Below are positions 1 through 64,000 of a stretch of DNA of 64,000 nt, piece after piece. A program made the position numbers and the translations under genes. Source of the stretch: Methanomassiliicoccus sp. Lineage in GTDB: Archaea; Thermoplasmatota; Thermoplasmata; Methanomassiliicoccales; Methanomassiliicoccaceae. Numbering within the stretch: position 1 is the first letter of the stretch; each line of letters starts with the position of its first letter. The stretch spans positions 62,001 to 126,000 of the forward strand of contig JADFDJ010000003.1 in the NCBI GenBank assembly GCA_018262895.1. Reading direction: 5' to 3'. The notes under the pieces are model-generated. The model was not told the DNA's origin. It worked only from the letters and a program-made list of their open reading frames with translations, and ran no database searches.

Positions 1-1847
1 CAGGCCTCGGTGCACTTCCCGCACCGCGTGCACCTCTCCTCGTCGATGACGATGCCGTCGTCCAACCTGATAGCCCTGGTCCTGCAGTTACGAAGACAGA
101 TGCCGCACTCGGTGCACAGCTGTGCACGCAGCAGCGCCTTGGCCCCAGCCTCGAATATGGCGTGGGCCTTCTCCGGCGTGGGGCCTGTGGCCACGATCTG
201 CCCTCCACCGAACACCTTCAGGGTCGAGTCCTTGGTCTTGACCAGGGCGATCTCGAACTCCTTGGAGTACTTCACCTGGCCGACGGTCTTGAGGGCCTCC
301 ACCACCCGTGAGAAATCGCGCTTGCGGGGTACGGAGAGGACTCCCTCCGCGGAGTACCCTCCGGTGAGGCATGGAGACACTCCCTTGACCCATTTCAGGT
401 CCAGGCGGTCGGAGCGAACCTCGGGGAGCCGGAGGTGGACCTCCTCGGCCAGCTGGCGCATCTTCCGTGGGTACACCTTCCAGCGCCAGAAGCCCAGCTT
501 GACGTACTCGTCACCACCGCCGTTCTTCCGCGACCACGCCTTGAGATGGGAGTCCCATCGGGCATGCAGGTCTGGGTGGATCTCCGCGGTGCTCCTCCAC
601 TCGCTCTCCAGGCAGGAAGGGCAGAGATAGCACCCGATGCGCTCGAAGTCCTTTTCGTATAAGGGGTTGTAGTCCAGGTTCCTCCACCAGATGTACCCCC
701 AAACGTCCACGGCCCGCCAGTCCCGGATGGGGTTAAGGATAACCTGGTTGGGGACGAAGGGGTTCCTCTCCACGAAGGAGATGGTGGAGCGGGCGAAGGA
801 CTCGAAGGCACGGTTGCCCTCGATGGTCACCGTTCCCCGGGGGAAGTTCTTCTCGATGAGATCGGTCAGCGGAGCGAGCTTGCACACCTTGCAGCACCAG
901 CGGAAGTCCTTGGCCGGCGGACCGAAGGAGCCGACCTGCTCCCAGAAGGCGTTGCCGGCGTCGGCGACCAGCAGGCGCTTGCGGTTCTTGCGGGCGAAGT
1001 CCTCCACGAAGCGCACCGTCTCCGGGAACTCCAGGCCGGTGTTCACGAAGATCAGAGCGGCCTCGGGGGCGGCCTTCATGGCCAGACCGTAGCAGGCCAG
1101 TGAGTCCTTCCCCCCGCTGAAGGAGAGCGTGACCGGAAGCTTGTTGTTGCCGATGAACGACCGGATGTCGGACACCCCCTTGCCCTCCAGCGCCCGGAGG
1201 TAGTTCTCGTTGGCGTTGACGAAGCCGGTCCAGGAGGAGCGCTTCTTCGACACCTCGATGGTGCCTTTGCCCACGTCCCGTACCCCCACCGCCTTCTCGG
1301 CCTCGAGGACGCGATCGCTCGGCACCTTGGCCACGGCGCTGCATATCAGGTTCCCGGCGACAACGATTAGCGGGTCTCCCTCCTGGAAATCCCCCTGCAC
1401 GCCGGTTATGGCCTTGCCGGGAAGGCTCTTCCCTTTGAGGTGCCCCGTATCGTGCCCCACCGTCACCACCCCTTTGGTGGCCAGGGGTCGCAGCAGGAGC
1501 GCCCCCTCCAGCCTAAGGTCAAGACGGAAATCGCAGGCCTTCAGGTCGTAGCGGAGCACGCCGATGACCAAGCCCTGAAAGACGATCTCATCGGTCCGGT
1601 CCTCCCCGGCAACCTTGTTAAAGAACACCGTACGGTTCCTGAGAAAGTCCGCGTAGCCGAAGTGCTTCTTGAATACGCCTACGAGCACGTCCAGGCTCTT
1701 GCCCATGCAAGGTCTAAGATCGCCCGGCTTGGACACCTCGAAGCGTCTGCCGGGTGAGGAGCAGACATCACATTTAGCTCCTAAAACCAAGGTGCCGCAG
1801 GTGTCGCACCAGCGGAAGCCGACCTTACCGTGCTCGAAATGGGCCAC
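1..1847 (-). CDS. PUA-PAPS reductase-like protein with C-terminal ferredoxin domain (partial, C-terminus off window)
   Basis: About 615 codons are visible and the C-terminal end runs off the left edge. In order the protein shows an N-terminal zinc ribbon (C14-x2-C17, C26-x2-C29), a PUA-like region, a PP-loop ATP-pyrophosphatase/PAPS-reductase core with SFSGGKDS near residue 240, and a ferredoxin-type segment (CTECGICLRNC near 574, CTRCGKC near 607). Extra cysteine pairs in the core (RWCCKVC near 315, CYLCPSC near 405) could hold another metal site. This architecture is known from archaeal 'PAPS reductase family' proteins whose substrate is unsettled, so a sulfur-transfer or RNA-thiolation role is inference. 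The start is GTG at 1847; a TATA-like AAATAATA about 22 nt upstream suggests a leaderless mRNA. Confidence 0.85.
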   Translation of the reverse strand, partial: MAHFEHGKVGFRWCDTCGTLVLGAKCDVCSSPGRRFEVSKPGDLRPCMGKSLDVLVGVFKKHFGYADFLRNRTVFFNKVAGEDRTDEIVFQGLVIGVLRYDLKACDFRLDLRLEGALLLRPLATKGVVTVGHDTGHLKGKSLPGKAITGVQGDFQEGDPLIVVAGNLICSAVAKVPSDRVLEAEKAVGVRDVGKGTIEVSKKRSSWTGFVNANENYLRALEGKGVSDIRSFIGNNKLPVTLSFSGGKDSLACYGLAMKAAPEAALIFVNTGLEFPETVRFVEDFARKNRKRLLVADAGNAFWEQVGSFGPPAKDFRWCCKVCKLAPLTDLIEKNFPRGTVTIEGNRAFESFARSTISFVERNPFVPNQVILNPIRDWRAVDVWGYIWWRNLDYNPLYEKDFERIGCYLCPSCLESEWRSTAEIHPDLHARWDSHLKAWSRKNGGGDEYVKLGFWRWKVYPRKMRQLAEEVHLRLPEVRSDRLDLKWVKGVSPCLTGGYSAEGVLSVPRKRDFSRVVEALKTVGQVKYSKEFEIALVKTKDSTLKVFGGGQIVATGPTPEKAHAIFEAGAKALLRAQLCTECGICLRNCRTRAIRLDDGIVIDEERCTRCGKCTEA

Positions 1848-1896
1848 CCGATTAAATTGCGCTTATTATTTCAAGCTATTTGCTCTTGAGGAGCGC

Positions 1897-2967
1897 TCAT
1901 ACGTTCAGCAGCACCATGATGAAGAAGACGACGTACAGCAGCCCCCCCAGCATTAGGCTGGCCATGCTGAGCTCGGTCTCCGAAGAGCGCCAATAGAGGA
2001 TGACCCCCGACAGCAAGGCGATGCCCAGGGCCATAGCCTCCAGGGCCTCCACGGGGTTGTTGAGGTCTATTATCCAGGGGGTGAGCAGCAGGCCGATGGT
2101 GACGGGGATGCAGGACTGGAAAACCATCGCCCCGGTGATGTTCCCTATAGCGTATGTGTCCTTGCGCTCTCTGATCCACAGAACGCTGTTGAACTTCTCG
2201 GGCAGCTCGGTGGCGATTGGGGTGATCAGAAGCGCCATTATGATCACCGGCACCGCGATCTCGGTGGACAGGGCCTCGATCTGCTCCACGAAGACGTTGG
2301 CGCCCAGAATTATTCCGCCAAGGGAGATGAACACCTGAAGGATGATGAGCGCTGTGCTTGGCCGGTATACGCCGCTCCCGTTCGCCTCGCTGCCCTCGGA
2401 GGCTCCCTTGGACCCAGAGACGAGCCGGCGCCAGAGCTTATGCAGGTAAAGCGGCTTCAGCTCTTCCTCGCATACTGAGCCTGTGCGCACGGTGTACCAT
2501 ATGTAGACGCCGTACAGGCCGAACAGGCAGATCCCCAGTATCATCTTCACGAGCTTCATGTCCGAGGGCAGGAACGCCGCCAGCGCTGCCAGGCCATAGG
2601 CCAGAAGAAAGAACTTGAGGTCGCGGCGGATGAGTTTACCGTTGATGTGAAGAGCGTTCGTCCCCCGTCTCTTGCGGAACGCAAGCACCGACAGTCCGCA
2701 CACGAACAGGGCCAGGGTGGCGAGCATGAAGGGGGCGCCCAGGATGGCGCCGGTGCCCAGCTCGGTCCCGGCCTCCCCAGCTACGAACAATATCGCTATG
2801 AGAGGAATGATGGTCTCCGGGAGAGCGGTCCCGATAGCGGCCAGCACGCTGCCGACACAGCCTTCCGAGAGGTTGAACCTTCTGCCGACCCACTCCACGC
2901 CATTCGTGAACAGCTCACAGGAAGCCAGGATGATGATGAAGCTCAGGAAGAACATGAGGGGGTCCAT
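1897..2967 (-). CDS. Sodium/calcium exchanger family membrane protein
   Basis: A 356-residue integral membrane protein with the two alpha-repeats of the Ca2+:cation antiporter superfamily: GTALPETIIPLIAI in the first half and TPIATELPEKFNSV in the second, in inverted topology and separated by a charged cytoplasmic loop. About ten membrane segments are apparent. The family exchanges Ca2+ (sometimes with K+) against Na+. The first repeat has GTALPE where many members have GTSLPE. It lies 49 nt upstream of the PUA/PAPS-reductase gene on the same strand; a functional link is not evident. The ATG at 2967 has no strong ribosome site. Confidence 0.88.
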   Translation of the reverse strand: MDPLMFFLSFIIILASCELFTNGVEWVGRRFNLSEGCVGSVLAAIGTALPETIIPLIAILFVAGEAGTELGTGAILGAPFMLATLALFVCGLSVLAFRKRRGTNALHINGKLIRRDLKFFLLAYGLAALAAFLPSDMKLVKMILGICLFGLYGVYIWYTVRTGSVCEEELKPLYLHKLWRRLVSGSKGASEGSEANGSGVYRPSTALIILQVFISLGGIILGANVFVEQIEALSTEIAVPVIIMALLITPIATELPEKFNSVLWIRERKDTYAIGNITGAMVFQSCIPVTIGLLLTPWIIDLNNPVEALEAMALGIALLSGVILYWRSSETELSMASLMLGGLLYVVFFIMVLLNV

Positions 2968-3334
2968 GTTATCAGGCCGGGGGATATGGTGCTTCCCTAA
3001 TTACCTTTCCCATGTCCAGTAGCGTTCAACGGACCGAAGGCCATGTAACATTGTACTTCGACCCACAAGGTCCAACCTCTAGTGGTGATGGAAGATGGGG
3101 CACACTAGGGCGGCGGTCATGTTAGACCTCACAATCCAGGCCATCCCCTCGTCCGAAGATGGAGGGGGACATGGGGCATGGTGGCATGAGGTCCTTGGGC
3201 TTGGATATCGTGCCTCAGGCCTGAAGGGTCAACCCTCTTATAGTGCTGCAACTTTTGCTAGAGCAGATATGTACAGCCCGAACACCATCAATATACCTGC
3301 TGGCTATGGCAAGGTGGCCTTTGGGAAGGTGGAG

Positions 3335-3925
3335 ATGAAGAACATCCTCATCGCCGTTTCCGCGCTAACTTTGGCCTTTACCCTAGTCCTCTATACTGGG
3401 TTGATCTCCAACATCGACGGGCTAACAACGGTAGAGTCCCTGCTGTACGCGGTGGGCGTATCCTTTGTGGCCGTTCTCACCGGCTTCATGCTTCACGAGC
3501 TCGCCCATAAGATCGTCGCCCAGAGAAGCGGGGCCTGGGCGGAGTTCCGTGCCTACCCCATGGGCCTGCTCATGGCGGTCCTGTTCGCGTTCATGGGTTT
3601 CCTGTTCGCCGCTCCCGGGGCGGTGTACATCCAAGGCATGATCAGCCGCAAGCAGAACGGCCTCATCAGCATCGCCGGCCCCCTCACCAACCTCGCGCTG
3701 GGATTGTCATTCATGGGGCTGGGGCTGTTGCTGAACTCAGGACTTCTTGCATTGGCACTTTACCTGATAGGAACGGTCAACCTGATGCTGGCGGCGTTCA
3801 ACCTCCTGCCCATACCGCCTCTGGACGGGTACAAGGTCATGAAGTGGAACCTTCCGGTCTACATCGTTACCTTCGGTGCATCGGCAGCCCTCGCGGCCAT
3901 GGTGTACCTCAACGTCCTGGTGTGA
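3335..3925 (+). CDS. Site-2 protease-like M50 family membrane metallopeptidase
   Basis: 196 residues with several membrane helices. The zinc motif HELAH (H53-E54...H57) lies in a predicted helix and the distal LDG motif (NLLPIPPLDGYK, D164) supplies the third ligand, as in site-2 proteases that cut within membranes. The size fits minimal archaeal M50 proteins. An open frame extends upstream to 3095, but residues before M3335 are not membrane-protein-like and a GGAAGGTGGAG ribosome site sits directly before 3335, so this start is preferred. The stop abuts the convergent FAD oxidase gene with no gap. The substrate is unknown. Confidence 0.87.
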   Translation: MKNILIAVSALTLAFTLVLYTGLISNIDGLTTVESLLYAVGVSFVAVLTGFMLHELAHKIVAQRSGAWAEFRAYPMGLLMAVLFAFMGFLFAAPGAVYIQGMISRKQNGLISIAGPLTNLALGLSFMGLGLLLNSGLLALALYLIGTVNLMLAAFNLLPIPPLDGYKVMKWNLPVYIVTFGASAALAAMVYLNVLV

Positions 3926-5359
3926 TCACTGGTTCTGATCGGCACAGGGGTAGCGCAGGTGCTGTATGATGTAGCCGTCCCAGTCCTGCATCTTACCTGG
4001 GTTCATGATGTTGTTGGGATCGAGGGCGTTCTTGATGGCCTTCATAGCAATTATTGCCGAGGCCCTCTCCTTCTGGAAATAGGGCGCCTTGGAGATGCCC
4101 ACGCCGTGCTCCCCCGTCACCGTTCCCCCCAGTCGCAGGCAGGTGTCGAAGATGTCGCGAACCGCCTTCTCCCCCGCGCGCCATGACTCCGGGGACTCGG
4201 GGTTGAGGAGCATCTTGGTGTGGAGGTTGCCGTCCGCTGCGTGCCCGTAGGTGCCGATGACGACGCCGTACTTGTCGGCGATCTTGGCGAACTCCACCAC
4301 CGCATCGGGTATCTTTGAGATCGGCACACCCATATCATCCGCCAGGGAGACAGAGACCAGCCCCGGTCCATAGCGTGACAGTGCAGCCATGACGCTCTTA
4401 CGGGAGTTGGTCCACTTGGCCATCTGCGCAGGGTCGTCCGACTGCTGCAGGCCCACCGCGCCGATGGAATCGGCGACCTTGACGACCTCCACCAGCTCCT
4501 CGGCCACCACCTTGGGGTCGCCGTCGACCTCTATCATACAGAGCGCGGCCACGTCAGGAAGCCCGGCGTTGATGGCCTTGTTAACGGCACGTATGCATGT
4601 GGAGTCCATGAGCTCCACCGCAGACGGAAGCAGGGGCTTGGCGATGAGGGCGGAGACGCACTTCCCGGCCTTCTCCAGGGTATCGAAGCCAGCGATGATC
4701 ATGGCCATCTTCTTGGGCTTGGGAACGATCTTGAGGGTCACCTGAGTGATTACGCCCAGCGTTCCCTCGGCTCCCACGAACAGGCGGTCCAGCTGGTAAC
4801 CGGAGGCGTTCTTCAACGTCCTGGTGCCAAGCTGCATTATTTCTCCCGAAGGCAGGACGACCTCCAGTCCCAGGACGTAGTCCCTGGTCCCCCCGTACTT
4901 GATGGCCCTCATGCCCGATGCGTTGGTGGACACCATGCCGCCGATGGTGCACGCTTCGGCGCTACCGGGGGTGGGTGGGAACGTGAACTTGTACGGCCCA
5001 AGGGCCTTCTGGAGCTGGTCGTACACCACCCCCGCCTCGCACACGCAGTAGAGGTCCTCCACCCTGATCTCCTTGATCTTGTTCATCCGGGTGAGGTCCA
5101 TCACCATTCCTCCCTTCAGTGGAACGGCCCCTCCGCACAGGCCGGTACCGGCCCCACGGGGCACCACGGGGATCTTCAGAGAGTTGGCGAGCTTCATGAG
5201 CTTGGACACCTGCTCTGTGCTCCGGGGCTGCACCACGATCTCTGGGGTGACGTGATGGATGGATGCGTCGAACCCATAAGTATACAGATCAGCAATCCTG
5301 GTGGAATAGTTGTTCTCGCCTACGATCGTCCCTATCTGCTCAACCACGTCCTGCTCCAT
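3926..5359 (-). CDS. glcD: FAD-binding oxidase of the GlcD / D-lactate dehydrogenase family
   Basis: 477 residues. The N-terminal PCMH-type FAD domain contains VPRGAGTGLCGGAVP and GGMVSTNASGMRAIKYG. The C-terminal FAD-linked oxidase domain carries HAADGNLHTKM and GEHGVG. The family oxidises 2-hydroxy acids such as glycolate or D-lactate, usually passing electrons to an iron-sulfur partner (GlcF-like), which is not adjacent here. A TTG-started extension to 5374 is possible, but ATG 5359 is preferred because GGTGAG lies just upstream and a TTTTTATAAT promoter sits at about 5391-5400, giving a short leader. The exact substrate cannot be read from sequence. Confidence 0.88.
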   Translation of the reverse strand: MEQDVVEQIGTIVGENNYSTRIADLYTYGFDASIHHVTPEIVVQPRSTEQVSKLMKLANSLKIPVVPRGAGTGLCGGAVPLKGGMVMDLTRMNKIKEIRVEDLYCVCEAGVVYDQLQKALGPYKFTFPPTPGSAEACTIGGMVSTNASGMRAIKYGGTRDYVLGLEVVLPSGEIMQLGTRTLKNASGYQLDRLFVGAEGTLGVITQVTLKIVPKPKKMAMIIAGFDTLEKAGKCVSALIAKPLLPSAVELMDSTCIRAVNKAINAGLPDVAALCMIEVDGDPKVVAEELVEVVKVADSIGAVGLQQSDDPAQMAKWTNSRKSVMAALSRYGPGLVSVSLADDMGVPISKIPDAVVEFAKIADKYGVVIGTYGHAADGNLHTKMLLNPESPESWRAGEKAVRDIFDTCLRLGGTVTGEHGVGISKAPYFQKERASAIIAMKAIKNALDPNNIMNPGKMQDWDGYIIQHLRYPCADQNQ

Positions 5360-5548
5360 TTTCTCACTCACCAAAGGATTATGCAGGGATTATAAAAACT
5401 CTATCGGGAATCTGAGAGCAAGTTACGAATTTCCTCATTGGCTCGATGGACTCCGTTCTAGGACTCACCATAAGATTACGATGTATTCCCGAACGATAGA
5501 AACGAAGGATTAACTTCCACGCGCTCCTTGTTGTACAAAGGTGATCGA

Positions 5549-5959
5549 ATGGTGGCATTACCGGAGGATGTTTTCGGCCTGATCAACGATCAGACCTCTG
5601 CGAAGGTACTGGGAACGAGAGCGGCGAGCGGGGACGTGCACCTCATCAACGTCGGGGGGGCCGGTGCTATTGACAAGGAGACCTTGTTCGTCGGGGAGAT
5701 CTTCATGAAGAAGACCAGCGAGAACCTCAGCCTGGCCAAGGAACAGAACACCAAGGTAGCGATGTTGGTGTCCAAGGGCTTCAAGTCGTACGAGGTGAAG
5801 GCGTCGGTCATGGACCGCCTGACCTCGGGGCCGGTCTTCGAAAAGATGTCCGGGGTCTTCAAGAGCATGAAGTTCGACCTCAAGGGCCTGTGGCTGCTGA
5901 AGGTCGAAGAGGTATGGAACGAGAGCCCCACCTACGACGCCGGCCAGAGGATGGTGTGA
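5549..5959 (+). CDS. Pyridoxamine-5'-phosphate-oxidase-like FMN split-barrel protein
   Basis: 136 residues with the pattern of FMN-binding split-barrel proteins: KVLGTRAASGDVHLINVG near the N-terminus, LFVGEIFMKKTSENL, then NTKVAMLVSKGFKSYEVKA. Members bind FMN or related cofactors and act in redox or detoxification; no specific reaction can be assigned. ATG 5549 is chosen over the upstream TTG at 5528 because AGGTGATC sits 3 nt before it. The last third (KSMKFDLKGLWLLKVEEVW) matches the dimer strand of the fold. A second paralogue lies at 23168. Confidence 0.75.
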   Translation: MVALPEDVFGLINDQTSAKVLGTRAASGDVHLINVGGAGAIDKETLFVGEIFMKKTSENLSLAKEQNTKVAMLVSKGFKSYEVKASVMDRLTSGPVFEKMSGVFKSMKFDLKGLWLLKVEEVWNESPTYDAGQRMV

Positions 5960-5969
5960 GGGAGCTACT

Positions 5970-5990
5970 ACCCCACATTCTTCTCTTTTT
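5970..5990 (+). terminator. Oligo-T terminator
   Basis: A pyrimidine/T-rich run (TTCTTCTCTTTTTTCATTTTA) just after the split-barrel gene, of the kind archaeal RNA polymerase terminates on. It also separates this gene from the convergent ACT-domain gene. Confidence 0.55.
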
Positions 5991-6386
5991 TCATTTTACC
6001 TCGATCTTCACCTGGGCGTCCTTGAGGACCTCCACCGCCCTCTCCAGGTAGGCCTCCTTCATGAGGATGTGGTCGGTTGAGAAAGATGAGATAGCGAACA
6101 GGCTGATGTTCTGGTCGGCTAGCAGCTTGGTGATGTAGGCCAGGAAGCCGATTAGATCGAAAGGCAGCTTGGTGTCGAAAGAGATGATCTTGAAAGGCCT
6201 CTCCTCCTCGAGCACCTCGAACCCGTGGTCCAGTTCTGCGACCAAGGTTATCTCCGTGCCGTCGGTTACCACGGCGAAGACCTTGTCGCCCAGCGGCGGG
6301 ACCTCGGACACCTTGGCGATGGAATATTCCTTCTTGCGGACGGTGGCCTTGATCTCCGTGTCCTTCTTGAACTCCTCGAACCTCAT
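5991..6386 (-). CDS. ACT domain protein
   Basis: 131 residues. The C-terminal half (LPFDLIGFLAYITKLLADQN followed by SLFAISSFSTDHILM) has the beta-alpha-beta pattern of ACT amino-acid-sensing domains, most like the ACT_7/CASTOR type. The N-terminal half (SIAKVSEVPPLGD) is also ACT-like, so the protein may be a tandem ACT fold. No enzymatic domain is fused, which suggests a regulatory subunit. The ligand is unknown. It lies 89 nt downstream of the DUF362 gene on the same strand. Confidence 0.75.
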   Translation of the reverse strand: MRFEEFKKDTEIKATVRKKEYSIAKVSEVPPLGDKVFAVVTDGTEITLVAELDHGFEVLEEERPFKIISFDTKLPFDLIGFLAYITKLLADQNISLFAISSFSTDHILMKEAYLERAVEVLKDAQVKIEVK

Positions 6387-6475
6387 TTTATGACCTGCCT
6401 GCCACCAAAAAGACGTTCCGAGCTAATAATTCTCCTGCCTCTCGGTGCCAGGCTCCCCCTGGGAGCGGGGCGATC

Positions 6476-7663
6476 TCAGGAGCGGGCCTTTCGGTCCTCC
6501 ATCAGCCGGGCGATGAACCTTCCGCTGCGGCTCCTCTCCAGACCTATCGCCTTTTCCTGGCACATCTCGTGGCAGCAGTAGCAGCGGATGCACCTGCCGT
6601 ACTTTATCCTGGCCTTCCCCCTGGAGATGCGGATGACCTGCTGGGGGCAGCTACGCGCGCAGATGCCGCACCCTATGCAGCGCTCCCTGTTGATCGCGGG
6701 TCTGAGGGCGTACGCGCGCAGGAGGCGGGTCACCAATCTCCCCCTGGCGAGCTTGCTGCTGATGGCGCTCTTAGCCCGGGGCGGGTGCTTGAAGTCAGCG
6801 ACCGCCAAGCCTCCGGGGTCCTCGCCCAGTACCTTCACCTGGAGGCTGCTGTCCACCATCCCCCTTTCCGCTGCCCTGGCGATGGCCGGTATATCCTCCG
6901 GGCGGAAGGACATCAAGGTGGCGGCCACGATGTCCAGGCTCACGCAGTTACTGCTGGCTATTATCGCTCCGATATGACGGGGGTCGCCTCCAGATGGTCC
7001 CTCTCCCTCCATGCCCATCACCGCGTCCATGATCTGCAGGCGGGGCTTCACCGCCTCGTTTAGGTCCAGGAGCATGTCGCTGAAGCTGTTTACGTCCGGC
7101 ATGCGCCCATGGAAGCTGGGCTTCTCCATCCCCGGAAGGACACCGAAGATGCACTTGATGGCACCCGTCATGGTGGTGAGAACATGGGTCTTGGCCTTGG
7201 AGACCACAACGATGGCATCGGCCTCGGCCGCGGGGGCGATTACCTGGAACCTCTTTACCACCTTCCCCTGGGGCGAGGGTACCTCCACATATCTGGCCTC
7301 GGTTCCCAGAACTACTCCCGCCCTCTCCGCGGCCTTGGCCATCCCCGTTACCTCGTACAGCTTCTGAAGCCGGGCGGTGGTAAAGGGGGTCTCCCCTCCC
7401 GCGCTGTCGGCTATTGTCACCTGGCAGCCATGGTCCTTCAGCAGTTTGGCTACGGCGTAGACCACCTCGGGGTGGGTGGTCACGCACTTCTCGGGAGGGG
7501 TCATCTGCAGGAGATTGGGCTTCACCAGGACCCTCTGCCCGGGGGACACGAAGCTGTCCAGGCCGCCCAGCAGATCGATCGCATTCCGCACAGCGTCCAT
7601 GACCCGTTCAGGGGTGTAGTCCTCACAACGCACGAGCGATACCAGGTCCCTCTCCGCGCTCAT
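6476..7663 (-). CDS. DUF362 protein with C-terminal two-cluster ferredoxin domain
   Basis: 395 residues. The N-terminal DUF362 domain shows VLVKPNLLQMTPPEKCVTTHP and IADSAGGETPF. The C-terminus carries two 4Fe-4S motifs (CIGCGICARSCPQQ and CIRCYCCHEMCQEK). DUF362 proteins are common in anaerobes and are thought to take part in electron transfer, but no reaction is established. The first cluster motif is canonical; the second is C-x2-C-x1-C-C-x3-C-like, slightly unusual. ATG 7663. Confidence 0.85.
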   Translation of the reverse strand: MSAERDLVSLVRCEDYTPERVMDAVRNAIDLLGGLDSFVSPGQRVLVKPNLLQMTPPEKCVTTHPEVVYAVAKLLKDHGCQVTIADSAGGETPFTTARLQKLYEVTGMAKAAERAGVVLGTEARYVEVPSPQGKVVKRFQVIAPAAEADAIVVVSKAKTHVLTTMTGAIKCIFGVLPGMEKPSFHGRMPDVNSFSDMLLDLNEAVKPRLQIMDAVMGMEGEGPSGGDPRHIGAIIASSNCVSLDIVAATLMSFRPEDIPAIARAAERGMVDSSLQVKVLGEDPGGLAVADFKHPPRAKSAISSKLARGRLVTRLLRAYALRPAINRERCIGCGICARSCPQQVIRISRGKARIKYGRCIRCYCCHEMCQEKAIGLERSRSGRFIARLMEDRKARS

Positions 7664-7777
7664 CGGACGAGCATGGCGCTCAATGATTTAATGGGTTGCT
7701 GGATAGGTTCCGATCCGCAGATCAAGGCATCTCTTGACCGGTCCTGTACTGCCCCTATTTGCCGATCATCGGTCCGT

Positions 7778-8809
7778 TCATGAGGAGAGGACCCTCTCGA
7801 AGATCTCCTTGTACTCACTCGCCGTTTCGCTCCAGTCGGTGGACCGGGCGATCTCCAGGGACCTCACACCCATTCGCCTGGCGATCTCCCTGTCGATGCT
7901 GCGAAGACGGGAGGCCATCTCCTCCTCTGTGCTCACCACGTAACCGTTCTCCCCGTCCACCACCAGCATGCGCATGTTCCCCTTGTCGGTGGATACGACC
8001 GCCTTCCCCTGGCTTATGGCCTCCATGATGCTCCCGGAAGTGGTGATGTCCTCAAAGGGCATGAAGAAAATATCGCTGGCCGCGTAGTACTCGGCCACCT
8101 CCTCCTCCGATAGGTGCTCCAAACGCACCACGAACTTCTGGGGTTGCGAGCGCTGGTAGGTGGTGATCAGGTCCCTTATCTCGGGGTTCCGGCATCCTCC
8201 CGCCAGCACGCCAACGTAGTTGTCGGGGAGGGTGCTGACGACTTTGAGGAACGAGCGTATGCCCTTGTTCCACCGGCTGGGCCCAAGCATGAGCACCATC
8301 ACCTTGTCCTCGGGGAAGTGCAGCTTCTTGCGGGAGGCCTGGGGGTCTGCGGTCTGAATGAGGTCAAGGTAGTTAGCGAGAGGCACCACGTTCACTGGCC
8401 TGCTGCTCCCGAACAGGCCCTGGAACTCCGACCTTGTCCTCTCGGAGTGTACCACCAGCTCCCGTGACCAATCCATCACGTACCTCATGGCCTCAGCGTC
8501 CGCCTCCCTGCTGCCGAACTGCACCGAGTGCGGCGAGAGGTTATGGACGGTCCACACCGTTCGGATCCCGAGGATGCGGCAGGTCCACCGTGCCAGCCTC
8601 ATCTCGGTGAGGTTGTTGAATGGTAGCCAATTGAGGTTCATTACCCGGTACCCCCCCAGACGGTAGGCGATGAGCTTGGCCATGCTCCAGGCCGTTTGCT
8701 TCCCGAACCACGGCACCATCCGCACCCTCACATCAATGGCGGTCAGATACTTTCCCAAAAGGGTCAGATGAGGTCCGGAGCTGTCAGGGCAAAGGAGCAC
8801 CCTCAGCAC
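7778..8809 (-). CDS. Family 4-like glycosyltransferase
   Basis: 343 residues of GT-B fold: an N-terminal acceptor-side domain, then a donor-side domain with VLMLGPSRWNKGIRSFLKVV, YYAASDIFFMPFEDITTSGSIMEAISQGKAVVSTD and a final EIFERVL helix. These features match GT4-type nucleotide-sugar glycosyltransferases. GTG 8809 is preceded by GGAGGAGGCTC, a strong ribosome site, and overlaps the upstream GNAT gene by 7 nt. The operon with two acetyltransferases suggests surface glycan or glycolipid synthesis with N- or O-acetylated sugars; that role is inferred. Confidence 0.85.
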   Translation of the reverse strand: MLRVLLCPDSSGPHLTLLGKYLTAIDVRVRMVPWFGKQTAWSMAKLIAYRLGGYRVMNLNWLPFNNLTEMRLARWTCRILGIRTVWTVHNLSPHSVQFGSREADAEAMRYVMDWSRELVVHSERTRSEFQGLFGSSRPVNVVPLANYLDLIQTADPQASRKKLHFPEDKVMVLMLGPSRWNKGIRSFLKVVSTLPDNYVGVLAGGCRNPEIRDLITTYQRSQPQKFVVRLEHLSEEEVAEYYAASDIFFMPFEDITTSGSIMEAISQGKAVVSTDKGNMRMLVVDGENGYVVSTEEEMASRLRSIDREIARRMGVRSLEIARSTDWSETASEYKEIFERVLSS

Positions 8810-9363
8810 GAGCCTCCTCCTCCCTCCGACCTCTCCGCCTCCTTCCGGGAGGCCCAGTCCTGCTGCAGTATGGACATCTGCACGCTGTCAAGGTACCGGC
8901 CATCCTTGAAGCGATACTGCCGGACCACCCCCTCACGGGAGAAGCCGCACTTCTCGTAGGACCTCAGCGCACGGTGGTTGCCCACGTCGACGTACAGGCC
9001 CACGCGGTTGATGTTCATCTCATCGAAGAGGTAGCGGAGGAGGACGACCATGGCGTCCGAGCCGTAGCCTTGGGACCACATGTCCTTCTCCCCTATCATG
9101 ATCCCGACCTCGGTCTTCCGGTTCCTGAGGTCCATCCCCACGAGGCCGATGTTGCCGATAGGTCTTCCCTCCTTGGTCTCGATAACGAAGGTCCGGTCCT
9201 TGCTTTGGATCATGTGCTGGAACCATATTTCCTCGTCCTCGATGGACATGGGAGGTTCGAACTGTAGGAACTCAACAACCTCGGGATCGTTGATCCATCG
9301 AACGAAGATGGGAAGATCGCCCCTCTCCGGGGCACGGAGCCTGACGAGCTTGCCTTCGAGCAT
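8803..9363 (-). CDS. GNAT family N-acetyltransferase (RimJ/RimL-like)
   Basis: 186 residues with the RimJ/RimL-type pattern: LVRLRAPERGDLPIFVRWINDPEV at the N-terminus, then IGEKDMWSQGYGSDA, the acetyl-CoA P-loop region, and RVGLYVDVGNHRALRSYEKCGF. It transfers acetyl from acetyl-CoA to an amine. ATG 9363 is preceded by GGGAGGGAGG and overlaps the stop of the upstream acetyltransferase by one base. Amino-sugar modification is more plausible than ribosomal protein acetylation because of the adjacent glycosyltransferase, but this is inference. Confidence 0.85.
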   Translation of the reverse strand: MLEGKLVRLRAPERGDLPIFVRWINDPEVVEFLQFEPPMSIEDEEIWFQHMIQSKDRTFVIETKEGRPIGNIGLVGMDLRNRKTEVGIMIGEKDMWSQGYGSDAMVVLLRYLFDEMNINRVGLYVDVGNHRALRSYEKCGFSREGVVRQYRFKDGRYLDSVQMSILQQDWASRKEAERSEGGGGSC

Positions 9364-9899
9364 CAGCGCCTCCCTCCCTCGTCCCGCAGGACGCTCATCA
9401 GGTGCGAGGAAGCGTACCTGCCGTGGTGGTAATGGTCGTCCCTCATAGTTCCTTCGACAGTGAAGCCGCTTGCGGTGAAGCACTCGATGGCGCGTGCGTT
9501 GTACTCGGCCACCCTTAGGTAGAGACGGTGCATGTTCATGACCTCGAAGGCATGTTCCACAAGCATTCGCGCGGCCTCGGTGCCCTTGCCGCTGTCCCAT
9601 TCCTGGGGCTCCCCGATGACGACGCTGACCTCGGCCGAGGAGTTGCGCAGGTCTATGTGCGACAGCCCCGCCCAGCCGATGGATTGCTCGGACACCAGGT
9701 CCACGATGATGAAGTCCCGGTCAGTGGGGGAGGACAGCTTCTTGCTCACCTTCGCCCGCTCCTCTTCCACGGACACGCAGAACAGGGCATGCTTCAGGCC
9801 CATGTCCTCCAGGACCCGCTGGTCGTTGAACCACTTGTAAAAGAGCCACGAATCCTCGCTCAGCATCGGCCGTAGGCCCACCTGACCACCACGCATCAT
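9363..9899 (-). CDS. GNAT family N-acetyltransferase
   Basis: 178 residues, a second RimJ/RimL-type acetyltransferase (VGLRPMLSEDSWLFYKWFND; SVVIGEPQEWDSGKGTEAA as the CoA P-loop; RLYLRVAEYNARAIECFTASGF). It heads the operon with the GNAT at 8803 and the glycosyltransferase at 7778, and resembles its neighbour over the whole length, suggesting an old duplication. Two adjacent ATG codons (9899, 9896) could start it; a GGCGGAG lies about 14 nt upstream. Confidence 0.83.
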   Translation of the reverse strand: MMRGGQVGLRPMLSEDSWLFYKWFNDQRVLEDMGLKHALFCVSVEEERAKVSKKLSSPTDRDFIIVDLVSEQSIGWAGLSHIDLRNSSAEVSVVIGEPQEWDSGKGTEAARMLVEHAFEVMNMHRLYLRVAEYNARAIECFTASGFTVEGTMRDDHYHHGRYASSHLMSVLRDEGGRR

Positions 9900-9997
9900 G
9901 TACAGAATATCTCCGCCCGCTCATGAGGGCGGTATTCGATAATAATCATTGGGGGATGTCAAAAGTGGCTTAAGGGAGAATAATATATGACGGCCTC

Positions 9998-10636
9998 ATG
10001 GACATGAAGATGGTGCTGCTTGGGGCCCCCGGCTCGGGGAAGGGTACTCAGGCGAAGAGGCTTTGCCAGGAGCTTGGGCTGACGTTGATCTCCACGGGCG
10101 ACCTCCTCAGAGAGGCGGTCCGAAACAACACCCCTCTGGGCGTGAAGGCGAAGGGGTTCATGGACGCGGGAAAGCTCGTCCCCGATGAGCTGGTCATCGG
10201 CCTCATCCGTGAGAAGGTGTCGGGATTGAGCGGCGGGTTCCTTATTGACGGCTTCCCGCGGAACCTGGAGCAGGCCAGGATGCTCGATGAGATAGCCGAT
10301 ATAAACCTCGCGGTGAACCTGGACGTGGACGAGCAGATCATCGTGGACCGCATCGTGAACCGTCGCAGCTGCAAGCAGTGCAACGAGGTCTACCACCTCA
10401 TCGCCAAGCCCACAAGGGAGGAGGGCATGTGCGACAAGTGCGGCGGCGAGCTGTACCAGAGGACGGACGATACCGAAGCGGTGGTCAGGGAGCGCCTGCG
10501 GGTGTACAAGGAGCGGACCCTGCCGTTGGCCGAGTTCTACTGCCAGAGAGGCATACTGGTGGACGTCGATGGTCAGGGGGAGATCGACGACGTGTACGGC
10601 CGCATCCTTGCGGCCATCAAGAAATTCAAGAACTGA
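9998..10636 (+). CDS. adk: Adenylate kinase with zinc-binding lid
   Basis: 212 residues. It has the P-loop GAPGSGKGTQ, the AMP-binding STGDLLREAV, the DGFPRN motif, and a full-length lid holding four cysteines (C125, C128, C145, C148) that bind structural zinc. It catalyses AMP + ATP to 2 ADP. This is the bacterial-type monomeric enzyme, not the small archaeal trimeric AdkA; some euryarchaea use this type. ATG 9998 or 10004 are both possible; TAATATAT at 9981-9988 lies 20-25 nt upstream, so the mRNA is probably leaderless and 10004 (MKMVLLGAPG) may be the true start. Confidence 0.93.
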   Translation: MDMKMVLLGAPGSGKGTQAKRLCQELGLTLISTGDLLREAVRNNTPLGVKAKGFMDAGKLVPDELVIGLIREKVSGLSGGFLIDGFPRNLEQARMLDEIADINLAVNLDVDEQIIVDRIVNRRSCKQCNEVYHLIAKPTREEGMCDKCGGELYQRTDDTEAVVRERLRVYKERTLPLAEFYCQRGILVDVDGQGEIDDVYGRILAAIKKFKN

Positions 10637-10679
10637 GCATGATGGGGGCCGGGCTCATCCCGGTCCCCACAGCGATACA

Positions 10680-10690
10680 TTTAAAATATA
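10680..10690 (+). promoter_or_regulatory. TATA box of tRNA-Gln
   Basis: TTTAAAATATA lies about 30 nt before the tRNA 5' end, the expected archaeal TATA position allowing for a short 5' leader removed by RNase P. Confidence 0.5.
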
Positions 10691-10716
10691 GTAGCATTTT
10701 CCAGGCCCGCTAATAT

Positions 10717-10789
10717 AGCCCCGTAGTGTAGCGGTCAATCATGCGAGACTCTGGATCTTGCGACGGCAGTTCGAATCTGCCCGGGGCTA
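10717..10789 (+). tRNA. tRNA-Gln (anticodon CTG)
   Basis: A cloverleaf can be folded by hand. The acceptor stem is AGCCCCG/CGGGGCT. The anticodon stem is CGAGA/TCTTG with loop CTCTGGA, giving anticodon CTG (Gln, CAG codons). The T arm is GGCAG-TTCGAAT-CTGCC. The discriminator is A10789 and is followed directly by CCA (10790-10792), so the 3' CCA is encoded. No intron is seen. Confidence 0.93.
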
Positions 10790-10808
10790 CCATCCTTCTA
10801 TCCATCTC

Positions 10809-11396
10809 TTATTTCAGGTCCTTGGGCTCGAGATGCACCGTTCCGTTGGCGAGGTCCCTAAGGTACTGCTCCCCGTCCTCGGGGCCGCGTACGTAGAGGG
10901 TATCCCCTTCCATCATCATGGTGTACTGGTCAGGACCATAGATGTAGCGTCGGCCGCGGCGGATGGCGATGGCGTACATGCCGGTGTTGGTCGCCAGCTT
11001 GATCTTCCCCAGGGTCGCTCCGGCGAGGTCGGAGGTGGCGCCCACCGTCACCGCGGTGATGATGACATCGGTCTCCCGCAGCGACAGCTGGATGACCGGG
11101 TGGGGCGGGACGTCCCGCCTTACCACATCAGCGATCTTCATGGCCGCGCCGGAGATCTCCCCCACGGACTGGGCCAAGCGTATGATCAGCAGCGCCTTCT
11201 TTATGTCCCGGTCCTCCACGGCGTTCTGCACGGCCATCTCCTGGATGTCGTTCTCCAGCTCCTGCATTCGGGCGTCCAGCTGGTTGACCTCCTCGGCTAT
11301 GTCGCGGTTGTTGTAAAGCAGAGATGAATAGGCGAGGTCCACCATCAGCTCGGATGTGTCCTTGATCTCCAGCAGCATCTCCTCCAGAGGTCCCAT
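10809..11396 (-). CDS. PhoU-like / TrkA-C domain regulatory protein
   Basis: 195 residues. The N-terminal helical region (LLEIKDTSELMVDLAYSSLLYNNRDIAEEV) resembles PhoU-type bundles. The C-terminal part (LGKIKLATNTGMYAIAIRRGRRYIYGPDQYTMMMEGDTLYVRGPEDG) is a TrkA-C/RCK-C ligand-binding domain. Such proteins regulate ion channels and carriers. It starts at ATG 11396, overlapping the upstream paralogue's stop (TGATG), so the two are translationally coupled. With the divergent MgtE/SLC41-type carrier at 12275 they may form a regulated cation transport unit (inference). Confidence 0.82.
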   Translation of the reverse strand: MGPLEEMLLEIKDTSELMVDLAYSSLLYNNRDIAEEVNQLDARMQELENDIQEMAVQNAVEDRDIKKALLIIRLAQSVGEISGAAMKIADVVRRDVPPHPVIQLSLRETDVIITAVTVGATSDLAGATLGKIKLATNTGMYAIAIRRGRRYIYGPDQYTMMMEGDTLYVRGPEDGEQYLRDLANGTVHLEPKDLK

Positions 11397-12028
11397 CACG
11401 ATTCCTCCTGAGGATAGACAGGCCACTTCTCCATGCCGGTGGCGAAGCGTCGCAGGCGCTCGAAGCCGTCCTCGGTCCCGCGGACCACCAGGACGTCCCC
11501 CTCCTTCAGGGTCACTTCCTTCTCCGGGTCGTATATCCAGCGGATCCCGCGTTTAATAGCGATGATCCTCATCCCGGTCTCCGTCTCCACGCTCAGTGAT
11601 TCCAGGGACTTGCCCTTCATGTCCGACTGGTCCGACAGCGTCTGCAGGCGGATCTTCTCCTCCGCCTCCTTGAGCACCAGGCTAACGATGGGGCTGCCCT
11701 TGGGGTTCAGCTCCAGCAGGTCCACGATGTCCCCCGCGGCTTTAGATATGGCGGCGGCACCTTCGGCCACCTGGAGGAGCACGGATAGCTGCACCGCGTC
11801 CTGCTTGGTGCGAGATGCCAGCATCATGCGGATCTTGATCTCATGGTTTAGGGTGTCCATCCTCGAGCCGAGGTGGTGCACCTCGGCACCGATCTCCTGG
11901 CTGTCGAACAGCAGGGCAGCATATGCCAGGTCCACAATGACCTCCGAGATGTCCTTCATCTCGGTGAGAAGCTCCCTTACGGTCAGATGCTCGTCTTCCT
12001 CATCGTCGGGGGAATCGAAGAAAGGCAT
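11396..12028 (-). CDS. PhoU-like / TrkA-C domain regulatory protein (paralogue)
   Basis: 210 residues with the same two-part architecture as its downstream neighbour: a helical PhoU-like bundle (LLTEMKDISEVIVDLAYAALLFDSQEIGAEVHHL) and TrkA-C (LSVETETGMRIIAIKRGIRWIYDPEKEVTLKEGDVLVVRGTEDG). The N-terminus is acidic (DSPDDEEDEH). The pair may be a heterodimeric regulator. It is divergent from the MgtE/SLC41-like carrier with 246 nt between the starts. Confidence 0.82.
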   Translation of the reverse strand: MPFFDSPDDEEDEHLTVRELLTEMKDISEVIVDLAYAALLFDSQEIGAEVHHLGSRMDTLNHEIKIRMMLASRTKQDAVQLSVLLQVAEGAAAISKAAGDIVDLLELNPKGSPIVSLVLKEAEEKIRLQTLSDQSDMKGKSLESLSVETETGMRIIAIKRGIRWIYDPEKEVTLKEGDVLVVRGTEDGFERLRRFATGMEKWPVYPQEES

Positions 12029-12274
12029 TAGTTAACGCACACTCCCATGGCACAGTGCGACATCCAGGAACGTTTCCAGAAGCTCCTTCCGGATGACGTC
12101 CCTGCTCTTCACTTCGGTGCACCGCGCCAACACGAGGCTCTACGCGCTCGCTCGTTCCTCTAATCTCTACGGCATATATATGAATTATCGGCCCTCGCCA
12201 TGGTCCGAGCTGCGCATGGCATGTGAAAGAAATACATATAGGAAGTAGGGGTTTCCTGCACGAGGTGAGCTATT
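12029..12274. promoter_or_regulatory. Divergent promoter region
   Basis: A 246-nt space between divergent genes. TATA-like sequences occur for the rightward gene (ATACATATAGG near 12230) and near 12172-12182 (GCATATATATG). TAGTTAACGC at 12028-12037 resembles the repeated element found at 57751 and 57826. No gene is seen. Confidence 0.4.
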
Positions 12275-13498
12275 TTGTTCAAGGAGACCAGGACCTTCTT
12301 TGCGGACAACAGATCGGTCTTCTCCCTGGGCATGGTGGCTCTGATGATCTCCTCGCTGGGCGACCTCATAGCAGGTGTCACCCTGGGCACCATGAGCGGT
12401 ACCTTGGAGCTGCTTCCCGGCCTCATGATACTCATACCCCCGGCCATCGGCATGCGGGGGAACATCTTCGGCGCCCTGGGTAGCCGTCTGGGCACCGCGA
12501 TGCACATAGGTACCTTTGAGGTCTCCTTCCGCAAGGGGAGCATACTCCGGTCGAACATGGAGTCCTCCCTGCTTCTCACCCTCGCCATGTCCGTCCTCAT
12601 GGGCGTACTCGCCAACGCCACCTGCCTCCTGCTGGGACTTGAGTCCATGTCCGTGGAGAAGCTGGTCTTCATCTCGGTCCTGGGCGGGATCCTGGCCGGC
12701 TTGGTCCTCATCCTCATCAACATCATTGTGGCGGGCATCGGGTTCCGGCGCAACTGGGACATCGACAACATATCCGCCCCACTGATCACGGCGGCCGGGG
12801 ACATAGTCACCCTGCCTATGCTGTTCCTCTCAGCCATTATAGTCCTCAACTCACCGGACATCACCATCCTCCTGTTCTCAATTATGTTCATCCTCGTCAC
12901 CATCGTGCTGGTGGGAATGGCCGTGTCCAAGGGGGCGGCGGAGATGAGGCGCATCTTCGTGCAGAGCGCCCCCGTCCTCACCGTGTGCATTCTGCTGGAC
13001 ATCATCGCAGGGGTGACCATCGACCAGCAGCTGGAGGCCCTGGTGGCATTGCCGGTCCTGCTGGTGCTCATACCTCCCTTCCTGGAGGACGCCAATGCTC
13101 TGGGGGGCATCCTCACATCCCGCTTCGCCTCCCTGCTGCACATGGGTATCCTGGAGCCGGGGAAGGCCCCGGGAAGGGTGGCCATGGAGAACTTCGCCAT
13201 CATCTACATCTTCGCCCTGTGGGTGTTCACCCTCCTGGGCATATCGTCCTACGCTGTCGGCCTTCTTCTGGGGCTGGCCTCACCGCCGCTGTGGGAGATG
13301 GTGTTCCTGTCGCTGACCGCAGGTCTGGTCACGGTCACGGTGCTCAACATCATCGCCTACTACGTGGCCGTGCTGACATATCGCTTCTCCCTAGACCCAG
13401 ACGACCATTCCATACCCTTGACCTCCTCTGCCATAGACTCCGTGGGGGCGGTGGCGCTCATGGTCTTCATAGTCATCATGGGGCTGTCCGTCGGTTGA
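12275..13498 (+). CDS. MgtE/SLC41-type divalent cation transporter, two integral domains
   Basis: 407 residues made of two homologous halves, each an MgtE-type integral membrane domain of about five helices. The first half has IPPAIGMRGNIFGALGSRLGTAMHIG; the second has the parallel IPPFLEDANALGGILTSRFASLLHMG. The doubled arrangement without the cytosolic N and CBS domains resembles SLC41 carriers, which move Mg2+ or other divalent cations. The start is TTG at 12275, supported by GAGGTGAGC 6-8 nt upstream. Divergent from two TrkA-C/PhoU-like genes that may regulate it. Confidence 0.88.
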   Translation: MFKETRTFFADNRSVFSLGMVALMISSLGDLIAGVTLGTMSGTLELLPGLMILIPPAIGMRGNIFGALGSRLGTAMHIGTFEVSFRKGSILRSNMESSLLLTLAMSVLMGVLANATCLLLGLESMSVEKLVFISVLGGILAGLVLILINIIVAGIGFRRNWDIDNISAPLITAAGDIVTLPMLFLSAIIVLNSPDITILLFSIMFILVTIVLVGMAVSKGAAEMRRIFVQSAPVLTVCILLDIIAGVTIDQQLEALVALPVLLVLIPPFLEDANALGGILTSRFASLLHMGILEPGKAPGRVAMENFAIIYIFALWVFTLLGISSYAVGLLLGLASPPLWEMVFLSLTAGLVTVTVLNIIAYYVAVLTYRFSLDPDDHSIPLTSSAIDSVGAVALMVFIVIMGLSVG

Positions 13499-13582
13499 CC
13501 GGGGCCATATCTGAACCGCACCTGTGGATGCTCCCGACAGGCTTATACTCTCCACCACGTTCGGGTTATCAGGCGAGGGTCC

Positions 13583-14740
13583 ATGATCGACCGTAAGGCT
13601 ATCCACGAGGTCCTTGAGGACTATGATCCCAGCAATGCAATGATAGGTGTTATCGGCTCCCACTCCGCGCTCGACACCTGCGACGGTGCGGTGGAGGAGG
13701 GGTTCCATACATTGGCCGTATGCCAGGAGGGAAGGGATGCGCCCTATTCCCGTTACTTCAAGGCGTTCCGTGACAAGAAGGACAACGTGACCCGGGGTAT
13801 GGTGGACGAGATCATGATGCTGCCGAAGTTCAAGGACATCCTGAAGCCGGACATCATGTCGGACCTCCGGAGCCGCAGCGTCCTGTTCGTGCCCAACCGA
13901 TCCTTCACCTCCTACTGCTCCATCGATTCGGTGGAGAACGATTTCCTGGTACCCCTCGTGGGATCGCGAAACCTCCTGCGCAGCGAGGACCGGGGCGGGC
14001 CCCGAGACTACTACTGGCTCCTCGACCAGGCGGGCATGCCCTATCCCCGGAAGATCACTGACCCCCAGGACATCGACTCCCTCAGCATCGTGAAGCTCCA
14101 TCATGCCAAGAAGAAGCTGGAAAGGGGCTTCTTCACCTGCGCTACGTACGATGAGTACGTTCAGAAATCGGAGCAGCTGATCAAGCAGAGGGTCATCGAC
14201 CGGGAGACCCTCGAGAGCGCGAGGATGGAGGAGTACATCATCGGCCCCGTGTTCAACCTGGACTTCTTCTACTCGCCCCTGGAAAAACGCGGCGAGCAGG
14301 TGGAGCTCATTGGGGTGGACTGGAGGTTCGAGAGCTCCCTCGACGGCCATGTGCGTATACCCGCAGCCCAGCAGATCACCCTGAACGAGGATCAGAGGGT
14401 GCCTGAGTACACCGTCTGCGGCCATAACTCCGCAACCCTGAGGGAGAGCCTGCTGGAGAAGGCCTTCGAGCTTGCAGAGAAGTATGTCCAGGCGACCAAG
14501 GAGCTGTTCTCCCCGGGCATCATCGGACCGTTCTGCCTCCAGACCTGCGTGGACAAGGACCTAAACTTCTTCATCTACGATGTGGCGCCACGCATCGGCG
14601 GCGGGACCAACGTCCATATGAACGTAGGGCACGCCTACGGCAACTCCCTGTGGCGCAAGAACATGTCCACAGGGCGCAGGCTGGCCATGGAGGTCCGGAG
14701 AGCGGTGGAGGAAGGGCGCCTCAAGGAGATCGTGACCTGA
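13583..14740 (+). CDS. purP: Formate-dependent FAICAR synthetase PurP
   Basis: 385 residues, an ATP-grasp enzyme. Features include the N-terminal GVIGSHSALDTCDGA, the metal- and nucleotide-binding EEYIIGPVFNLDFFYSP, and a C-terminal CVDKDLNFFIYDVAPRIGGGTNVHMN. PurP converts AICAR, ATP and formate into FAICAR in archaeal purine synthesis, replacing the folate-dependent PurH step, in line with methanogens lacking formyl-folate. Length and motifs match the family along the whole protein. The lipoate-ligase gene starts 15 nt downstream. Confidence 0.93.
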   Translation: MIDRKAIHEVLEDYDPSNAMIGVIGSHSALDTCDGAVEEGFHTLAVCQEGRDAPYSRYFKAFRDKKDNVTRGMVDEIMMLPKFKDILKPDIMSDLRSRSVLFVPNRSFTSYCSIDSVENDFLVPLVGSRNLLRSEDRGGPRDYYWLLDQAGMPYPRKITDPQDIDSLSIVKLHHAKKKLERGFFTCATYDEYVQKSEQLIKQRVIDRETLESARMEEYIIGPVFNLDFFYSPLEKRGEQVELIGVDWRFESSLDGHVRIPAAQQITLNEDQRVPEYTVCGHNSATLRESLLEKAFELAEKYVQATKELFSPGIIGPFCLQTCVDKDLNFFIYDVAPRIGGGTNVHMNVGHAYGNSLWRKNMSTGRRLAMEVRRAVEEGRLKEIVT

Positions 14741-14755
14741 GCAGTACGAGATCCC

Positions 14756-15484
14756 ATGCACCTTCGTCTCGTGGACTCGGACCTGGTGAGCCCGGAGCGC
14801 TCAGCGGCCATCGACGAGGCCATCCTCCTGGCGAGGGACAAGGGGTTGGTCCCCGATACCCTACATCTGTACCGCAGGGACCGTCCGACGGTCTCCCTAG
14901 GTTATTTCGAAAGGACGATCATGTGCCTGGACACCGGAGCCATGGAGAGGCTGGGGGTGAGGGCGGTGCGGCGGGCGAGCGGCGGCAGCGCCATCTATAC
15001 TGATCCGGGGCAGCTCATCTACTCCGTGATCATGGACCGCCGCTCTGTCCCCGAGGACCCCCAAACGACCTTCCGCATGCTCTGCCAGGGGCTGGTCATG
15101 GGCCTGGAGGAGCTGGGGGTGAAAGCTGAGTACAAGCCTGTGAACGATATCCTGGTTGACGGCCGCAAGATCTCCGGGAGCGCCCAGATGCGCAGGGGCG
15201 GTGTGGTCCTGCAGCACGGCACGCTGCTGGTGAGCGTCGACTATGACAGGATGTTCGCCGTCCTGCGCTCGAGCAAGCGCGTCCGTTCGTCCATGGTCTC
15301 ATTGTCAGAGCTCATAGTGCCTGTACCGTCCATGGATGCGGTGAAAAAGGCGGTGGTCCGGGGGTTCTCGAGAGCGCTGGGATGTTCCATCGAGAGGGGG
15401 ACGCTGACCTCGAGCGAGGTCAAGGACGTGGACGAACTTGTGGCCACGAAGTACGGCCGGGACGAGCATACATATCTGCGTTAG
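14756..15484 (+). CDS. lplA: Lipoate-protein ligase A family protein (catalytic domain only)
   Basis: 242 residues. Family motifs are present: PTVSLGYFER, RRASGGSAIYTDPGQLIYS and NDILVDGRKISGSAQMR, with the lysine of GRKISG that binds lipoyl-AMP. The C-terminal accessory domain of bacterial LplA is absent, as in archaeal two-part ligases (LplA plus LplB), but no LplB is adjacent. It ends in TAG, a codon that can encode pyrrolysine in related organisms; read-through would add only seven residues. It follows purP by 15 nt and its end overlaps the convergent GNAT gene by 4 nt. Confidence 0.85.
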   Translation: MHLRLVDSDLVSPERSAAIDEAILLARDKGLVPDTLHLYRRDRPTVSLGYFERTIMCLDTGAMERLGVRAVRRASGGSAIYTDPGQLIYSVIMDRRSVPEDPQTTFRMLCQGLVMGLEELGVKAEYKPVNDILVDGRKISGSAQMRRGGVVLQHGTLLVSVDYDRMFAVLRSSKRVRSSMVSLSELIVPVPSMDAVKKAVVRGFSRALGCSIERGTLTSSEVKDVDELVATKYGRDEHTYLR

Positions 15485-15969
15485 ACGTACTTCTCCAGGT
15501 CCAGGTAAGCTATCTTCCTGTCCTCGGCCAGGAAGCCCATCTTCTTGTGCAGGAGGAGCGAGCTGATGTTGTTCGGGGCTACCGAGCTGTGGACGACCTG
15601 GGCTCCCTTCTTCTTGCCCTCCAGTGCCAGGTGCCGCAGGAGCATGAAGCCGATGCCCATCCGGCGGAACTCCTTGTCCACCCCGATGTTCTCCAGCCAC
15701 ACCGCCTTCTCTATGCCGTCTATCCACTGGACCATCTGGCCGAACACGAACCCCACGACCTTGTCCCCCTCCTTGGCGATGAAGCTGAGCCCCTGGTCGC
15801 GGTAGAACGAGAACGATCCGCTGGCCGATGCCCCCAGCTTCTGCCTGACCTCCTGGGAGAAGTCGTCCCACTTCATGCCCATGGGCCCCTCGATGTACTC
15901 CCGCACGCATGCCAGCTCCAGCATGCGTACCGACACTCGGTCCTCATCGGTCAGGGGCACTATCTTCAT
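15481..15969 (-). CDS. GNAT family N-acetyltransferase
   Basis: 162 residues with the GNAT core: FIAKEGDKVVGFVFGQM, then VWLENIGVDKEFRRMGIGFMLLRHLA (acetyl-CoA P-loop RRMGIG) and SSVAPNNISSLLLHKKMGF. It resembles RimI-type enzymes but the substrate is unknown. It begins one base after the argS stop (TGAGATG), so it is translated with the aRF1-argS operon; a role in protein or tRNA-related acetylation is possible but unproven. Confidence 0.85.
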   Translation of the reverse strand: MKIVPLTDEDRVSVRMLELACVREYIEGPMGMKWDDFSQEVRQKLGASASGSFSFYRDQGLSFIAKEGDKVVGFVFGQMVQWIDGIEKAVWLENIGVDKEFRRMGIGFMLLRHLALEGKKKGAQVVHSSVAPNNISSLLLHKKMGFLAEDRKIAYLDLEKYV

Positions 15970-15970
15970 C

Positions 15971-17686
15971 TCACATCTCCTCTGGAGCGCTCAGACCCAG
16001 GGTGTTGAGGACGTTGGCCAGCACGATGCGGGTGGCATCGACCAGGGCCAGGCGGGCCTCCCTGTTCTCCTCGCCCTTCAGCACCGGGACATAGGTGTAG
16101 AACTGGTTGAAGGCAGCGGCCAGCTCGTGGCCGAAGGCGGGCAGCACCTGGATGCGCGCCTTCTCCCCCGCCTCCCTGATCACGGAGGGGTAGCGGGCGA
16201 GGACCCTGATGAGCCTCAGCTCGTAATCGTTGGTGAGGGACGCCGGATCGTACGCTCCCACGCTGGCACCGGCCTTCCTCTGGATACTGCAGGCGCGGGC
16301 GTGGGCGTACTGCACGAACGGAGCGCTGTTGCCCTCGAAGTTGAGGGCGTCCTCCCACTTGAAGACCAGGGGCTTCTCGGGCTGCACCCGCACGATGTTG
16401 TAGCGCACCGCCCCCCTGCCGATGGCCTTGGCGATCTCGCGCATGCGCTCCTCCGAGAGGTCCGTACGCCTCTTCCTGACCTCCTCCAGGGCACGCTCCT
16501 CGGCCTCCTCGATGAGATCATCGAGATACACCACCGTTCCCTTGCGGGTGGACATCCGCCCCTCGGGCAGGGAGACGAAGGAGTAGAACACGCACTCCGG
16601 GGCGCGGTCCTGGCCCAAGAGCTTCAGGGCAATGGCCAGCTGCGCCTGCCCCAGCTTCTGGTCCTCCCCCAGGATGTTGATCATGCGGTCCGCGCGCTTG
16701 AACTTGTCAAGGTGATAGGCCATGTCCCGGGTGGTATAGAGGGTGGTGCCATCGGCCCTGGTGAAGAAGAACCGGGTCTCCTTGCCGTGGATGCCGAAGG
16801 GCTTAAGCTCCAGGTAGCAGGCGCCCTTCTCCTCGGAGCAGTGCTCGGAGCGCTTCAGCTCTTCGACCACGCGGTGGGCCGAGCCGTCCTTGATGAACTG
16901 TGATTCCCAGGTGAACTGATCTATGATGACGTTGATGGAGAGCAGGCTCTCGATGATTCCGTCCAGCATCAGCTTGGCGGTCTTGCGGACCTTGCCCATG
17001 ACCTCCTCGTCACCGTCCTCGAAGCGGCGCAGCATCTGCCCCACCTGCTTCTCCACCTCAGGGTCCGACTCCATCATCTTGTTGGCCTTCTGGTAGTAGA
17101 CCACGAGGCGGTGATCGAGCTTGTCGCCAGCGACCTCCGGCACATCCTCAGCGGGGATGTTCTCCAGGCCCCAGGTGAGCATGACCACCTGCTTTCCGAC
17201 GTCGTTGACGTAGTACTCGGTGGTGACATCGTAGCCGTAGGCCCGCATGCACCTGGCCAGCGTGTCCCCGATTATGGGATTGCGGGCCCTCCCCACGTGT
17301 ATGGGGCCGGTGGGGTTCACCGAGGTATGCTCCAGGAGAACCTTCTTCCTCTCCAGGTCCCCTTGGCCGTAGCTGCCCTTCATCGCCTCTATGGCCTCCA
17401 GGGTGCTGACGCTCAGCTTGCTGTCGTTGAGCTGGAAGTTGAGGTAGCCCTTGTCCGCCCACACCTTGGATACAAGGTCCAATGGGGGAATGAGCGCGGC
17501 GGCCTCCTCGGCTAAGATCGGTGGCGCCTTCCGCAGCTTCTTGGCCAGAGGGAAGCAGGGCACCGCGAAATCGGCGATCCCGGTCGACGGCACCTCTATC
17601 TCGAAGCTCACGTCCGCACCCATCTGGGCGAACGCCTTCCGGGCCGCTATTCGGACCTCTTCCCTGAACGGCTCCAGCGGATCCAT
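15971..17686 (-). CDS. argS: Arginyl-tRNA synthetase
   Basis: 571 residues, class I. The HIGH-type motif is HVGR (residues 130-133, in NPTGPIHVGRARNP) and the second signature is MSTRKG (RMSTRKGTVVYLDDL), the degenerate KMSK of ArgRS. The C-terminal DALR anticodon-binding domain (PFVQYAHARACSI onward) is complete. The frame stays open upstream to 17935, but ATG 17686 overlaps the aRF1 stop (TGATG) and starts the family-typical N-terminus. It is coupled to aRF1 upstream and a GNAT gene downstream. Confidence 0.95.
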   Translation of the reverse strand: MDPLEPFREEVRIAARKAFAQMGADVSFEIEVPSTGIADFAVPCFPLAKKLRKAPPILAEEAAALIPPLDLVSKVWADKGYLNFQLNDSKLSVSTLEAIEAMKGSYGQGDLERKKVLLEHTSVNPTGPIHVGRARNPIIGDTLARCMRAYGYDVTTEYYVNDVGKQVVMLTWGLENIPAEDVPEVAGDKLDHRLVVYYQKANKMMESDPEVEKQVGQMLRRFEDGDEEVMGKVRKTAKLMLDGIIESLLSINVIIDQFTWESQFIKDGSAHRVVEELKRSEHCSEEKGACYLELKPFGIHGKETRFFFTRADGTTLYTTRDMAYHLDKFKRADRMINILGEDQKLGQAQLAIALKLLGQDRAPECVFYSFVSLPEGRMSTRKGTVVYLDDLIEEAEERALEEVRKRRTDLSEERMREIAKAIGRGAVRYNIVRVQPEKPLVFKWEDALNFEGNSAPFVQYAHARACSIQRKAGASVGAYDPASLTNDYELRLIRVLARYPSVIREAGEKARIQVLPAFGHELAAAFNQFYTYVPVLKGEENREARLALVDATRIVLANVLNTLGLSAPEEM

Positions 17687-18939
17687 CACATACCACCGAT
17701 CCCGTACCTGAGGATGGCCGCAATGCCTCCAAAGGCCTTCAGCAACAGCTCCCCCTCCTCGGAATCGACGGAGAGCAGCTCCACCTTTGTGCCCACCTTG
17801 GAGGCGTCCTCGTAGAACGCGTCCACGAAATCCACCGAGCTCTCTATGACGGGTGTGGCCTCGGGGCAGGTGGGGCACTTGGCGTCCTCCACCCTGTCCA
17901 ATGTGAGGGTCCCGGACCATCCGCACTGTGGGCATTTCATGGTCACCCTCAACTTCCTCAGGCCCTCGGAGATGAGCAGTGTGTCCACCGCTCCCAGCGC
18001 CAGGGCGTGCCGCACCTGTTCCTCGCCGTAAGAAGCGAGGCCGCCATCGGACTTCCTTATCTCCTCCAGCAGCCTCTGCATCAACGCCTTCTCCCGCATC
18101 AGGTCGAGGTCCGCCAGAGATTCCTTGGCCTTCTCCACCAGCTCCTTCAGGCCGTATTCGTCGGTGTAGCCGGTATCGAAGGTGTCGATGATCTTCTTCC
18201 TCAGCTCATGGTGGAGGTACTCCTCCTTCACGAAGAACTCCTTGGTGGGGCCGGGACCGCCGATGAGTATCCCCTTAAGATCGGGCTGGGCCAGGAACGC
18301 CTCGTTGGCAGTGTCCGCGGTCTTCTTGTAGAACTCGTGGGCAGCGATCTCGATGAGCCGCTCGAAACGAAGGGCCGATTGACCGCCGCGCCCGTGCTTG
18401 GAAGGCACAAGTGATTGGATGTTCTTCACCGGTATGACCCTCTTGCCCTTCAGCAGCCCGATGGTGGACTCTGAACGGTCGATGACCAGGAGGCCGAAGG
18501 TGGTCTTCTCGTCGAGCATGTCCCAGAGCTTCTCGGTGTAGAACTCGGAGTCGCAGCGGTACATGAAGGAGGTTATCGGCTCAGGGGGCTCCAGCACGAA
18601 CTGCACCTGCCGGGTCTGATCGCCTGCGGTCGGCGCTTCCCCCACAAAAAAGATCACACCGTTCTCGGGAGGGGCCTTGAAGTACTTCAGACGTGCAAGT
18701 ATGGATTCGATGGCGCCGGTGACGGCCTTGTTGGTCCTCTTGCTCTTGATGTTCTGAGATTGTGAGTACTCGTTCCTGAGGTAGTTGGCCACATCGGATA
18801 TCTGCTTGTCCGGGGGTACGTAGACGGACACCAGCTCGGTACCCCGCCCATGGATGTTCCTTATCTCTTCTAGAGCGCGCTTGAAATCATACCTGCGCTT
18901 CTCCATAATTCTCTCATTATCGCTCTCATCTGGAGCCAT
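17686..18939 (-). CDS. prf1: Peptide chain release factor aRF1
   Basis: 417 residues. Domain 1 has NIKS (63-66) and YRCDSEF (127-133, the YxCxxxF stop-decoding motif). Domain 2 has GGQ (185-187) in HGRGGQSAL. A zinc ribbon (CPQC...CPTC) lies in domain 3. It releases nascent protein at all three stop codons. The decoding motifs look standard, which matters because relatives may read UAG as pyrrolysine. The start could be ATG 18939 or ATG 18906. It heads an operon with argS. Confidence 0.95.
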   Translation of the reverse strand: MAPDESDNERIMEKRRYDFKRALEEIRNIHGRGTELVSVYVPPDKQISDVANYLRNEYSQSQNIKSKRTNKAVTGAIESILARLKYFKAPPENGVIFFVGEAPTAGDQTRQVQFVLEPPEPITSFMYRCDSEFYTEKLWDMLDEKTTFGLLVIDRSESTIGLLKGKRVIPVKNIQSLVPSKHGRGGQSALRFERLIEIAAHEFYKKTADTANEAFLAQPDLKGILIGGPGPTKEFFVKEEYLHHELRKKIIDTFDTGYTDEYGLKELVEKAKESLADLDLMREKALMQRLLEEIRKSDGGLASYGEEQVRHALALGAVDTLLISEGLRKLRVTMKCPQCGWSGTLTLDRVEDAKCPTCPEATPVIESSVDFVDAFYEDASKVGTKVELLSVDSEEGELLLKAFGGIAAILRYGIGGM

Positions 18940-19426
18940 TTAACTTCGACCTGCGCGTTTTTTACGCTAAAGGTATTTCCGTATTAAACCTATTGGTCAG
19001 CCTTCCGCCCACTGGAGTCTTGCTGCTGGGATGGAACGATGTGGACCGGATGGCCACCGTCGCCATGGGATTCTGATATACGCCCGGCGGAATGCTCAAT
19101 GGCGCCTTGTGAACGGCCGGGACAGAGGCATGGAAGGCAAGTTGGACGTGGAGACCTTAGCTCCCACGCGGCGCACGTTGGAACTTTTCCAGAAGGTCGA
19201 TCCTTTTCGACGATCTCGCTCGAAGACATTCTACGGCAGCGATATCACGTGGCCTCGTTGGACATCTCCGTGGTCACAGCTATTTCGGCTTTCTGCTCTG
19301 CTGCAGGGAGCGACCCGACCTTGTGGGTCCGGGAAATGGTGAATGATATGATTAAATGCCTTAGGGATATGCGGCTACATCGACACCTTCGTGAACAGAC
19401 AATGTCTGAATTGGAGGGAAATCCGC
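18940..19426. other. 487-nt intergenic region
   Basis: Space between the divergent aRF1 and UMP kinase genes. Near 18981 TTTAATAC could serve the aRF1 promoter. Short open frames (for example 18990-19229 on the minus strand) have no protein-like composition. GATATGATTAAATGCC near 19345 is a TATA candidate for pyrH. I recognise no RNA gene here. Confidence 0.4.
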
Positions 19427-20107
19427 ATGGAAAAGATAGTCATCTCACTGGGAGGCTCCATCCTCATCCCCGATGACCGGGACGGGGACTTCCTCAACGA
19501 TCTCGCAACGCTGCTAAGGACCTTGACCGACAACATGGAGATCTACGTCGTGTGCGGAGGCGGCAAGGTCGCTCGCTACTATATCAACACCGCTCGCGAG
19601 TTCTCCGCCACCGAGGAAGAGCTGGACGAGCTGGGCATCGGTGTGACCCGCCTAAATGCCCGCCTCCTGCAGCTCGCGCTCAAGGACATAGCCTACAAGG
19701 AGGTGCCGGTCACCATCGAGGAGGCCGCCGCCCAGGGGCGACCGGGCCGGGTGGCGGTGATGGGCGGGACCACCCCTGGGCATACGACCGACGGGGTGTC
19801 CGCGGCGCTGGCCGAGAAGGTGGGGGCATCACGTATCGTCAACGCCACTTCCGTTGACGGGGTGTACTCCGCCGACCCCCGGAAGTTCCCCGACGCCAGA
19901 AAGTTCGACCAACTGACCTTCGATCAGCTCGGGAAGATGATGGCGGGCGGCCACGGGGCCGGGAACTCGCACGTGTTCGACCCCATGGGGGCGGAGATCA
20001 TCAAGAGGTGCCGCATACCTCTGTTCATCGTCTCCGGCCGCGATCTCCGGGACATGGAGGACGCGATGAGGGGGGGCAGGATCAGGGGAACGGTCATCGG
20101 CGATTGA
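19427..20107 (+). CDS. pyrH: UMP kinase
   Basis: 226 residues of the amino-acid-kinase fold: MEKIVISLGGSILIPD at the start, VVCGGGKVARYYI, LDELGIGVTRLNARLLQLAL and VNATSVDGVYSADPR. These match archaeal UMP kinases, which phosphorylate UMP to UDP. ATG 19427 is chosen because GGAGGGAAAT lies directly upstream; the frame extends to 19391 without family similarity. Confidence 0.93.
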   Translation: MEKIVISLGGSILIPDDRDGDFLNDLATLLRTLTDNMEIYVVCGGGKVARYYINTAREFSATEEELDELGIGVTRLNARLLQLALKDIAYKEVPVTIEEAAAQGRPGRVAVMGGTTPGHTTDGVSAALAEKVGASRIVNATSVDGVYSADPRKFPDARKFDQLTFDQLGKMMAGGHGAGNSHVFDPMGAEIIKRCRIPLFIVSGRDLRDMEDAMRGGRIRGTVIGD

Positions 20108-20171
20108 TGTCAGGGAGAAGCATTAACTGGTCGACACAACATAGCCATTTGAGCTAAGAGGAGGAACGGAA

Positions 20172-20651
20172 ATGGCCGAGGAAGGAAAGCAGTGCAAGCG
20201 GATCAAGAACCTGAAGGACGATGTTAGCGCAGAGGATGCGGTCGCGGAGATGAAGTGCCGTATGGGCAATTATGCACCCCACACGCTGCACCATATACGG
20301 GAGCACAACCCCGAGCTCGCAGTGGTCATAAAGGAGCTGGACAGGGTGCTGGTGGAAGATGGTGCCTTGGACCGAAAGACCAAGAGGCTCATCGCCCTGG
20401 CCTGCGTGGCGACCCGGATGTGCGAGGGCTGCATCTACCCCCAGGCGCGGGTGGCCGTCAACTATGGGGCCACCAAGGAAGAGATAGTAGAGGCCATGCA
20501 TGTGGCTGTGGTGTGCGGCGGCGTTCCCACATGGTCGGTTGCCAGGAGCGGCCTGAGCGAGCTGTTCGCCGAGCTGGATGAAGAGAAGGCTGCCGGCAGC
20601 GCCAAGCCCGCCAAAGCGGTCAAGACCAGGTCGAAGACAGGCAAGAAGTAA
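20172..20651 (+). CDS. Carboxymuconolactone decarboxylase / AhpD-like protein
   Basis: 159 residues. The all-helical CMD domain has LDRKTKRLIALACVATRMCEGCIYPQARVAVNYGATKEEI, with the redox-type CxxC (CEGC) of AhpD-like proteins. These act as thiol-disulfide or peroxidase partners; the archaeal role is unknown. The last 25 residues are a Lys/Ala-rich disordered tail. ATG 20172 with GAGGAACGGAA upstream. Confidence 0.85.
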   Translation: MAEEGKQCKRIKNLKDDVSAEDAVAEMKCRMGNYAPHTLHHIREHNPELAVVIKELDRVLVEDGALDRKTKRLIALACVATRMCEGCIYPQARVAVNYGATKEEIVEAMHVAVVCGGVPTWSVARSGLSELFAELDEEKAAGSAKPAKAVKTRSKTGKK

Positions 20652-20654
20652 GCC

Positions 20655-21509
20655 CTACTTTGGATCAGGGTCGGACGGGTGGATCTCCTCCAGGTCCGAG
20701 CTGTCCACCGTACGGTAGCCCAAGGACCTCACGAGCTCGGACAGCACGGTGGCCTCGGACCGCTTCATCGACTTCCTGTGGATGTACGCGAGGGAAGCCC
20801 CGCTGCCCTCCATGCCCCTCCTGATCATATCGGCCAGGCCCTCCTTGTCCTCCAGATCGAAGGCGTGGTTGGGCAGCATGTGGCCGAAATCGATCTTCTT
20901 GAACAGGCTGGACTCGGTGAACCTGGGAGCGTAGTGGCCGCCCCCTATCCCCATGGCCACGGGGTATGCGGAAACCTCCACGTTCAGGAGGGAGCGGGCG
21001 ATGGCCTGGGCAGCGTCAAGGTCCCCCCAGGTGGCCTCACTGCTCCCGATCTCTATGAACAGGGTAGGCGTCTCCAGGTAGGGGCCGTGGTGCGTCACCT
21101 CAAAGGTGATGTCGAAGTCCAGCCCTGCTGCTTCCTTCTTCAGCTGCCTCAGCAGGGAGGACATGAGATGGGGGGCCGAGGGGACCACCGTGGCGTCCCT
21201 GCCGCCGTAACCGGCCCGGCCCCAGTTGCCTATAGGGTGCACGGTTAGGGAGCGTTTTCCTGAGGCGGCCTTGTGGCGAGAGAGAAAGACCACCTCCTCG
21301 ACGGATATGCCCAGCGCGCTGGCTGCGACCTTATCGATGTCATCGTTCCACAGGTGTAGGCGGGGAACGGTGACCAGGGCCATGTCCCCCAGGAAGTGCA
21401 CGGGCGAACCCTCCATCTCCCCCTGCTTGGTCCAGTTGTCGAGGGCCAGCACCCGGTCCCGGATGTTCACGCTCGCGTTGTCTTCCAGGCTGCACACCAG
21501 TAATCTCAT
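20655..21509 (-). CDS. dtdA: D-aminoacyl-tRNA deacylase (archaeal DtdA type)
   Basis: 284 residues. Family signatures are FLSRHKAASGKRSLTVHPIGNWG, FEVTHHGPYLETPTLFIEIGSSE and AMGIGGGHYAPRFTE. DtdA (GEK1 family) hydrolyses D-amino acids from mischarged tRNA, using zinc in characterised members. It is convergent with the AhpD-like gene, 3 nt apart. Confidence 0.92.
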   Translation of the reverse strand: MRLLVCSLEDNASVNIRDRVLALDNWTKQGEMEGSPVHFLGDMALVTVPRLHLWNDDIDKVAASALGISVEEVVFLSRHKAASGKRSLTVHPIGNWGRAGYGGRDATVVPSAPHLMSSLLRQLKKEAAGLDFDITFEVTHHGPYLETPTLFIEIGSSEATWGDLDAAQAIARSLLNVEVSAYPVAMGIGGGHYAPRFTESSLFKKIDFGHMLPNHAFDLEDKEGLADMIRRGMEGSGASLAYIHRKSMKRSEATVLSELVRSLGYRTVDSSDLEEIHPSDPDPK

Positions 21510-21675
21510 GTCGCTTGCTCCTTGATGGTCTGGCCACAGGGGTATTCTGATTATTAAGATTTCAGGCAGGAAAGAATTAATGTGATGAGGAAAATGGGAC
21601 GGGGCCTGCCACCGTCCGTGGACTGGGAGAGCGGCGAGACGGAGAGAACGGGTTGGCGGGGATCAGCCCAGAAGT

Positions 21676-23088
21676 GTGATTGTCGTGCCAGATATCAGTG
21701 ATAGACATGAAACCAACATCCAGAGGGAGCTGAGGGTCCTTCGGGATTACGTACACCTGCTTGCAGATGCGATGGACAAGTCGACCATGCCTTTCGTGGC
21801 CGGCTATCCTGACGGAAAGACCATGGCGTTCAACGAGGCGTTCACCAAGCTCAGCGGCTATTCCGAGGACGAGCTTCGTGGAATGCCATGGGTCCTTTAT
21901 CTGACACCATCAGAGTGCCAGGACAGGGAGGCACAGGCCATGGAGGAGCTGAGGAAGACCGGCCAGCCCCAGTTCTATGAGAAGTGGCATCTCAACAAGG
22001 ACGGGTCCAAGACCCCTGTGGAGGTAATACTCTGCCAGACCAACGATAAGGACGGGAAGGTGCAATACTACTACGCCCTCATCAGGGACCTCTCGGAGAA
22101 GAAGAAGGCCGAAAAGCTGGAGAAGGAGCTTCAGGAGATCAAGGAACGCAACCAGTACATGATCGGGACCGCCTTCGAGGGGTTGGCCATAGTTCAGGAG
22201 GGGAAGATCGTGGAAGTGAACGAGCACTATGCCTCCATGACCGGTTACGACACCGGAGAGCTCATCGGCATGTCGCTGTCGTCCCTGGTCACACCCGGCC
22301 TACGCGGCATGGTATCCCCCCAGCTCTCCGGAGCGGCGGAGGGTACCTTCGAGGTTATGCTAAACCGCAGGGACGGGAAGACCCTGACCGTGGAGATAGT
22401 GTCGCGGGACATCATGTACAAGGGCAAGGAAGCGCGGATGGACAGGGTCCGCGACATCACTGAGAAGCGGAAGGCCCAGGAGGACAAGGAGAGCCTCATG
22501 AAGCAGCTGTCCTCGGTGAGCGAGGAGCTCTCGGAGCTCAAGCAGCTGTCCTCCATCCCGGTGAACGCCGCGGCCCCCCAGCAGACCTTGGAGACCCTCC
22601 TGCGCAACCTGGCGCAGGTCACGCGTGCCGAGGGTGCCATGGTGATGGGGCGAAAGGGCGACAGCCTGACCGGCCGTGCCAGCTATGGCTTCGGGGAAGC
22701 TGTCCCTGCGGACCTCACGGAGAGCGTGGGCGAAGAGTTCCCGGGCAAGATCGTGAAGGAGGACCGGGCAGTGTTCGTGGAGAGCGTCCAGTACGGCGAG
22801 GTCTCCAGCGCTCTCAAGAGCTCGGGGTCCAAGTCCCTCCTGGGCGTGCCCATCAAGCAGGGCTCGGACATCATCGGGGTCCTTTTCGTGGCCTGGGACG
22901 ATCCCAGGACCGAGAACGACCGCGACCCCAAGCTCTTGGAGATGGTTGCCGACCGCTGCGCCTCCGCTCTCGTTACCCAGAGCTTATCTGAGCGTGACCA
23001 GGCCGACGAGGAGGTGGGCAGGTCCCTGAGCGAGATCAAGAGCACCCTCAGCTCCGCCCTTAAGTTCGGAGAGCCGAACAACCGGTGA
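21676..23088 (+). CDS. PAS-PAS-GAF sensory protein without kinase domain
   Basis: 470 residues. An N-terminal coiled region is followed by PAS 1 (MAFNEAFTKLSGYSEDELRGMPW, about 45-160), a coiled-coil linker, PAS 2 (IVEVNEHYASMTGYDTGELIGMS, about 165-270), another coiled coil (KQLSSVSEELSELKQLSS) and a GAF domain (about 300-445, with SLLGVPIKQGSDIIGVLFVAWDD). No histidine kinase or output domain follows, so it must signal through a partner. The start is uncertain: GTG 21676 and GTG 21685 are possible. The stand-alone response regulator at 29364 is a candidate partner, only by inference. Confidence 0.82.
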   Translation: MIVVPDISDRHETNIQRELRVLRDYVHLLADAMDKSTMPFVAGYPDGKTMAFNEAFTKLSGYSEDELRGMPWVLYLTPSECQDREAQAMEELRKTGQPQFYEKWHLNKDGSKTPVEVILCQTNDKDGKVQYYYALIRDLSEKKKAEKLEKELQEIKERNQYMIGTAFEGLAIVQEGKIVEVNEHYASMTGYDTGELIGMSLSSLVTPGLRGMVSPQLSGAAEGTFEVMLNRRDGKTLTVEIVSRDIMYKGKEARMDRVRDITEKRKAQEDKESLMKQLSSVSEELSELKQLSSIPVNAAAPQQTLETLLRNLAQVTRAEGAMVMGRKGDSLTGRASYGFGEAVPADLTESVGEEFPGKIVKEDRAVFVESVQYGEVSSALKSSGSKSLLGVPIKQGSDIIGVLFVAWDDPRTENDRDPKLLEMVADRCASALVTQSLSERDQADEEVGRSLSEIKSTLSSALKFGEPNNR

Positions 23089-23120
23089 ACTCCTTCGAAC
23101 GCCCGGAAACACCTTCCCCT

Positions 23121-23129
23121 CTTTTTTAT
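23121..23129 (+). terminator. Oligo-T terminator after sensor gene
   Basis: CTTTTTTAT run 33 nt after the sensor stop codon, immediately upstream of the next gene's leader. Confidence 0.5.
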
Positions 23130-23167
23130 TAACCTGGCCTTGCACTCATTCTCTTGGTGATCTTCCG

Positions 23168-23551
23168 GTGAAGATGGATAGAGAGGTCATGGATTTCATC
23201 ACGAACAACCGGCCGGCCCTGGTGGCCACGGTGTCCCCGGAAGGAATCCCTAACGTCGCTCCAAAGGGCAGCCTGACCGTTCTGGACGAGGAGCGGCTGA
23301 TGTACGCGGAGCTGGTCGAAGGGAGGACATCCCATAACATAGCCCGGCACCCGGAGGTGGCAGTGGTGGTCCAGGACCGCTCTGGCCATGGATTCCAGAT
23401 CAAGGGCCGCGGGCACCGCGACGAGAACGTCGCTGCCTATGGGTCGAGTTGTGACGTTACCTCAGCCATCAGGATGGATCTTCCTCCTCCCCAGGCGGTC
23501 ATCGTGATCCATGTCACAGAAGTGCAGATGCTGGAGCCTCCGCACCAATGA
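23168..23551 (+). CDS. Pyridoxamine-5'-phosphate-oxidase-like FMN split-barrel protein
   Basis: 127 residues: VMDFITNNRPALVATVSPEGIPNVAPKGSL, then LMYAELVEGRTSHNIARHPEVAVVVQD, the typical split-barrel FMN-binding pattern. Its reaction is unknown; members bind FMN, F420 or heme. GTG 23168 is preferred over ATG 23174 because GGTGATC lies 5 nt before it. It is a better match to the family core than the paralogue at 5549. Confidence 0.83.
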   Translation: MKMDREVMDFITNNRPALVATVSPEGIPNVAPKGSLTVLDEERLMYAELVEGRTSHNIARHPEVAVVVQDRSGHGFQIKGRGHRDENVAAYGSSCDVTSAIRMDLPPPQAVIVIHVTEVQMLEPPHQ

Positions 23552-23626
23552 AGGGGATATACATTTTTAACGTAATATACAAATAATGTAATAAAATATT
23601 TACATACCAATAATTATCGACCGTAC

Positions 23627-24907
23627 ATGTCCAGCTCCCTGACCGTTGGAGAAAGGATAGTCCTACAGTTGGCACAGTACACCAAATTCATCGACAGCTA
23701 CGACGCCCCCCTGGATGTCAGCCAGGACGGGATCGCCGCTGCCCTCCGCATCTCCCGTGCCCATGCCGCCATAGAGCTCAAGAAGCTGAAGGAATCGGGA
23801 GAGGTTATGGAAAAATTGGTCCATATAAAGAAGGGCAAGACCAAGAGGAAGGTTTACTTCCTTACATCCCCTGGTGAGGAGCGGGCCCGGAAGGTGCGCC
23901 AGTTCGCTGAGAGCGAGGGTATAGACGTCCAGCCCTTCCTCGACATCAAGAAGTGCAAGGGACCGGAGCTGTGGAAGGGCCTAAGCGATGAGCAGAAAGG
24001 GGTCCTGGCCCAGGCATGCGTGTTCCGTAGGCCGTTCCGTAGGGATGCTCTGCCTGAGACCACCGTGTCCCTGCTGCCCGTCAGCCCTGAAGGGATGGTG
24101 GACATGCCTATGGAGCTCCGTTCCTATGTACCGACACAGGTGTCCCCAGTACTGCTCAAGCAGTACCATTCCATGGCTGCCGACTATTGGCTGCCCCTAG
24201 GCCAGTACCGAGAGAGATTGTATCACCTCATGAAGGCGGGCCGGAAACGAGAGGCGGAGATGCTGCTGGCCTCCAAGGGCGTGGCTTCCATGGGCACGCC
24301 GGACAGAGAGCTGCTGGACATCGTGATGGCAGTGTCAACCGAGCACGAGCGCTACCGCGGCCGGGTTCTGTACGCCCAGGCGGAGACGGCCCGTCGGACC
24401 GGGAACCATGAGCTGGCGCTGATGAAGGCAAAGGAGCTTTGTAGCTCGGCATCCGACAAGGAGCGCCATGACGGCCTGATCGTAGAGGCCTTGGTCCTGA
24501 GGGAGAAGGGCGATAACGAGGGTTCTGTGGAACGCCTGAGGCGAGCTGCGGATATGGCGGATGGAGGTGGGATCGAACTGCAGTGCGAGCTCTCCGAGAC
24601 CCTGATTCGGGCCGGACATCATGCCGAGGCCAAAGAGCTGTTGGAAAGGCTCCTGACCCAGGGAGGGGGGGACGGGGATCAGCTGGAGCGGATATTCTTC
24701 CAGCTGGGCTCGGTCTGCCTGTGCTGCGGGGATGCCGAGGGAGCGGTTCGCTACTTCAGCAAGAGCCGGGGTGCGGCCCGTAACAAGGAGAACGGCGAGC
24801 TGTACCTCCGCCTCTCCGACGCCTACGGGCTGATGGGGATGACGGAGAAGGCCGAGGAATACGCGGTGCGCGCTAAAAAGGTACACACGCCCAATGTATC
24901 CATGTGA
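23627..24907 (+). CDS. Winged-helix / TPR-type protein, copy 1
   Basis: 426 residues. The N-terminal 90 residues form a winged-helix DNA-binding domain (DVSQDGIAAALRISRAHAAIELKKLKESGEV, wing KKGKTKRKVYFLT). A central segment has FLDIKKCKGPELWKGL. The C-terminal half is built of TPR-like helical pairs (AEMLLASKGV, AQAETARRTGNHELAL, ELLERLLTQ, LGSVCLCCGDAEGAVRYFSKS). It is probably a transcription regulator with a protein-binding arm. The AT-rich upstream region (23575-23615) should contain the promoter. A paralogue follows 80 nt downstream. Confidence 0.8.
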   Translation: MSSSLTVGERIVLQLAQYTKFIDSYDAPLDVSQDGIAAALRISRAHAAIELKKLKESGEVMEKLVHIKKGKTKRKVYFLTSPGEERARKVRQFAESEGIDVQPFLDIKKCKGPELWKGLSDEQKGVLAQACVFRRPFRRDALPETTVSLLPVSPEGMVDMPMELRSYVPTQVSPVLLKQYHSMAADYWLPLGQYRERLYHLMKAGRKREAEMLLASKGVASMGTPDRELLDIVMAVSTEHERYRGRVLYAQAETARRTGNHELALMKAKELCSSASDKERHDGLIVEALVLREKGDNEGSVERLRRAADMADGGGIELQCELSETLIRAGHHAEAKELLERLLTQGGGDGDQLERIFFQLGSVCLCCGDAEGAVRYFSKSRGAARNKENGELYLRLSDAYGLMGMTEKAEEYAVRAKKVHTPNVSM

Positions 24908-24987
24908 GCGAAAAGGCTGGTCCACGTAGTGTTAAACACTAAATAATTCGAGGTCATTAAGTTCCCTATTCAACAGGGGGAGCATGA

Positions 24988-26265
24988 ATGGCAGCATCGT
25001 TGACGGTCGGGGAACGGATAATCTTCCACTTGTCGCAATACACGAAATATCATGACTCGTATGATGTTCCGATAGACATAAGCCAGGACGGGATCGCCGC
25101 TGCCCTCCGCATCTCCCGTGCCCATGCCGCTCTGGAGCTGAAGAAGCTCAAGGACTCCAAGGATGTCGCCGAGCGCCTGTCCCATATCAAGAAAGGGAGG
25201 ACCAAGAGGAAGGCCTACTTCCTCACTCCCCAGGGGGAGAAGAAGGCCAAGGAGATAATGCAGTACGCCGACGTCAACGCCATCGACCTCACCCCATTCC
25301 AGGACATCCGCAAGTGCAAGGGCCCGGAGCTGTGGGACGCCCTCGATGACAAGTTCAAGCCGGTAGTGGCGATGTCCTGCGTGTTCCGCAAGCCCTTCCG
25401 GAGGGAGGTCCTTCCGGACATCGCCACCTCCCTCCTGCCCGTCGACGAGCGGGGGATGGTGGACCTTCCCCAGGAGCTCAAGGAGTACGTTGTGAGCGTC
25501 ACCGATCCTGAGAAGCTCAAGGACTATCACAGCTTCGCGGTCGACTATTGGCTCCACTGGGATGATCTGAAGGAGGTGTTGTATCACCTGGTGTGTGCGA
25601 AGCGGTTCGCGGACGCGGAGATCCTGGTCTTCCATCATGCCAAGGAGCTCCTCATATCGCCGGACGAGGACCTGCTGGAGGCGGTGTCCAACATCAGGGA
25701 CGTGACCAAGGGGTACAGCGGGCTGGTCCATTATGTGCAGGCGGAGACCGCACGCAGGGTGGGGAAGCACGAGTACTGCCTCATCGTCACCAAGTGCATG
25801 GAGGCGTCCAGCATCCCCTCGGAGAGGTTCGACGGGTACATGATCGAGGGCCTCCTGAACATGGACAAGAAGGAATACGCCCTCGCCTACCGCGCCTTCA
25901 TCCGCGCGCGTGGAGTGTACGACGACCATATCAACACAGCTCTGGAGTGCCACATCGCGGAGTCGCTGATCCGCAACGGCGACTACCATGAGCCCCGGGA
26001 GATACTGGAACGTCTGCTGAGCCGCAGGTTCGAGGAGCCGGAGGAGGAGGCCCGGGCCTACTACCTGCTGGGCGTCATCGCTCTGAAGACCGGCGAGGAC
26101 GACGAGGCCCTCCGCATGTTCGCCCTCAGCCGTAACGCCATGAACACCAAGCAGACCGAGCTGTACAACAAGATCTCGGAGATGTACTACAGCATCGGCA
26201 ACCGCGACAAGTCCCTGGAGTACGCCCTGAAGGCCAACAACCTCAAATTAACGGGGACGTTCTGA
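24988..26265 (+). CDS. Winged-helix / TPR-type protein, copy 2
   Basis: 425 residues, collinear with the preceding gene: the same winged helix (DISQDGIAAALRISRAHAALELKKLKDS, wing KKGRTKRKAYFLT), FQDIRKCKGPELWDAL, and C-terminal TPR-like repeats (LVHYVQAETARRVGKHEYCL, AYRAFIRARGVYDDH, LLGVIALKTGEDDEALRMFALS). A 50-nt block coding for the recognition-helix region is identical to copy 1. GGGGGAGC precedes the ATG. Its 3' end overlaps the convergent pheS gene by 23 nt. Confidence 0.8.
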   Translation: MAASLTVGERIIFHLSQYTKYHDSYDVPIDISQDGIAAALRISRAHAALELKKLKDSKDVAERLSHIKKGRTKRKAYFLTPQGEKKAKEIMQYADVNAIDLTPFQDIRKCKGPELWDALDDKFKPVVAMSCVFRKPFRREVLPDIATSLLPVDERGMVDLPQELKEYVVSVTDPEKLKDYHSFAVDYWLHWDDLKEVLYHLVCAKRFADAEILVFHHAKELLISPDEDLLEAVSNIRDVTKGYSGLVHYVQAETARRVGKHEYCLIVTKCMEASSIPSERFDGYMIEGLLNMDKKEYALAYRAFIRARGVYDDHINTALECHIAESLIRNGDYHEPREILERLLSRRFEEPEEEARAYYLLGVIALKTGEDDEALRMFALSRNAMNTKQTELYNKISEMYYSIGNRDKSLEYALKANNLKLTGTF

Positions 26266-27763
26266 GCAGGTCCACATCGCTGATGTACAGGTCCCTGAGG
26301 TCCTTGAGGTTCCAACGCAGCATGGCCAGCCTCTCGAAGCCCAGGCCCCAGGCCAGCACCGGATGCTTGATGCCGAACGGTTCAGTTACCTCAGGCCGGA
26401 AGACTCCCGCCCCGCCCAGCTCCATCCAGCTGTTTTTGAAGCGCACCTCCACCTCTAGACCCGGCTCGACATAGGGGAAGTATCCCGGGCGGAAGCGGAT
26501 GTCCTTGAACCCCATGCGCCCATAGAACTCCTTGATGACGCCGCACAGCATGTCGAAGGAGGCGTCCTCCTCCATGACGATCCCCTCGATCTGCCCGAAC
26601 TCCGGCAGGTGGGTAGCATCGATAGACTCGTTCCTGAACACCTTACTTAAGGAGAACACCTTGACCGGAGGCTGGGGGTGCTTCCACAGGTGGCGGATGG
26701 TGTTGACCGTGGTGTGCGTACGCAGCAACGCGCGCTCCGACTCCTCGCGGCACCACCTGTACCTCCATCCCAGGGAGCCGGTACCGCCTCCGCACTCGTG
26801 CACATTGCACACGCGGTCGATTATCTCCTCGTCCTCCAGCTCCAAGCGGTTTGGCTTCTTCAGGTAGAAGGTGTCCTGCAGCTCCCTCGCCGGGTGGTCC
26901 TGAGGTGTGAACAGGGCGTCCATGTTCCAAAAGGCTGGCTGCACGAACTCCTCGTCGATCTCCTGGAAGCCCATGTCAACGAATATCTTGCGGATCTCAT
27001 CGGCGACCCTGGTCAGGGGGTGCTTTTTCCCTGGGTATATCGCGGGGGCGAAGGACCGCACGTCGTACTTGCGGATGGTCACCTCCCTCCACTTACCCGT
27101 CTGGATGAGCTCCGGGGTAAGCTGGGCGACCTCCTCCTTGACCTGCAGCCCCATCTCTACCAGCTCCCTGCCCAGGTCGGTCATCTCCAGCGTGCGGTCG
27201 ATGACCAGGCGCTCGACCACAAGGTCCTGTCGGGACTTGAGGGAGGCGATTGTGGCCTTGTCCAGCCTGTCCTCGGGCACCTCCCCCTCGGCCAGGGCTG
27301 CAAGGGTGCGCTCGTCGTCCATCTCCCGCTCGAGCATGTTCCGCCCATTGTCGGTGATGGTGATGATGGTGCTGCCACCCTCCTTGCGGATGGTGGCAAG
27401 GTTCTTCTTCCTCAGCCATCCCAGGGCGATGGACACCTCCTCCTTGGCCACAGCCGAGGACAGGTCCTTCATTTCAATCTCCCCGCCCTTCTGGTCCAGT
27501 AGCCGAAGCGCCCTGCGCTCCGGCAGCCCCTTCTCTATGACCTCACGGGATTTGAGGGAGTAGACCTTCCTGGCCACCTCCGAGATCTGCAGTGCGCCCT
27601 TGGACTGCAGCCAGGACGCAGCGTTCATCACCTCGACCAGCTGACCGAAGCCTCCGGCCCTAAAGACCTCCTCCGGATCGGCGCGGCCTTTGAGACGGTT
27701 CAGTGCCAGCATCAGGCGGGCTTCGTTGGCGGACAGCCCCTCGAGGATCTCCGAGGTGTTCAT
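26243..27763 (-). CDS. pheS: Phenylalanyl-tRNA synthetase alpha subunit
   Basis: 506 residues, class II, archaeal/eukaryotic type. An N-terminal extension of winged-helix DNA-binding-like domains (about 1-220) precedes the catalytic core with PAFWNMDALFTPQDHPARELQDTF (motif 1 area), FSLSKVFRNESIDATHLPEF (motif 2), and GGAGVFRPEVTEPFG with LAWGLGFERLAMLRW (motif 3). It charges tRNA-Phe together with PheT, which is not in the window. ATG 27763 starts the family-typical MNTSEILEGL; an extension to 27829 would overlap the upstream gene. It overlaps the end of the winged-helix gene by 23 nt. Confidence 0.95.
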   Translation of the reverse strand: MNTSEILEGLSANEARLMLALNRLKGRADPEEVFRAGGFGQLVEVMNAASWLQSKGALQISEVARKVYSLKSREVIEKGLPERRALRLLDQKGGEIEMKDLSSAVAKEEVSIALGWLRKKNLATIRKEGGSTIITITDNGRNMLEREMDDERTLAALAEGEVPEDRLDKATIASLKSRQDLVVERLVIDRTLEMTDLGRELVEMGLQVKEEVAQLTPELIQTGKWREVTIRKYDVRSFAPAIYPGKKHPLTRVADEIRKIFVDMGFQEIDEEFVQPAFWNMDALFTPQDHPARELQDTFYLKKPNRLELEDEEIIDRVCNVHECGGGTGSLGWRYRWCREESERALLRTHTTVNTIRHLWKHPQPPVKVFSLSKVFRNESIDATHLPEFGQIEGIVMEEDASFDMLCGVIKEFYGRMGFKDIRFRPGYFPYVEPGLEVEVRFKNSWMELGGAGVFRPEVTEPFGIKHPVLAWGLGFERLAMLRWNLKDLRDLYISDVDLLRTSPLI

Positions 27764-27788
27764 ATAAGGGACCGAGAAAATCTCTGGA

Positions 27789-28208
27789 CTAATTAGTCTT
27801 TCCTCTGACCTTGTCCATGCGCAGCTCATCCCGACGTCGGACCGGCTTGATGTCCAGGACCGGGGTCCCCTCCCAGGCGTCCAGTCCCTCGACCCTGAGA
27901 ACGTTGCCGTTGACGCTCAGCAGACGCACGGATGTGACGCCTATCTGGTTGGGCCGCCGGGGGCTCCGGGTGGCGAAGACACCTACCAAAGGTTCGGAGG
28001 GGTCTCCGCGAGGGTGTACCTTAAGGTCGAAGCCCTCGCTCCTGTCAAAGTAGAAGAGTATCAGGATCTCCCTGTTATCATCGAGGCGGTAGAGGCCTTC
28101 CTCAAGGTCCGGGTGGACAACTATCTCGCTTACGTTCCCCTCTACAGACCGGACGATGCCGATCGGCCTAAGTTCCCCCACAGTCCCGCAGCATGAACTC
28201 TTCGACAC
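27789..28208 (-). CDS. TrmO-like (TsaA domain) tRNA methyltransferase
   Basis: 139 residues from GTG 28208, or 130 from GTG 28181, which fits the family N-terminus (GELRPIGIVRS) better. The TsaA/TrmO fold shows PIGIVRS, the diagnostic GVFATRSPRRPNQIGVTSVRLL and GLDAWEGTPVLDIKPV. TrmO methylates N6-threonylcarbamoyladenosine-37 of tRNAs with SAM. It overlaps the trpS end by 41 nt (or 14 nt from the shorter start) and lies between two tRNA synthetase genes. Confidence 0.85.
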   Translation of the reverse strand: MSKSSCCGTVGELRPIGIVRSVEGNVSEIVVHPDLEEGLYRLDDNREILILFYFDRSEGFDLKVHPRGDPSEPLVGVFATRSPRRPNQIGVTSVRLLSVNGNVLRVEGLDAWEGTPVLDIKPVRRRDELRMDKVRGKTN

Positions 28209-29295
28209 GCTCCTTGGCCTCCTCGCGCTTCCGCTGGTGCTCCTCTATGAACGGGACGATCACGTCCGCAAGGCCCTTCTTGCACTCACCGCACAGGATC
28301 TCCCCCTTCCTGCACCTATCATATAGCTCGGCGAGCTTCTGGTCGTCCTTCTCGAACAGGTACAGCTTGTACTTGAAGACGGAGCATATCTCCGGCTTGC
28401 CGCCGCTCTTGCGCTGCTCCTCCACCGAAACCGCTCCCCCGGTGAACGCGGACATGATCTTCTTGCGCACGAGCTTGGGCGGGTCGGTCGTGTAAATGGT
28501 GCTGTTGGGCTGGGAGGAGGACATCTTGTCCGTGCCCTGCAGGCCGGGGAACATCTTGTTGTGCAGCAGCGCCGGCTTGTAGTAGCCCAGAGTGGGCGCG
28601 ATGTCGCGGGCCACCCGGAAGTGGGGGTCCTGATCGATCCCGCAGGGGATGAGGCAAGGAACGTTCTTGCCGGCAAGAACGGAGCCCAGGAACGCGGGCG
28701 CGGCCTGGATGCTGGTGTAGAAGATGCTCCCTATGTTGTTAGAGTTGTCGAAGCCGAAGACCGCCCGAGCGGTGGAGAAGGTTATGCGCTTGGCCACCTT
28801 CAGAGCCAGCGGGTAAAGGGAGTGGATGTACTCGGTGTCTATGAATATCTTCGTGAGCTCGGGGTCGAAGCCCAGGGCGATGACGTCAAGCAGGTTCTGG
28901 TACGCCATGTCGCGGGTGTCCTTGAGCTCGAGGTTGTCGTTGAAGAGGTACTTCTCATCGTCGGTGAGCTGGAAGTAGAGGGGTACCTTGAAGGTGTCCT
29001 GCAAGTATTTGGTGAAGATCCATGGCATGAGGTGGCCAAGGTGTGTGTTGCCGGAAGGCCCCCTCCCGGTGTAGAGGTAGAAAGGCTCTCCTGCCTCGTA
29101 GCGGTCCAGGATCCAGTCCATGTCCCGGTGGGAGTACACCACTCCCCTCTTCAGCAGAGGATGCGGCTCGGCGTATCGGGATAGGCGGTCGATCAGGTCC
29201 GCATCGATCTTCCTGGTACCGAACTTCTCCACTAAAAGGTCATAGTCGATCTCGCCACTGACCTCCCAGGGTGTCACCTTGAAGTCCTCGTTCAT
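28168..29295 (-). CDS. trpS: Tryptophanyl-tRNA synthetase
   Basis: 375 residues, class I, archaeal/eukaryotic type. The HIGH-like motif is PSGNTHLGHLMPW (TGRGPSG region) and the KMSK motif is TDKMSSSQPNS. GIDQDPHFRVARDIA is diagnostic for TrpRS of this type. A cysteine pair (CGECKKG) lies near the C-terminus. ATG 29295 is chosen: the upstream TTG at 29334 lies inside a GATATATT promoter element, giving a leader of about 12 nt. Confidence 0.95.
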   Translation of the reverse strand: MNEDFKVTPWEVSGEIDYDLLVEKFGTRKIDADLIDRLSRYAEPHPLLKRGVVYSHRDMDWILDRYEAGEPFYLYTGRGPSGNTHLGHLMPWIFTKYLQDTFKVPLYFQLTDDEKYLFNDNLELKDTRDMAYQNLLDVIALGFDPELTKIFIDTEYIHSLYPLALKVAKRITFSTARAVFGFDNSNNIGSIFYTSIQAAPAFLGSVLAGKNVPCLIPCGIDQDPHFRVARDIAPTLGYYKPALLHNKMFPGLQGTDKMSSSQPNSTIYTTDPPKLVRKKIMSAFTGGAVSVEEQRKSGGKPEICSVFKYKLYLFEKDDQKLAELYDRCRKGEILCGECKKGLADVIVPFIEEHQRKREEAKERVEEFMLRDCGGT

Positions 29296-29363
29296 TGATA
29301 GCTCGTCCGGCAAAGCGGTCAGGGAATATATCAACCTATTCCGTTCTGGGGTCGGGTATCGTC

Positions 29364-29774
29364 CTAGCCTTCCCTTGGCTCGCTCAGAGCGGTGCGGACG
29401 ACCCTCTCCAGGTCCTGCATGCGGTAGGGCTTGGGCAATATGCCCACGAAGCCGTAGGAGCGGTAGCTCTTCACCAAGGGCTCGTCCACGAGGCCGGTGG
29501 AAACGATAGCTCTGGCCTGGGGGTCTATCTTTAAAAGCTCCTTTATCGCCTCGCCCCCGCCCATGCCCATGGGAACGGTCAGGTCCATGATGACCAGATC
29601 GTAGCGGTCCCCCTCCTCTATTGCCTCCTGGTACTTCTCTAGGGCCATCTCTCCCGTGGTAGCTACCCCTACCTCATAACCGAAAACGCGGAGGATCTCG
29701 CTGGTCACGTCTAGGATGCTCTCCTCGTCGTCCATGACCAGGATCCTTGCCGTTAGCCTAACTGGATCGTCCAT
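29364..29774 (-). CDS. Stand-alone response regulator receiver protein
   Basis: 136 residues, a single CheY-like receiver: ILVMDDEESILDVT (acidic pocket DD), the phospho-acceptor D in YDLVIMDLTVPMGMGGGEA, the switch threonine in AIVSTG and the lysine in GILPKPYRMQDLE. There is no output domain, so it works by protein contact. ATG 29774 is preferred over 29798. It is divergent from the E1-like gene with about 196 nt between the starts; no histidine kinase is adjacent. Confidence 0.88.
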   Translation of the reverse strand: MDDPVRLTARILVMDDEESILDVTSEILRVFGYEVGVATTGEMALEKYQEAIEEGDRYDLVIMDLTVPMGMGGGEAIKELLKIDPQARAIVSTGLVDEPLVKSYRSYGFVGILPKPYRMQDLERVVRTALSEPREG

Positions 29775-29938
29775 TGTTGATTCTTCCCTTGTCCTCACGA
29801 GCTTATTCCATCTGATACGGGGACGTATGTGTTGTCATCGATCGGCCCTTGTGCTGTGTACATTGGTATTCCTTGAGGTATCTTTATAGCTACTTAGCCC
29901 CTAATCATTATTGATAAGAAATACTATATAATCATAAG

Positions 29939-29970
29939 TATAAATATTATGCTATATCTCGGGAACCTTG
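29939..29970 (+). promoter_or_regulatory. Strong TATA promoter of the E1-like gene
   Basis: TATAAATA at 29939-29946 is followed 25 nt later by the ATG at 29971, the spacing expected for a leaderless archaeal transcript. The surrounding 29880-29960 is very AT-rich compared with its neighbours. Confidence 0.6.
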
Positions 29971-30765
29971 ATGACGGCCATACGTGCCGGTGAGGGGGAC
30001 GAGGACCGCTGGGAGCGCTCCCGTCGTATCAAGTGGTTGGACATGGAGAAGGTACGATCCTCGAGCTTCCTGGTTGTGGGCGCTGGTGCTCTGGGAAACG
30101 AGGTGGTCAAGGACCTGGTACTTTCCGGCGCCCGGAATATAACCTTGGTGGACATGGACCGCGTCGTACGCTCCAATCTTAACCGCTGCGTCTTCTTCAG
30201 GGAAGATGACAGCGCAGCAAGGAGGCTCAAGGCCGAGGTTGTGGCGGAGAGGGCCCGGGAACTCGATCCCGATGTGGACATCCGTACCGTTGTGGGGAGG
30301 GTGGAGGACCTTCCCGAGGGCTCGTGGGGTAAACATAGCATGGTCTTGGGGTGCCTGGACAATGTGGCTGCCCGCCTTCATGTCAACTCATTCACTTATT
30401 TCAACATGGTGCCGTACATCGATGGTGGCACCAGCGGTCACGCGGGGAGGGTGCAGGTCATCCTTCCCCCGTCCACGCCGTGCCTGCAGTGCGGACTCAA
30501 CCGCAGTCATTACAGGATACTGGAACAAAGGAACTCATGCACTGGAACGGAGATGACCTACTTCCAGCCAAAGATGGCGGCGGATATCACCACCACAGCC
30601 ATGGTTGCGGCGGTGCAGGTCCGCGAGGCCCTCAAGGTCCTGAGCGGCAGGAGCGATTCGATCATCAGTAATGTCCTCCATTTCAATGGCCTGCACAACA
30701 CGTGGGAGGAGCTGGAGCTTTCCCGCGACCCCCTCTGTCCTCTCCATCGCGTGGACCTTGGGTAA
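29971..30765 (+). CDS. E1-like (ThiF/UBA family) ubiquitin-like-protein activating enzyme
   Basis: 264 residues. The Rossmann nucleotide site is VVGAGALGNEVVKDLV (about 35-50). Next come ITLVDMDRVVRSNLNRCVFF (adenylation aspartates), GCLDNVAARLHVN, and IDGGTSGHAGRVQVILP. A zinc site is likely from CLQC (171-174) and CPLH (256-259). C190 in RNSCTGTEM sits where E1 enzymes keep the thioester cysteine, followed by the ADITTTAMVAAVQVREALK helix. The SNLNR, LDN and DGGT signatures resemble eukaryotic UBA-type E1s more than MoeB or ThiF. It should adenylate the C-terminus of the neighbouring ubiquitin-like protein. There is no UFD domain, so it is a minimal E1. It has its own promoter; the ubl gene starts 70 nt downstream. 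Confidence 0.9.
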   Translation: MTAIRAGEGDEDRWERSRRIKWLDMEKVRSSSFLVVGAGALGNEVVKDLVLSGARNITLVDMDRVVRSNLNRCVFFREDDSAARRLKAEVVAERARELDPDVDIRTVVGRVEDLPEGSWGKHSMVLGCLDNVAARLHVNSFTYFNMVPYIDGGTSGHAGRVQVILPPSTPCLQCGLNRSHYRILEQRNSCTGTEMTYFQPKMAADITTTAMVAAVQVREALKVLSGRSDSIISNVLHFNGLHNTWEELELSRDPLCPLHRVDLG

Positions 30766-30800
30766 TATCAGAAAGCCTACACGGAACAGTCAGTATTATG

Positions 30801-30834
30801 TGTATAAATTAATTTTATACAATTGGTTGTATAA
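30801..30834 (+). promoter_or_regulatory. Promoter and nested palindromic operator of the ubiquitin-like gene
   Basis: TATAAATT at 30803-30810 is the likely TATA box. Two perfect inverted repeats overlap here: TGTATAAA-N5-TTTATACA (30801-30821) and TTATACAA-N4-TTGTATAA (30815-30834). They end one base before the ATG at 30836. The predicted transcription start (about 30830) falls inside the second palindrome, so a bound regulator would block initiation. The same arms occur at the cdc48 promoter. Confidence 0.6.
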
Positions 30835-30835
30835 T

Positions 30836-31093
30836 ATGCCCTTCAGGGTGAAAGTTAGGAACGCAGAGAGCGGGTCGACGGTAGACATGGAGCTTGAGCA
30901 GGAGAATACCGTGGAGGAGATCATCGAAGGTGCCGCAGGATACTGGGAAAAGGATGCTGGCGCATATGTCATCCGGAGAGGTAAGAAGCTGCTCAGGGGG
31001 CAACAGACGGTGTCGGAAGCAGGCATCCAGAACAACGACGAGCTGGAGCTTATCCCTGACCCCGAGGGCGGATTCAGTGGCCCTCCCTACTGA
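30836..31093 (+). CDS. Ubiquitin-like modifier precursor (beta-grasp, Gly-Gly plus six-residue tail)
   Basis: 85 residues. The beta-grasp order is visible: FRVKVRN and STVDMELEQ strands, the TVEEIIEGAAGYW helix, then AYVIRRGKKLL, GQQTVSEAGIQ and NDELELIP. The stretch GKKLLRGQQTVSEAGIQ runs parallel to ubiquitin's GKQLEDGRTLSDYNIQ. The C-terminus is PEGG (G78-G79) followed by FSGPPY, so it looks like a precursor needing cleavage after Gly-Gly. Lysines are few (K6, K39, K50, K51). ATG 30836 fits the promoter; the frame is open further upstream but that part is not protein-like. Its end overlaps the E2 gene by 17 nt. Confidence 0.88.
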   Translation: MPFRVKVRNAESGSTVDMELEQENTVEEIIEGAAGYWEKDAGAYVIRRGKKLLRGQQTVSEAGIQNNDELELIPDPEGGFSGPPY

Positions 31094-31586
31094 TATCCTG
31101 CTAGCGAGGTTGCGGAACGAGATCAGGGCGTGTGCTAGGTACATCACCTCCTCCCCCGACCTCCGCAACTCCAAGGAGGTCTCGTTTCCCATCGAGATAG
31201 AGGTGGAGCTGCTGAAGGTCCCCGGGCCCTGCGTCGAGGGGGAACGGGTCGTGCTGAGGTACAGCCACCGTCTGCGCATCAGCATTGGCAGGGACTATCC
31301 CTTCGTTAAGCCCCACATCACCTGGATGACGCCGATATTCCATCCCAACATCATGATGCCCGAGGATGGCGGCTACGTCTGCACCAAACTGTTGGAGGAC
31401 TGGAGCTTCAACTCCACCATGATCTCGTTCATCAAGGGAGTGGAGTCCCTGGTCACCACCCCCAACCCCAGCAGTCCCTTCGGAACGGACAGCTGCACGG
31501 CGGCGGCGGAGTACTTCAACAGCGGTGAGAGGAGGTTGCCGCCCATGCTTTCGGCCCCCGTCCCCAGGGTGGTGGGCCGGGAATGA
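31077..31586 (+). CDS. E2-like ubiquitin-conjugating enzyme
   Basis: 169 residues of UBC fold. RISIGRDYPFVKPHITWMTP matches the E2 'YPFxPP' strand. IFHPNI holds the HPN motif (H89-P90-N91) whose asparagine stabilises the oxyanion. GYVCTKLLEDWSF gives the catalytic C102 and the following tryptophan. SLVTTPNPSSPF and CTAAAEYF match the C-terminal helices of canonical E2s. It should accept the ubiquitin-like protein from the E1 on C102. The start is GTG 31077, inside the ubl gene, supported by GAGGGCGG 6 nt upstream. It overlaps the JAMM gene by ATGA, so translation is coupled. The residues after about 150 look disordered. Confidence 0.88.
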   Translation: MALPTDILLARLRNEIRACARYITSSPDLRNSKEVSFPIEIEVELLKVPGPCVEGERVVLRYSHRLRISIGRDYPFVKPHITWMTPIFHPNIMMPEDGGYVCTKLLEDWSFNSTMISFIKGVESLVTTPNPSSPFGTDSCTAAAEYFNSGERRLPPMLSAPVPRVVGRE

Positions 31587-32251
31587 GCCATCCTCTGATC
31601 GTGGGGAGACAGCAGGCGGATGTGCGCGAGGCGCCTCCCCCTTCTAAGGACAGGATCAAGGCCCACAAGTGGCTGACACTCAGGTGCCAGTCGGAGTACC
31701 GCTCCCAGGAGGCCACGGGGTTCGAGCTGTACATCTCCAAGGTGGCGGAGGAGAAGATGCGCAACCACGCGCTCATGCACGTGGAGGAGCGGAAGGAGGT
31801 CATGGGCCTGATGCTGGGGTCCATCTTCAGGTACGCAGGCAGGGAGTACACCGTTGTGCGCGATGTGGCCACCACCGATCTGGATGCAACCGAGGTGAGC
31901 GTACGCTTCGATCCCAACGCCTTCGAGAAGCTGTTCGCCTGCCTTGATGACATCGGGTTCCGGTATGTGATCGTCGGGTGGTACCACTCCCATCCCTCCT
32001 ATCATTGCTACATGTCCTCAACGGACGTGCAGACCCAGCGGGGGATGTTCAACATGCGCTGCCATTCGGCCGTGGTCATCGACCCGGTGAACAGGGAGAT
32101 CGAGGCCTTCTATCTGGAGGAAGGAAAGGTGAGATCGAGGCCTTTCGCTATATACTGGGACGAGTACCAGAGCCCTTATTACGGGACCACCGTACGCATG
32201 CGTCACACGGCCGAGGCGCCATGCCAGGGAGCGGTCACCGGACCGCGCTGA
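31583..32251 (+). CDS. JAMM/MPN+ metallopeptidase (Rpn11/CSN5-like deubiquitinase)
   Basis: 222 residues. The JAMM zinc site is complete: E72 in KEVMGLMLG, and HSHPSYHCYMSSTDVQTQ with H135, H137, S145 and D148. The spacing equals Rpn11 and CSN5 (HSHPGFGCWLSG-type), including the conserved cysteine before the serine. It likely trims the FSGPPY tail from the ubiquitin-like precursor and removes conjugates. The N-terminal 45 residues are variable and basic. It is the last gene of the ubl-E2-JAMM unit, and the next gene is convergent. Confidence 0.9.
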   Translation: MSHPLIVGRQQADVREAPPPSKDRIKAHKWLTLRCQSEYRSQEATGFELYISKVAEEKMRNHALMHVEERKEVMGLMLGSIFRYAGREYTVVRDVATTDLDATEVSVRFDPNAFEKLFACLDDIGFRYVIVGWYHSHPSYHCYMSSTDVQTQRGMFNMRCHSAVVIDPVNREIEAFYLEEGKVRSRPFAIYWDEYQSPYYGTTVRMRHTAEAPCQGAVTGPR

Positions 32252-32339
32252 CAGAAGGGCTCATGAGATCCAGGCCCTACAAATGGTCAGGATGATCGAG
32301 GGGCGTGCGGAGCGTTCAGCTCCCGGACCTCCTGACGCA

Positions 32340-32879
32340 TCATACCCAGATGGCGTGCCGCCTTCTCAGGGAGGCCTCGTTCTGGTCCATTCTCTCCATT
32401 ATCATCGGCACCATGGAATCGAACAATACCAGGGCAGCATCCTCGAATATGGTCCCCAGAGGGGCCAGCCTCTTCTTCTGCTCGTCCTTCACCTGGCCCA
32501 CCTCCAGGACGATGTTAGAAGCATGCCCCAGCTTGGAGTTGGGATTGGAGGTCACGCCGATGACCTTCGCCCCCACCCTCCGTACGATGTTGGCCGTCTG
32601 GACGACGGACATTGTCTCCCCGGTGTTGGAGACGATTATGACGATGTCGGTATTGTTGACGAAGGGCGTGGTCATGTCACCGACGAAGTGGACATCGAAC
32701 CCCATCTGCACCAGGCGAACCGCGAACGCCTGGCCAACCAGGCCGGACCTACCCACACCATAGATGAATATCTTCTTGGCCGCGGCAAAGGCCTCGATGG
32801 CCGCCTCCACCTCGGAGGGGTTCACGCGGGAGAGGGCTTCGGTCATCTCCCTCATGATGTATGTCAGGGCCTCCTGCAT
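32340..32879 (-). CDS. hxlB: 6-phospho-3-hexuloisomerase (SIS domain)
   Basis: 179 residues with one SIS domain: IFIYGVGRSGLVGQAFAVRL, IVIIVSNTGETMSV (sugar-phosphate-binding SNTGE) and IFEDAALVLFDSMVPMIM. It interconverts hexulose-6-phosphate and fructose-6-phosphate in the archaeal ribulose monophosphate route to pentoses. The partner 3-hexulose-6-phosphate synthase is not in the window. ATG 32879 lies 2 nt after the stop of the endonuclease-IV-like gene; GTG 32885 is an alternative. Confidence 0.85.
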   Translation of the reverse strand: MQEALTYIMREMTEALSRVNPSEVEAAIEAFAAAKKIFIYGVGRSGLVGQAFAVRLVQMGFDVHFVGDMTTPFVNNTDIVIIVSNTGETMSVVQTANIVRRVGAKVIGVTSNPNSKLGHASNIVLEVGQVKDEQKKRLAPLGTIFEDAALVLFDSMVPMIMERMDQNEASLRRRHAIWV

Positions 32880-32881
32880 GT

Positions 32882-34171
32882 TCACCGCTTCTTCTTGGTG
32901 GAGGCAGCGGGCTTGGCCGGGGCCTTGGCAGCGGGCGCTTTCACCGGCTGCTTCGCCGCCGGCTTCGCCTTCTCGCTCTTGGGCTTGGCGCTTGGCGCCT
33001 GCCTCTCTGCCGGAGCCTTCTTCTCTACACGAGGTCGGGGGACTGTCTCAAGGACCTCCTGGTCCTCCTCCGCCTCTTCAATCTCGACGTCGTAATCCAC
33101 CCCCTCGTCCTCATCGACCTCATCTTCAAGGTCCTCGTCCTTGCCCTTATCGGACTTCTTGACCTTGGTCTCCTTGGCCACCCTCTTGGTCAGGACCCGC
33201 TCGTAGATGACCTTCATGTACATGGCGTCATGCTCGAGCAGGGGGGACGAGGAGATTATTGTGATGTTCGGGTTCTCCTCTGCCAGGTAGTCCGCCAAGG
33301 GTTCGAACTTCAGGTCCCCCTTCTTTATGGGGGTGATCCTCTTCTCGTTCCCTCCCTCGTGCTCGACGCCGGAGAAGTGGGTGTAGAAGTGGCCGTCGAT
33401 ATAGTCCCGGACCCTGTCCAGGAGCTTACCGAAGTCCTGTGGCTCCCGGAGCGCGCCCTCCTCCCGGGCGTGCACGTGGGCGAAGTTGATGACGGGTACC
33501 GTCCCCTCGATGTCATCACACATCTCCAGCACCTCCTCCAACGAGCCGAACACCTCCTGCCTGCCGCTGGTCTCGAAGCCCAGGCGGGGCTTGAGGCCGT
33601 TGTCCTTCCACCAGTCCATGATGGAGGAGATGTTCTCGGTGATGTTCTTCTTGGCCTGCTTCTTGCTCTTGTTCGGTGCGAGCCCCAGATGCGTCACCAC
33701 CAGGCATCCGTCCATCTGGTCGGTCATGGTCCCGGCCCATCGGATGTTATCCATGCAGCGGGCGGTGAGCTCGGTGTTGCTTGCAAGGTCCATATAATAG
33801 GGGGTATGCATCGACAGCTGCACGTCCATCTCCTTGCCCATGCGGCCCAGCTCCTTCAGCTCCATGAAGTTCTGCGCTATGCCTGATGCCAGAGTGATGA
33901 GGGTATCGTCCTCCTTTATCTTTTCCCTGGGCTGGGTGAGCCGGACCTCCTTCTTGTTCTTGGTCCGGACGATCTCCATGATGAGGTCGCTCTCCAGGTC
34001 CATGGGGGTGAGCCCAACCTCTTCCTCGTCGGGAAAACGTTCGATGACGTTGACCCTCACCATCTGGACCTCCATGGCGTTGAGGCCTAGCCCGTGGACG
34101 TCCTCGATGCCGTCACGGAGGGTCCTGCCCTTGCAAGAGAGTGGAATGCCCGCTGGGCCAAATCGAATCAT
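32882..34171 (-). CDS. Endonuclease IV-like TIM-barrel protein with charged C-terminal tail
   Basis: 429 residues. The first ~300 form an AP-endonuclease-2/xylose-isomerase-like TIM barrel: MHTPYYMDLAS, VVTHLG, LGFETSG, NFAHVHA, HFSGVEHEGGNEKR and IISSSPLLEHDA keep the metal-ligand His, Glu and Asp positions of endonuclease IV. The last ~115 residues are first acidic (EDEVDEDEGVDYDVEIEEAE) and then Lys/Ala/Pro-rich like a histone H1 tail. It probably repairs abasic sites; the tail suggests DNA or protein contacts. It is upstream of hxlB in the same operon. Confidence 0.82.
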   Translation of the reverse strand: MIRFGPAGIPLSCKGRTLRDGIEDVHGLGLNAMEVQMVRVNVIERFPDEEEVGLTPMDLESDLIMEIVRTKNKKEVRLTQPREKIKEDDTLITLASGIAQNFMELKELGRMGKEMDVQLSMHTPYYMDLASNTELTARCMDNIRWAGTMTDQMDGCLVVTHLGLAPNKSKKQAKKNITENISSIMDWWKDNGLKPRLGFETSGRQEVFGSLEEVLEMCDDIEGTVPVINFAHVHAREEGALREPQDFGKLLDRVRDYIDGHFYTHFSGVEHEGGNEKRITPIKKGDLKFEPLADYLAEENPNITIISSSPLLEHDAMYMKVIYERVLTKRVAKETKVKKSDKGKDEDLEDEVDEDEGVDYDVEIEEAEEDQEVLETVPRPRVEKKAPAERQAPSAKPKSEKAKPAAKQPVKAPAAKAPAKPAASTKKKR

Positions 34172-34344
34172 AATTGCACCAATGCGCTCGGTCTATTCCG
34201 AACGAACAATGCAATGCGGGAGGGCATATTTAATTGCTGTTTATCTACATCGATGCCAGGAATCATCTCCCTTTATAACGCTGGAAGGCTGTGGGAATGG
34301 CAGCGCAATATATTTCCGTTATTAACCCATGACGCTTGGGTGGG

Positions 34345-37300
34345 ATGGTCACTCTGAGCGCGGACGTTGTAGACGAACGTTTATCCAGATTACGGAATGA
34401 TTTTATCGACACTACCCTGAGGAACAGGCTGGTGAATATGGGAGAAGGGTGCGCCGCCTGCATGTTCCTTTTCGGGACCTCTCCCGCGGAGATATACCGT
34501 GAGCTCGCGGTCAGCAACGGGTCGTTCATCGTCCGCGCCGCACCTTTGGAAGGCAGCACCGCGCGGTCGGTAGAAGGCCTCCACGTCGCCCCCTCAGACG
34601 GCCACGGCAAGGTCTCCCGTTCGCTCATGTTGATGTTCTCGAAGGCCCAGGAGGCCCGTGGCGCCAAGGGCGTCAACGTCCTGTTCCTGGCCCTGGGCAG
34701 CCTGGAGTGGTCGAGCGACGGCACACAGGGCAGGAGGGCACGCTCCCCCGTTCTCCTGATGCCGGTCCGCATGTCGCGCCCACCGTCCTCGGTGGACTTC
34801 GAGCTGTGGGCCGACGGGGCGGCCCTCCTCAATCCCGTCCTGGATTTCATGCTGCGCACCGAGATGTCGCTGGCCCTACCCCCTCTGGCCGAGGGCATGG
34901 TGGACGTGGACGGCTACCTCCAGGAGCTACGTGACCTTCTTGCCGACAAAGGCTGGGAGGTGACGGCGACAGCACACCTGGGCCTGTTCGAAATACCGCA
35001 CATGGCCGTCCATGAGGAGCTCGCGCAGTACCGGGACATGATGGTCGCTCATCCCGTGGTAAGGGCCATCGCCCAGGGCCGGGGCGCTTCGGAGGATTGC
35101 TCTGGCTCCGGGGATGCAGGCGACGCGGAAACATTCAGTGTCCTGGACGCGGATTCCAGCCAGCAGGAGGCGGTCTCCTTGATGCTCTCCGGGACCAGCT
35201 TCGTGCTGCAGGGTCCGCCCGGCACCGGAAAGAGCCAGACCATCGTGAACATGATCGCCGAGCAGATCGCCCGGGGTCGCAAGGTCCTGTTCGTTTCAGA
35301 AAAGAGGGCTGCCCTGGATGCGGTACGAAAGCGGCTGGAGACGAGGGGGCTGGGCCGGTACTGCCTTGACCTGTACGACCCCCAGAGGGACGTCCGCGAG
35401 GTGGCCGACGAGCTTAGCCGGTGCCTGCCACCCCTCCCGGCCCCCTCCGCGGCGACCTTCCCATGTGATGAGATGGAGCGATGCCGCGAACAGCTGGATG
35501 GATATGTGGAAGCTTTGCACCAGGTGCGGGACGGCCTAGGGATGTCCTTCTACGAGGTGCTCTCCGGACTCACCGAGCTGAGGTCTGCGGCCGAGGTCCC
35601 CTTGGGCTTCCCCGGTCTGGAAAGGATGAGCGCCAGATACCTTGAGTCCCTGCGGCCTCTCGTCACGGACATAGAGAAGCACGCCTCCCTGCTGGCATCG
35701 ACCGAGAGGCACCCCTGGGCGGACTGCGAGGTGGGGAAATGGCAGCTGAGCGCGCAGTCGGAGATCATGCGCCGGCTATCGGACCTGAAGCTCTCCCGGA
35801 CCCGGCTCGAGGAGGTTCTGGGTACCCTTTGCGGGGACTATGACCTTCCCGTCCCAAGGGACCTCAAGGGAACCAACGAGCTTACGGAGCACCTCCGTGC
35901 GATAAACCTCACCCACTACCCAGAGGAGAGCTGGCTGACCAACGATCCCTCGCCCTTGCTGGAGCTCGTGGAGGAAATCCAGGAATCGTACAGGTCGCGC
36001 CTGGAACGGATGACCTGGGTGAAACAGATGTACCGCGATGGTGTCCTGGACCTCGATCTTAAGGGCATCCAGGAGAGGGTCCTCCAAGGCAATAAGGTCA
36101 CCACCCGCCTTTTCGACCACGACTACCGCAGGGACATGAAGGCCCTGGAGGGCCTCAAGCGGGGAAACCGCAAGCTCAAGTATGCCCAGGCATGCTTCGA
36201 GCTCAAGGAACTGGTCGAGGTCAAGGACCTGATCTCACAGATCCAGAAGGAGGAGAAGGAGTGCGCCGAGCGTCTGGGAAAGCACTTCCAGGGGGACAGG
36301 ACGGACTGGGCCAAGACCGTCGAGGCCATCATGTGGACGCGCGACTACCGCTCCAAGTACGGGGTCCCGAAGACCCCGGGCATGACGCGCCTCCTGTGCT
36401 CCGGGCCGGAGGCCCTCGTGGGCCTCAAGACCAGGATAGATGCCCTCGACGAGGCCGCATTGCGCCTGGCCACGGCCATTTCGGCCGTAAGGGAGCGCTT
36501 CGATCTTAGCTCCCTCTTGAACGGGAGGAGCGTGAACGAGGTACCCTTCCAGGAATTGAACGACTGGGCCCAGATGCACCTCGACCACGGCACCTCCTTC
36601 CAGGAGTGGACGGAGATGGTGCGGGTCCAGAAGGAGGCAAGGGAGAGCGGCCTGGGGGACCTATTGATACTAGCCTCGGCCGGGAAGCTCCCCCCCGAGG
36701 GCACCTGGGAAGGGGTCCGCAAGAGGCACCTCACGCTGTGGCACGACCTTCTGCTAGCCCGTGACGACAGGCTGCGGCTCTTCGACCGGGAAGTCCATGA
36801 GCGGAGTGTGGCCCGATTTGCCGAATTGGACCGCCTGAGCCTGGAGGTGGCGACCTCGCGGGCCAGATGGGCGCTCGAAAGGCACCGCGGCGATGCCTTC
36901 AGGAACATCTCAGAGCAAAGCCAGGAGCAGAACTCCATACTCAAGGGCACGGTCCCCGCCAATGGGCAGGGAGGGCCCCTGAGGGAATTGTTCACCTCGG
37001 CCCTGGACCGTGTTCTTGCGATGAAACCCTGCTTCATGATGAGCCCCAGGGCGGTCACCGCCCTTCTGGACCCAGCCATCGCCCTCTTCGACCTGCTCAT
37101 CCTCGACGAGGCTTCCCAGATCCGCGTGGAGGACGGGATCGTCACCATGCTCCGCGCCAAGCAGGTGGTTGTCGTAGGGGACAGCATGCAGCTGCCCCCA
37201 ATGGATATGGCCATAGGTGCCGAGGCATCAGTGGCGGAGGAGCGGGAGAGCATCATGGACGCTTGCTCGGGGGCGCTGCCCCAGCGATCTCTCCTCTGGC

Positions 37301-39210
37301 ATTACCGTTCCCAGCAGGAATCCCTGTTCGCGTTCTCCAATGAAAAGTTCTACGGCGGCCGGCTGATGACCTACCCCTCAGCAACGCTTGATCGGGAGGA
37401 CCTGGGCGTCTCCTTCGTCCACGTTCCGGGGGCGCAGGAGGAAGAGGGCCGGTGCGACCACAGCGAGGCAGAGGCCAGGAAGGTGGTCGACCTGGTCCTG
37501 GAGCATATCGTTCATGGCTCCCGCGACTCCCTGGGAGTAGTTGCGTTCACGGAACCCCAGCAGGTCGCCATAGTGGCGGAGCTGGAGCGCAGGACCGCTC
37601 AGGATCATGCGCTGGCATCCCTTCTTTCCCACAGTAGGGAGGAGCCTTTCTTCGTCAAGACCCTGGATGACGTGCAGGGCGACGAGAGGGACGTGATAAT
37701 ATTTTCCACGGGCTACTGCAGGGACCGATCTGGCAGGATGTTCCTGAGCCTGGGCCTGCTGAGCGGAGAGATGGGCAGGAGGCGCCTCAACGTCGCCATA
37801 ACCCGGGCGAGGAAGCACGTCAAGCTGGTCTCCTCTCTGCTGCCTGAGGAGATAGAGGTGGATCCCTCTGGAAAGAACGTTCTGAGGGATTACCTTGAGT
37901 ACGCCGCGTGGCCGGGGCACGATGTGGAAAAAGGGAACAGCATGCGGGCACGGGACCCCATCGCGGACGATGTGCGAGCGCACCTGGAGGAGCGCGGCCT
38001 GAAGGTGGAGAGATCTGTGGGCATGTCCTCCAGCAAGGTCGATCTGGCCGTGGTCGATGACGAGCATCCCGGAAGATATATCCTGGGGATCCTCACCGAT
38101 GGCCCGTCCTACCGCAGGGCGGGAGGGACCAGGGACCGGGACCGGCTCCGGCAGGAGGTCCTCACCAACCTTGGATGGACACTTCACCGGGTATGGTCCC
38201 AGGATTGGCTCAGCGACCCCCAGGGGGAGGTGGACAGGATCGTGGCCGCGGTTGAGAGGAGCAAGGCTGCGTACGCGGAGAAGGAGGCCGATGAGGAGAT
38301 GAGGCCCCTGGAGGTTTTGGTGGCCTCCCTGGCAGTGGAGGACATGGCCGGGGCGTCCGACCCGCCTGCTGCCGTGGCCCTCGATGACGGCGCAAGTGGC
38401 GAGGGCTGGGGGTCCTCCGAGCCCGAACTGGACGGGACCCTCATGGCCTCCTTGTCGGCCGCAGAGGAGGTCGACCTTTCCGCGGAGTGCGGTTCCGTGC
38501 CCTTCGACACCGTATCGGAGCAGACCGACCTGATGACGGATGATGTGCCCGCCGTCCTCGCCGCAGAGCCGGACACCATGGCCGCGGACCAGGGTCTCTT
38601 GGCCTCGGAGGAGCCCCTCAGGGACCTGTGCGCCATCTATACCCGGGCCCGGCTGCATGAGGACCCGTCCCTGGTCTACCTGTTCACGCAGGACCACGAG
38701 GCGGCGATGCGGGAGGCGGTGTTCAGGGTCGTGGAGGAGGAGGGTCCGGTCCACCTGACCGTGGTCCGGGACCGGGTCAAGGAGCTGGTCTCGGTCTCAA
38801 CGGGCAAGCGCCCCTCCAACGTGGACAGGCTGGTCAGACCGGCGATCGGGTTCCTCGAGGATGAGGGGGAGATCAGGATCGAGGGCGACTTCCTGTGGCC
38901 TGCGGACCTCAGAACGGTTCGCCCCCGCCGCTGCTACTCTCCCCGGCGCGATATAGATCACGTTTGCGATGCCGAGATCGAGGCCATGGTGACGATGATC
39001 ACCGCCAGAACCCCGAAGATAAGGGTGAAGAGAGTGGTGAACGATGTCTCCGACCTCCTGGGCTACAAGCGGCCCACCGCTGCCATCAAAAAGCGGGTGG
39101 AGAGGATACTAGCCACCGTCGCCCCGGGCAGGACGAGGAAAGTGGCGGGCGATACCGCCGGTGGCCGGATGGACGACCTTGATGGCTTTGAAGAGGGGAG
39201 CTGGAACTGA
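34345..39210 (+). CDS. Large COG1112-type SF1 helicase with REase-like and DUF3320-like domains, copy 1
   Basis: 1621 residues. N-terminal DUF4011-like region (FIDTTLRNRLVN...GVNVLFLALGSLEW), Walker A GPPGTGKSQT (about 290), a long helical insertion (about 390-880), motif II LLILDEASQ (about 917), VVVGDSMQLPP, LLWHYRSQQESL, VQGDERDVIIFSTGY and RRLNVAITRARKHVKLV (motif VI, about 1150). A Vsr/MTES_1575-type nuclease-like domain (about 1205-1290: VDLAVV, GILTDGPSY, RDRDRLRQEVLTNLGW, RVWSQDW) and a C-terminal DUF3320-like region follow. Relatives are often linked to antiphage defence. ATG 34345 has GGGTGGG upstream and AATATAT near 34307. A paralogue begins 67 nt downstream. Confidence 0.85.
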   Translation: MVTLSADVVDERLSRLRNDFIDTTLRNRLVNMGEGCAACMFLFGTSPAEIYRELAVSNGSFIVRAAPLEGSTARSVEGLHVAPSDGHGKVSRSLMLMFSKAQEARGAKGVNVLFLALGSLEWSSDGTQGRRARSPVLLMPVRMSRPPSSVDFELWADGAALLNPVLDFMLRTEMSLALPPLAEGMVDVDGYLQELRDLLADKGWEVTATAHLGLFEIPHMAVHEELAQYRDMMVAHPVVRAIAQGRGASEDCSGSGDAGDAETFSVLDADSSQQEAVSLMLSGTSFVLQGPPGTGKSQTIVNMIAEQIARGRKVLFVSEKRAALDAVRKRLETRGLGRYCLDLYDPQRDVREVADELSRCLPPLPAPSAATFPCDEMERCREQLDGYVEALHQVRDGLGMSFYEVLSGLTELRSAAEVPLGFPGLERMSARYLESLRPLVTDIEKHASLLASTERHPWADCEVGKWQLSAQSEIMRRLSDLKLSRTRLEEVLGTLCGDYDLPVPRDLKGTNELTEHLRAINLTHYPEESWLTNDPSPLLELVEEIQESYRSRLERMTWVKQMYRDGVLDLDLKGIQERVLQGNKVTTRLFDHDYRRDMKALEGLKRGNRKLKYAQACFELKELVEVKDLISQIQKEEKECAERLGKHFQGDRTDWAKTVEAIMWTRDYRSKYGVPKTPGMTRLLCSGPEALVGLKTRIDALDEAALRLATAISAVRERFDLSSLLNGRSVNEVPFQELNDWAQMHLDHGTSFQEWTEMVRVQKEARESGLGDLLILASAGKLPPEGTWEGVRKRHLTLWHDLLLARDDRLRLFDREVHERSVARFAELDRLSLEVATSRARWALERHRGDAFRNISEQSQEQNSILKGTVPANGQGGPLRELFTSALDRVLAMKPCFMMSPRAVTALLDPAIALFDLLILDEASQIRVEDGIVTMLRAKQVVVVGDSMQLPPMDMAIGAEASVAEERESIMDACSGALPQRSLLWHYRSQQESLFAFSNEKFYGGRLMTYPSATLDREDLGVSFVHVPGAQEEEGRCDHSEAEARKVVDLVLEHIVHGSRDSLGVVAFTEPQQVAIVAELERRTAQDHALASLLSHSREEPFFVKTLDDVQGDERDVIIFSTGYCRDRSGRMFLSLGLLSGEMGRRRLNVAITRARKHVKLVSSLLPEEIEVDPSGKNVLRDYLEYAAWPGHDVEKGNSMRARDPIADDVRAHLEERGLKVERSVGMSSSKVDLAVVDDEHPGRYILGILTDGPSYRRAGGTRDRDRLRQEVLTNLGWTLHRVWSQDWLSDPQGEVDRIVAAVERSKAAYAEKEADEEMRPLEVLVASLAVEDMAGASDPPAAVALDDGASGEGWGSSEPELDGTLMASLSAAEEVDLSAECGSVPFDTVSEQTDLMTDDVPAVLAAEPDTMAADQGLLASEEPLRDLCAIYTRARLHEDPSLVYLFTQDHEAAMREAVFRVVEEEGPVHLTVVRDRVKELVSVSTGKRPSNVDRLVRPAIGFLEDEGEIRIEGDFLWPADLRTVRPRRCYSPRRDIDHVCDAEIEAMVTMITARTPKIRVKRVVNDVSDLLGYKRPTAAIKKRVERILATVAPGRTRKVAGDTAGGRMDDLDGFEEGSWN

Positions 39211-39277
39211 GAGCTGAGCTGCCCTCAAGCGGTCCATACCTTTTTCTTGAGGACCGCGCCTTCTCCCGGGGTACTCC

Positions 39278-42200
39278 ATGATCGGCCGGAAGTCATCACC
39301 CCTAGAGCAGAAGATCCAGAGATGGCGGGAGGAGCTTCTGGACATGAGCCTCAGGAACCGGCTCCTTAACTTCAAGCCCCGCTCAGCGGTGCGTATAGTA
39401 GCGCCGCAGGCATCGGCGGTACTCGAGGAACTCGTGGTCAAATGCCGGACGATCCCCATTTTGGAGATGACAGCAGAGGAGTGCTCGGGCGATGTGCATA
39501 AACCATCCCCGGCCCCGGACCGGCTGTGGGTGCCTCACGACCCAAAGGGCTCGGACACCACCCTGAAAAGGATGCGGCTGCGGGCCCGCGGGTCGATCCA
39601 GGAGCAGGGCGTGAACATCCTCTTCCTGGCGTTGGGCATGGTCACATGGTACGATCCCAAGGACAAGGCCCAGGAGCTGATGTCACCATTGGTCCTGGTA
39701 CCCGTGGAACTGATCAAGGAGGGGCCTCTGGTTCCCTTCCGCGTCCGCGCCATCGATGACGACATCGTCGTCAACCCCAACCTAGCCTACAAGTTGAAGG
39801 TCGACCTCTCGCTCAACCTCCCAGAGTGGCCGGAGGAGCTCATCTCCTTGGACGGCTTCCTGGATAGGGTCAGGGCGTCCATCTCGGCCGCCCCGGGATG
39901 GAAGGTAGAGGCCAGCGCATATCTCGGTCTCTTCTCCTTCGCCAAGCTCAGCATGTACCAGGAGCTGCTGGTGGAGCACGAGAGGCTGGCCAAGCATCCG
40001 TTCATCAACGCGCTGGCCGGTAATCCGTCGCTGCTCCCGGCACTTCCCGACCATCCCAGGGCTGACCGCATGGATGCCATGGTCCGCCCCGCCGATTCCT
40101 TCCAGATCCTCGACGCTGATTCCTCGCAGCAGGAGGCCATCGAGATGTCCAAGCGGGGGATAAGCTTCGTCCTCCAGGGCCCCCCCGGCACCGGAAAGAG
40201 CCAGACCATCAGCAACATCATCGCCGAGGCCCTGGCGCAGGACAAGAGGGTGCTGTTCGTGTCCGAGAAGATGGCCGCCCTGGAGGTGGTCAAGGGGCGG
40301 CTGGAGGACAAGGGGCTGGGCGACTACATACTGGAGATCCACAGCCAGAAGGCCAGCAAGACCGCGGTGATGGAGGAGCTTCGCCGGTGCATGACGCCCG
40401 CTCCCGTACCCCCGGTGAACATGGACGACCTCAGGAGGCTGGAGCAGGTGCGCGACGAGATCAACGGGTATGTGCAAGCGCTCCACCTGGTGCGCGAACC
40501 GCTAGGCCGTTCTGCCTTCCAGGTCCTCTCTAGGCTGGCCACTCTGCACGAGGCGCCGGACCTGCCTGTATCCATCCCGGACACCGCCTCCATGCGCCCC
40601 GAGGACCTCGAAGCACGTCTGCGCCTGGTGAGGAGGGTCCAGGCCCAGCGTGCCCTGGTCGAGAGGATGGACGCTCACACCTGGAGGGACCTGCGGACAG
40701 ACGGCTGGAAGGCCGGTGACGAGGCAACCATGGCGTCGGCCCTGAGGGAGCTTAGGGACAGCGCTCAGAGGGTACAGGACATCACCTTGAGGGCAAGCGC
40801 GGCCGTGGGCATGAAGGCGCCCCGCTCCCTGGCCGAGGCCCAGGGGCTGCTGTCCCTGCTCCACCGCACCAGCTCCACCCCATACCCCGAGGGGTCCTGG
40901 CTGGTGCCGGGAAGACCGGGTTCCTTGCTGCAGGAGTGTGAGCTGCTGCAGAGGGCATACCGCCAGAAGGACGATGATGAACGGTGGGTCGGGGAGCGCT
41001 ACCACGAGGAGGTCCGGACCTTGGATGCCAAGGGACTCCTGTACCGGTTCGAGGCAGAGCACAGAGGCATTTTCCGCTCCCTCAGCTCGCGGTACAAATC
41101 TGATAGGGCCCTCGTCCTGCAGCATCGAAGGGACGGCCGCAGGCCCGATCACAGAGAGATCGTGTCGGACCTCCGCCGGATGTTGTCCAATGAGGAGCGG
41201 TCCCGAGAGCTGGAGGCCCGGGAGGCCGCCGCCGCTGGCAGCTTCGGATCTCGGTTCCACGGGCCCGGCACGGACTGGAACGAACTGAGGAGCAGCCTCA
41301 ACTGGACCGCCGATTACATCAGGGGAACGGAACCTCCGCTCCCGACACAGTTGGTCCAGGCCCTGTGCGATCCCTCCGGAACGGGGAGAACGCTGGAGAC
41401 CGCAGCCCAGGAGGGAGACGCTGCCGTGGCGGCCCTGTCCCGCTCCCTGGGCCAGATACAGCGCTCGTTCGAGCTCCGGGGCACGGCAGGAGCGCAGGAC
41501 ATGGGCCTGGAGGAGCTGACCCTGTTCGCGGAGCGTCATCTCGCGGACCTGCCGTCGATCAAGGAGTGGCTGGAGGCGGCCGCACTGGAGAGAGCGTGCA
41601 AAGAGCAGGGCCTGGCCGACCTGTTCCGGATGGGGAGGAGAGGGGAGCTTCCGGGAGGGGACATAGCGGCCGCGTTCGAGAAGCGCTCTTACCGGCAGTG
41701 GTTCGAGCACGTCTGCTCCATAGACGCCCGCCTCCGCGACTTCCGGGGGGAGGACCATGAGGAAGCCATCGCCCGCTTCCGGGAGCTGGACGAGAGGCAG
41801 ATGACGATCGCCCAGACGAGGCTCAGGGCCAAGCTGGCCGCGGGGATCGAGAAGGCTCTGAGCGCACAGGCGGAGAAGGGAAGCGAGCTAGCGGTCCTTA
41901 AGCGGGAGCTGGCGAAGAAGAAGAGGTTCAAGCAGGTCCGTCAGCTCTTCCAGCAGTGCCCGGACATCATCCTAAGGCTGAAGCCCTGCCTCCTGATGAG
42001 CCCGTTGTCCGTGAGCCAGTTCCTTGAGCCGGCGGCGGTCAGGTTCGACCTGGTGGTCTTCGATGAGGCCTCACAGGTCCGGCCAGAGGATGCCGTGGGC
42101 TCGATCATGAGGGGGACCCAGACCATAGTGGTCGGGGACAGCAAGCAGCTTCCCCCCACCTCGTTCTTCCGTAGCGAGGCGGGGGAGGTCGAGGACGAGG

Positions 42201-43804
42201 AACTGGAGGACCTGGAGAGCATACTGGACGAGTGCACCGCCCTCAGCATCAAGCAGCACATGCTCCTTTGGCACTACCGCAGCCGGCACGAATCCCTCAT
42301 CGCCTTCTCCAACCAGCGCATGTACGATGGGCTGCTGAACACCTTCCCCTCGGCAGGACATCAGGCGGGGGAGTGGGGCGTAAGCTACGTGCGTGTGCCT
42401 GACGGGGTGTACGAGAGGGGCAGCAGCCGGACCAATCCCGTGGAGGCGAGAAAGGTGGCCGAACTGGTGTTCGATCACTTCTCCCGCACTCCCGAAAGGT
42501 CTCTGGGAGTGATAGCCTTCAGCGAGGCCCAGCAGATGGCCATACTCGATGTCTTGGACGACCTCCGCCGGAAGAGGCCGGAGTTCGAGAGCCACTTCGC
42601 CGAGGACGGGGGCGAGGAGTTCTTCGTGAAGAACCTGGAGAGCGTGCAGGGCGACGAGCGGGACGTGATGATCTTCTCCGTCGGATACGGCAGGGACCCC
42701 CAGGGGAGGATGCACCAGAACTACGGGCCTCTGAACACCGCAGGTGGGGAGAGGCGCCTCAACGTCGCCATCACCCGGGCGAGGATGCACATCAAGCTGG
42801 TGGCGTCCATAGGCCCTGAGGACGTGGACGGCTCGATGAGCCAGGGAGCGAGGATGCTGAGGGACTACCTAGCCTACGCGGCCAGCGGGGGGAGAGAGGC
42901 CGCGCTCCCTGTCGCCCCGGAGAGAACGGCAGCGCTCACGTTCGGCACGGAGCTGGAGGACGACGTCCGTGACGCCCTGAGCCGCGAGGGATGGAGGGTG
43001 CAGAGGCACGTGGGGTGCTCCAGCTACCGCATAGATCTGGCCGTGGAAGACCCCTCCAGGCCTGGAGCTTTTCTGCTAGGCATAGTGTGCGACGGCGACT
43101 CCTACCGTTCCGGCAAGACCGCGAGGGACCGTGACCGGCTGCGGGACAAGGTGCTGAAGGGGCTGGGCTGGAACATCCACCACCTGTGGTCCCGCGATTG
43201 GGTGGAGAACAGAGGTCGGGAGCTGGAGAGGATCAGGGCAGAGATCGCCAGGGTCAGCGCCTCCCGGGCGGCCATGGGGGAGAAGGCGCCTGGGAACGTG
43301 GAGGCATCAAGGGATGGAACGGAGAGCGTACCCGAGGGACGGTCGCTCCTGAGGACGGTAATGGCGGACCTGGTCAGGAAGGAGGGACCGATAGACCGTC
43401 CGGGCCTGAGGAGCGCTCTCGCCAGGTCCGGCCTCGGGGAGGTGCCCGGGGACATGTTCGATGCCACTCTGAACGATATGGTCGCGGAGAGGTCGGTCAT
43501 GGCCAGGGGGGACTTCATCTGGCCTGTGGGCATGGCCCGACCCCCTGTAAGGGGACCCCGGGGGGCGGAGGCGGTGGCCCTCGGCCAGGTGGCCCCGGAG
43601 GAGCTGGGAGAGGCCGCGCTGTACGTGATGGGTGGCGATGTCCAGATCTCCAAGTGGGAGCTCCTCGACAGGTTGGCCCGCTTCTACCGCCATGAAAGGC
43701 TGTCGGAAGAGGATGTGAAAAGGGTCGATGATGCCCTCAGACGCTTGGTGGCGGCCGGTTTCCTTACCACCGGTGGAACCGACTCCTTCCGAAGGCCTCT
43801 GTAG
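39278..43804 (+). CDS. Large COG1112-type SF1 helicase with REase-like and DUF3320-like domains, copy 2
   Basis: 1508 residues, the same architecture as copy 1: LLDMSLRNRLLNFKPR and GVNILFLALGMVTW at the N-terminus, Walker A GPPGTGKSQT, a long helical insertion, LVVFDEASQVRPEDA, VVGDSKQLPPTSFF, LLWHYRSRHESLIAF, VQGDERDVMIFSVGYGRD, RRLNVAITRARMHIKLVA, the nuclease-like YRIDLAVEDPSRPGAF, GIVCDGDSYRSG, RDRDRLRDKVLKGLGWN, HLWSRDW, and a DUF3320-like end. It keeps the helicase motifs, so an ATP-driven nucleic-acid motor is expected. It ends in TAG. Whether the two copies act together is unknown. Confidence 0.85.
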   Translation: MIGRKSSPLEQKIQRWREELLDMSLRNRLLNFKPRSAVRIVAPQASAVLEELVVKCRTIPILEMTAEECSGDVHKPSPAPDRLWVPHDPKGSDTTLKRMRLRARGSIQEQGVNILFLALGMVTWYDPKDKAQELMSPLVLVPVELIKEGPLVPFRVRAIDDDIVVNPNLAYKLKVDLSLNLPEWPEELISLDGFLDRVRASISAAPGWKVEASAYLGLFSFAKLSMYQELLVEHERLAKHPFINALAGNPSLLPALPDHPRADRMDAMVRPADSFQILDADSSQQEAIEMSKRGISFVLQGPPGTGKSQTISNIIAEALAQDKRVLFVSEKMAALEVVKGRLEDKGLGDYILEIHSQKASKTAVMEELRRCMTPAPVPPVNMDDLRRLEQVRDEINGYVQALHLVREPLGRSAFQVLSRLATLHEAPDLPVSIPDTASMRPEDLEARLRLVRRVQAQRALVERMDAHTWRDLRTDGWKAGDEATMASALRELRDSAQRVQDITLRASAAVGMKAPRSLAEAQGLLSLLHRTSSTPYPEGSWLVPGRPGSLLQECELLQRAYRQKDDDERWVGERYHEEVRTLDAKGLLYRFEAEHRGIFRSLSSRYKSDRALVLQHRRDGRRPDHREIVSDLRRMLSNEERSRELEAREAAAAGSFGSRFHGPGTDWNELRSSLNWTADYIRGTEPPLPTQLVQALCDPSGTGRTLETAAQEGDAAVAALSRSLGQIQRSFELRGTAGAQDMGLEELTLFAERHLADLPSIKEWLEAAALERACKEQGLADLFRMGRRGELPGGDIAAAFEKRSYRQWFEHVCSIDARLRDFRGEDHEEAIARFRELDERQMTIAQTRLRAKLAAGIEKALSAQAEKGSELAVLKRELAKKKRFKQVRQLFQQCPDIILRLKPCLLMSPLSVSQFLEPAAVRFDLVVFDEASQVRPEDAVGSIMRGTQTIVVGDSKQLPPTSFFRSEAGEVEDEELEDLESILDECTALSIKQHMLLWHYRSRHESLIAFSNQRMYDGLLNTFPSAGHQAGEWGVSYVRVPDGVYERGSSRTNPVEARKVAELVFDHFSRTPERSLGVIAFSEAQQMAILDVLDDLRRKRPEFESHFAEDGGEEFFVKNLESVQGDERDVMIFSVGYGRDPQGRMHQNYGPLNTAGGERRLNVAITRARMHIKLVASIGPEDVDGSMSQGARMLRDYLAYAASGGREAALPVAPERTAALTFGTELEDDVRDALSREGWRVQRHVGCSSYRIDLAVEDPSRPGAFLLGIVCDGDSYRSGKTARDRDRLRDKVLKGLGWNIHHLWSRDWVENRGRELERIRAEIARVSASRAAMGEKAPGNVEASRDGTESVPEGRSLLRTVMADLVRKEGPIDRPGLRSALARSGLGEVPGDMFDATLNDMVAERSVMARGDFIWPVGMARPPVRGPRGAEAVALGQVAPEELGEAALYVMGGDVQISKWELLDRLARFYRHERLSEEDVKRVDDALRRLVAAGFLTTGGTDSFRRPL

Positions 43805-43843
43805 TTAATGGGGCTTATCGGGAGCGTTCCTGAGGCTGGGAAA

Positions 43844-43856
43844 GTTTATTAAACCC
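43844..43856 (+). promoter_or_regulatory. TATA box of the ribosomal protein operon
   Basis: GTTTATTAAACC about 45 nt before the L18e ATG, leaving a short leader in which GAGGGAG lies close to the start codon. Confidence 0.45.
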
Positions 43857-43896
43857 CTGCCTATTAGAGGCTCTGCTCAATGTCGAGGGAGTCAGA

Positions 43897-44259
43897 ATGA
43901 AACAGATAAGAAAAACGGACCCCAACCTGGTGGCCCTCATCAACGACCTGAAGAGGGAGTCCCGGGAGAAGGAGACCGCCATCTGGCGAGACATTGCTCA
44001 GCGCTTGGAGAAGCCCAGCAGAAGCTGGGCCGAGGTCAACCTGAGCAAGTTGGAGAGATATGCGAACGAGGGCGACGTCATCGTCGTCGCCGGCAAGGTG
44101 CTCGGCGCTGGAAGCCTCAAGAAGAAGGTCACGGTAGCAGCGTTCCGGTTCTCGGAATCGGCCGCCAAGGCCATAGATGAGGCCGGCGGGAAGAGGATGA
44201 CCATCACCGAGCTGGTCGCCGATAACCCAACGGGCAACGGCGTAAGGATCATGGGGTGA
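43897..44259 (+). CDS. rpl18e: Ribosomal protein L18e
   Basis: 120 residues. TDPNLVALINDLKRESREKETAIWRDIAQRLEKPSRSWAEVN and VVVAGKVLGAGSLKKKVTVAAFRFSESA are typical of archaeal/eukaryotic large-subunit protein eL18. It heads the standard archaeal operon rpl18e-rpl13-rps9-rpoN. GAGGGAGTCAGA precedes the ATG. Confidence 0.95.
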   Translation: MKQIRKTDPNLVALINDLKRESREKETAIWRDIAQRLEKPSRSWAEVNLSKLERYANEGDVIVVAGKVLGAGSLKKKVTVAAFRFSESAAKAIDEAGGKRMTITELVADNPTGNGVRIMG

Positions 44260-44264
44260 GCCAA

Positions 44265-44684
44265 ATGGTAGCAGTCATCAATGCAGAAGGGCACATCCTG
44301 GGACGCCTGAGCACCAATGTGGCCAAGCGCCTGCTGAACGGCGAGGAGATCGTCGTGGTGAACGCCGAGAAGGCCGTCATCACCGGCAACAGGGCTGTGG
44401 TGTTCGAGAACTACACTGCCAAGTACAAGCGAGGCAAGCAGATCAACGGTCCGTTCTTCCCCAAGAGGGCCGACCTGATCCTGAAGAGGACAGTAAGGGG
44501 AATGATCCCATACAAGACCTCCCGCGGCAGGGACGTGTACAGGAACCTGAAGGTGTTCGTGGGCGTGCCCAAGGATATGGCGACCGCGAAGATGGAGAGG
44601 ATCGAGACCGCGACCAACCTGTGGACGGACAAGTATGTCACCCTGGGAGAGGTAGCAGAGCACCTCGGATCGAGGTTGAGGTGA
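44265..44684 (+). CDS. rpl13: Ribosomal protein L13
   Basis: 139 residues: VINAEGHILGRLSTNVAKRLLNGE, then KRGKQINGPFFPKRADLILKRTVRGMIPYKTSRGRD, the uL13 signature. ATG 44265 is chosen because GGTGAG, which contains the L18e stop, lies 5 nt upstream; a GTG at 44256 would overlap L18e. Confidence 0.95.
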   Translation: MVAVINAEGHILGRLSTNVAKRLLNGEEIVVVNAEKAVITGNRAVVFENYTAKYKRGKQINGPFFPKRADLILKRTVRGMIPYKTSRGRDVYRNLKVFVGVPKDMATAKMERIETATNLWTDKYVTLGEVAEHLGSRLR

Positions 44685-44689
44685 ACAAC

Positions 44690-45091
44690 ATGGCAGAAGT
44701 TGCAAATACCAGCGGCAAGAGGAAGGAGGCCGTGGCCCGGTGCGTCGTCAGCGAGGGCAGCGGCAGGGTCAGGATCAACAACGTCCCGATCGAGATCTTA
44801 ACTCCGGAAATCGTTCGCCTCAAGATCATGGAGCCGATGGTCCTCGCCGGGGACAAGGCATCCAAGGTCGATGTCTCGGTGAACGTCCAGGGAGGTGGCT
44901 TCATGGGCCAGGCGGAAGCAACGCGAACGGCGATCGCCAAGGGCCTTGTGGACTTCCTCAAGGACGAGGAGCTAGAAAGGCTCTTCAAGGACTACGACCG
45001 TTCCCTGCTTATCAGCGATCCCCGCAGAAAGCTTCCCAAGAAGCCTCTGGGTCGCGGCGCAAGGAAGAAGAGGCAGAAGTCCTACAGGTGA
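44690..45091 (+). CDS. rps9: Ribosomal protein S9
   Basis: 133 residues: [46 protein letters not shown] and the basic tail [24 protein letters not shown], whose terminal Lys-Ser-Tyr-Arg contacts P-site tRNA in uS9. ATG 44690 follows GAGGTGAACAAC, a strong ribosome site. Confidence 0.95.
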
Positions 45092-45095
45092 ACAG

Positions 45096-45287
45096 ATGAT
45101 CATCCCAGTAAGATGCTTCACGTGCGGCAAGGTCATCGGGGGCGTTTATCAGACGTACCTCAAGCGGGTGCAACTGGGCGAGGACCCCCAACAGGTCCTG
45201 GACGACCTCGGACTGCAGCGATACTGCTGCCGCCGCATGATCGTAGCGCACGCGGACCTCGTCGACGAGGTCATCCCGCTGGGCTGA
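45096..45287 (+). CDS. rpoN: DNA-directed RNA polymerase subunit N
   Basis: 63 residues, the Rpb10-like subunit. The zinc motif is CFTCGK (C7, C10) with the vicinal cysteines RYCCRRM. It anchors RpoL and RpoD in the polymerase assembly platform. It is the last gene of the operon, 4 nt after rps9. Confidence 0.95.
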
Positions 45288-45288
45288 A

Positions 45289-45299
45289 ACTTAATAAAC
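45289..45299 (+). promoter_or_regulatory. TATA box of tRNA-Pro
   Basis: ACTTAATAAAC about 30 nt before the tRNA 5' end, right after the rpoN stop codon. Confidence 0.45.
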
Positions 45300-45325
45300 C
45301 CCTTCACTATAACCCCTTTATCCAC

Positions 45326-45398
45326 GGGTCTGTGGGGTAGCTTGGTATCCTTCCAGCTTGGGGTGCTGGTGACTCCGATTCAAATTCGGACAGACCCA
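45326..45398 (+). tRNA. tRNA-Pro (anticodon GGG)
   Basis: The acceptor stem is GGGTCTG/CAGACCC. The anticodon stem is CCAGC/GCTGG with loop TTGGGGT, giving anticodon GGG. The T arm is TCCGA-TTCAAAT-TCGGA. Discriminator A45398 is followed by encoded CCA (45399-45401). Confidence 0.93.
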
Positions 45399-45401
45399 CC
45401 A

Positions 45402-46005
45402 TTATTCATATCCAGATACATCCCATTTATTTTCAATAGAGAGATTTTTAAACATTACCTATGGTTGCTTCCACACGCACTTGAGCTTCTTGCCGGCGTA
45501 GCCTCGGGGACCTCCGCGGATTTTGACCAAAAGACGCACCATAAGGCATCGTCCTTTTAACAGTGCCATCCAGATCCATGATCACATAGTGCTTGCCACA
45601 GTATCGTTGCTTTTTCCCGCCTTCGAGGCACGTGAAAAGATCGGCATCAGGGTCGGGACCATGGAGGGGGTCATTGATTTGGATAGGTCGGACAAGCTCA
45701 TGTGGTTGATTTCAGCTTCCGCGACCGCCCCCGCACCATCTTCAAGGGTATGAGGAGGGAGCTAGGATGCTGGCTCTGTTCGTGGTGAACCACAAGCCAG
45801 GTGAACGGTGAAGGAGGTTTCGGAAGGGGCGGTCTATGACATTAGAAACGCCGACCACATCCTGCCAGCTCTGATAGTACCAGACTGACCGGTCCACAAG
45901 GTTTCTGGGATGGGGGGTAAACATGAGGCCACAGCCCTCTATCCCAGGGAGCGAAAAATTGGGAGTGGGACCGTGATCTGGTCCAGCTCTCGATTGATGG
46001 TGCCC
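45402..46005. other. 604-nt gene-poor region
   Basis: No intact gene is seen between tRNA-Pro and the end of cdc48. On the minus strand about 45450-45715 is open and reads RYCGKHYVIMDLDGTVKR in its middle, with no start codon; it may be a relic of a mobile-element protein but I cannot name it. Short plus-strand frames (for example 45625-45750) also look like broken fragments. Confidence 0.35.
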
Positions 46006-48147
<2,142 letters not shown>

Positions 48148-48184
48148 TTACATCCTCCAAAGGTCATCAATCCACTGTGGGGCA

Positions 48185-48236
48185 CTATACAACTAAAGGT
48201 TGTATAGATAATAAAAAACAGTTATTGTATATAAAA
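48185..48236 (-). promoter_or_regulatory. cdc48 promoter with palindromic operator
   Basis: Read on the minus strand, TTTTATATAC (48236-48227) is the TATA box. A perfect inverted repeat CTATACAA-N7-TTGTATAG (48185-48207) begins where transcription should start, about 25 nt downstream of the box centre. A further half-site TTGTATA overlaps the TATA box (48226-48232). The arms match those at 30815-30834, although the spacer is 7 rather than 4 bases. Confidence 0.6.
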
Positions 48237-48841
48237 CTATCTATAGGCGGCCCCCTCCCCATTGGGCAATTACAGATGAATGAGTTTTCGCCACGTTTGT
48301 TTCATATCCATCCGCAATTCGGCACACGCGATAGTTGCTCATGTCCGATCTTGTGTGGGTTCCATATCTGCATCATAGCGGGGATCTTAGATTGGATTCG
48401 TCTGCGTGTTCGCAATCATTCTTCTTATCAACCGATTGAGTAAAGTGACAACATTCGCCGGTCTAGGGACCTGCAACGAAATCATCAGGGAGATGGGCAT
48501 AGGGTATGCGTGAAGCCTACGCCCATATAGATAGCAACGATATTGGTTGGATTTAGGGGGCTTTTTTAGCCCACGCCCGAATCGGGACCGACTCAACCTT
48601 CAGGAAGCGAGGTGCCGGAGATCATGTGTCTCCAGCTTATCAACTTAGAAGTGGTCGGCAGACTTTGTGACTATACCTCGAGCACGGTCGATCGGCCAAT
48701 CTCACTTGCTACTGACGTCCCCAAACCCGTTGACCTTCTTCGAGCTCTGGCGGATGATCGGCAGAGTGTGGTCGCCCGGGGAAATCCGGGTGTAATCCTC
48801 CCGGCCTTCCTTTTAGTCGCTTCTCGCTCCTCGTTCTGGCA
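48208..48841. other. Gene-poor region upstream of cdc48
   Basis: Beyond the cdc48 promoter I see no credible coding sequence. A T-rich stretch with GGGGGCTTTTTTAGCCC near 48556-48572 looks like a small hairpin or terminator with no obvious gene before it. Confidence 0.35.
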
Positions 48842-49314
48842 TTATCCCCCGCCGCGGGGGTTCCGGTAGGTCGTCAACTCTACGATCAGCCTCTTCCCCA
48901 ATGCCTCTATTGGGATGTACGCTTCCATCGAGTGCTGAAGCTCCTGATGGTATGTTCGTACCACTGGACGTAGACTATGCGGAACCCGGTGGCCAGCGTG
49001 ATCGATCGCTTGTACTCTTCGGCGACCCTCGGCTGTTCGTGAAGCTGGTTGAGGCAAACGAGCGCCTTGCCTAAAAGCTCCCCCTGCTATTCCTCAGCGA
49101 CGATGAGAACAGATGCCCTAGCGACGTGGGATAGGTAATGACGCGATAGGGGGCTTCCATCGCGGCAATGGTGCTCTTCTCCGACTGCATGTGCAGGATG
49201 TGCATCGGGATAGGGTCCGCTTGTCATTACACCATTCATGGCATACTCCTGACATGCATCGAGGTTCATATCAAATGCTTGCCTGGGCCAAGTCGCCGAG
49301 TCCATGTGGTGCAT
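48842..49314 (-). pseudogene. Decayed gene fragment of unknown family
   Basis: On the minus strand an open stretch ending SRHYLSHVARASVLIVAEE meets TAG at 49087-49089. The same frame continues with QGELLGKALVCLNQLHEQ, RVAEEYKRSITLATGF and RIVYVQWYEHTIRSF, then needs a frameshift near 48930 to continue as MEAYIPIEALGKRLIVELTTYRNP, ending about 48842. The protein-like composition across one stop and one frameshift suggests a relic. I do not recognise the family. Confidence 0.35.
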
Positions 49315-49621
49315 GACGATATGATAATTGTCCTCTTAAATCGACGAACCTCAGTCGGTCCACGAATATCGCCGATGGTTCTGGGAGATGCTCTTCGATG
49401 TAACTAGTCCATCATGTGCCTGAACTAAAAAATTATGATATCAAGGAGCCCCCGATTGTCGCTTATGGATCCATTAGTGGAGGCTCAACAAACCCAGGCA
49501 AGATGGTATTATCCCTTTCCTCAGCCCGAACGGATGATTATGATCAGATCATGAAATGCAAGATGTCGTCACTAGAACTGGGGTCACCACCTTCTTATCG
49601 GGCCATGCTATACTGCATCGG
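49315..49621. other. Region upstream of the methyltransferase gene
   Basis: A plus-strand open frame runs 49416-49709, but it overlaps the methyltransferase in another frame and has no recognisable features. I see no credible gene here. GCTATACT near 49608 may be promoter-like. Confidence 0.3.
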
Positions 49622-50695
49622 GTGGCAGTGCGGTCTGCGATACCGGATTTCCCTGGAACGGGACATCGATTTCCGTCCACAAGATATCAGGGCTCAAAAC
49701 AAAAGCTAGTGGGCTGGATATGGGATTCCATAAAGGACCTTCCCTTCGATAGCCTTCTCGATGCTTTCAGCGGAACTGCCTCCGTAAGCTACCACGCGAA
49801 GCAGCATGGCAAAAGCGTGGTGTCCAATGATATTTTGAAGTTCAATCACCAGATAGCGCTCTCTTTGATCCAGAACGACAGTGTTACGCTCAGCGATAAG
49901 GATATACTGAAGGTCCTGACCAGAGACCCATCGGTGGAATACCCGACATTCGTTCAGGACACGTTCAGAGATATCTACTACACCGATGAGGAGAATGCCT
50001 TCCTGGACATGGCCATAACGAACATCTCCCGTCTTGACGATGATATGAAAAAGGCCTTGGCATATTCTGCTCTGGGACAGGCCTGCCTTGTGAAGAGACC
50101 GTTCAACCTGTTTCATCGGAAGAACCTTTATGTCAGGTTGGCCGAGGTTGAGCGGTCCTTTGGGAACAAGGCCACCTGGGATGGAGATTTCGCAGAATAC
50201 TTTTGCAGGTTCGCAGAGGAGTTCAACCGTGCGGTGTTCGCCAACGGCCGAGAGAACAGGGCGTTGAACACTGATGCCTTCGACCTCACCGAATCGACGG
50301 ATCTGGTCTACATCGACACCCCCTACGTATCCGAAGGAGGGGTGGGAGTTGACTACTCTCAGTTCTACCATTTCCTCGAGGGCATGGTGGACTATGAGAA
50401 TTGGGGGTCCCGGATAGACATGGGGTCCAAGCACCGTCGCCTGGTTGTAGAGAGATCGCCATGGACAGATAGGAAGGAGATCGTGGGAGCCTTTGATCGG
50501 CTAATAAGGAAGTTCGATGATCGAACGATAGTAATCTCCTATAGATCGCCTGGCATACCTACAGAGGAATTTATCTGCGAGATCGTGGGACAATACTGCG
50601 GTGTCGTAAAGGTGGTCAGGAAAGAGTACAAGTATGTTCTAAGCAAGAGAGAGGAACAGAAGAACGGCGAGCTGCTCATCATCGGCCATTCATAA
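49622..50695 (+). CDS. D12-class DNA adenine-N6 methyltransferase (orphan)
   Basis: 357 residues from GTG 49622. RYQGSKQKLVGWIW and motif I LLDAFSGTASVSYHAK (45-60) bind SAM. Motif IV is DTPY (232-235 in LVYIDTPYVSEGG), a variant of DPPY. SNDILKFNHQIALSLI and CLVKRPFNLFHRKNLYVR match Dam-like class alpha enzymes. The start is uncertain; frames open to 49556, but the family core begins near RYQGSK. No restriction enzyme gene is adjacent, so it is an orphan methylase or a remnant of a restriction-modification system. It lies in a gene-poor accessory stretch. Confidence 0.8.
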   Translation: MAVRSAIPDFPGTGHRFPSTRYQGSKQKLVGWIWDSIKDLPFDSLLDAFSGTASVSYHAKQHGKSVVSNDILKFNHQIALSLIQNDSVTLSDKDILKVLTRDPSVEYPTFVQDTFRDIYYTDEENAFLDMAITNISRLDDDMKKALAYSALGQACLVKRPFNLFHRKNLYVRLAEVERSFGNKATWDGDFAEYFCRFAEEFNRAVFANGRENRALNTDAFDLTESTDLVYIDTPYVSEGGVGVDYSQFYHFLEGMVDYENWGSRIDMGSKHRRLVVERSPWTDRKEIVGAFDRLIRKFDDRTIVISYRSPGIPTEEFICEIVGQYCGVVKVVRKEYKYVLSKREEQKNGELLIIGHS

Positions 50696-50904
50696 ATCCT
50701 GAGACATATCATTGCCCCGATCCATACAATATCACCTTCCATATTTGGCCTTCAACGGTCTGGTTCAACGAGGCAGTATTTCTATTGATCATCGGGCATT
50801 ATATCCTCGTTCTAGCGCCTTTATTAATGAGTGGCCCCTAGTAAATAATTACTTATCCAAAATAAATAGGATTATATATACATGCAAAGCCATAAGGTAT
50901 TGGG

Positions 50905-51090
50905 ATGCCACAGATAGAGACAACCGTACAGTTCGATGAATCGGAGGAAGGGAGACTCATCGACAGGAGCAAGGCAATAGAGTACCTCAACGCTCTAGCG
51001 ACAATCGCCTACCTGTGCGATGAGTACGAGAGGGCCTCTGCATTCTCTGAGGCTAAAAGAGTGATAGAGCGGATGAGCGGTACGGACTGA
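50905..51090 (+). CDS. Small hypothetical protein
   Basis: 61 residues, acidic and predicted helical: ETTVQFDESEEGRLIDRSKA followed by YLNALATIAYLCDEYERASA. No family is recognised. It is probably real because a TATA sequence (ATTATATATAC near 50870) and AAGGT upstream of ATG 50905 are well placed and the composition is protein-like. It could be a small regulator; no function can be assigned. Confidence 0.5.
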   Translation: MPQIETTVQFDESEEGRLIDRSKAIEYLNALATIAYLCDEYERASAFSEAKRVIERMSGTD

Positions 51091-51370
51091 TCTTACTGTA
51101 ACTGTCCATAGCTCATGCGGGCAAGGGTCTTTTGTTCGCCCTCGATCCAAGCTCAGCTCCCATCACTGATTGGTCTGTATTCTCGCTGGAAATTACATGA
51201 AAACGTTGAGCCAGATAACTGATGAACATAACAGGCACGCTCTTGCGTTACCCAACTGGATGAATACAATATTGTGATCGACACTTTGGCTTTTCAGGCG
51301 GTCTACCCGGAATCATATCCATGGTAAGGTAACGTGAACAGGAGATGGGTCGATAGAAGATCGAAGAGAC

Positions 51371-52583
51371 ATGATACGGTTGGCCGTGCTGTTATTGGCG
51401 ATGACGCTGATATAACCGACGGCATCTATGCTTAGATCGACCTCTGATGAATCCGCTGCGGAGACCCCTCAGCCTATGGGCGTGTGAGCGTATCAGGCAC
51501 CAGCCTCCTGATCGATGGGAAGCCGACATCCCAGAGGTTCTTCGGGGTTGTGGATACCAATGCCCTGCAGTTCGCGATACTGGCATTCATTGAAGAGCAG
51601 ATATCTTATGCTGGCAAGAGCTCCGTGTTCCCTGGACCGGACACGGGCAACTTCGGAGTGGTAAGCCCCCATGATACCACGGTCAATTTCTTCGGGAAGT
51701 ATTTTTCCTTGCTTGTTAAGCACAACTGCAACATGGTGGGGATCGGGGCAGCCGACGCATGGGGCTCCAGGATCCAATGCGAAGCGTGGAAGGACCACCG
51801 GGATCAGTACTTTTCATTGCTGAAGTGCATGTGCGACCAAGCGGCGAAGAGCAACGTCTGGATTTTGCTGTCCATGGCCGGCTCGCAGGAATACCCCACA
51901 TACCAGTATGGCGGGTTGGGGACGGTCTTCAGGACATTCTCCACCGCCTATTCGAACTATGTGACCTATTGTAGGTCAGTGATGTCCACCCTCAATGGCA
52001 AGACCGCGGTGGCATGGTACGACGTGTTCAATGAGCCGGACCATAACAATTGTCACGCAAAGTACTGGACCTGCAATGGTGGCAAGGCTGCATTCTTTAA
52101 TTGGGCGACGGCTGTGACCAAGGCCACGAGCGGCTTGTCAAGCCATCCTCGTACCATGGGCGTTGCAGGCCTGGGCAACATGTTCGGCTGGGGGCAGGTA
52201 GATCTTGACGTCTGCACAGGCAAGGTACCGTTCGAAATCGCATCACGACACTACCACGCATCAAACAAGGACATGAAAAATTTCGCTACTCCCAAACTTG
52301 GGCCAGGAACTATATGAAGCCCTTGTTCTGGGGAGAGCTGGCCGACAATTCGGTATATCCTCTCAGGCGGTAGTTCTATGCGGAGAACGCCATCTATGCG
52401 GGCAGCGGGAGGGCCATAACTACCATGATGCTCACCGGTACCCCAACCCTCAGCAATAGAAACGGCGCGATTGGAGCTGTGAGGCTGAACGCTCATCAGC
52501 GAACCCTTTGTTGCTCTGTAAGGAAAAATGCGATCCTATGCTCAGAAAGGACGGGTTCGAAAAATAATAACGAGATAATATAG
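51371..52583 (+). pseudogene. Decayed exported cellulase/GH5-like protein gene
   Basis: Reading from ATG 51371 gives a signal-peptide-like MIRLAVLLLAMTLI that meets TAA at 51413-51415, continues to about 51480, then needs a frameshift into the long frame 51484-52317. That frame reads LLIDGKPTSQRFFGVVDT and AVAWYDVFNEPDHNN (the NEP motif of clan A glycoside hydrolases). A one-base loss near 52284 shifts the frame, which then reads RYSQTWARNYMKPLFWGEL and meets TAG at 52371-52373, with a final stop at 52581. Two frameshifts and two stops mean the gene is dead. The TAG replaces a likely tryptophan (TGG). Confidence 0.8.
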
Positions 52584-52786
52584 GGGGCAAGTGTACTTAT
52601 CAAGGTACGAAGGCGATAACATCGTAGTTCCGGTTCACCGTCCCTGTTGGCCTATCGAAGGAGAAAGGGTTGACCAGCAACACTGAGCAAGGTGTGAAAC
52701 GGATCAGAGATCCCAATTTTTCGGTATTACCTTAATTGATTTTCAGACGGTTAGTATTATGAATACAACTCATTATATTTTTTGAT

Positions 52787-54199
52787 ATGACTATTAATAA
52801 TCGGACAGCCAGACCTGCCGTGATCGGTCTCGTAGCCCTCATGGTAGTGTGTGCCACATTCACCATCGTGTTTGTGACCTCTGACTCCGAGGCCTCTTTT
52901 GCCGCCTGGAACGAAGGCGACAAGTTCGCCTTGAAGGGTGAGAGGAACCTTGGACTCAACCTTGAGACCACCAACGGCATGCTGGTCTTTGCTGACGAGA
53001 CCTCATGGCTAAGGAACGCCAACCTAAACGATGCGAGAATGACCGGATATACCGGAACGGTCACGATCTTCGAGGTGACCGATGTGACCTCAAACGAGTA
53101 CGTTGTCACCATGACGGTGGCCAGCAACATCTCTCTGGCGGCCACGCTGTCACTAGAGGGTAAGCTTGTCCAGCCCGGCCTCTATATCTCCGACTGGGAT
53201 GAGGGATATTCCCATAACCCCGACAACCTCCTGAACATCAGCGAGGCAGCGACGGTTGACGGTGCTTTCGGATTCGACACCAAGATCGCGGCCGCCTCCA
53301 ACAGCACCTTTGTCCTCCACCTGGAGAAGAGCACCATGGCCATCAAGTCCATAGACATGGAGATGACGGCCTATGCCAGGGGATACTTGAACGTGGACAA
53401 TTATGCCAACACAACCTACGACTATGATTGGGTGAACCAAATCGATACCTTGAACATCACTTCCTACGACTCGTTCGACAGCCCCATTACCATGGACCTC
53501 TCGATGTCCGGCAATATGGACTTCGATCCCTATCTTGGGATCATCAAGGATGACCCTGCACAAGGGGACTTCTGGGAGCAGACCTGCTACTTGAACGGGT
53601 CCTTCAGCTGGACCGGTGTCTTCAACATGGCAGGTCTACCATCTAACATTACCGATATGATCTTCGATGAGGACCTGCTCAAGTGGGGGATAACCGGATT
53701 CCCTGTCGACCTGGCTAAGATCTATAATCCCAGCAGCTCAGGCATCCCCGTGGACAACGGGACCTTAGAGATGGATTCAATAGAGGTGAACCCCGAGTTC
53801 AGCTGCCTGGGCTTTGCTACCATCGATGATCCAGTTTATGGAACGATCGATATCACCAAGTTCGGATTCAGGAATGCCTCCCTGGAGAACTACCTCCAGC
53901 TTTGGTACTATCCAGAGAAGGGATACCTCGTAGGTATGGAGTTACACACCCCACCTACAATGTACGATATCTCGATGACGTTCGATCTGAAGTCCATACC
54001 GGTGGCAGACGCTCAGCAACTTGCTGATACGATTATCGGCCAGGTCTCTGAAGAGCAGACCTATGATCAGGTATCCCAGACCCTATCTTCTGGGGAGGGC
54101 GGCATCCCCCAGATGCTCCTGATAGCCTTGGGAGTTGTTGCAGTAGCAGTGGTAGGCATTGCTGGCTTCTTGCTGCTGAGGAAGAAGAAGAAACCTTAG
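52787..54199 (+). CDS. Exported membrane-anchored protein of unknown function
   Basis: 470 residues. An N-terminal hydrophobic segment (VIGLVALMVVCATFTIVFV) is followed by about 410 extracellular residues rich in Asp, Asn, Thr and Ser with many N-glycosylation sequons (NIS, NTT, NGS, NIT), then a C-terminal anchor (LLIALGVVAVAVVGIAGFLL) and RKKKKP. The external part is probably beta-rich. CATTATATTT about 18 nt before ATG 52787 suggests a leaderless transcript. The family is not recognised; such proteins are common cell-surface components of archaea. Confidence 0.8.
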   Translation: MTINNRTARPAVIGLVALMVVCATFTIVFVTSDSEASFAAWNEGDKFALKGERNLGLNLETTNGMLVFADETSWLRNANLNDARMTGYTGTVTIFEVTDVTSNEYVVTMTVASNISLAATLSLEGKLVQPGLYISDWDEGYSHNPDNLLNISEAATVDGAFGFDTKIAAASNSTFVLHLEKSTMAIKSIDMEMTAYARGYLNVDNYANTTYDYDWVNQIDTLNITSYDSFDSPITMDLSMSGNMDFDPYLGIIKDDPAQGDFWEQTCYLNGSFSWTGVFNMAGLPSNITDMIFDEDLLKWGITGFPVDLAKIYNPSSSGIPVDNGTLEMDSIEVNPEFSCLGFATIDDPVYGTIDITKFGFRNASLENYLQLWYYPEKGYLVGMELHTPPTMYDISMTFDLKSIPVADAQQLADTIIGQVSEEQTYDQVSQTLSSGEGGIPQMLLIALGVVAVAVVGIAGFLLLRKKKKP

Positions 54200-54334
54200 G
54201 ATGATGTCTAGTCCGAGTACCAACGTAGGCCTAACGGCCTCCCTTTCCCTCCCTTTTCTTTGAAAAAAGCGCTGTTAAAGACCGCGGTCCGATACCCCGC
54301 ATTTTCATAAATAGTCTGTCAACGATGAGGGGGC

Positions 54335-55120
54335 ATGCCTCTCCATCCTGTCGTCGAGATGAAGCGGGTCAACATCACCAAGGGACGAGCGACTATCCTC
54401 CATGATGTGGACCTCCGGATAGACAGTGGTGAGAGGGTGGTGATATTGGGACCGAACGGCTCGGGGAAGTCCTCATTGATCAAGACGATGACCGGAGACA
54501 ACCGGTTCGACACATCAGTGAAGGGTGCCTCAGTGAGCATCCGAGGTAAAGAGGATTGGTCCTTGTTCGATGTCCGCCGAGCCTTTGGGACGGTGTCCGG
54601 CGACCTCCAATACGAGTTCTGCCGTGACCTCACCTCGTTAGAGGCAGTAATATCTGGATTCTTCGGTTCAGTTGGGACCAACCGGTCTCAGGATGTAACT
54701 GAAGGCATGAGGGATGCGGCGGTGAGGTCCCTGTCATGCATTGGGATCTCCCACCTGGCAAAGAGGACGATGTCCACTCTCTCCACGGGGGAAGCCCGCA
54801 GGGTGCTCATCGCGAGGGCCTTGGTGAACGATCCTGAAGCTCTGATATTCGATGAACCGATGAGCTCGCTAGACCTTACCGGCAAGCATAGCGTTCGATC
54901 TTCCATGCGCACACTTGCGCAAAGTGGCAGGACCATAATACTGGTCACCCACGATCCATCCGACATAATACCCGAGATAGACAGGGTAATAATGATGAGG
55001 GACGGAAGTATCTTTCAAGATGGAGGGGTGGAGCTGATCGATGAGGATCGTCTATCATTGCTCTACGGTGTAAAGGTCAGTCTGAGAAAGGACAACGAAC
55101 GGTTCTTCGCCTGGTCCTAA
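54335..55120 (+). CDS. ABC transporter ATP-binding protein, stand-alone
   Basis: 261 residues, one ABC ATPase domain: Walker A GPNGSGKSS (39-47), signature LSTGEARRVLIARAL, Walker B ALIFDEPMSSLDL and the switch histidine ILVTHDPSDI. It resembles the ModF-like group of soluble ABC ATPases (IRGKEDWSLFDVRRAFGTVS). No permease or binding protein is adjacent, so its partner is elsewhere or it has a non-transport role. The start at 54335 is the first ATG of the frame. Confidence 0.87.
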   Translation: MPLHPVVEMKRVNITKGRATILHDVDLRIDSGERVVILGPNGSGKSSLIKTMTGDNRFDTSVKGASVSIRGKEDWSLFDVRRAFGTVSGDLQYEFCRDLTSLEAVISGFFGSVGTNRSQDVTEGMRDAAVRSLSCIGISHLAKRTMSTLSTGEARRVLIARALVNDPEALIFDEPMSSLDLTGKHSVRSSMRTLAQSGRTIILVTHDPSDIIPEIDRVIMMRDGSIFQDGGVELIDEDRLSLLYGVKVSLRKDNERFFAWS

Positions 55121-55215
55121 AGGTAACTATCTTGGTTTAAGGAATTTTTCTAAATCGATAATATTAAACAAGTGAGCGAAAGATGCTCATTGCATTTCAT
55201 CGTCGGAGAATATTC

Positions 55216-55256
55216 ATTAAAAAATAAAAGTACCAAAACAGAAAAATGTGAGGGAA
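55216..55256 (-). terminator. Oligo-T terminator region of mtaCB
   Basis: On the minus strand several T runs (ATTTTTCTGTTTTGG and ACTTTTATTTTTTAATG) follow the mtaB stop after about 50 nt, as expected for archaeal termination. Confidence 0.55.
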
Positions 55257-55304
55257 AGAGTTTAAAGAAAAGGGTTTGGAGGGAACTAGGCTTAAGCTGT
55301 GCGC

Positions 55305-56708
55305 TTAGAGCTCGTAGTTCTTGGGGTTGAAGGCAGGTACGTTCTTGTACTCCTTCAGCGCCCAGTCAACGAACTTGCCTTCCTCGTCCGGCAGGGAGTT
55401 CAGGTCGGTGAGGATCTTGTTCAGGGTGTCCTTCTCCTGCTTGCTGAGCTTCAGCCTGCCCTTGTCGTTGGACGCCTGAACGAGCTCCGCGGCCTTCAGA
55501 CCGGCAGCCTTGGACCTGAGGTAGTAGCTCTTGCCGTTGTCGACGATGGCCTGGCCGATCTGGTAGGCGTTGTCGAAGCAGATGCAGAAGCCCTCTGGGC
55601 ACCTGAACCTGTCAGAGGCGACGTAGAGGTCCCTCAGGATCTTGTCCTGCTTCAGCTGCTTGGCAGCGTTCATCAGGGCAGCCTCGTAGCCGATAACACC
55701 GAGCCAGCACTGGACGGAAGACCCACCGAACTCAGAGTGGTACTCGACGGACTCGTTGGACCACAGGTCGCAGGTGTGAGCCATCAGGTTACCCATCAGG
55801 TCAGCGTGCGCGTCCTGAGCACCCTTGCCTTCCTGGGCAGACGGGCGTCCGGATATGGCCTTGAGTACAGGGCCCTCATAGCCGCAGTCCTTGTCAGGTC
55901 CGGTAGCGCCAGCCTCGATCGCGACCAGGGTTCTGGCGGAAGCGATCATACGGGTCACGGCAGAGAAGGTCCTGGGGATATCCTTGTCGAGGTAACCGCC
56001 GGCCATGAACATGGAGGTGTTCGCGCCTGCGCAGTTGGTGTCACCGCCGGGGACGATCTTGTTCTTCTTGGCGATGTCGACGATCTGGGGCCAGATCCAC
56101 GCCATGTCAATGGAGCCGAGGTAGCCGATACCGAACAGCCATCCGCGGATATCCTGCCTGACAACAGCGTAGTCAGCGACTTCCTTGCCACCCATGGTCT
56201 CGACGGACAGTACATCGGCGCCGTTCTCGGCAGCGACCTCGAACGATTCGATGGTCTTCTCGGGGTACATGTGGGTCTTGTCCATGCCCTCCCTCAGGCC
56301 CATCTCAGCAAGCCTGGGGTCAGCGCAGGTGTGGCGGATAGCGCACGCGACGCCATACTCCTCGTTGAACTTCTTCATGACCGCCTTCTGGCCAGCAACT
56401 ACCGGCGCAGCGTACTTCTTGGGGTCGTTACCCATCTGGTGGATCCACTCGTTCTCCAGCTGGAGGGAGGGGAAACCAAGGGTCACGGCGCGGTTCATGA
56501 TGTCGGTGGTGATGTAGTCGACATATTCCTTGACCAGTCTCTCAACGGTCTTCTCAGTTCCGGGCCTGGGAGCGAAGTTGATCTCAGGGGAGACAAACCC
56601 AGCGCCGACCTTGAGGCCAAGGCCGTAGGACAAGGGGTACTTCGCGTCACCGAACACGATCTCATCTGCGGAGCCGTACTCCATCTTTGTGAAATTCTTC
56701 AGTGCCAT
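55305..56708 (-). CDS. mtaB: Methanol:corrinoid methyltransferase MtaB
   Basis: 467 residues, near the usual length. Residues matching the zinc ligands of Methanosarcina barkeri MtaB (Glu164, Cys220, Cys269) are E170 (LSVETMGG), C226 (GGDTNCAGAN) and C275 (DKDCGYEGP), all with a constant offset of six. MtaB moves the methyl group of methanol to the cobalt of MtaC, the first step of methanogenesis from methanol. ATG 56708 is preceded by GAGGTGA and lies 14 nt after the mtaC stop. A longer frame to 56753 would overlap mtaC. Confidence 0.96.
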   Translation of the reverse strand: MALKNFTKMEYGSADEIVFGDAKYPLSYGLGLKVGAGFVSPEINFAPRPGTEKTVERLVKEYVDYITTDIMNRAVTLGFPSLQLENEWIHQMGNDPKKYAAPVVAGQKAVMKKFNEEYGVACAIRHTCADPRLAEMGLREGMDKTHMYPEKTIESFEVAAENGADVLSVETMGGKEVADYAVVRQDIRGWLFGIGYLGSIDMAWIWPQIVDIAKKNKIVPGGDTNCAGANTSMFMAGGYLDKDIPRTFSAVTRMIASARTLVAIEAGATGPDKDCGYEGPVLKAISGRPSAQEGKGAQDAHADLMGNLMAHTCDLWSNESVEYHSEFGGSSVQCWLGVIGYEAALMNAAKQLKQDKILRDLYVASDRFRCPEGFCICFDNAYQIGQAIVDNGKSYYLRSKAAGLKAAELVQASNDKGRLKLSKQEKDTLNKILTDLNSLPDEEGKFVDWALKEYKNVPAFNPKNYEL

Positions 56709-56722
56709 TTTTTTCACCTCGT

Positions 56723-57508
56723 TTAGATCTTCCCCGCGATGATGTCGTCCCACTTCTCCCTAAGCCTGTGCCAGCTCCAGCCGTCAACGATCTTTGCGGC
56801 GAGGTGCGGGCCATCCTTGGCAGCTACAGCGTAGACGCCCATATCGAAGGACTCGACGAACTCTCTGTTCACAGCACCGCCGGCGCCGATGAACGGAAGG
56901 TGGACGTCATTCTCTGCCAACTTCGCGGTGATCCTCGGGAACGCGGACATGGTGGTGGTCATAAGAGCAGTGCCGGTCACGAAGTTCGGCTTGTTCTTCA
57001 GGACGCTGTCAACAACAGTGTCGACCAGAACATCCCTGCCAAGGTCGATGACCTTGTAGCCGTTGGACTTCAGAAGGACAGCAGCAATGTTCTTGCCAAT
57101 GTCGTGGGGGTCACCCTCAGCGGCGTGCATGACGGCGGTTCCCTTGGTCTTCTTCTCAGTGGACATCGCTCCCTCGGCGAGCTTCATTCCCTTGTCGAAG
57201 GCGTCAGCGGCGACCATGACATGGGGCAGGTAGTAGATACCGCGGCCATAAAGCTCAGAAACAACATCCATTCCCTTCAGCAGGCCATCCTGAATAACGA
57301 TCTCTGGGGCATTGGACTTGAGAGCGGCCTTTACATCGTCCTCGATGAGCTTGCCCTTCAAGTTCATAACATCCTCAGCGACCTTCTTCAGAGCAGGGTC
57401 CTTCGGGAGGATCCTTGCAGCGATGGTCTCTGGCTTCTCCGAAGACTCCATCTTGATGTCATATCGAGTCAAGATCTTGTCTGCATTTATTGCGTCGAAG
57501 TCTAGCAT
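56723..57508 (-). CDS. mtaC: Methanol corrinoid protein MtaC
   Basis: 261 residues. An N-terminal helical cap domain (about 1-120) is followed by a B12-binding Rossmann domain with AAEGDPHDIGKNIAAVLL; H135 in the D-x-H-x-x-G motif is the lower cobalt ligand. VTGTALMTTTMSAFP and IGAGGAVNREFVE complete the cofactor site. It carries methyl between MtaB and the MtaA-type methyltransferase, which is not in the window. GAGGAG and AAGGGAAA precede ATG 57508. Confidence 0.96.
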   Translation of the reverse strand: MLDFDAINADKILTRYDIKMESSEKPETIAARILPKDPALKKVAEDVMNLKGKLIEDDVKAALKSNAPEIVIQDGLLKGMDVVSELYGRGIYYLPHVMVAADAFDKGMKLAEGAMSTEKKTKGTAVMHAAEGDPHDIGKNIAAVLLKSNGYKVIDLGRDVLVDTVVDSVLKNKPNFVTGTALMTTTMSAFPRITAKLAENDVHLPFIGAGGAVNREFVESFDMGVYAVAAKDGPHLAAKIVDGWSWHRLREKWDDIIAGKI

Positions 57509-57586
57509 TTTCCCTTTCTCCTCTTGTCTGACAGTCCGGACTCTAACTCAGATTCCGAACCGCTCAATTCCTAAATTCGAAAAGAG

Positions 57587-57594
57587 TATATAAA
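57587..57594 (-). promoter_or_regulatory. TATA box of the mtaCB operon
   Basis: TTTATATA on the minus strand, about 80 nt before the mtaC ATG, implying a leader of roughly 55 nt with the ribosome site at its end. Confidence 0.55.
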
Positions 57595-58152
57595 CAGTAG
57601 TCGAGATTTTTAATTTTATAGAGAGCAAAATTATATTGATGAAAAAATAAAAGTAGTACATCTGCTAAACTGCAACAATGTTTCCCCGAAGGCATCTGGC
57701 TCAAGATGTCTCCTAAGGGCTATAAGGATACTATGCTCGCACTCTATTACTTTAGTTAACGCGTAACAATATAAAGGTGATGCTTCGTTGTAAGAATTGA
57801 TTCTATGAAATTAGAATACATGACTTATAGTTAACGTATTATATATAAAAAAATAATGGCTTTTTACCTCCATTTTATTGATGACCAGTATTTTATATAT
57901 TATGATAAAACATCATCTTTCAATACAGAAGAGTTCCAAATTATATTTATAGACATTCTTTCTTTGGAAACTCTCACTTTTTCTTATAGTTAGTGCAATA
58001 AACGTCTTTTCGTTCGTTATACCGAACAAATGTCGTCCCCCTCTCAGAGCCAGACGCATTCGGAAATCATACTTTGAACTTTGTTGGTGTTTTTTCCTGA
58101 CGATCAAAAATATTGTTAGTTCATCAAGCCTTGACCTAGTGAATGTGAAAGT
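57595..58152. other. AT-rich intergenic region upstream of mtaCB
   Basis: About 560 nt, much more AT-rich than the rest of the window, between divergent mtaC and the gene at 58153. It contains two similar elements about 75 nt apart: TTTAGTTAACG at 57751-57761 followed by AATATAAAGG, and TATAGTTAACG at 57826-57836 followed by ATATATAAAA. Each pairs a GTTAAC palindrome with a TATA-like sequence. No credible protein gene is seen; a small RNA or long leader is possible. Confidence 0.45.
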
Positions 58153-58482
58153 ATGGTATCCAGGATCCGTGTGGACATGACTATCTGCGCTCATAGGGCG
58201 CTGATCGATGCAGATATGCAAGATGATGGCACAGTAAAGGTCAGGATCCGTTCGACCTGCCGTGAGGTCCGCAGGTTCGGCAGTATGCTGAAGCCGTTGC
58301 ACAAGGAAGAATACATCTCTCTAAGGGACTCAGGAATCATGGAGCTTGCCCATGAGTCCAACCTTACACCTACTTGTCTTGTCCCAGCGGGGGTTTTCAA
58401 TGCCATATGGATGGAGGCCGGCCTGATATCTAAAAGATATGCTCAGAACGCAAAGAGCATATGTGTGGTTTTTGAGGAGTGA
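58153..58482 (+). CDS. Small conserved-looking protein divergent from mtaCB
   Basis: 109 residues: VDMTICAHRALIDADMQDDGTVKVRIRSTCREVRRFG, then ELAHESNLTPTCLVPAGVFNAIWMEAGLISKRYA. Four cysteines (in ICAH, TCRE, PTCL and SICV) could bind metal or take part in redox chemistry. I believe similar proteins occur near methyltransferase genes in other methylotrophic methanogens but cannot name the family. The divergent position next to mtaCB suggests a role in methanol use, by context only. Confidence 0.65.
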   Translation: MVSRIRVDMTICAHRALIDADMQDDGTVKVRIRSTCREVRRFGSMLKPLHKEEYISLRDSGIMELAHESNLTPTCLVPAGVFNAIWMEAGLISKRYAQNAKSICVVFEE

Positions 58483-58777
58483 CGAGCTAGTTTCTATTTC
58501 CTTAAAGGCGTTCATAGTTTAAGAATATATTGGATGTATAATCCAACTCTTCTAATGCTGCAACGGTCAACGTTCTCTCCATGCACCAATACTAATTCTC
58601 TCACACCGCCTTCAGGCCATCAGCGGTCAGTGCGGGAAGACCGATGAAAGAAATGTAAAAAGACCGGATTGTACCAACAACAGGATCAGTTCTATATAGA
58701 TCTGCAGGTCCAGCAGAGTATTTTTTCAAATATTGTGATAGAAAGAGAAAAAGCAGCCGAGAGGCTGCCTAGTTTTA
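58483..58777. other. Intergenic region
   Basis: 295 nt between convergent genes. It is AT-rich with scattered T runs; no gene or RNA recognised. Confidence 0.35.
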
Positions 58778-59191
58778 TTACTCGGTGGTCTCCCCGTCGA
58801 AGTGCTCCTCGTGGGCTTCGGCATCCGCCTTGGTCCCATGCACTGTCTTGTCCTTGTGCTCTGGGGGCGAGTAGATTGTGTAGAGCTTCAGCTTCGTATC
58901 GCCGGTGTTGACCACATTATGCTCGGAACCAGCAGGAACGACCACGGCTGAGCCATCCTTTACCTTGTAAACATTACCATTGATGATTACTTCACCCTCA
59001 CCCTCCTCGAACCGGAAGAACTGGTCCCTGTCATCATGGACCTCCATGCCGATCTCATCACCCTTCTTGAGGGTCATGAGCACAAGCTGGCTATATTCAC
59101 CGGTATACAGAACCTTGCGGAAACACTTGTTCTCCTTGGTAGCATCTTCGATGTCGATGCAGAAGCCTTTCTTCTTCGCGTTCTTGTTCAT
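58778..59191 (-). CDS. Cupin domain protein
   Basis: 137 residues, a single conserved beta barrel. Motif 1 region is KKGDEIGMEVHDDRDQFFRFEEGEGEVIINGNVYKV; motif 2 is VVVPAGSEHNVVNTGDTKLKLYTIYSPPEH. Histidines and glutamate in these motifs can hold a metal. The family is functionally broad, from sugar isomerases to sensors, and no reaction is assigned. The C-terminal tail is rich in His, Lys, Asp and Glu. Confidence 0.88.
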   Translation of the reverse strand: MNKNAKKKGFCIDIEDATKENKCFRKVLYTGEYSQLVLMTLKKGDEIGMEVHDDRDQFFRFEEGEGEVIINGNVYKVKDGSAVVVPAGSEHNVVNTGDTKLKLYTIYSPPEHKDKTVHGTKADAEAHEEHFDGETTE

Positions 59192-59358
59192 GATGATTGT
59201 ATTGTGACAATCTATACCTCAATGTTTCGCCTGTCCTAAAAGGGAGAATCTTAATCATGGCTATCAACTACGCATGTAGTTGATTATATGGTGCTCATCT
59301 GACACCATAATCATTTTGATGATGTTACCCTTATCGCTGGGCAATCGGTGGTAGTTCC

Positions 59359-60705
59359 ATGCAGGTCGTAATCGTGGGAGCGGGAAATGTCGGCTACACC
59401 TTAGCACGTACGATGTCAAGGAAGTACACCGTCATGATGGTAGAACAGGACGAGAAGAGGTACAGAAGGATCCTGGATAGCCTGGACATAGGGGCGGTGA
59501 ACGCCAACGGCGGCAGCCCGGCGGTCCTTAAGGACCTGCTGACTGACAAGACAGGATTGTTCCTTGCGGTAACTGAGAAGGATGAGTTCAACATATTCGC
59601 ATGCCAGGTCGCCAAGAAGCTCCGCCCGGAGGTTAGCACGATAGCCCGCGTGCGGAATCCTGATTACATGGTCGGCGACATACAGTGGGAATCCTTTGGA
59701 GTGGACCGTACCTTCTCTCCCGAGCGCCTCACTGCCAGCAAGATGAAGAAATTGGCGATGGTGGAGGACCTGATCGATTACGAGAGGGTCCCCGGCTTCG
59801 GTCTGGCCGTTGCGGTGTTCAGGGTCACTGAGAGGCACGATGCTGGTCTGTTCAAACCCCTGAAGTTCATGGAGATGCCTCCAGGGAGCAGCATTCTGGT
59901 AATACATCGCAGGGGTGAGCTCCTCCTCCCTAGCAAGACAGAGAACCTTCAGGTTGGGGACGAGATAACCATTCTGGGACCCCCGGGGGCCATCAAGGAG
60001 TTCAACGCCTTGTTGGGAAGGGTGCATGACCCCCATGACTTCGTGGTGGTTGGGGGAGACATCGTTGCCGAACAGCTCCTGGACATACTGAAGGACACTA
60101 AATGCTCCATTAAGCTTATCGAGAAAGATGAGACCCGCTGCAAGTGGTTGTCCCGCAAGTTCGGGCATGCGATCATAATCAATGATAATGGCACCGACCC
60201 CTCAGTGCTGAGGGATGAGAACGTTAACATGGCCGACGCTCTGATCTGCACCACCGACAACGAGGAGGAGAACCTCCTCTCCTGCCTCATCGGAAAGCAT
60301 CTGGGCGTTTCCAAGACCATAACAAAATTCTCCCGTCGGGACTACGAGATGGTGTTCGATATGAGCGGGGTTGACGCCGCCATAGGTACATACCATGTAG
60401 TGGCAAACGAGCTGGTGAGACAGACCGTCCCCGACCTGGAGGTGCTGGTGCTCATGGCGGGGTTCGATGAAGCGCTCATAGGGGTCCCGGTCGCCGAGAA
60501 GTGCATATATATGGGATGCCAGGTCTCTGAGCTGCGGCTCCCTGAGCGCTCTGTATTGGGGATGGTGATCAGGAACGATAGACCTGTTCCTCCCACTTCG
60601 GATCTCATTCTTAGTGGGGGAGACCTCCTTCTGATATATGCGTCGCGCCAAGACGTGCCGCAGCTGGAGCATATGTTCAACACAAAGATTCCGTTGGGCC
60701 CTTGA
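59359..60705 (+). CDS. trkA: Trk potassium uptake regulatory protein TrkA
   Basis: 448 residues in two RCK units, each with an NAD-binding Rossmann domain and a TrkA-C domain. The first begins QVVIVGAGNVGYTLARTMS. The second begins DFVVVGGDIVAEQLLDIL, where the glycine motif is weakened (GGDIVAEQ), so the second site may not bind NAD normally. TrkA forms the cytosolic gating ring of TrkH. trkH follows 12 nt downstream in the same operon. Confidence 0.93.
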   Translation: MQVVIVGAGNVGYTLARTMSRKYTVMMVEQDEKRYRRILDSLDIGAVNANGGSPAVLKDLLTDKTGLFLAVTEKDEFNIFACQVAKKLRPEVSTIARVRNPDYMVGDIQWESFGVDRTFSPERLTASKMKKLAMVEDLIDYERVPGFGLAVAVFRVTERHDAGLFKPLKFMEMPPGSSILVIHRRGELLLPSKTENLQVGDEITILGPPGAIKEFNALLGRVHDPHDFVVVGGDIVAEQLLDILKDTKCSIKLIEKDETRCKWLSRKFGHAIIINDNGTDPSVLRDENVNMADALICTTDNEEENLLSCLIGKHLGVSKTITKFSRRDYEMVFDMSGVDAAIGTYHVVANELVRQTVPDLEVLVLMAGFDEALIGVPVAEKCIYMGCQVSELRLPERSVLGMVIRNDRPVPPTSDLILSGGDLLLIYASRQDVPQLEHMFNTKIPLGP

Positions 60706-60717
60706 GGATAGAGAACT

Positions 60718-62271
60718 ATGAATCTGGACCGCTGGCGCAGAGCTTGGAGGAATGGAATAAGGACAATATCGAAGAAGATCGGCTTCAATCGCTATTCTCT
60801 GCTCCAGAGAGTGAAGAGGAAGGGCGCGACCATACCTCACATTTTCGGCCTTCTGATGTTGTACATCGCCATCGCCATGCTGATACCTCTCCTCACCTCC
60901 ATCTTCTATGAGGAGGATATCCGCATATGGATATATCCCATAGTCCTATCCACCATACTCGGCGGTATGCTGGTCCTCCGATATCGGTCCCCTGATCTGA
61001 CCAGACCGACGGAGGCCTTGTTCGCCGTATCCACCGGCTGGTTCGTCATCGTTCTGCTGGGGGCCATCCCCTTCATCCTCTCCGGGATGTCCCCCGTGGA
61101 TGCGGTGTTCGAGATGATGAGCGGATTCACCACCACAGGTTCAACCATAATGACGGACATCGAATCCTGGTCTAGGAGCCTTCTGTTCTGGAGGAGCTTC
61201 AGCCAGTGGTTGGGTGGGGCTGGCATCATCATGATATTCGTCACCATCCTGCCCATGCTGGGGGTCGGAGGCCGCTCCCTCTTCAAGAACGAGTTCCCTG
61301 GGCTGAACGTCCAGAACTTCTCACTGAGGATCAGGGAGGAGTCCAGGAAGTTCCATTACATCTACATCGGCTTCTCCGGGCTGCAGCTTGGTCTGTTGCT
61401 GCTGACAGGCATCGATGTGTACGATTCGTTCCTGGTCATGTTCTCCACGATGTCCAGCGGAGGCATGTCTCCCCACTCCACAAGCATCGCCTTCTACAAC
61501 AACCCCCTGGTGGAATGGAACGTGATCCTGTTCATGTTCCTGACCTCGGCCAACTTCTACCTGCACTATCATGCCCTCGCCAACCGACGGCTGAGGAGCT
61601 ATTGGGAGAGCTCAGAGTTCAGGAGCTATATCTTCATCATCGCTGTCGCAACCCTCATCATAGCTGCCATGTTGTGGGGAGGTGACATCAACGACCTGGA
61701 GAGAACGGTCCGCACCTCACTGTTCCAGGTGGTGTCGATCTCCTCCTCCACTGGTTTTGCCACCGCGGACTTTGCTGTCTGGGAGAGCGGCGCGATACTG
61801 ATATTGTTGATCGTCATGGCCATCGGTGGAAGCACTGGCTCAAGTGCCGGTGGCATAAAGGTGGCCCGGATGATCTTGGCCCGCAAGTTCGTCTACGCGA
61901 GCTTGTACAAGACCGTTCATCCCCGGGCCTTGTTCCATACCCGGTTCGACGGCCGTCCTTTGGGAGAGGATGCTCTCACTTCGCTCATGGCAGTGATCAT
62001 CTGCTATGGGATGACGGCGATGTTCGCGACCGCAGCCCTCACTATCATGGGGGTCGATCCTGTCACATCGTTCAGCGGGGCGCTGGCGACCCTGTCCAAC
62101 TGTGGGCCGGGGATCGGGGCGTTCGGCCCCACGGAGAGCTACGCATTCCTTCCAGACCTGGGAAAGATAGTGCTGACATTCACCATGTGGGCCGGCAGGT
62201 TGGAATTCCTCACGGTCCTGGTGATCTTCCTCCCGGTCTTCTGGAAAGAGCTGCTGAGATATCACGAGTGA
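60718..62271 (+). CDS. trkH: Trk potassium channel/transporter TrkH
   Basis: 517 residues with about ten membrane helices and four pore-loop repeats of the K+ filter type: FEMMSGFTTTGSTI, MFSTMSSGGMSPHS, VSISSSTGFATADF and LSNCGPGIGAFG, each with the filter glycine. IGGSTGSSAGGIKVARM matches the conserved TrkH segment between repeats. It takes up K+ under TrkA control. Confidence 0.94.
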   Translation: MNLDRWRRAWRNGIRTISKKIGFNRYSLLQRVKRKGATIPHIFGLLMLYIAIAMLIPLLTSIFYEEDIRIWIYPIVLSTILGGMLVLRYRSPDLTRPTEALFAVSTGWFVIVLLGAIPFILSGMSPVDAVFEMMSGFTTTGSTIMTDIESWSRSLLFWRSFSQWLGGAGIIMIFVTILPMLGVGGRSLFKNEFPGLNVQNFSLRIREESRKFHYIYIGFSGLQLGLLLLTGIDVYDSFLVMFSTMSSGGMSPHSTSIAFYNNPLVEWNVILFMFLTSANFYLHYHALANRRLRSYWESSEFRSYIFIIAVATLIIAAMLWGGDINDLERTVRTSLFQVVSISSSTGFATADFAVWESGAILILLIVMAIGGSTGSSAGGIKVARMILARKFVYASLYKTVHPRALFHTRFDGRPLGEDALTSLMAVIICYGMTAMFATAALTIMGVDPVTSFSGALATLSNCGPGIGAFGPTESYAFLPDLGKIVLTFTMWAGRLEFLTVLVIFLPVFWKELLRYHE

Positions 62272-62457
62272 GGCGGTTGGACCCTACGGCGGTCAATCTC
62301 TTCCCTGATGGGATGAACGGTGACCGGAGCATTCAGAGGACAAGGCTGGATATGGACCGATATCGATGTGTCATGTACTCCAGGAGGTCACTGGATGCGA
62401 TGATGATCATATTCTGGCATAACATCCGTTCGCCATGCATAGTGACCCTAACCCGAC

Positions 62458-63885
62458 CTAGTCCTTCTTGAAAACTCTCTTCATGATGTCCTTGTCCTCA
62501 TCATCGATGGCCTTGAGAACGAACAGCAGGGCCACGTACACCACGAAGCCCAATCCCACCGCCAGGAACAGGTTAAGATCGGGCAGGAGCAGGAGCAAGG
62601 CGGCCATCCCTATACCTGCGAGCGTCGGTCGACCGATGATGGTGATGATCCTGAGCTTGACCACCCTCGTGTATACGAAGTAATACTGGATGGCGTTGGT
62701 GATCAGTGTCGCAAGGGTGAACGCGAGGGCGGCCCCGACCGGTCCCAGGAAAGGTATGGTCACTATGCACACCGCGAAGTTCAGAGCAGCCCCTGCAGAT
62801 GAGGAGATGGTGCTGAGGTGCATCAGCTTCGCCGCTGCCAGGAGGCTGCCCTGACCGGTGCCGAAGTAGGAGATGGCGAGCACGGGCAGCAGGACCTGCA
62901 GAACGATGATCGAGCCCGTTCGGTCCACATACAGAAGTCCGATGATATCGTCCGCCAGGATCATGCCTCCCAGAGTGAGCGGCAGCCCCATGCTGTACAT
63001 GTACTTCATCAGCTTCTCCTGGGCCAACCCGGTCATCTCCGGCGAGGAGCTGTAGAGGCGGGCGATCACGGGGAGGAGCGCCTGCTTGAAGACCGTGGGG
63101 ACGTTGATGAGCGCCGCCACGAGGTTGAAAGCTATGTAGAACAGCGTATTGGCCAGCTCCCCTGCCTCCCGACCGTTCATGCCCCAGACTATGGATAGAA
63201 GGAGGAAACCGTTCAACGCGTAGAACGTGCTCACCAAGCCCACGTTGATGGCGAAGGGGGCGGCCTCCTTCAGTTCCTGCTTTGCCAACTTGAGGTTCAC
63301 ACCCCTAGACGGCCTCACTATGAACTTGCTGCACACCACGTAGGAAAGGAAGACGTAGAGCATGCTGCCGCTGAGGACGACCAGCACAACCGTTTCCAGC
63401 CCAAAGCCCATCAGAACAAGCACGATGGCCAAGGTAACGGTGAAGACCCGCTCCACCAGAGAGGTCATGAGGACATAGTACATCCTTTCGTACGCTGTGA
63501 ACATGGCCGAGAAGGTCTGTGCGATCCAACTCAGGGCTGTTGACAGGGCGATGACCATGTACGCCAAGGCCACCTTGGAAGGCATCTGCTGCAGCAGCAC
63601 CAAGGCCAGGGTCATGAGGATGGCGAGCCCGCCCATCATGCCTCGCAGGAGCAGGATGGTATTGAGCTTCTGGGGGGCGATGGACTTGTTAGGGGCCACA
63701 TCGACGACCAGCTTGAGGCCCAGGCCCAGATCGGCCAAGAGGAAAAGGACGTTGGCGACCGAGAACGCAGAGGTGTAGGTATTGTAGTCCTCCATCAGAG
63801 ATGCGTTCAGGACTATCGAAAGGATCAGCGTAGAGACCTGGCTGATCAGTTGCACCAGTGCCATGGCCAAGGAGTTCTTGGCCAC
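62458..63885 (-). CDS. Polysaccharide-type flippase (MATE/Wzx-like membrane protein)
   Basis: 475 residues with about 12-14 membrane helices, typical of the MOP superfamily: an N-terminal NSLAMALVQLISQVSTLILSIV, AFSVANVLFLLADLGLGLKL, PFAINVGLVSTFYALNGFLLL in the second half and GPVGAALAFTLATLITNAIQYYF near the C-terminus. Relatives flip lipid-linked sugars across the membrane. GTG 63885 is the first usable start after an in-frame stop; GAATATATTTAAC near 63955 is a possible promoter. No glycosyltransferase is adjacent. Confidence 0.85.
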   Translation of the reverse strand: MAKNSLAMALVQLISQVSTLILSIVLNASLMEDYNTYTSAFSVANVLFLLADLGLGLKLVVDVAPNKSIAPQKLNTILLLRGMMGGLAILMTLALVLLQQMPSKVALAYMVIALSTALSWIAQTFSAMFTAYERMYYVLMTSLVERVFTVTLAIVLVLMGFGLETVVLVVLSGSMLYVFLSYVVCSKFIVRPSRGVNLKLAKQELKEAAPFAINVGLVSTFYALNGFLLLSIVWGMNGREAGELANTLFYIAFNLVAALINVPTVFKQALLPVIARLYSSSPEMTGLAQEKLMKYMYSMGLPLTLGGMILADDIIGLLYVDRTGSIIVLQVLLPVLAISYFGTGQGSLLAAAKLMHLSTISSSAGAALNFAVCIVTIPFLGPVGAALAFTLATLITNAIQYYFVYTRVVKLRIITIIGRPTLAGIGMAALLLLLPDLNLFLAVGLGFVVYVALLFVLKAIDDEDKDIMKRVFKKD

Positions 63886-64000
63886 ACCTCTTACCAGGCC
63901 CGTTGGATCACCATCTCTCTGTCGCGAACGGCCTCAAAGTGATGACGTGTTAAATATATTCTCATCTGAGGTTGGTCCTTGTCGAGTCTGGACGATGGGT
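63886..64000. promoter_or_regulatory. Upstream region of the flippase gene
   Basis: AT-rich with ATATATTTAAC near 63952-63962. A rightward gene may begin with TTG near 63978 and run off the window, but only a few codons are visible and it cannot be judged. Confidence 0.3.

Follow-up and report, generated by a model that had tools for sequence, protein, structure and literature searches.

A putative Phr/HSR1-type heat-shock operator at cdc48 genes of Methanomassiliicoccus, and a ubiquitin-like gene palindrome that is probably not a copy of it

Introduction

Archaeal Ubl-E1-E2-JAB gene clusters of the Caldiarchaeum type are known, and E1-like, ubiquitin-like (Ubl), E2-like and JAB genes likewise occur in a row within the 64,000-nucleotide stretch of Methanomassiliicoccus DNA analysed here (the window). 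Our comparison with these clusters concerns the promoter, whose order-wide element is not of the Phr/HSR1 type. The heat-shock regulators Phr and HSR1 are both members of arCOG01684, a regulator family acting on hsp20 and cdc48 (PMC5852551). Phr, whose targets are hsp20 and an AAA ATPase (PMC9133787, PMC10746257), covers the start site and blocks polymerase, and HSR1 binds CTAAC-N5-GTTAG at its own promoter (PMC9133787).

The cdc48 system analysed here resembles both. As with HSR1 of Archaeoglobus fulgidus, a YAAC-N5-GTTR inverted repeat occurs both in the promoter of the regulator gene and at hsp20/cdc48, and the regulator gene is adjacent to cdc48. Unlike the HSR1 operator, however, the arms here are extended to TANACAAC/GTTGTNTA, and cdc48 in this family has its own operator-bearing promoter, with a second, unlinked paralogue that carries an operator as well. 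As with Phr of Pyrococcus furiosus (2P4W), the candidate regulator, P0004, is an ArsR-like winged-helix protein of ~200 aa, the operator is predicted to overlap the start site, and hsp20 and an AAA ATPase gene are the putative targets, although the similarity of P0004 to Phr is moderate, falling under the cut-off of the curated Phr model, and the TTTA/TGGTAA/AAAA elements of Phr are unlike the operator arms here.

Results

An earlier note on this DNA described palindromes with shared arms at the ubl and cdc48 promoters and suggested that modifier and unfoldase are under common control. The features on the ubl side are as follows.

29968-30765, plus strand: E1-like ThiF-family protein, upstream of ubl (PF00899, 5.2e-52)
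30764-30793, plus strand: degenerate copy of the order-wide ubl promoter element, AATATCAGAAAGCCTACACGGAA, from leader alignment
30801-30821, plus strand: overlapping palindrome TGTATAAA-N5-TTTATACA, including the likely ubl TATA box (30801-30809)
30815-30834, plus strand: ubl palindrome TTATACAA-N4-TTGTATAA, lineage-restricted and not a cdc48-type operator
30836-31093, plus strand: ubl, encoding a ubiquitin-like protein of 85 aa with the C-terminus ...GGFSGPPY (E = 9.6e-5 to PF00240, under the curated cut-off)
30894-31586, plus strand: open frame with the E2-like (UQ_con) gene (PF00179, 3.8e-13; true start probably near 31100)
31583-32251, plus strand: JAB/MPN deubiquitinase-like protein (PF01398, 4.8e-14)

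The features on the cdc48 side lie on the opposite strand.

46006-48144, minus strand: cdc48-2, a CDC48-family AAA+ ATPase with CDC48 N domains, 712 aa (TIGR01243, 1056 bits)
48185-48207, minus strand: cdc48-2 operator CTATACAACCTTTAGTTGTATAG, with an ACAAC-N5-GTTGT core and predicted to overlap the transcription start (31.7 bits)
48228-48235, minus strand: predicted cdc48-2 TATA box TTTATATA, with the operator edge ~24 nt downstream

Re-reading of the sequences confirmed that both palindromes are present at these promoters as described. The ubl palindrome reads TTATACAA-TTGG-TTGTATAA within the full leader TGTATAAATTAATTTTATACAATTGGTTGTATAATATG, and the cdc48 palindrome reads CTATACAA-CTAAAGG-TTGTATAG, present in the cdc48 leader as CTATACAACTAAAGGTTGTATAG at 48185-48207. 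In two respects the description needs adjustment. The interval originally given at ubl, 30801-30834, spans two overlapping palindromes, of which the reported one occupies 30815-30834 and the other contains the likely TATA box. At cdc48, the palindrome is real, but the N7 notation is better replaced by CTATACAAC-N5-GTTGTATAG, as the additional C/G pair forms part of the conserved core. A search of the window for TATACAA-N0-14-TTGTATA returned these two copies and no third (shuffles give 0), which upholds the observation that no other copies occur there, and the genome-wide arm search that had been proposed as a check, run with the same spacer range, found the same two and no third in 2.34 Mb, with 0 matches for the reversed control pattern.

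Comparison with relatives defines the conserved unit at cdc48 as ACAAC-N5-GTTGT plus flanking TA steps, giving the site pattern TANACAAC-N5-GTTGTNTA. Allowing one mismatch at most, a search for TANACAACNNNNNGTTGTNTA returned 18 sites in 15 genomes of the family, all of them 30-245 bp upstream of cdc48, and the spacer is exactly N5 in every one of the 18 operators. At the same stringency, this genome has matches only at its two cdc48 paralogues, of which one is in the window and the other on contig C28. The window gene, cdc48-2, is the second paralogue and is 74% identical to cdc48-1 on C28; at the cdc48-2 gene of G008, a version of the operator with 2 mismatches retains the spacer unchanged. 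The distribution of cdc48-2 is patchy, with copies 81-86% identical in 4 of the 15 family genomes (loci including those in G013, G007 and G008), and G008 has cdc48-2 while its ubl is undetectable. In the window, cdc48-2 adjoins a Type II/D12-class adenine methyltransferase gene (49556-50695).

Beyond the family, a YAAC-N5-GTTR core is found ~540-620 bp before cdc48 in the sister families f3, f4 and f6. Two of these loci were read through (L093 in f3 and L086 in f6), and in both the core precedes an apparent Hsp20 gene transcribed towards cdc48. For f2, one genome was read through (L090); there the core precedes the regulator gene, which is directly followed by cdc48. A wider regulon was sought in the Methanomassiliicoccus genome with the relaxed pattern GTWNNYAACNNNNNGTTRNNWAC, which returned the regulator promoter and cdc48-1 only. 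The stricter pattern with 2 mismatches gave four matches (one each on C3 and C25, two on C11), about the number anticipated by chance (~7 by our own estimate; 1 for the reversed control). The cdc48 palindrome is operator-like in its strict conservation at the cdc48 genes of the family, and it overlaps the predicted transcription start, in agreement with the original description.

The winged-helix gene P0004 (204 aa; L074:5394-6008, minus strand) is single-copy in this genome and ends ~0.6 kb before cdc48-1 on C28. Its best match in the PDB is Phr of P. furiosus (2P4W; E = 2.2e-14 with the single sequence and 2.6e-21 with a profile), which makes Phr its nearest characterised relative. The best NCBIfam model is Phr_regulator (NF053602), at 59.9 bits against a curated cut-off of 320; because this is far below the cut-off, we regard P0004 as a member of the wider group and do not call it a Phr orthologue. 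Of the 101 genomes of the order, 86 contain matches to P0004, which adjoin cdc48 in nearly all of those. Its own promoter carries GTTGTTAAC-N5-GTTAATAAC, read as the core TTAAC-TTGAA-GTTAA (TTAAC-N5-GTTAA), and YAAC-N5-GTTR precedes the regulator gene in most genomes examined.

Two further reading frames were observed in this neighbourhood. A small ORF of ~50-56 aa (MNPDVPERERTPVPKRKWKPLDGPE...) separates the operator from cdc48-1 (in L074 it spans about -209 to -42 relative to cdc48); it recurs in L081 and other genomes of the family, occupies the position of hsp20 in sister families, and might possibly encode a Cdc48 partner peptide. A coiled-coil-like protein of ~100 aa is encoded between the regulator and cdc48/hsp20 across families (relative to cdc48, -576 to -277 in L074, -917 to -612 in L093 and -942 to -613 in L086).

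The ubl palindrome was measured against the cdc48 operator using a symmetric weight matrix trained on 24 sites of the family, with none taken from this genome; left-out true sites score 21-37 bits on it. The cdc48 site scores 31.7 bits, the next best position in the window 4.7 bits, and the ubl palindrome 0.1 bits, which lies outside the range of known sites and at the level of noise. The ubl leader contains one perfect half-site, GGTTGTATA, identical to that of cdc48-2; its ACAAC/GTTGT half-sites, however, are separated by 2 bp with one mismatch, 3 bp short of the N5 spacing. When ubl orthologues were examined for the palindrome, none was seen outside G000, G009 and G011; G009 retains it intact, and in G011 a single arm base differs. 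The overlapping repeat at 30801-30821 shows the reverse pattern, being intact in G011 and broken in G009. The earlier note had named lack of conservation upstream of orthologues as evidence against its proposal, and this is what we observe for ubl. With its spacing, score and conservation all departing from those of the cdc48 operator, the ubl site does not appear to share that operator, and the data do not support joint regulation of modifier and unfoldase.

Additional observations bear on how the likeness of the arms arose. No cdc48-2 gene was seen in G011, which is 99% complete, and the cdc48-1 operator of that genome has the arms TAGACAAC rather than TATACAA. Together, these findings imply that the shared TATACAA arms are peculiar to the pair in this genome and do not reflect an ancestral regulon. 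Such arms do arise by chance, as illustrated by a TATACAA palindrome (N4) where an ORF for an unrelated membrane protein begins in the low-GC genome G008 (C1:47372) and by another among relatives (N12; C1:327639) that falls within a coding frame. The window is rich in perfect inverted repeats: counting those whose arms are 8 or longer and whose spacers do not exceed 10, it contains 20, as compared with 6-19 in Markov sequences. When the ubl leader is shuffled, ~4% of the products contain a palindrome with an arm of at least 8. Of 300,000 shuffles, 24 contain the exact arm sequence of cdc48; the likeness of the arms is unusual per promoter, but it was chosen post hoc.

An alignment of 29 ubl leaders across the order revealed a different element, TTATCAG-N5-CTAACTGTGAT (also given as TTATCAG-N5-CTAACTGTGATG), located just before the TATA region. 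It is weakly palindromic (TATCA...TGATA), is present upstream of ubl in L012-L038, and is strongest in f3, f4 and f6 and decayed in f1. The degenerate form of the element has 17 matches in 101 genomes, 7 of them at ubl. As a candidate regulatory site of ubl, the TTATCAG element is the better of the two, and it is unrelated to the Phr/HSR1-type operator.

Between the two loci lie tandem giant helicase-nuclease genes (window 34336-39210 and 39278-43804; DUF4011, AAA_11/12, REase_MTES_1575), for both of which PDC-S37, a candidate defence model in PADLOC, gives a nearly full-length match and Hhe a partial one.

Discussion

The cdc48 site is most likely a Phr/HSR1-type operator, because its geometry, targets and neighbourhood match those of the Phr/HSR1 repressors. 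Taken as a whole, the sequence comparisons make it very probable that 48185-48207 is an operator for a heat-shock repressor of this type, that 30815-30834 is no copy of it, and that ubl lies outside the regulon. From the observed conservation, target set, regulator homology and spacing, we infer a circuit involving dimer binding, repression and release on heat at predicted transcription starts. The repressor would be the ArsR-like winged-helix protein P0004, encoded once, beside cdc48-1. At each cdc48 promoter and at its own, a P0004 dimer would cover the transcription start and, at normal temperature, block RNA polymerase; upon heat or proteotoxic stress the dimer would leave, allowing Cdc48 to be made. 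The ubl palindrome itself is an inverted repeat confined to this lineage, and most likely arose by chance out of TATA/initiator-like sequence in a leader that is short and AT-rich.

Other origins for the ubl palindrome can be weighed against chance. Archaeal repressor sites often sit in the TATA/start region, and the two overlapping repeats (30801-30821 and 30815-30834) fall exactly on the predicted TATA/start region of ubl, as might be expected if the palindrome served a different regulator, one confined to this species group and without connection to cdc48. This explanation is unlikely, as each of the close relatives breaks one repeat (G009 the first, G011 the second) and arms of 8 appear in ~4% of leader shuffles. 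An RNA hairpin over the start codon, exerting translational control, seems far less probable still. In the folded strand an 8-bp stem with a UUGG loop would stand directly before the AUG, but the fold is no better than that of shuffled sequences (z = -0.48), on which ground we rejected it, and it is not conserved; moreover, as the predicted transcription start is inside the repeat, most of the stem may be missing from the transcript.

A single Phr/HSR1-like regulator might instead bind both sites, with ubl recently recruited to the Cdc48 heat-shock regulon in this small clade. The ubl operon would then have newly entered the regulon through its half-site and a shortened second arm, and would share stress control with Cdc48. 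In accord with such recruitment, the arms match at 7 of 7 positions on both sides and occur genome-wide only at these two places, and the half-site is identical to that of cdc48-2. We retain a small residual probability for it because the exact cdc48 arms are much rarer in leader shuffles than 8-base arms are. Nevertheless, we consider both the shared regulator and the stress-controlled ubl operon that it implies to be very improbable, given a half-site spacer of 2 where 5 is invariant, a noise-level matrix score, damage to the site in G011 and its absence from other ubl orthologues, and the lack of any cdc48-2 seen in G011.

These results remove a tempting but unsupported link between an archaeal ubiquitin-like system and Cdc48. 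The putative operator at cdc48, by comparison, would extend to the Methanomassiliicoccales the Phr/HSR1 circuit, here comprising a precise operator and a regulator encoded once, and its small, specific target set (the cdc48 paralogues, hsp20-cdc48 and the regulator) makes the circuit testable. If the heat-shock reading is true, retention of the operator at a second, unlinked cdc48 gene suggests strong selection on stress-controlled Cdc48 dosage.
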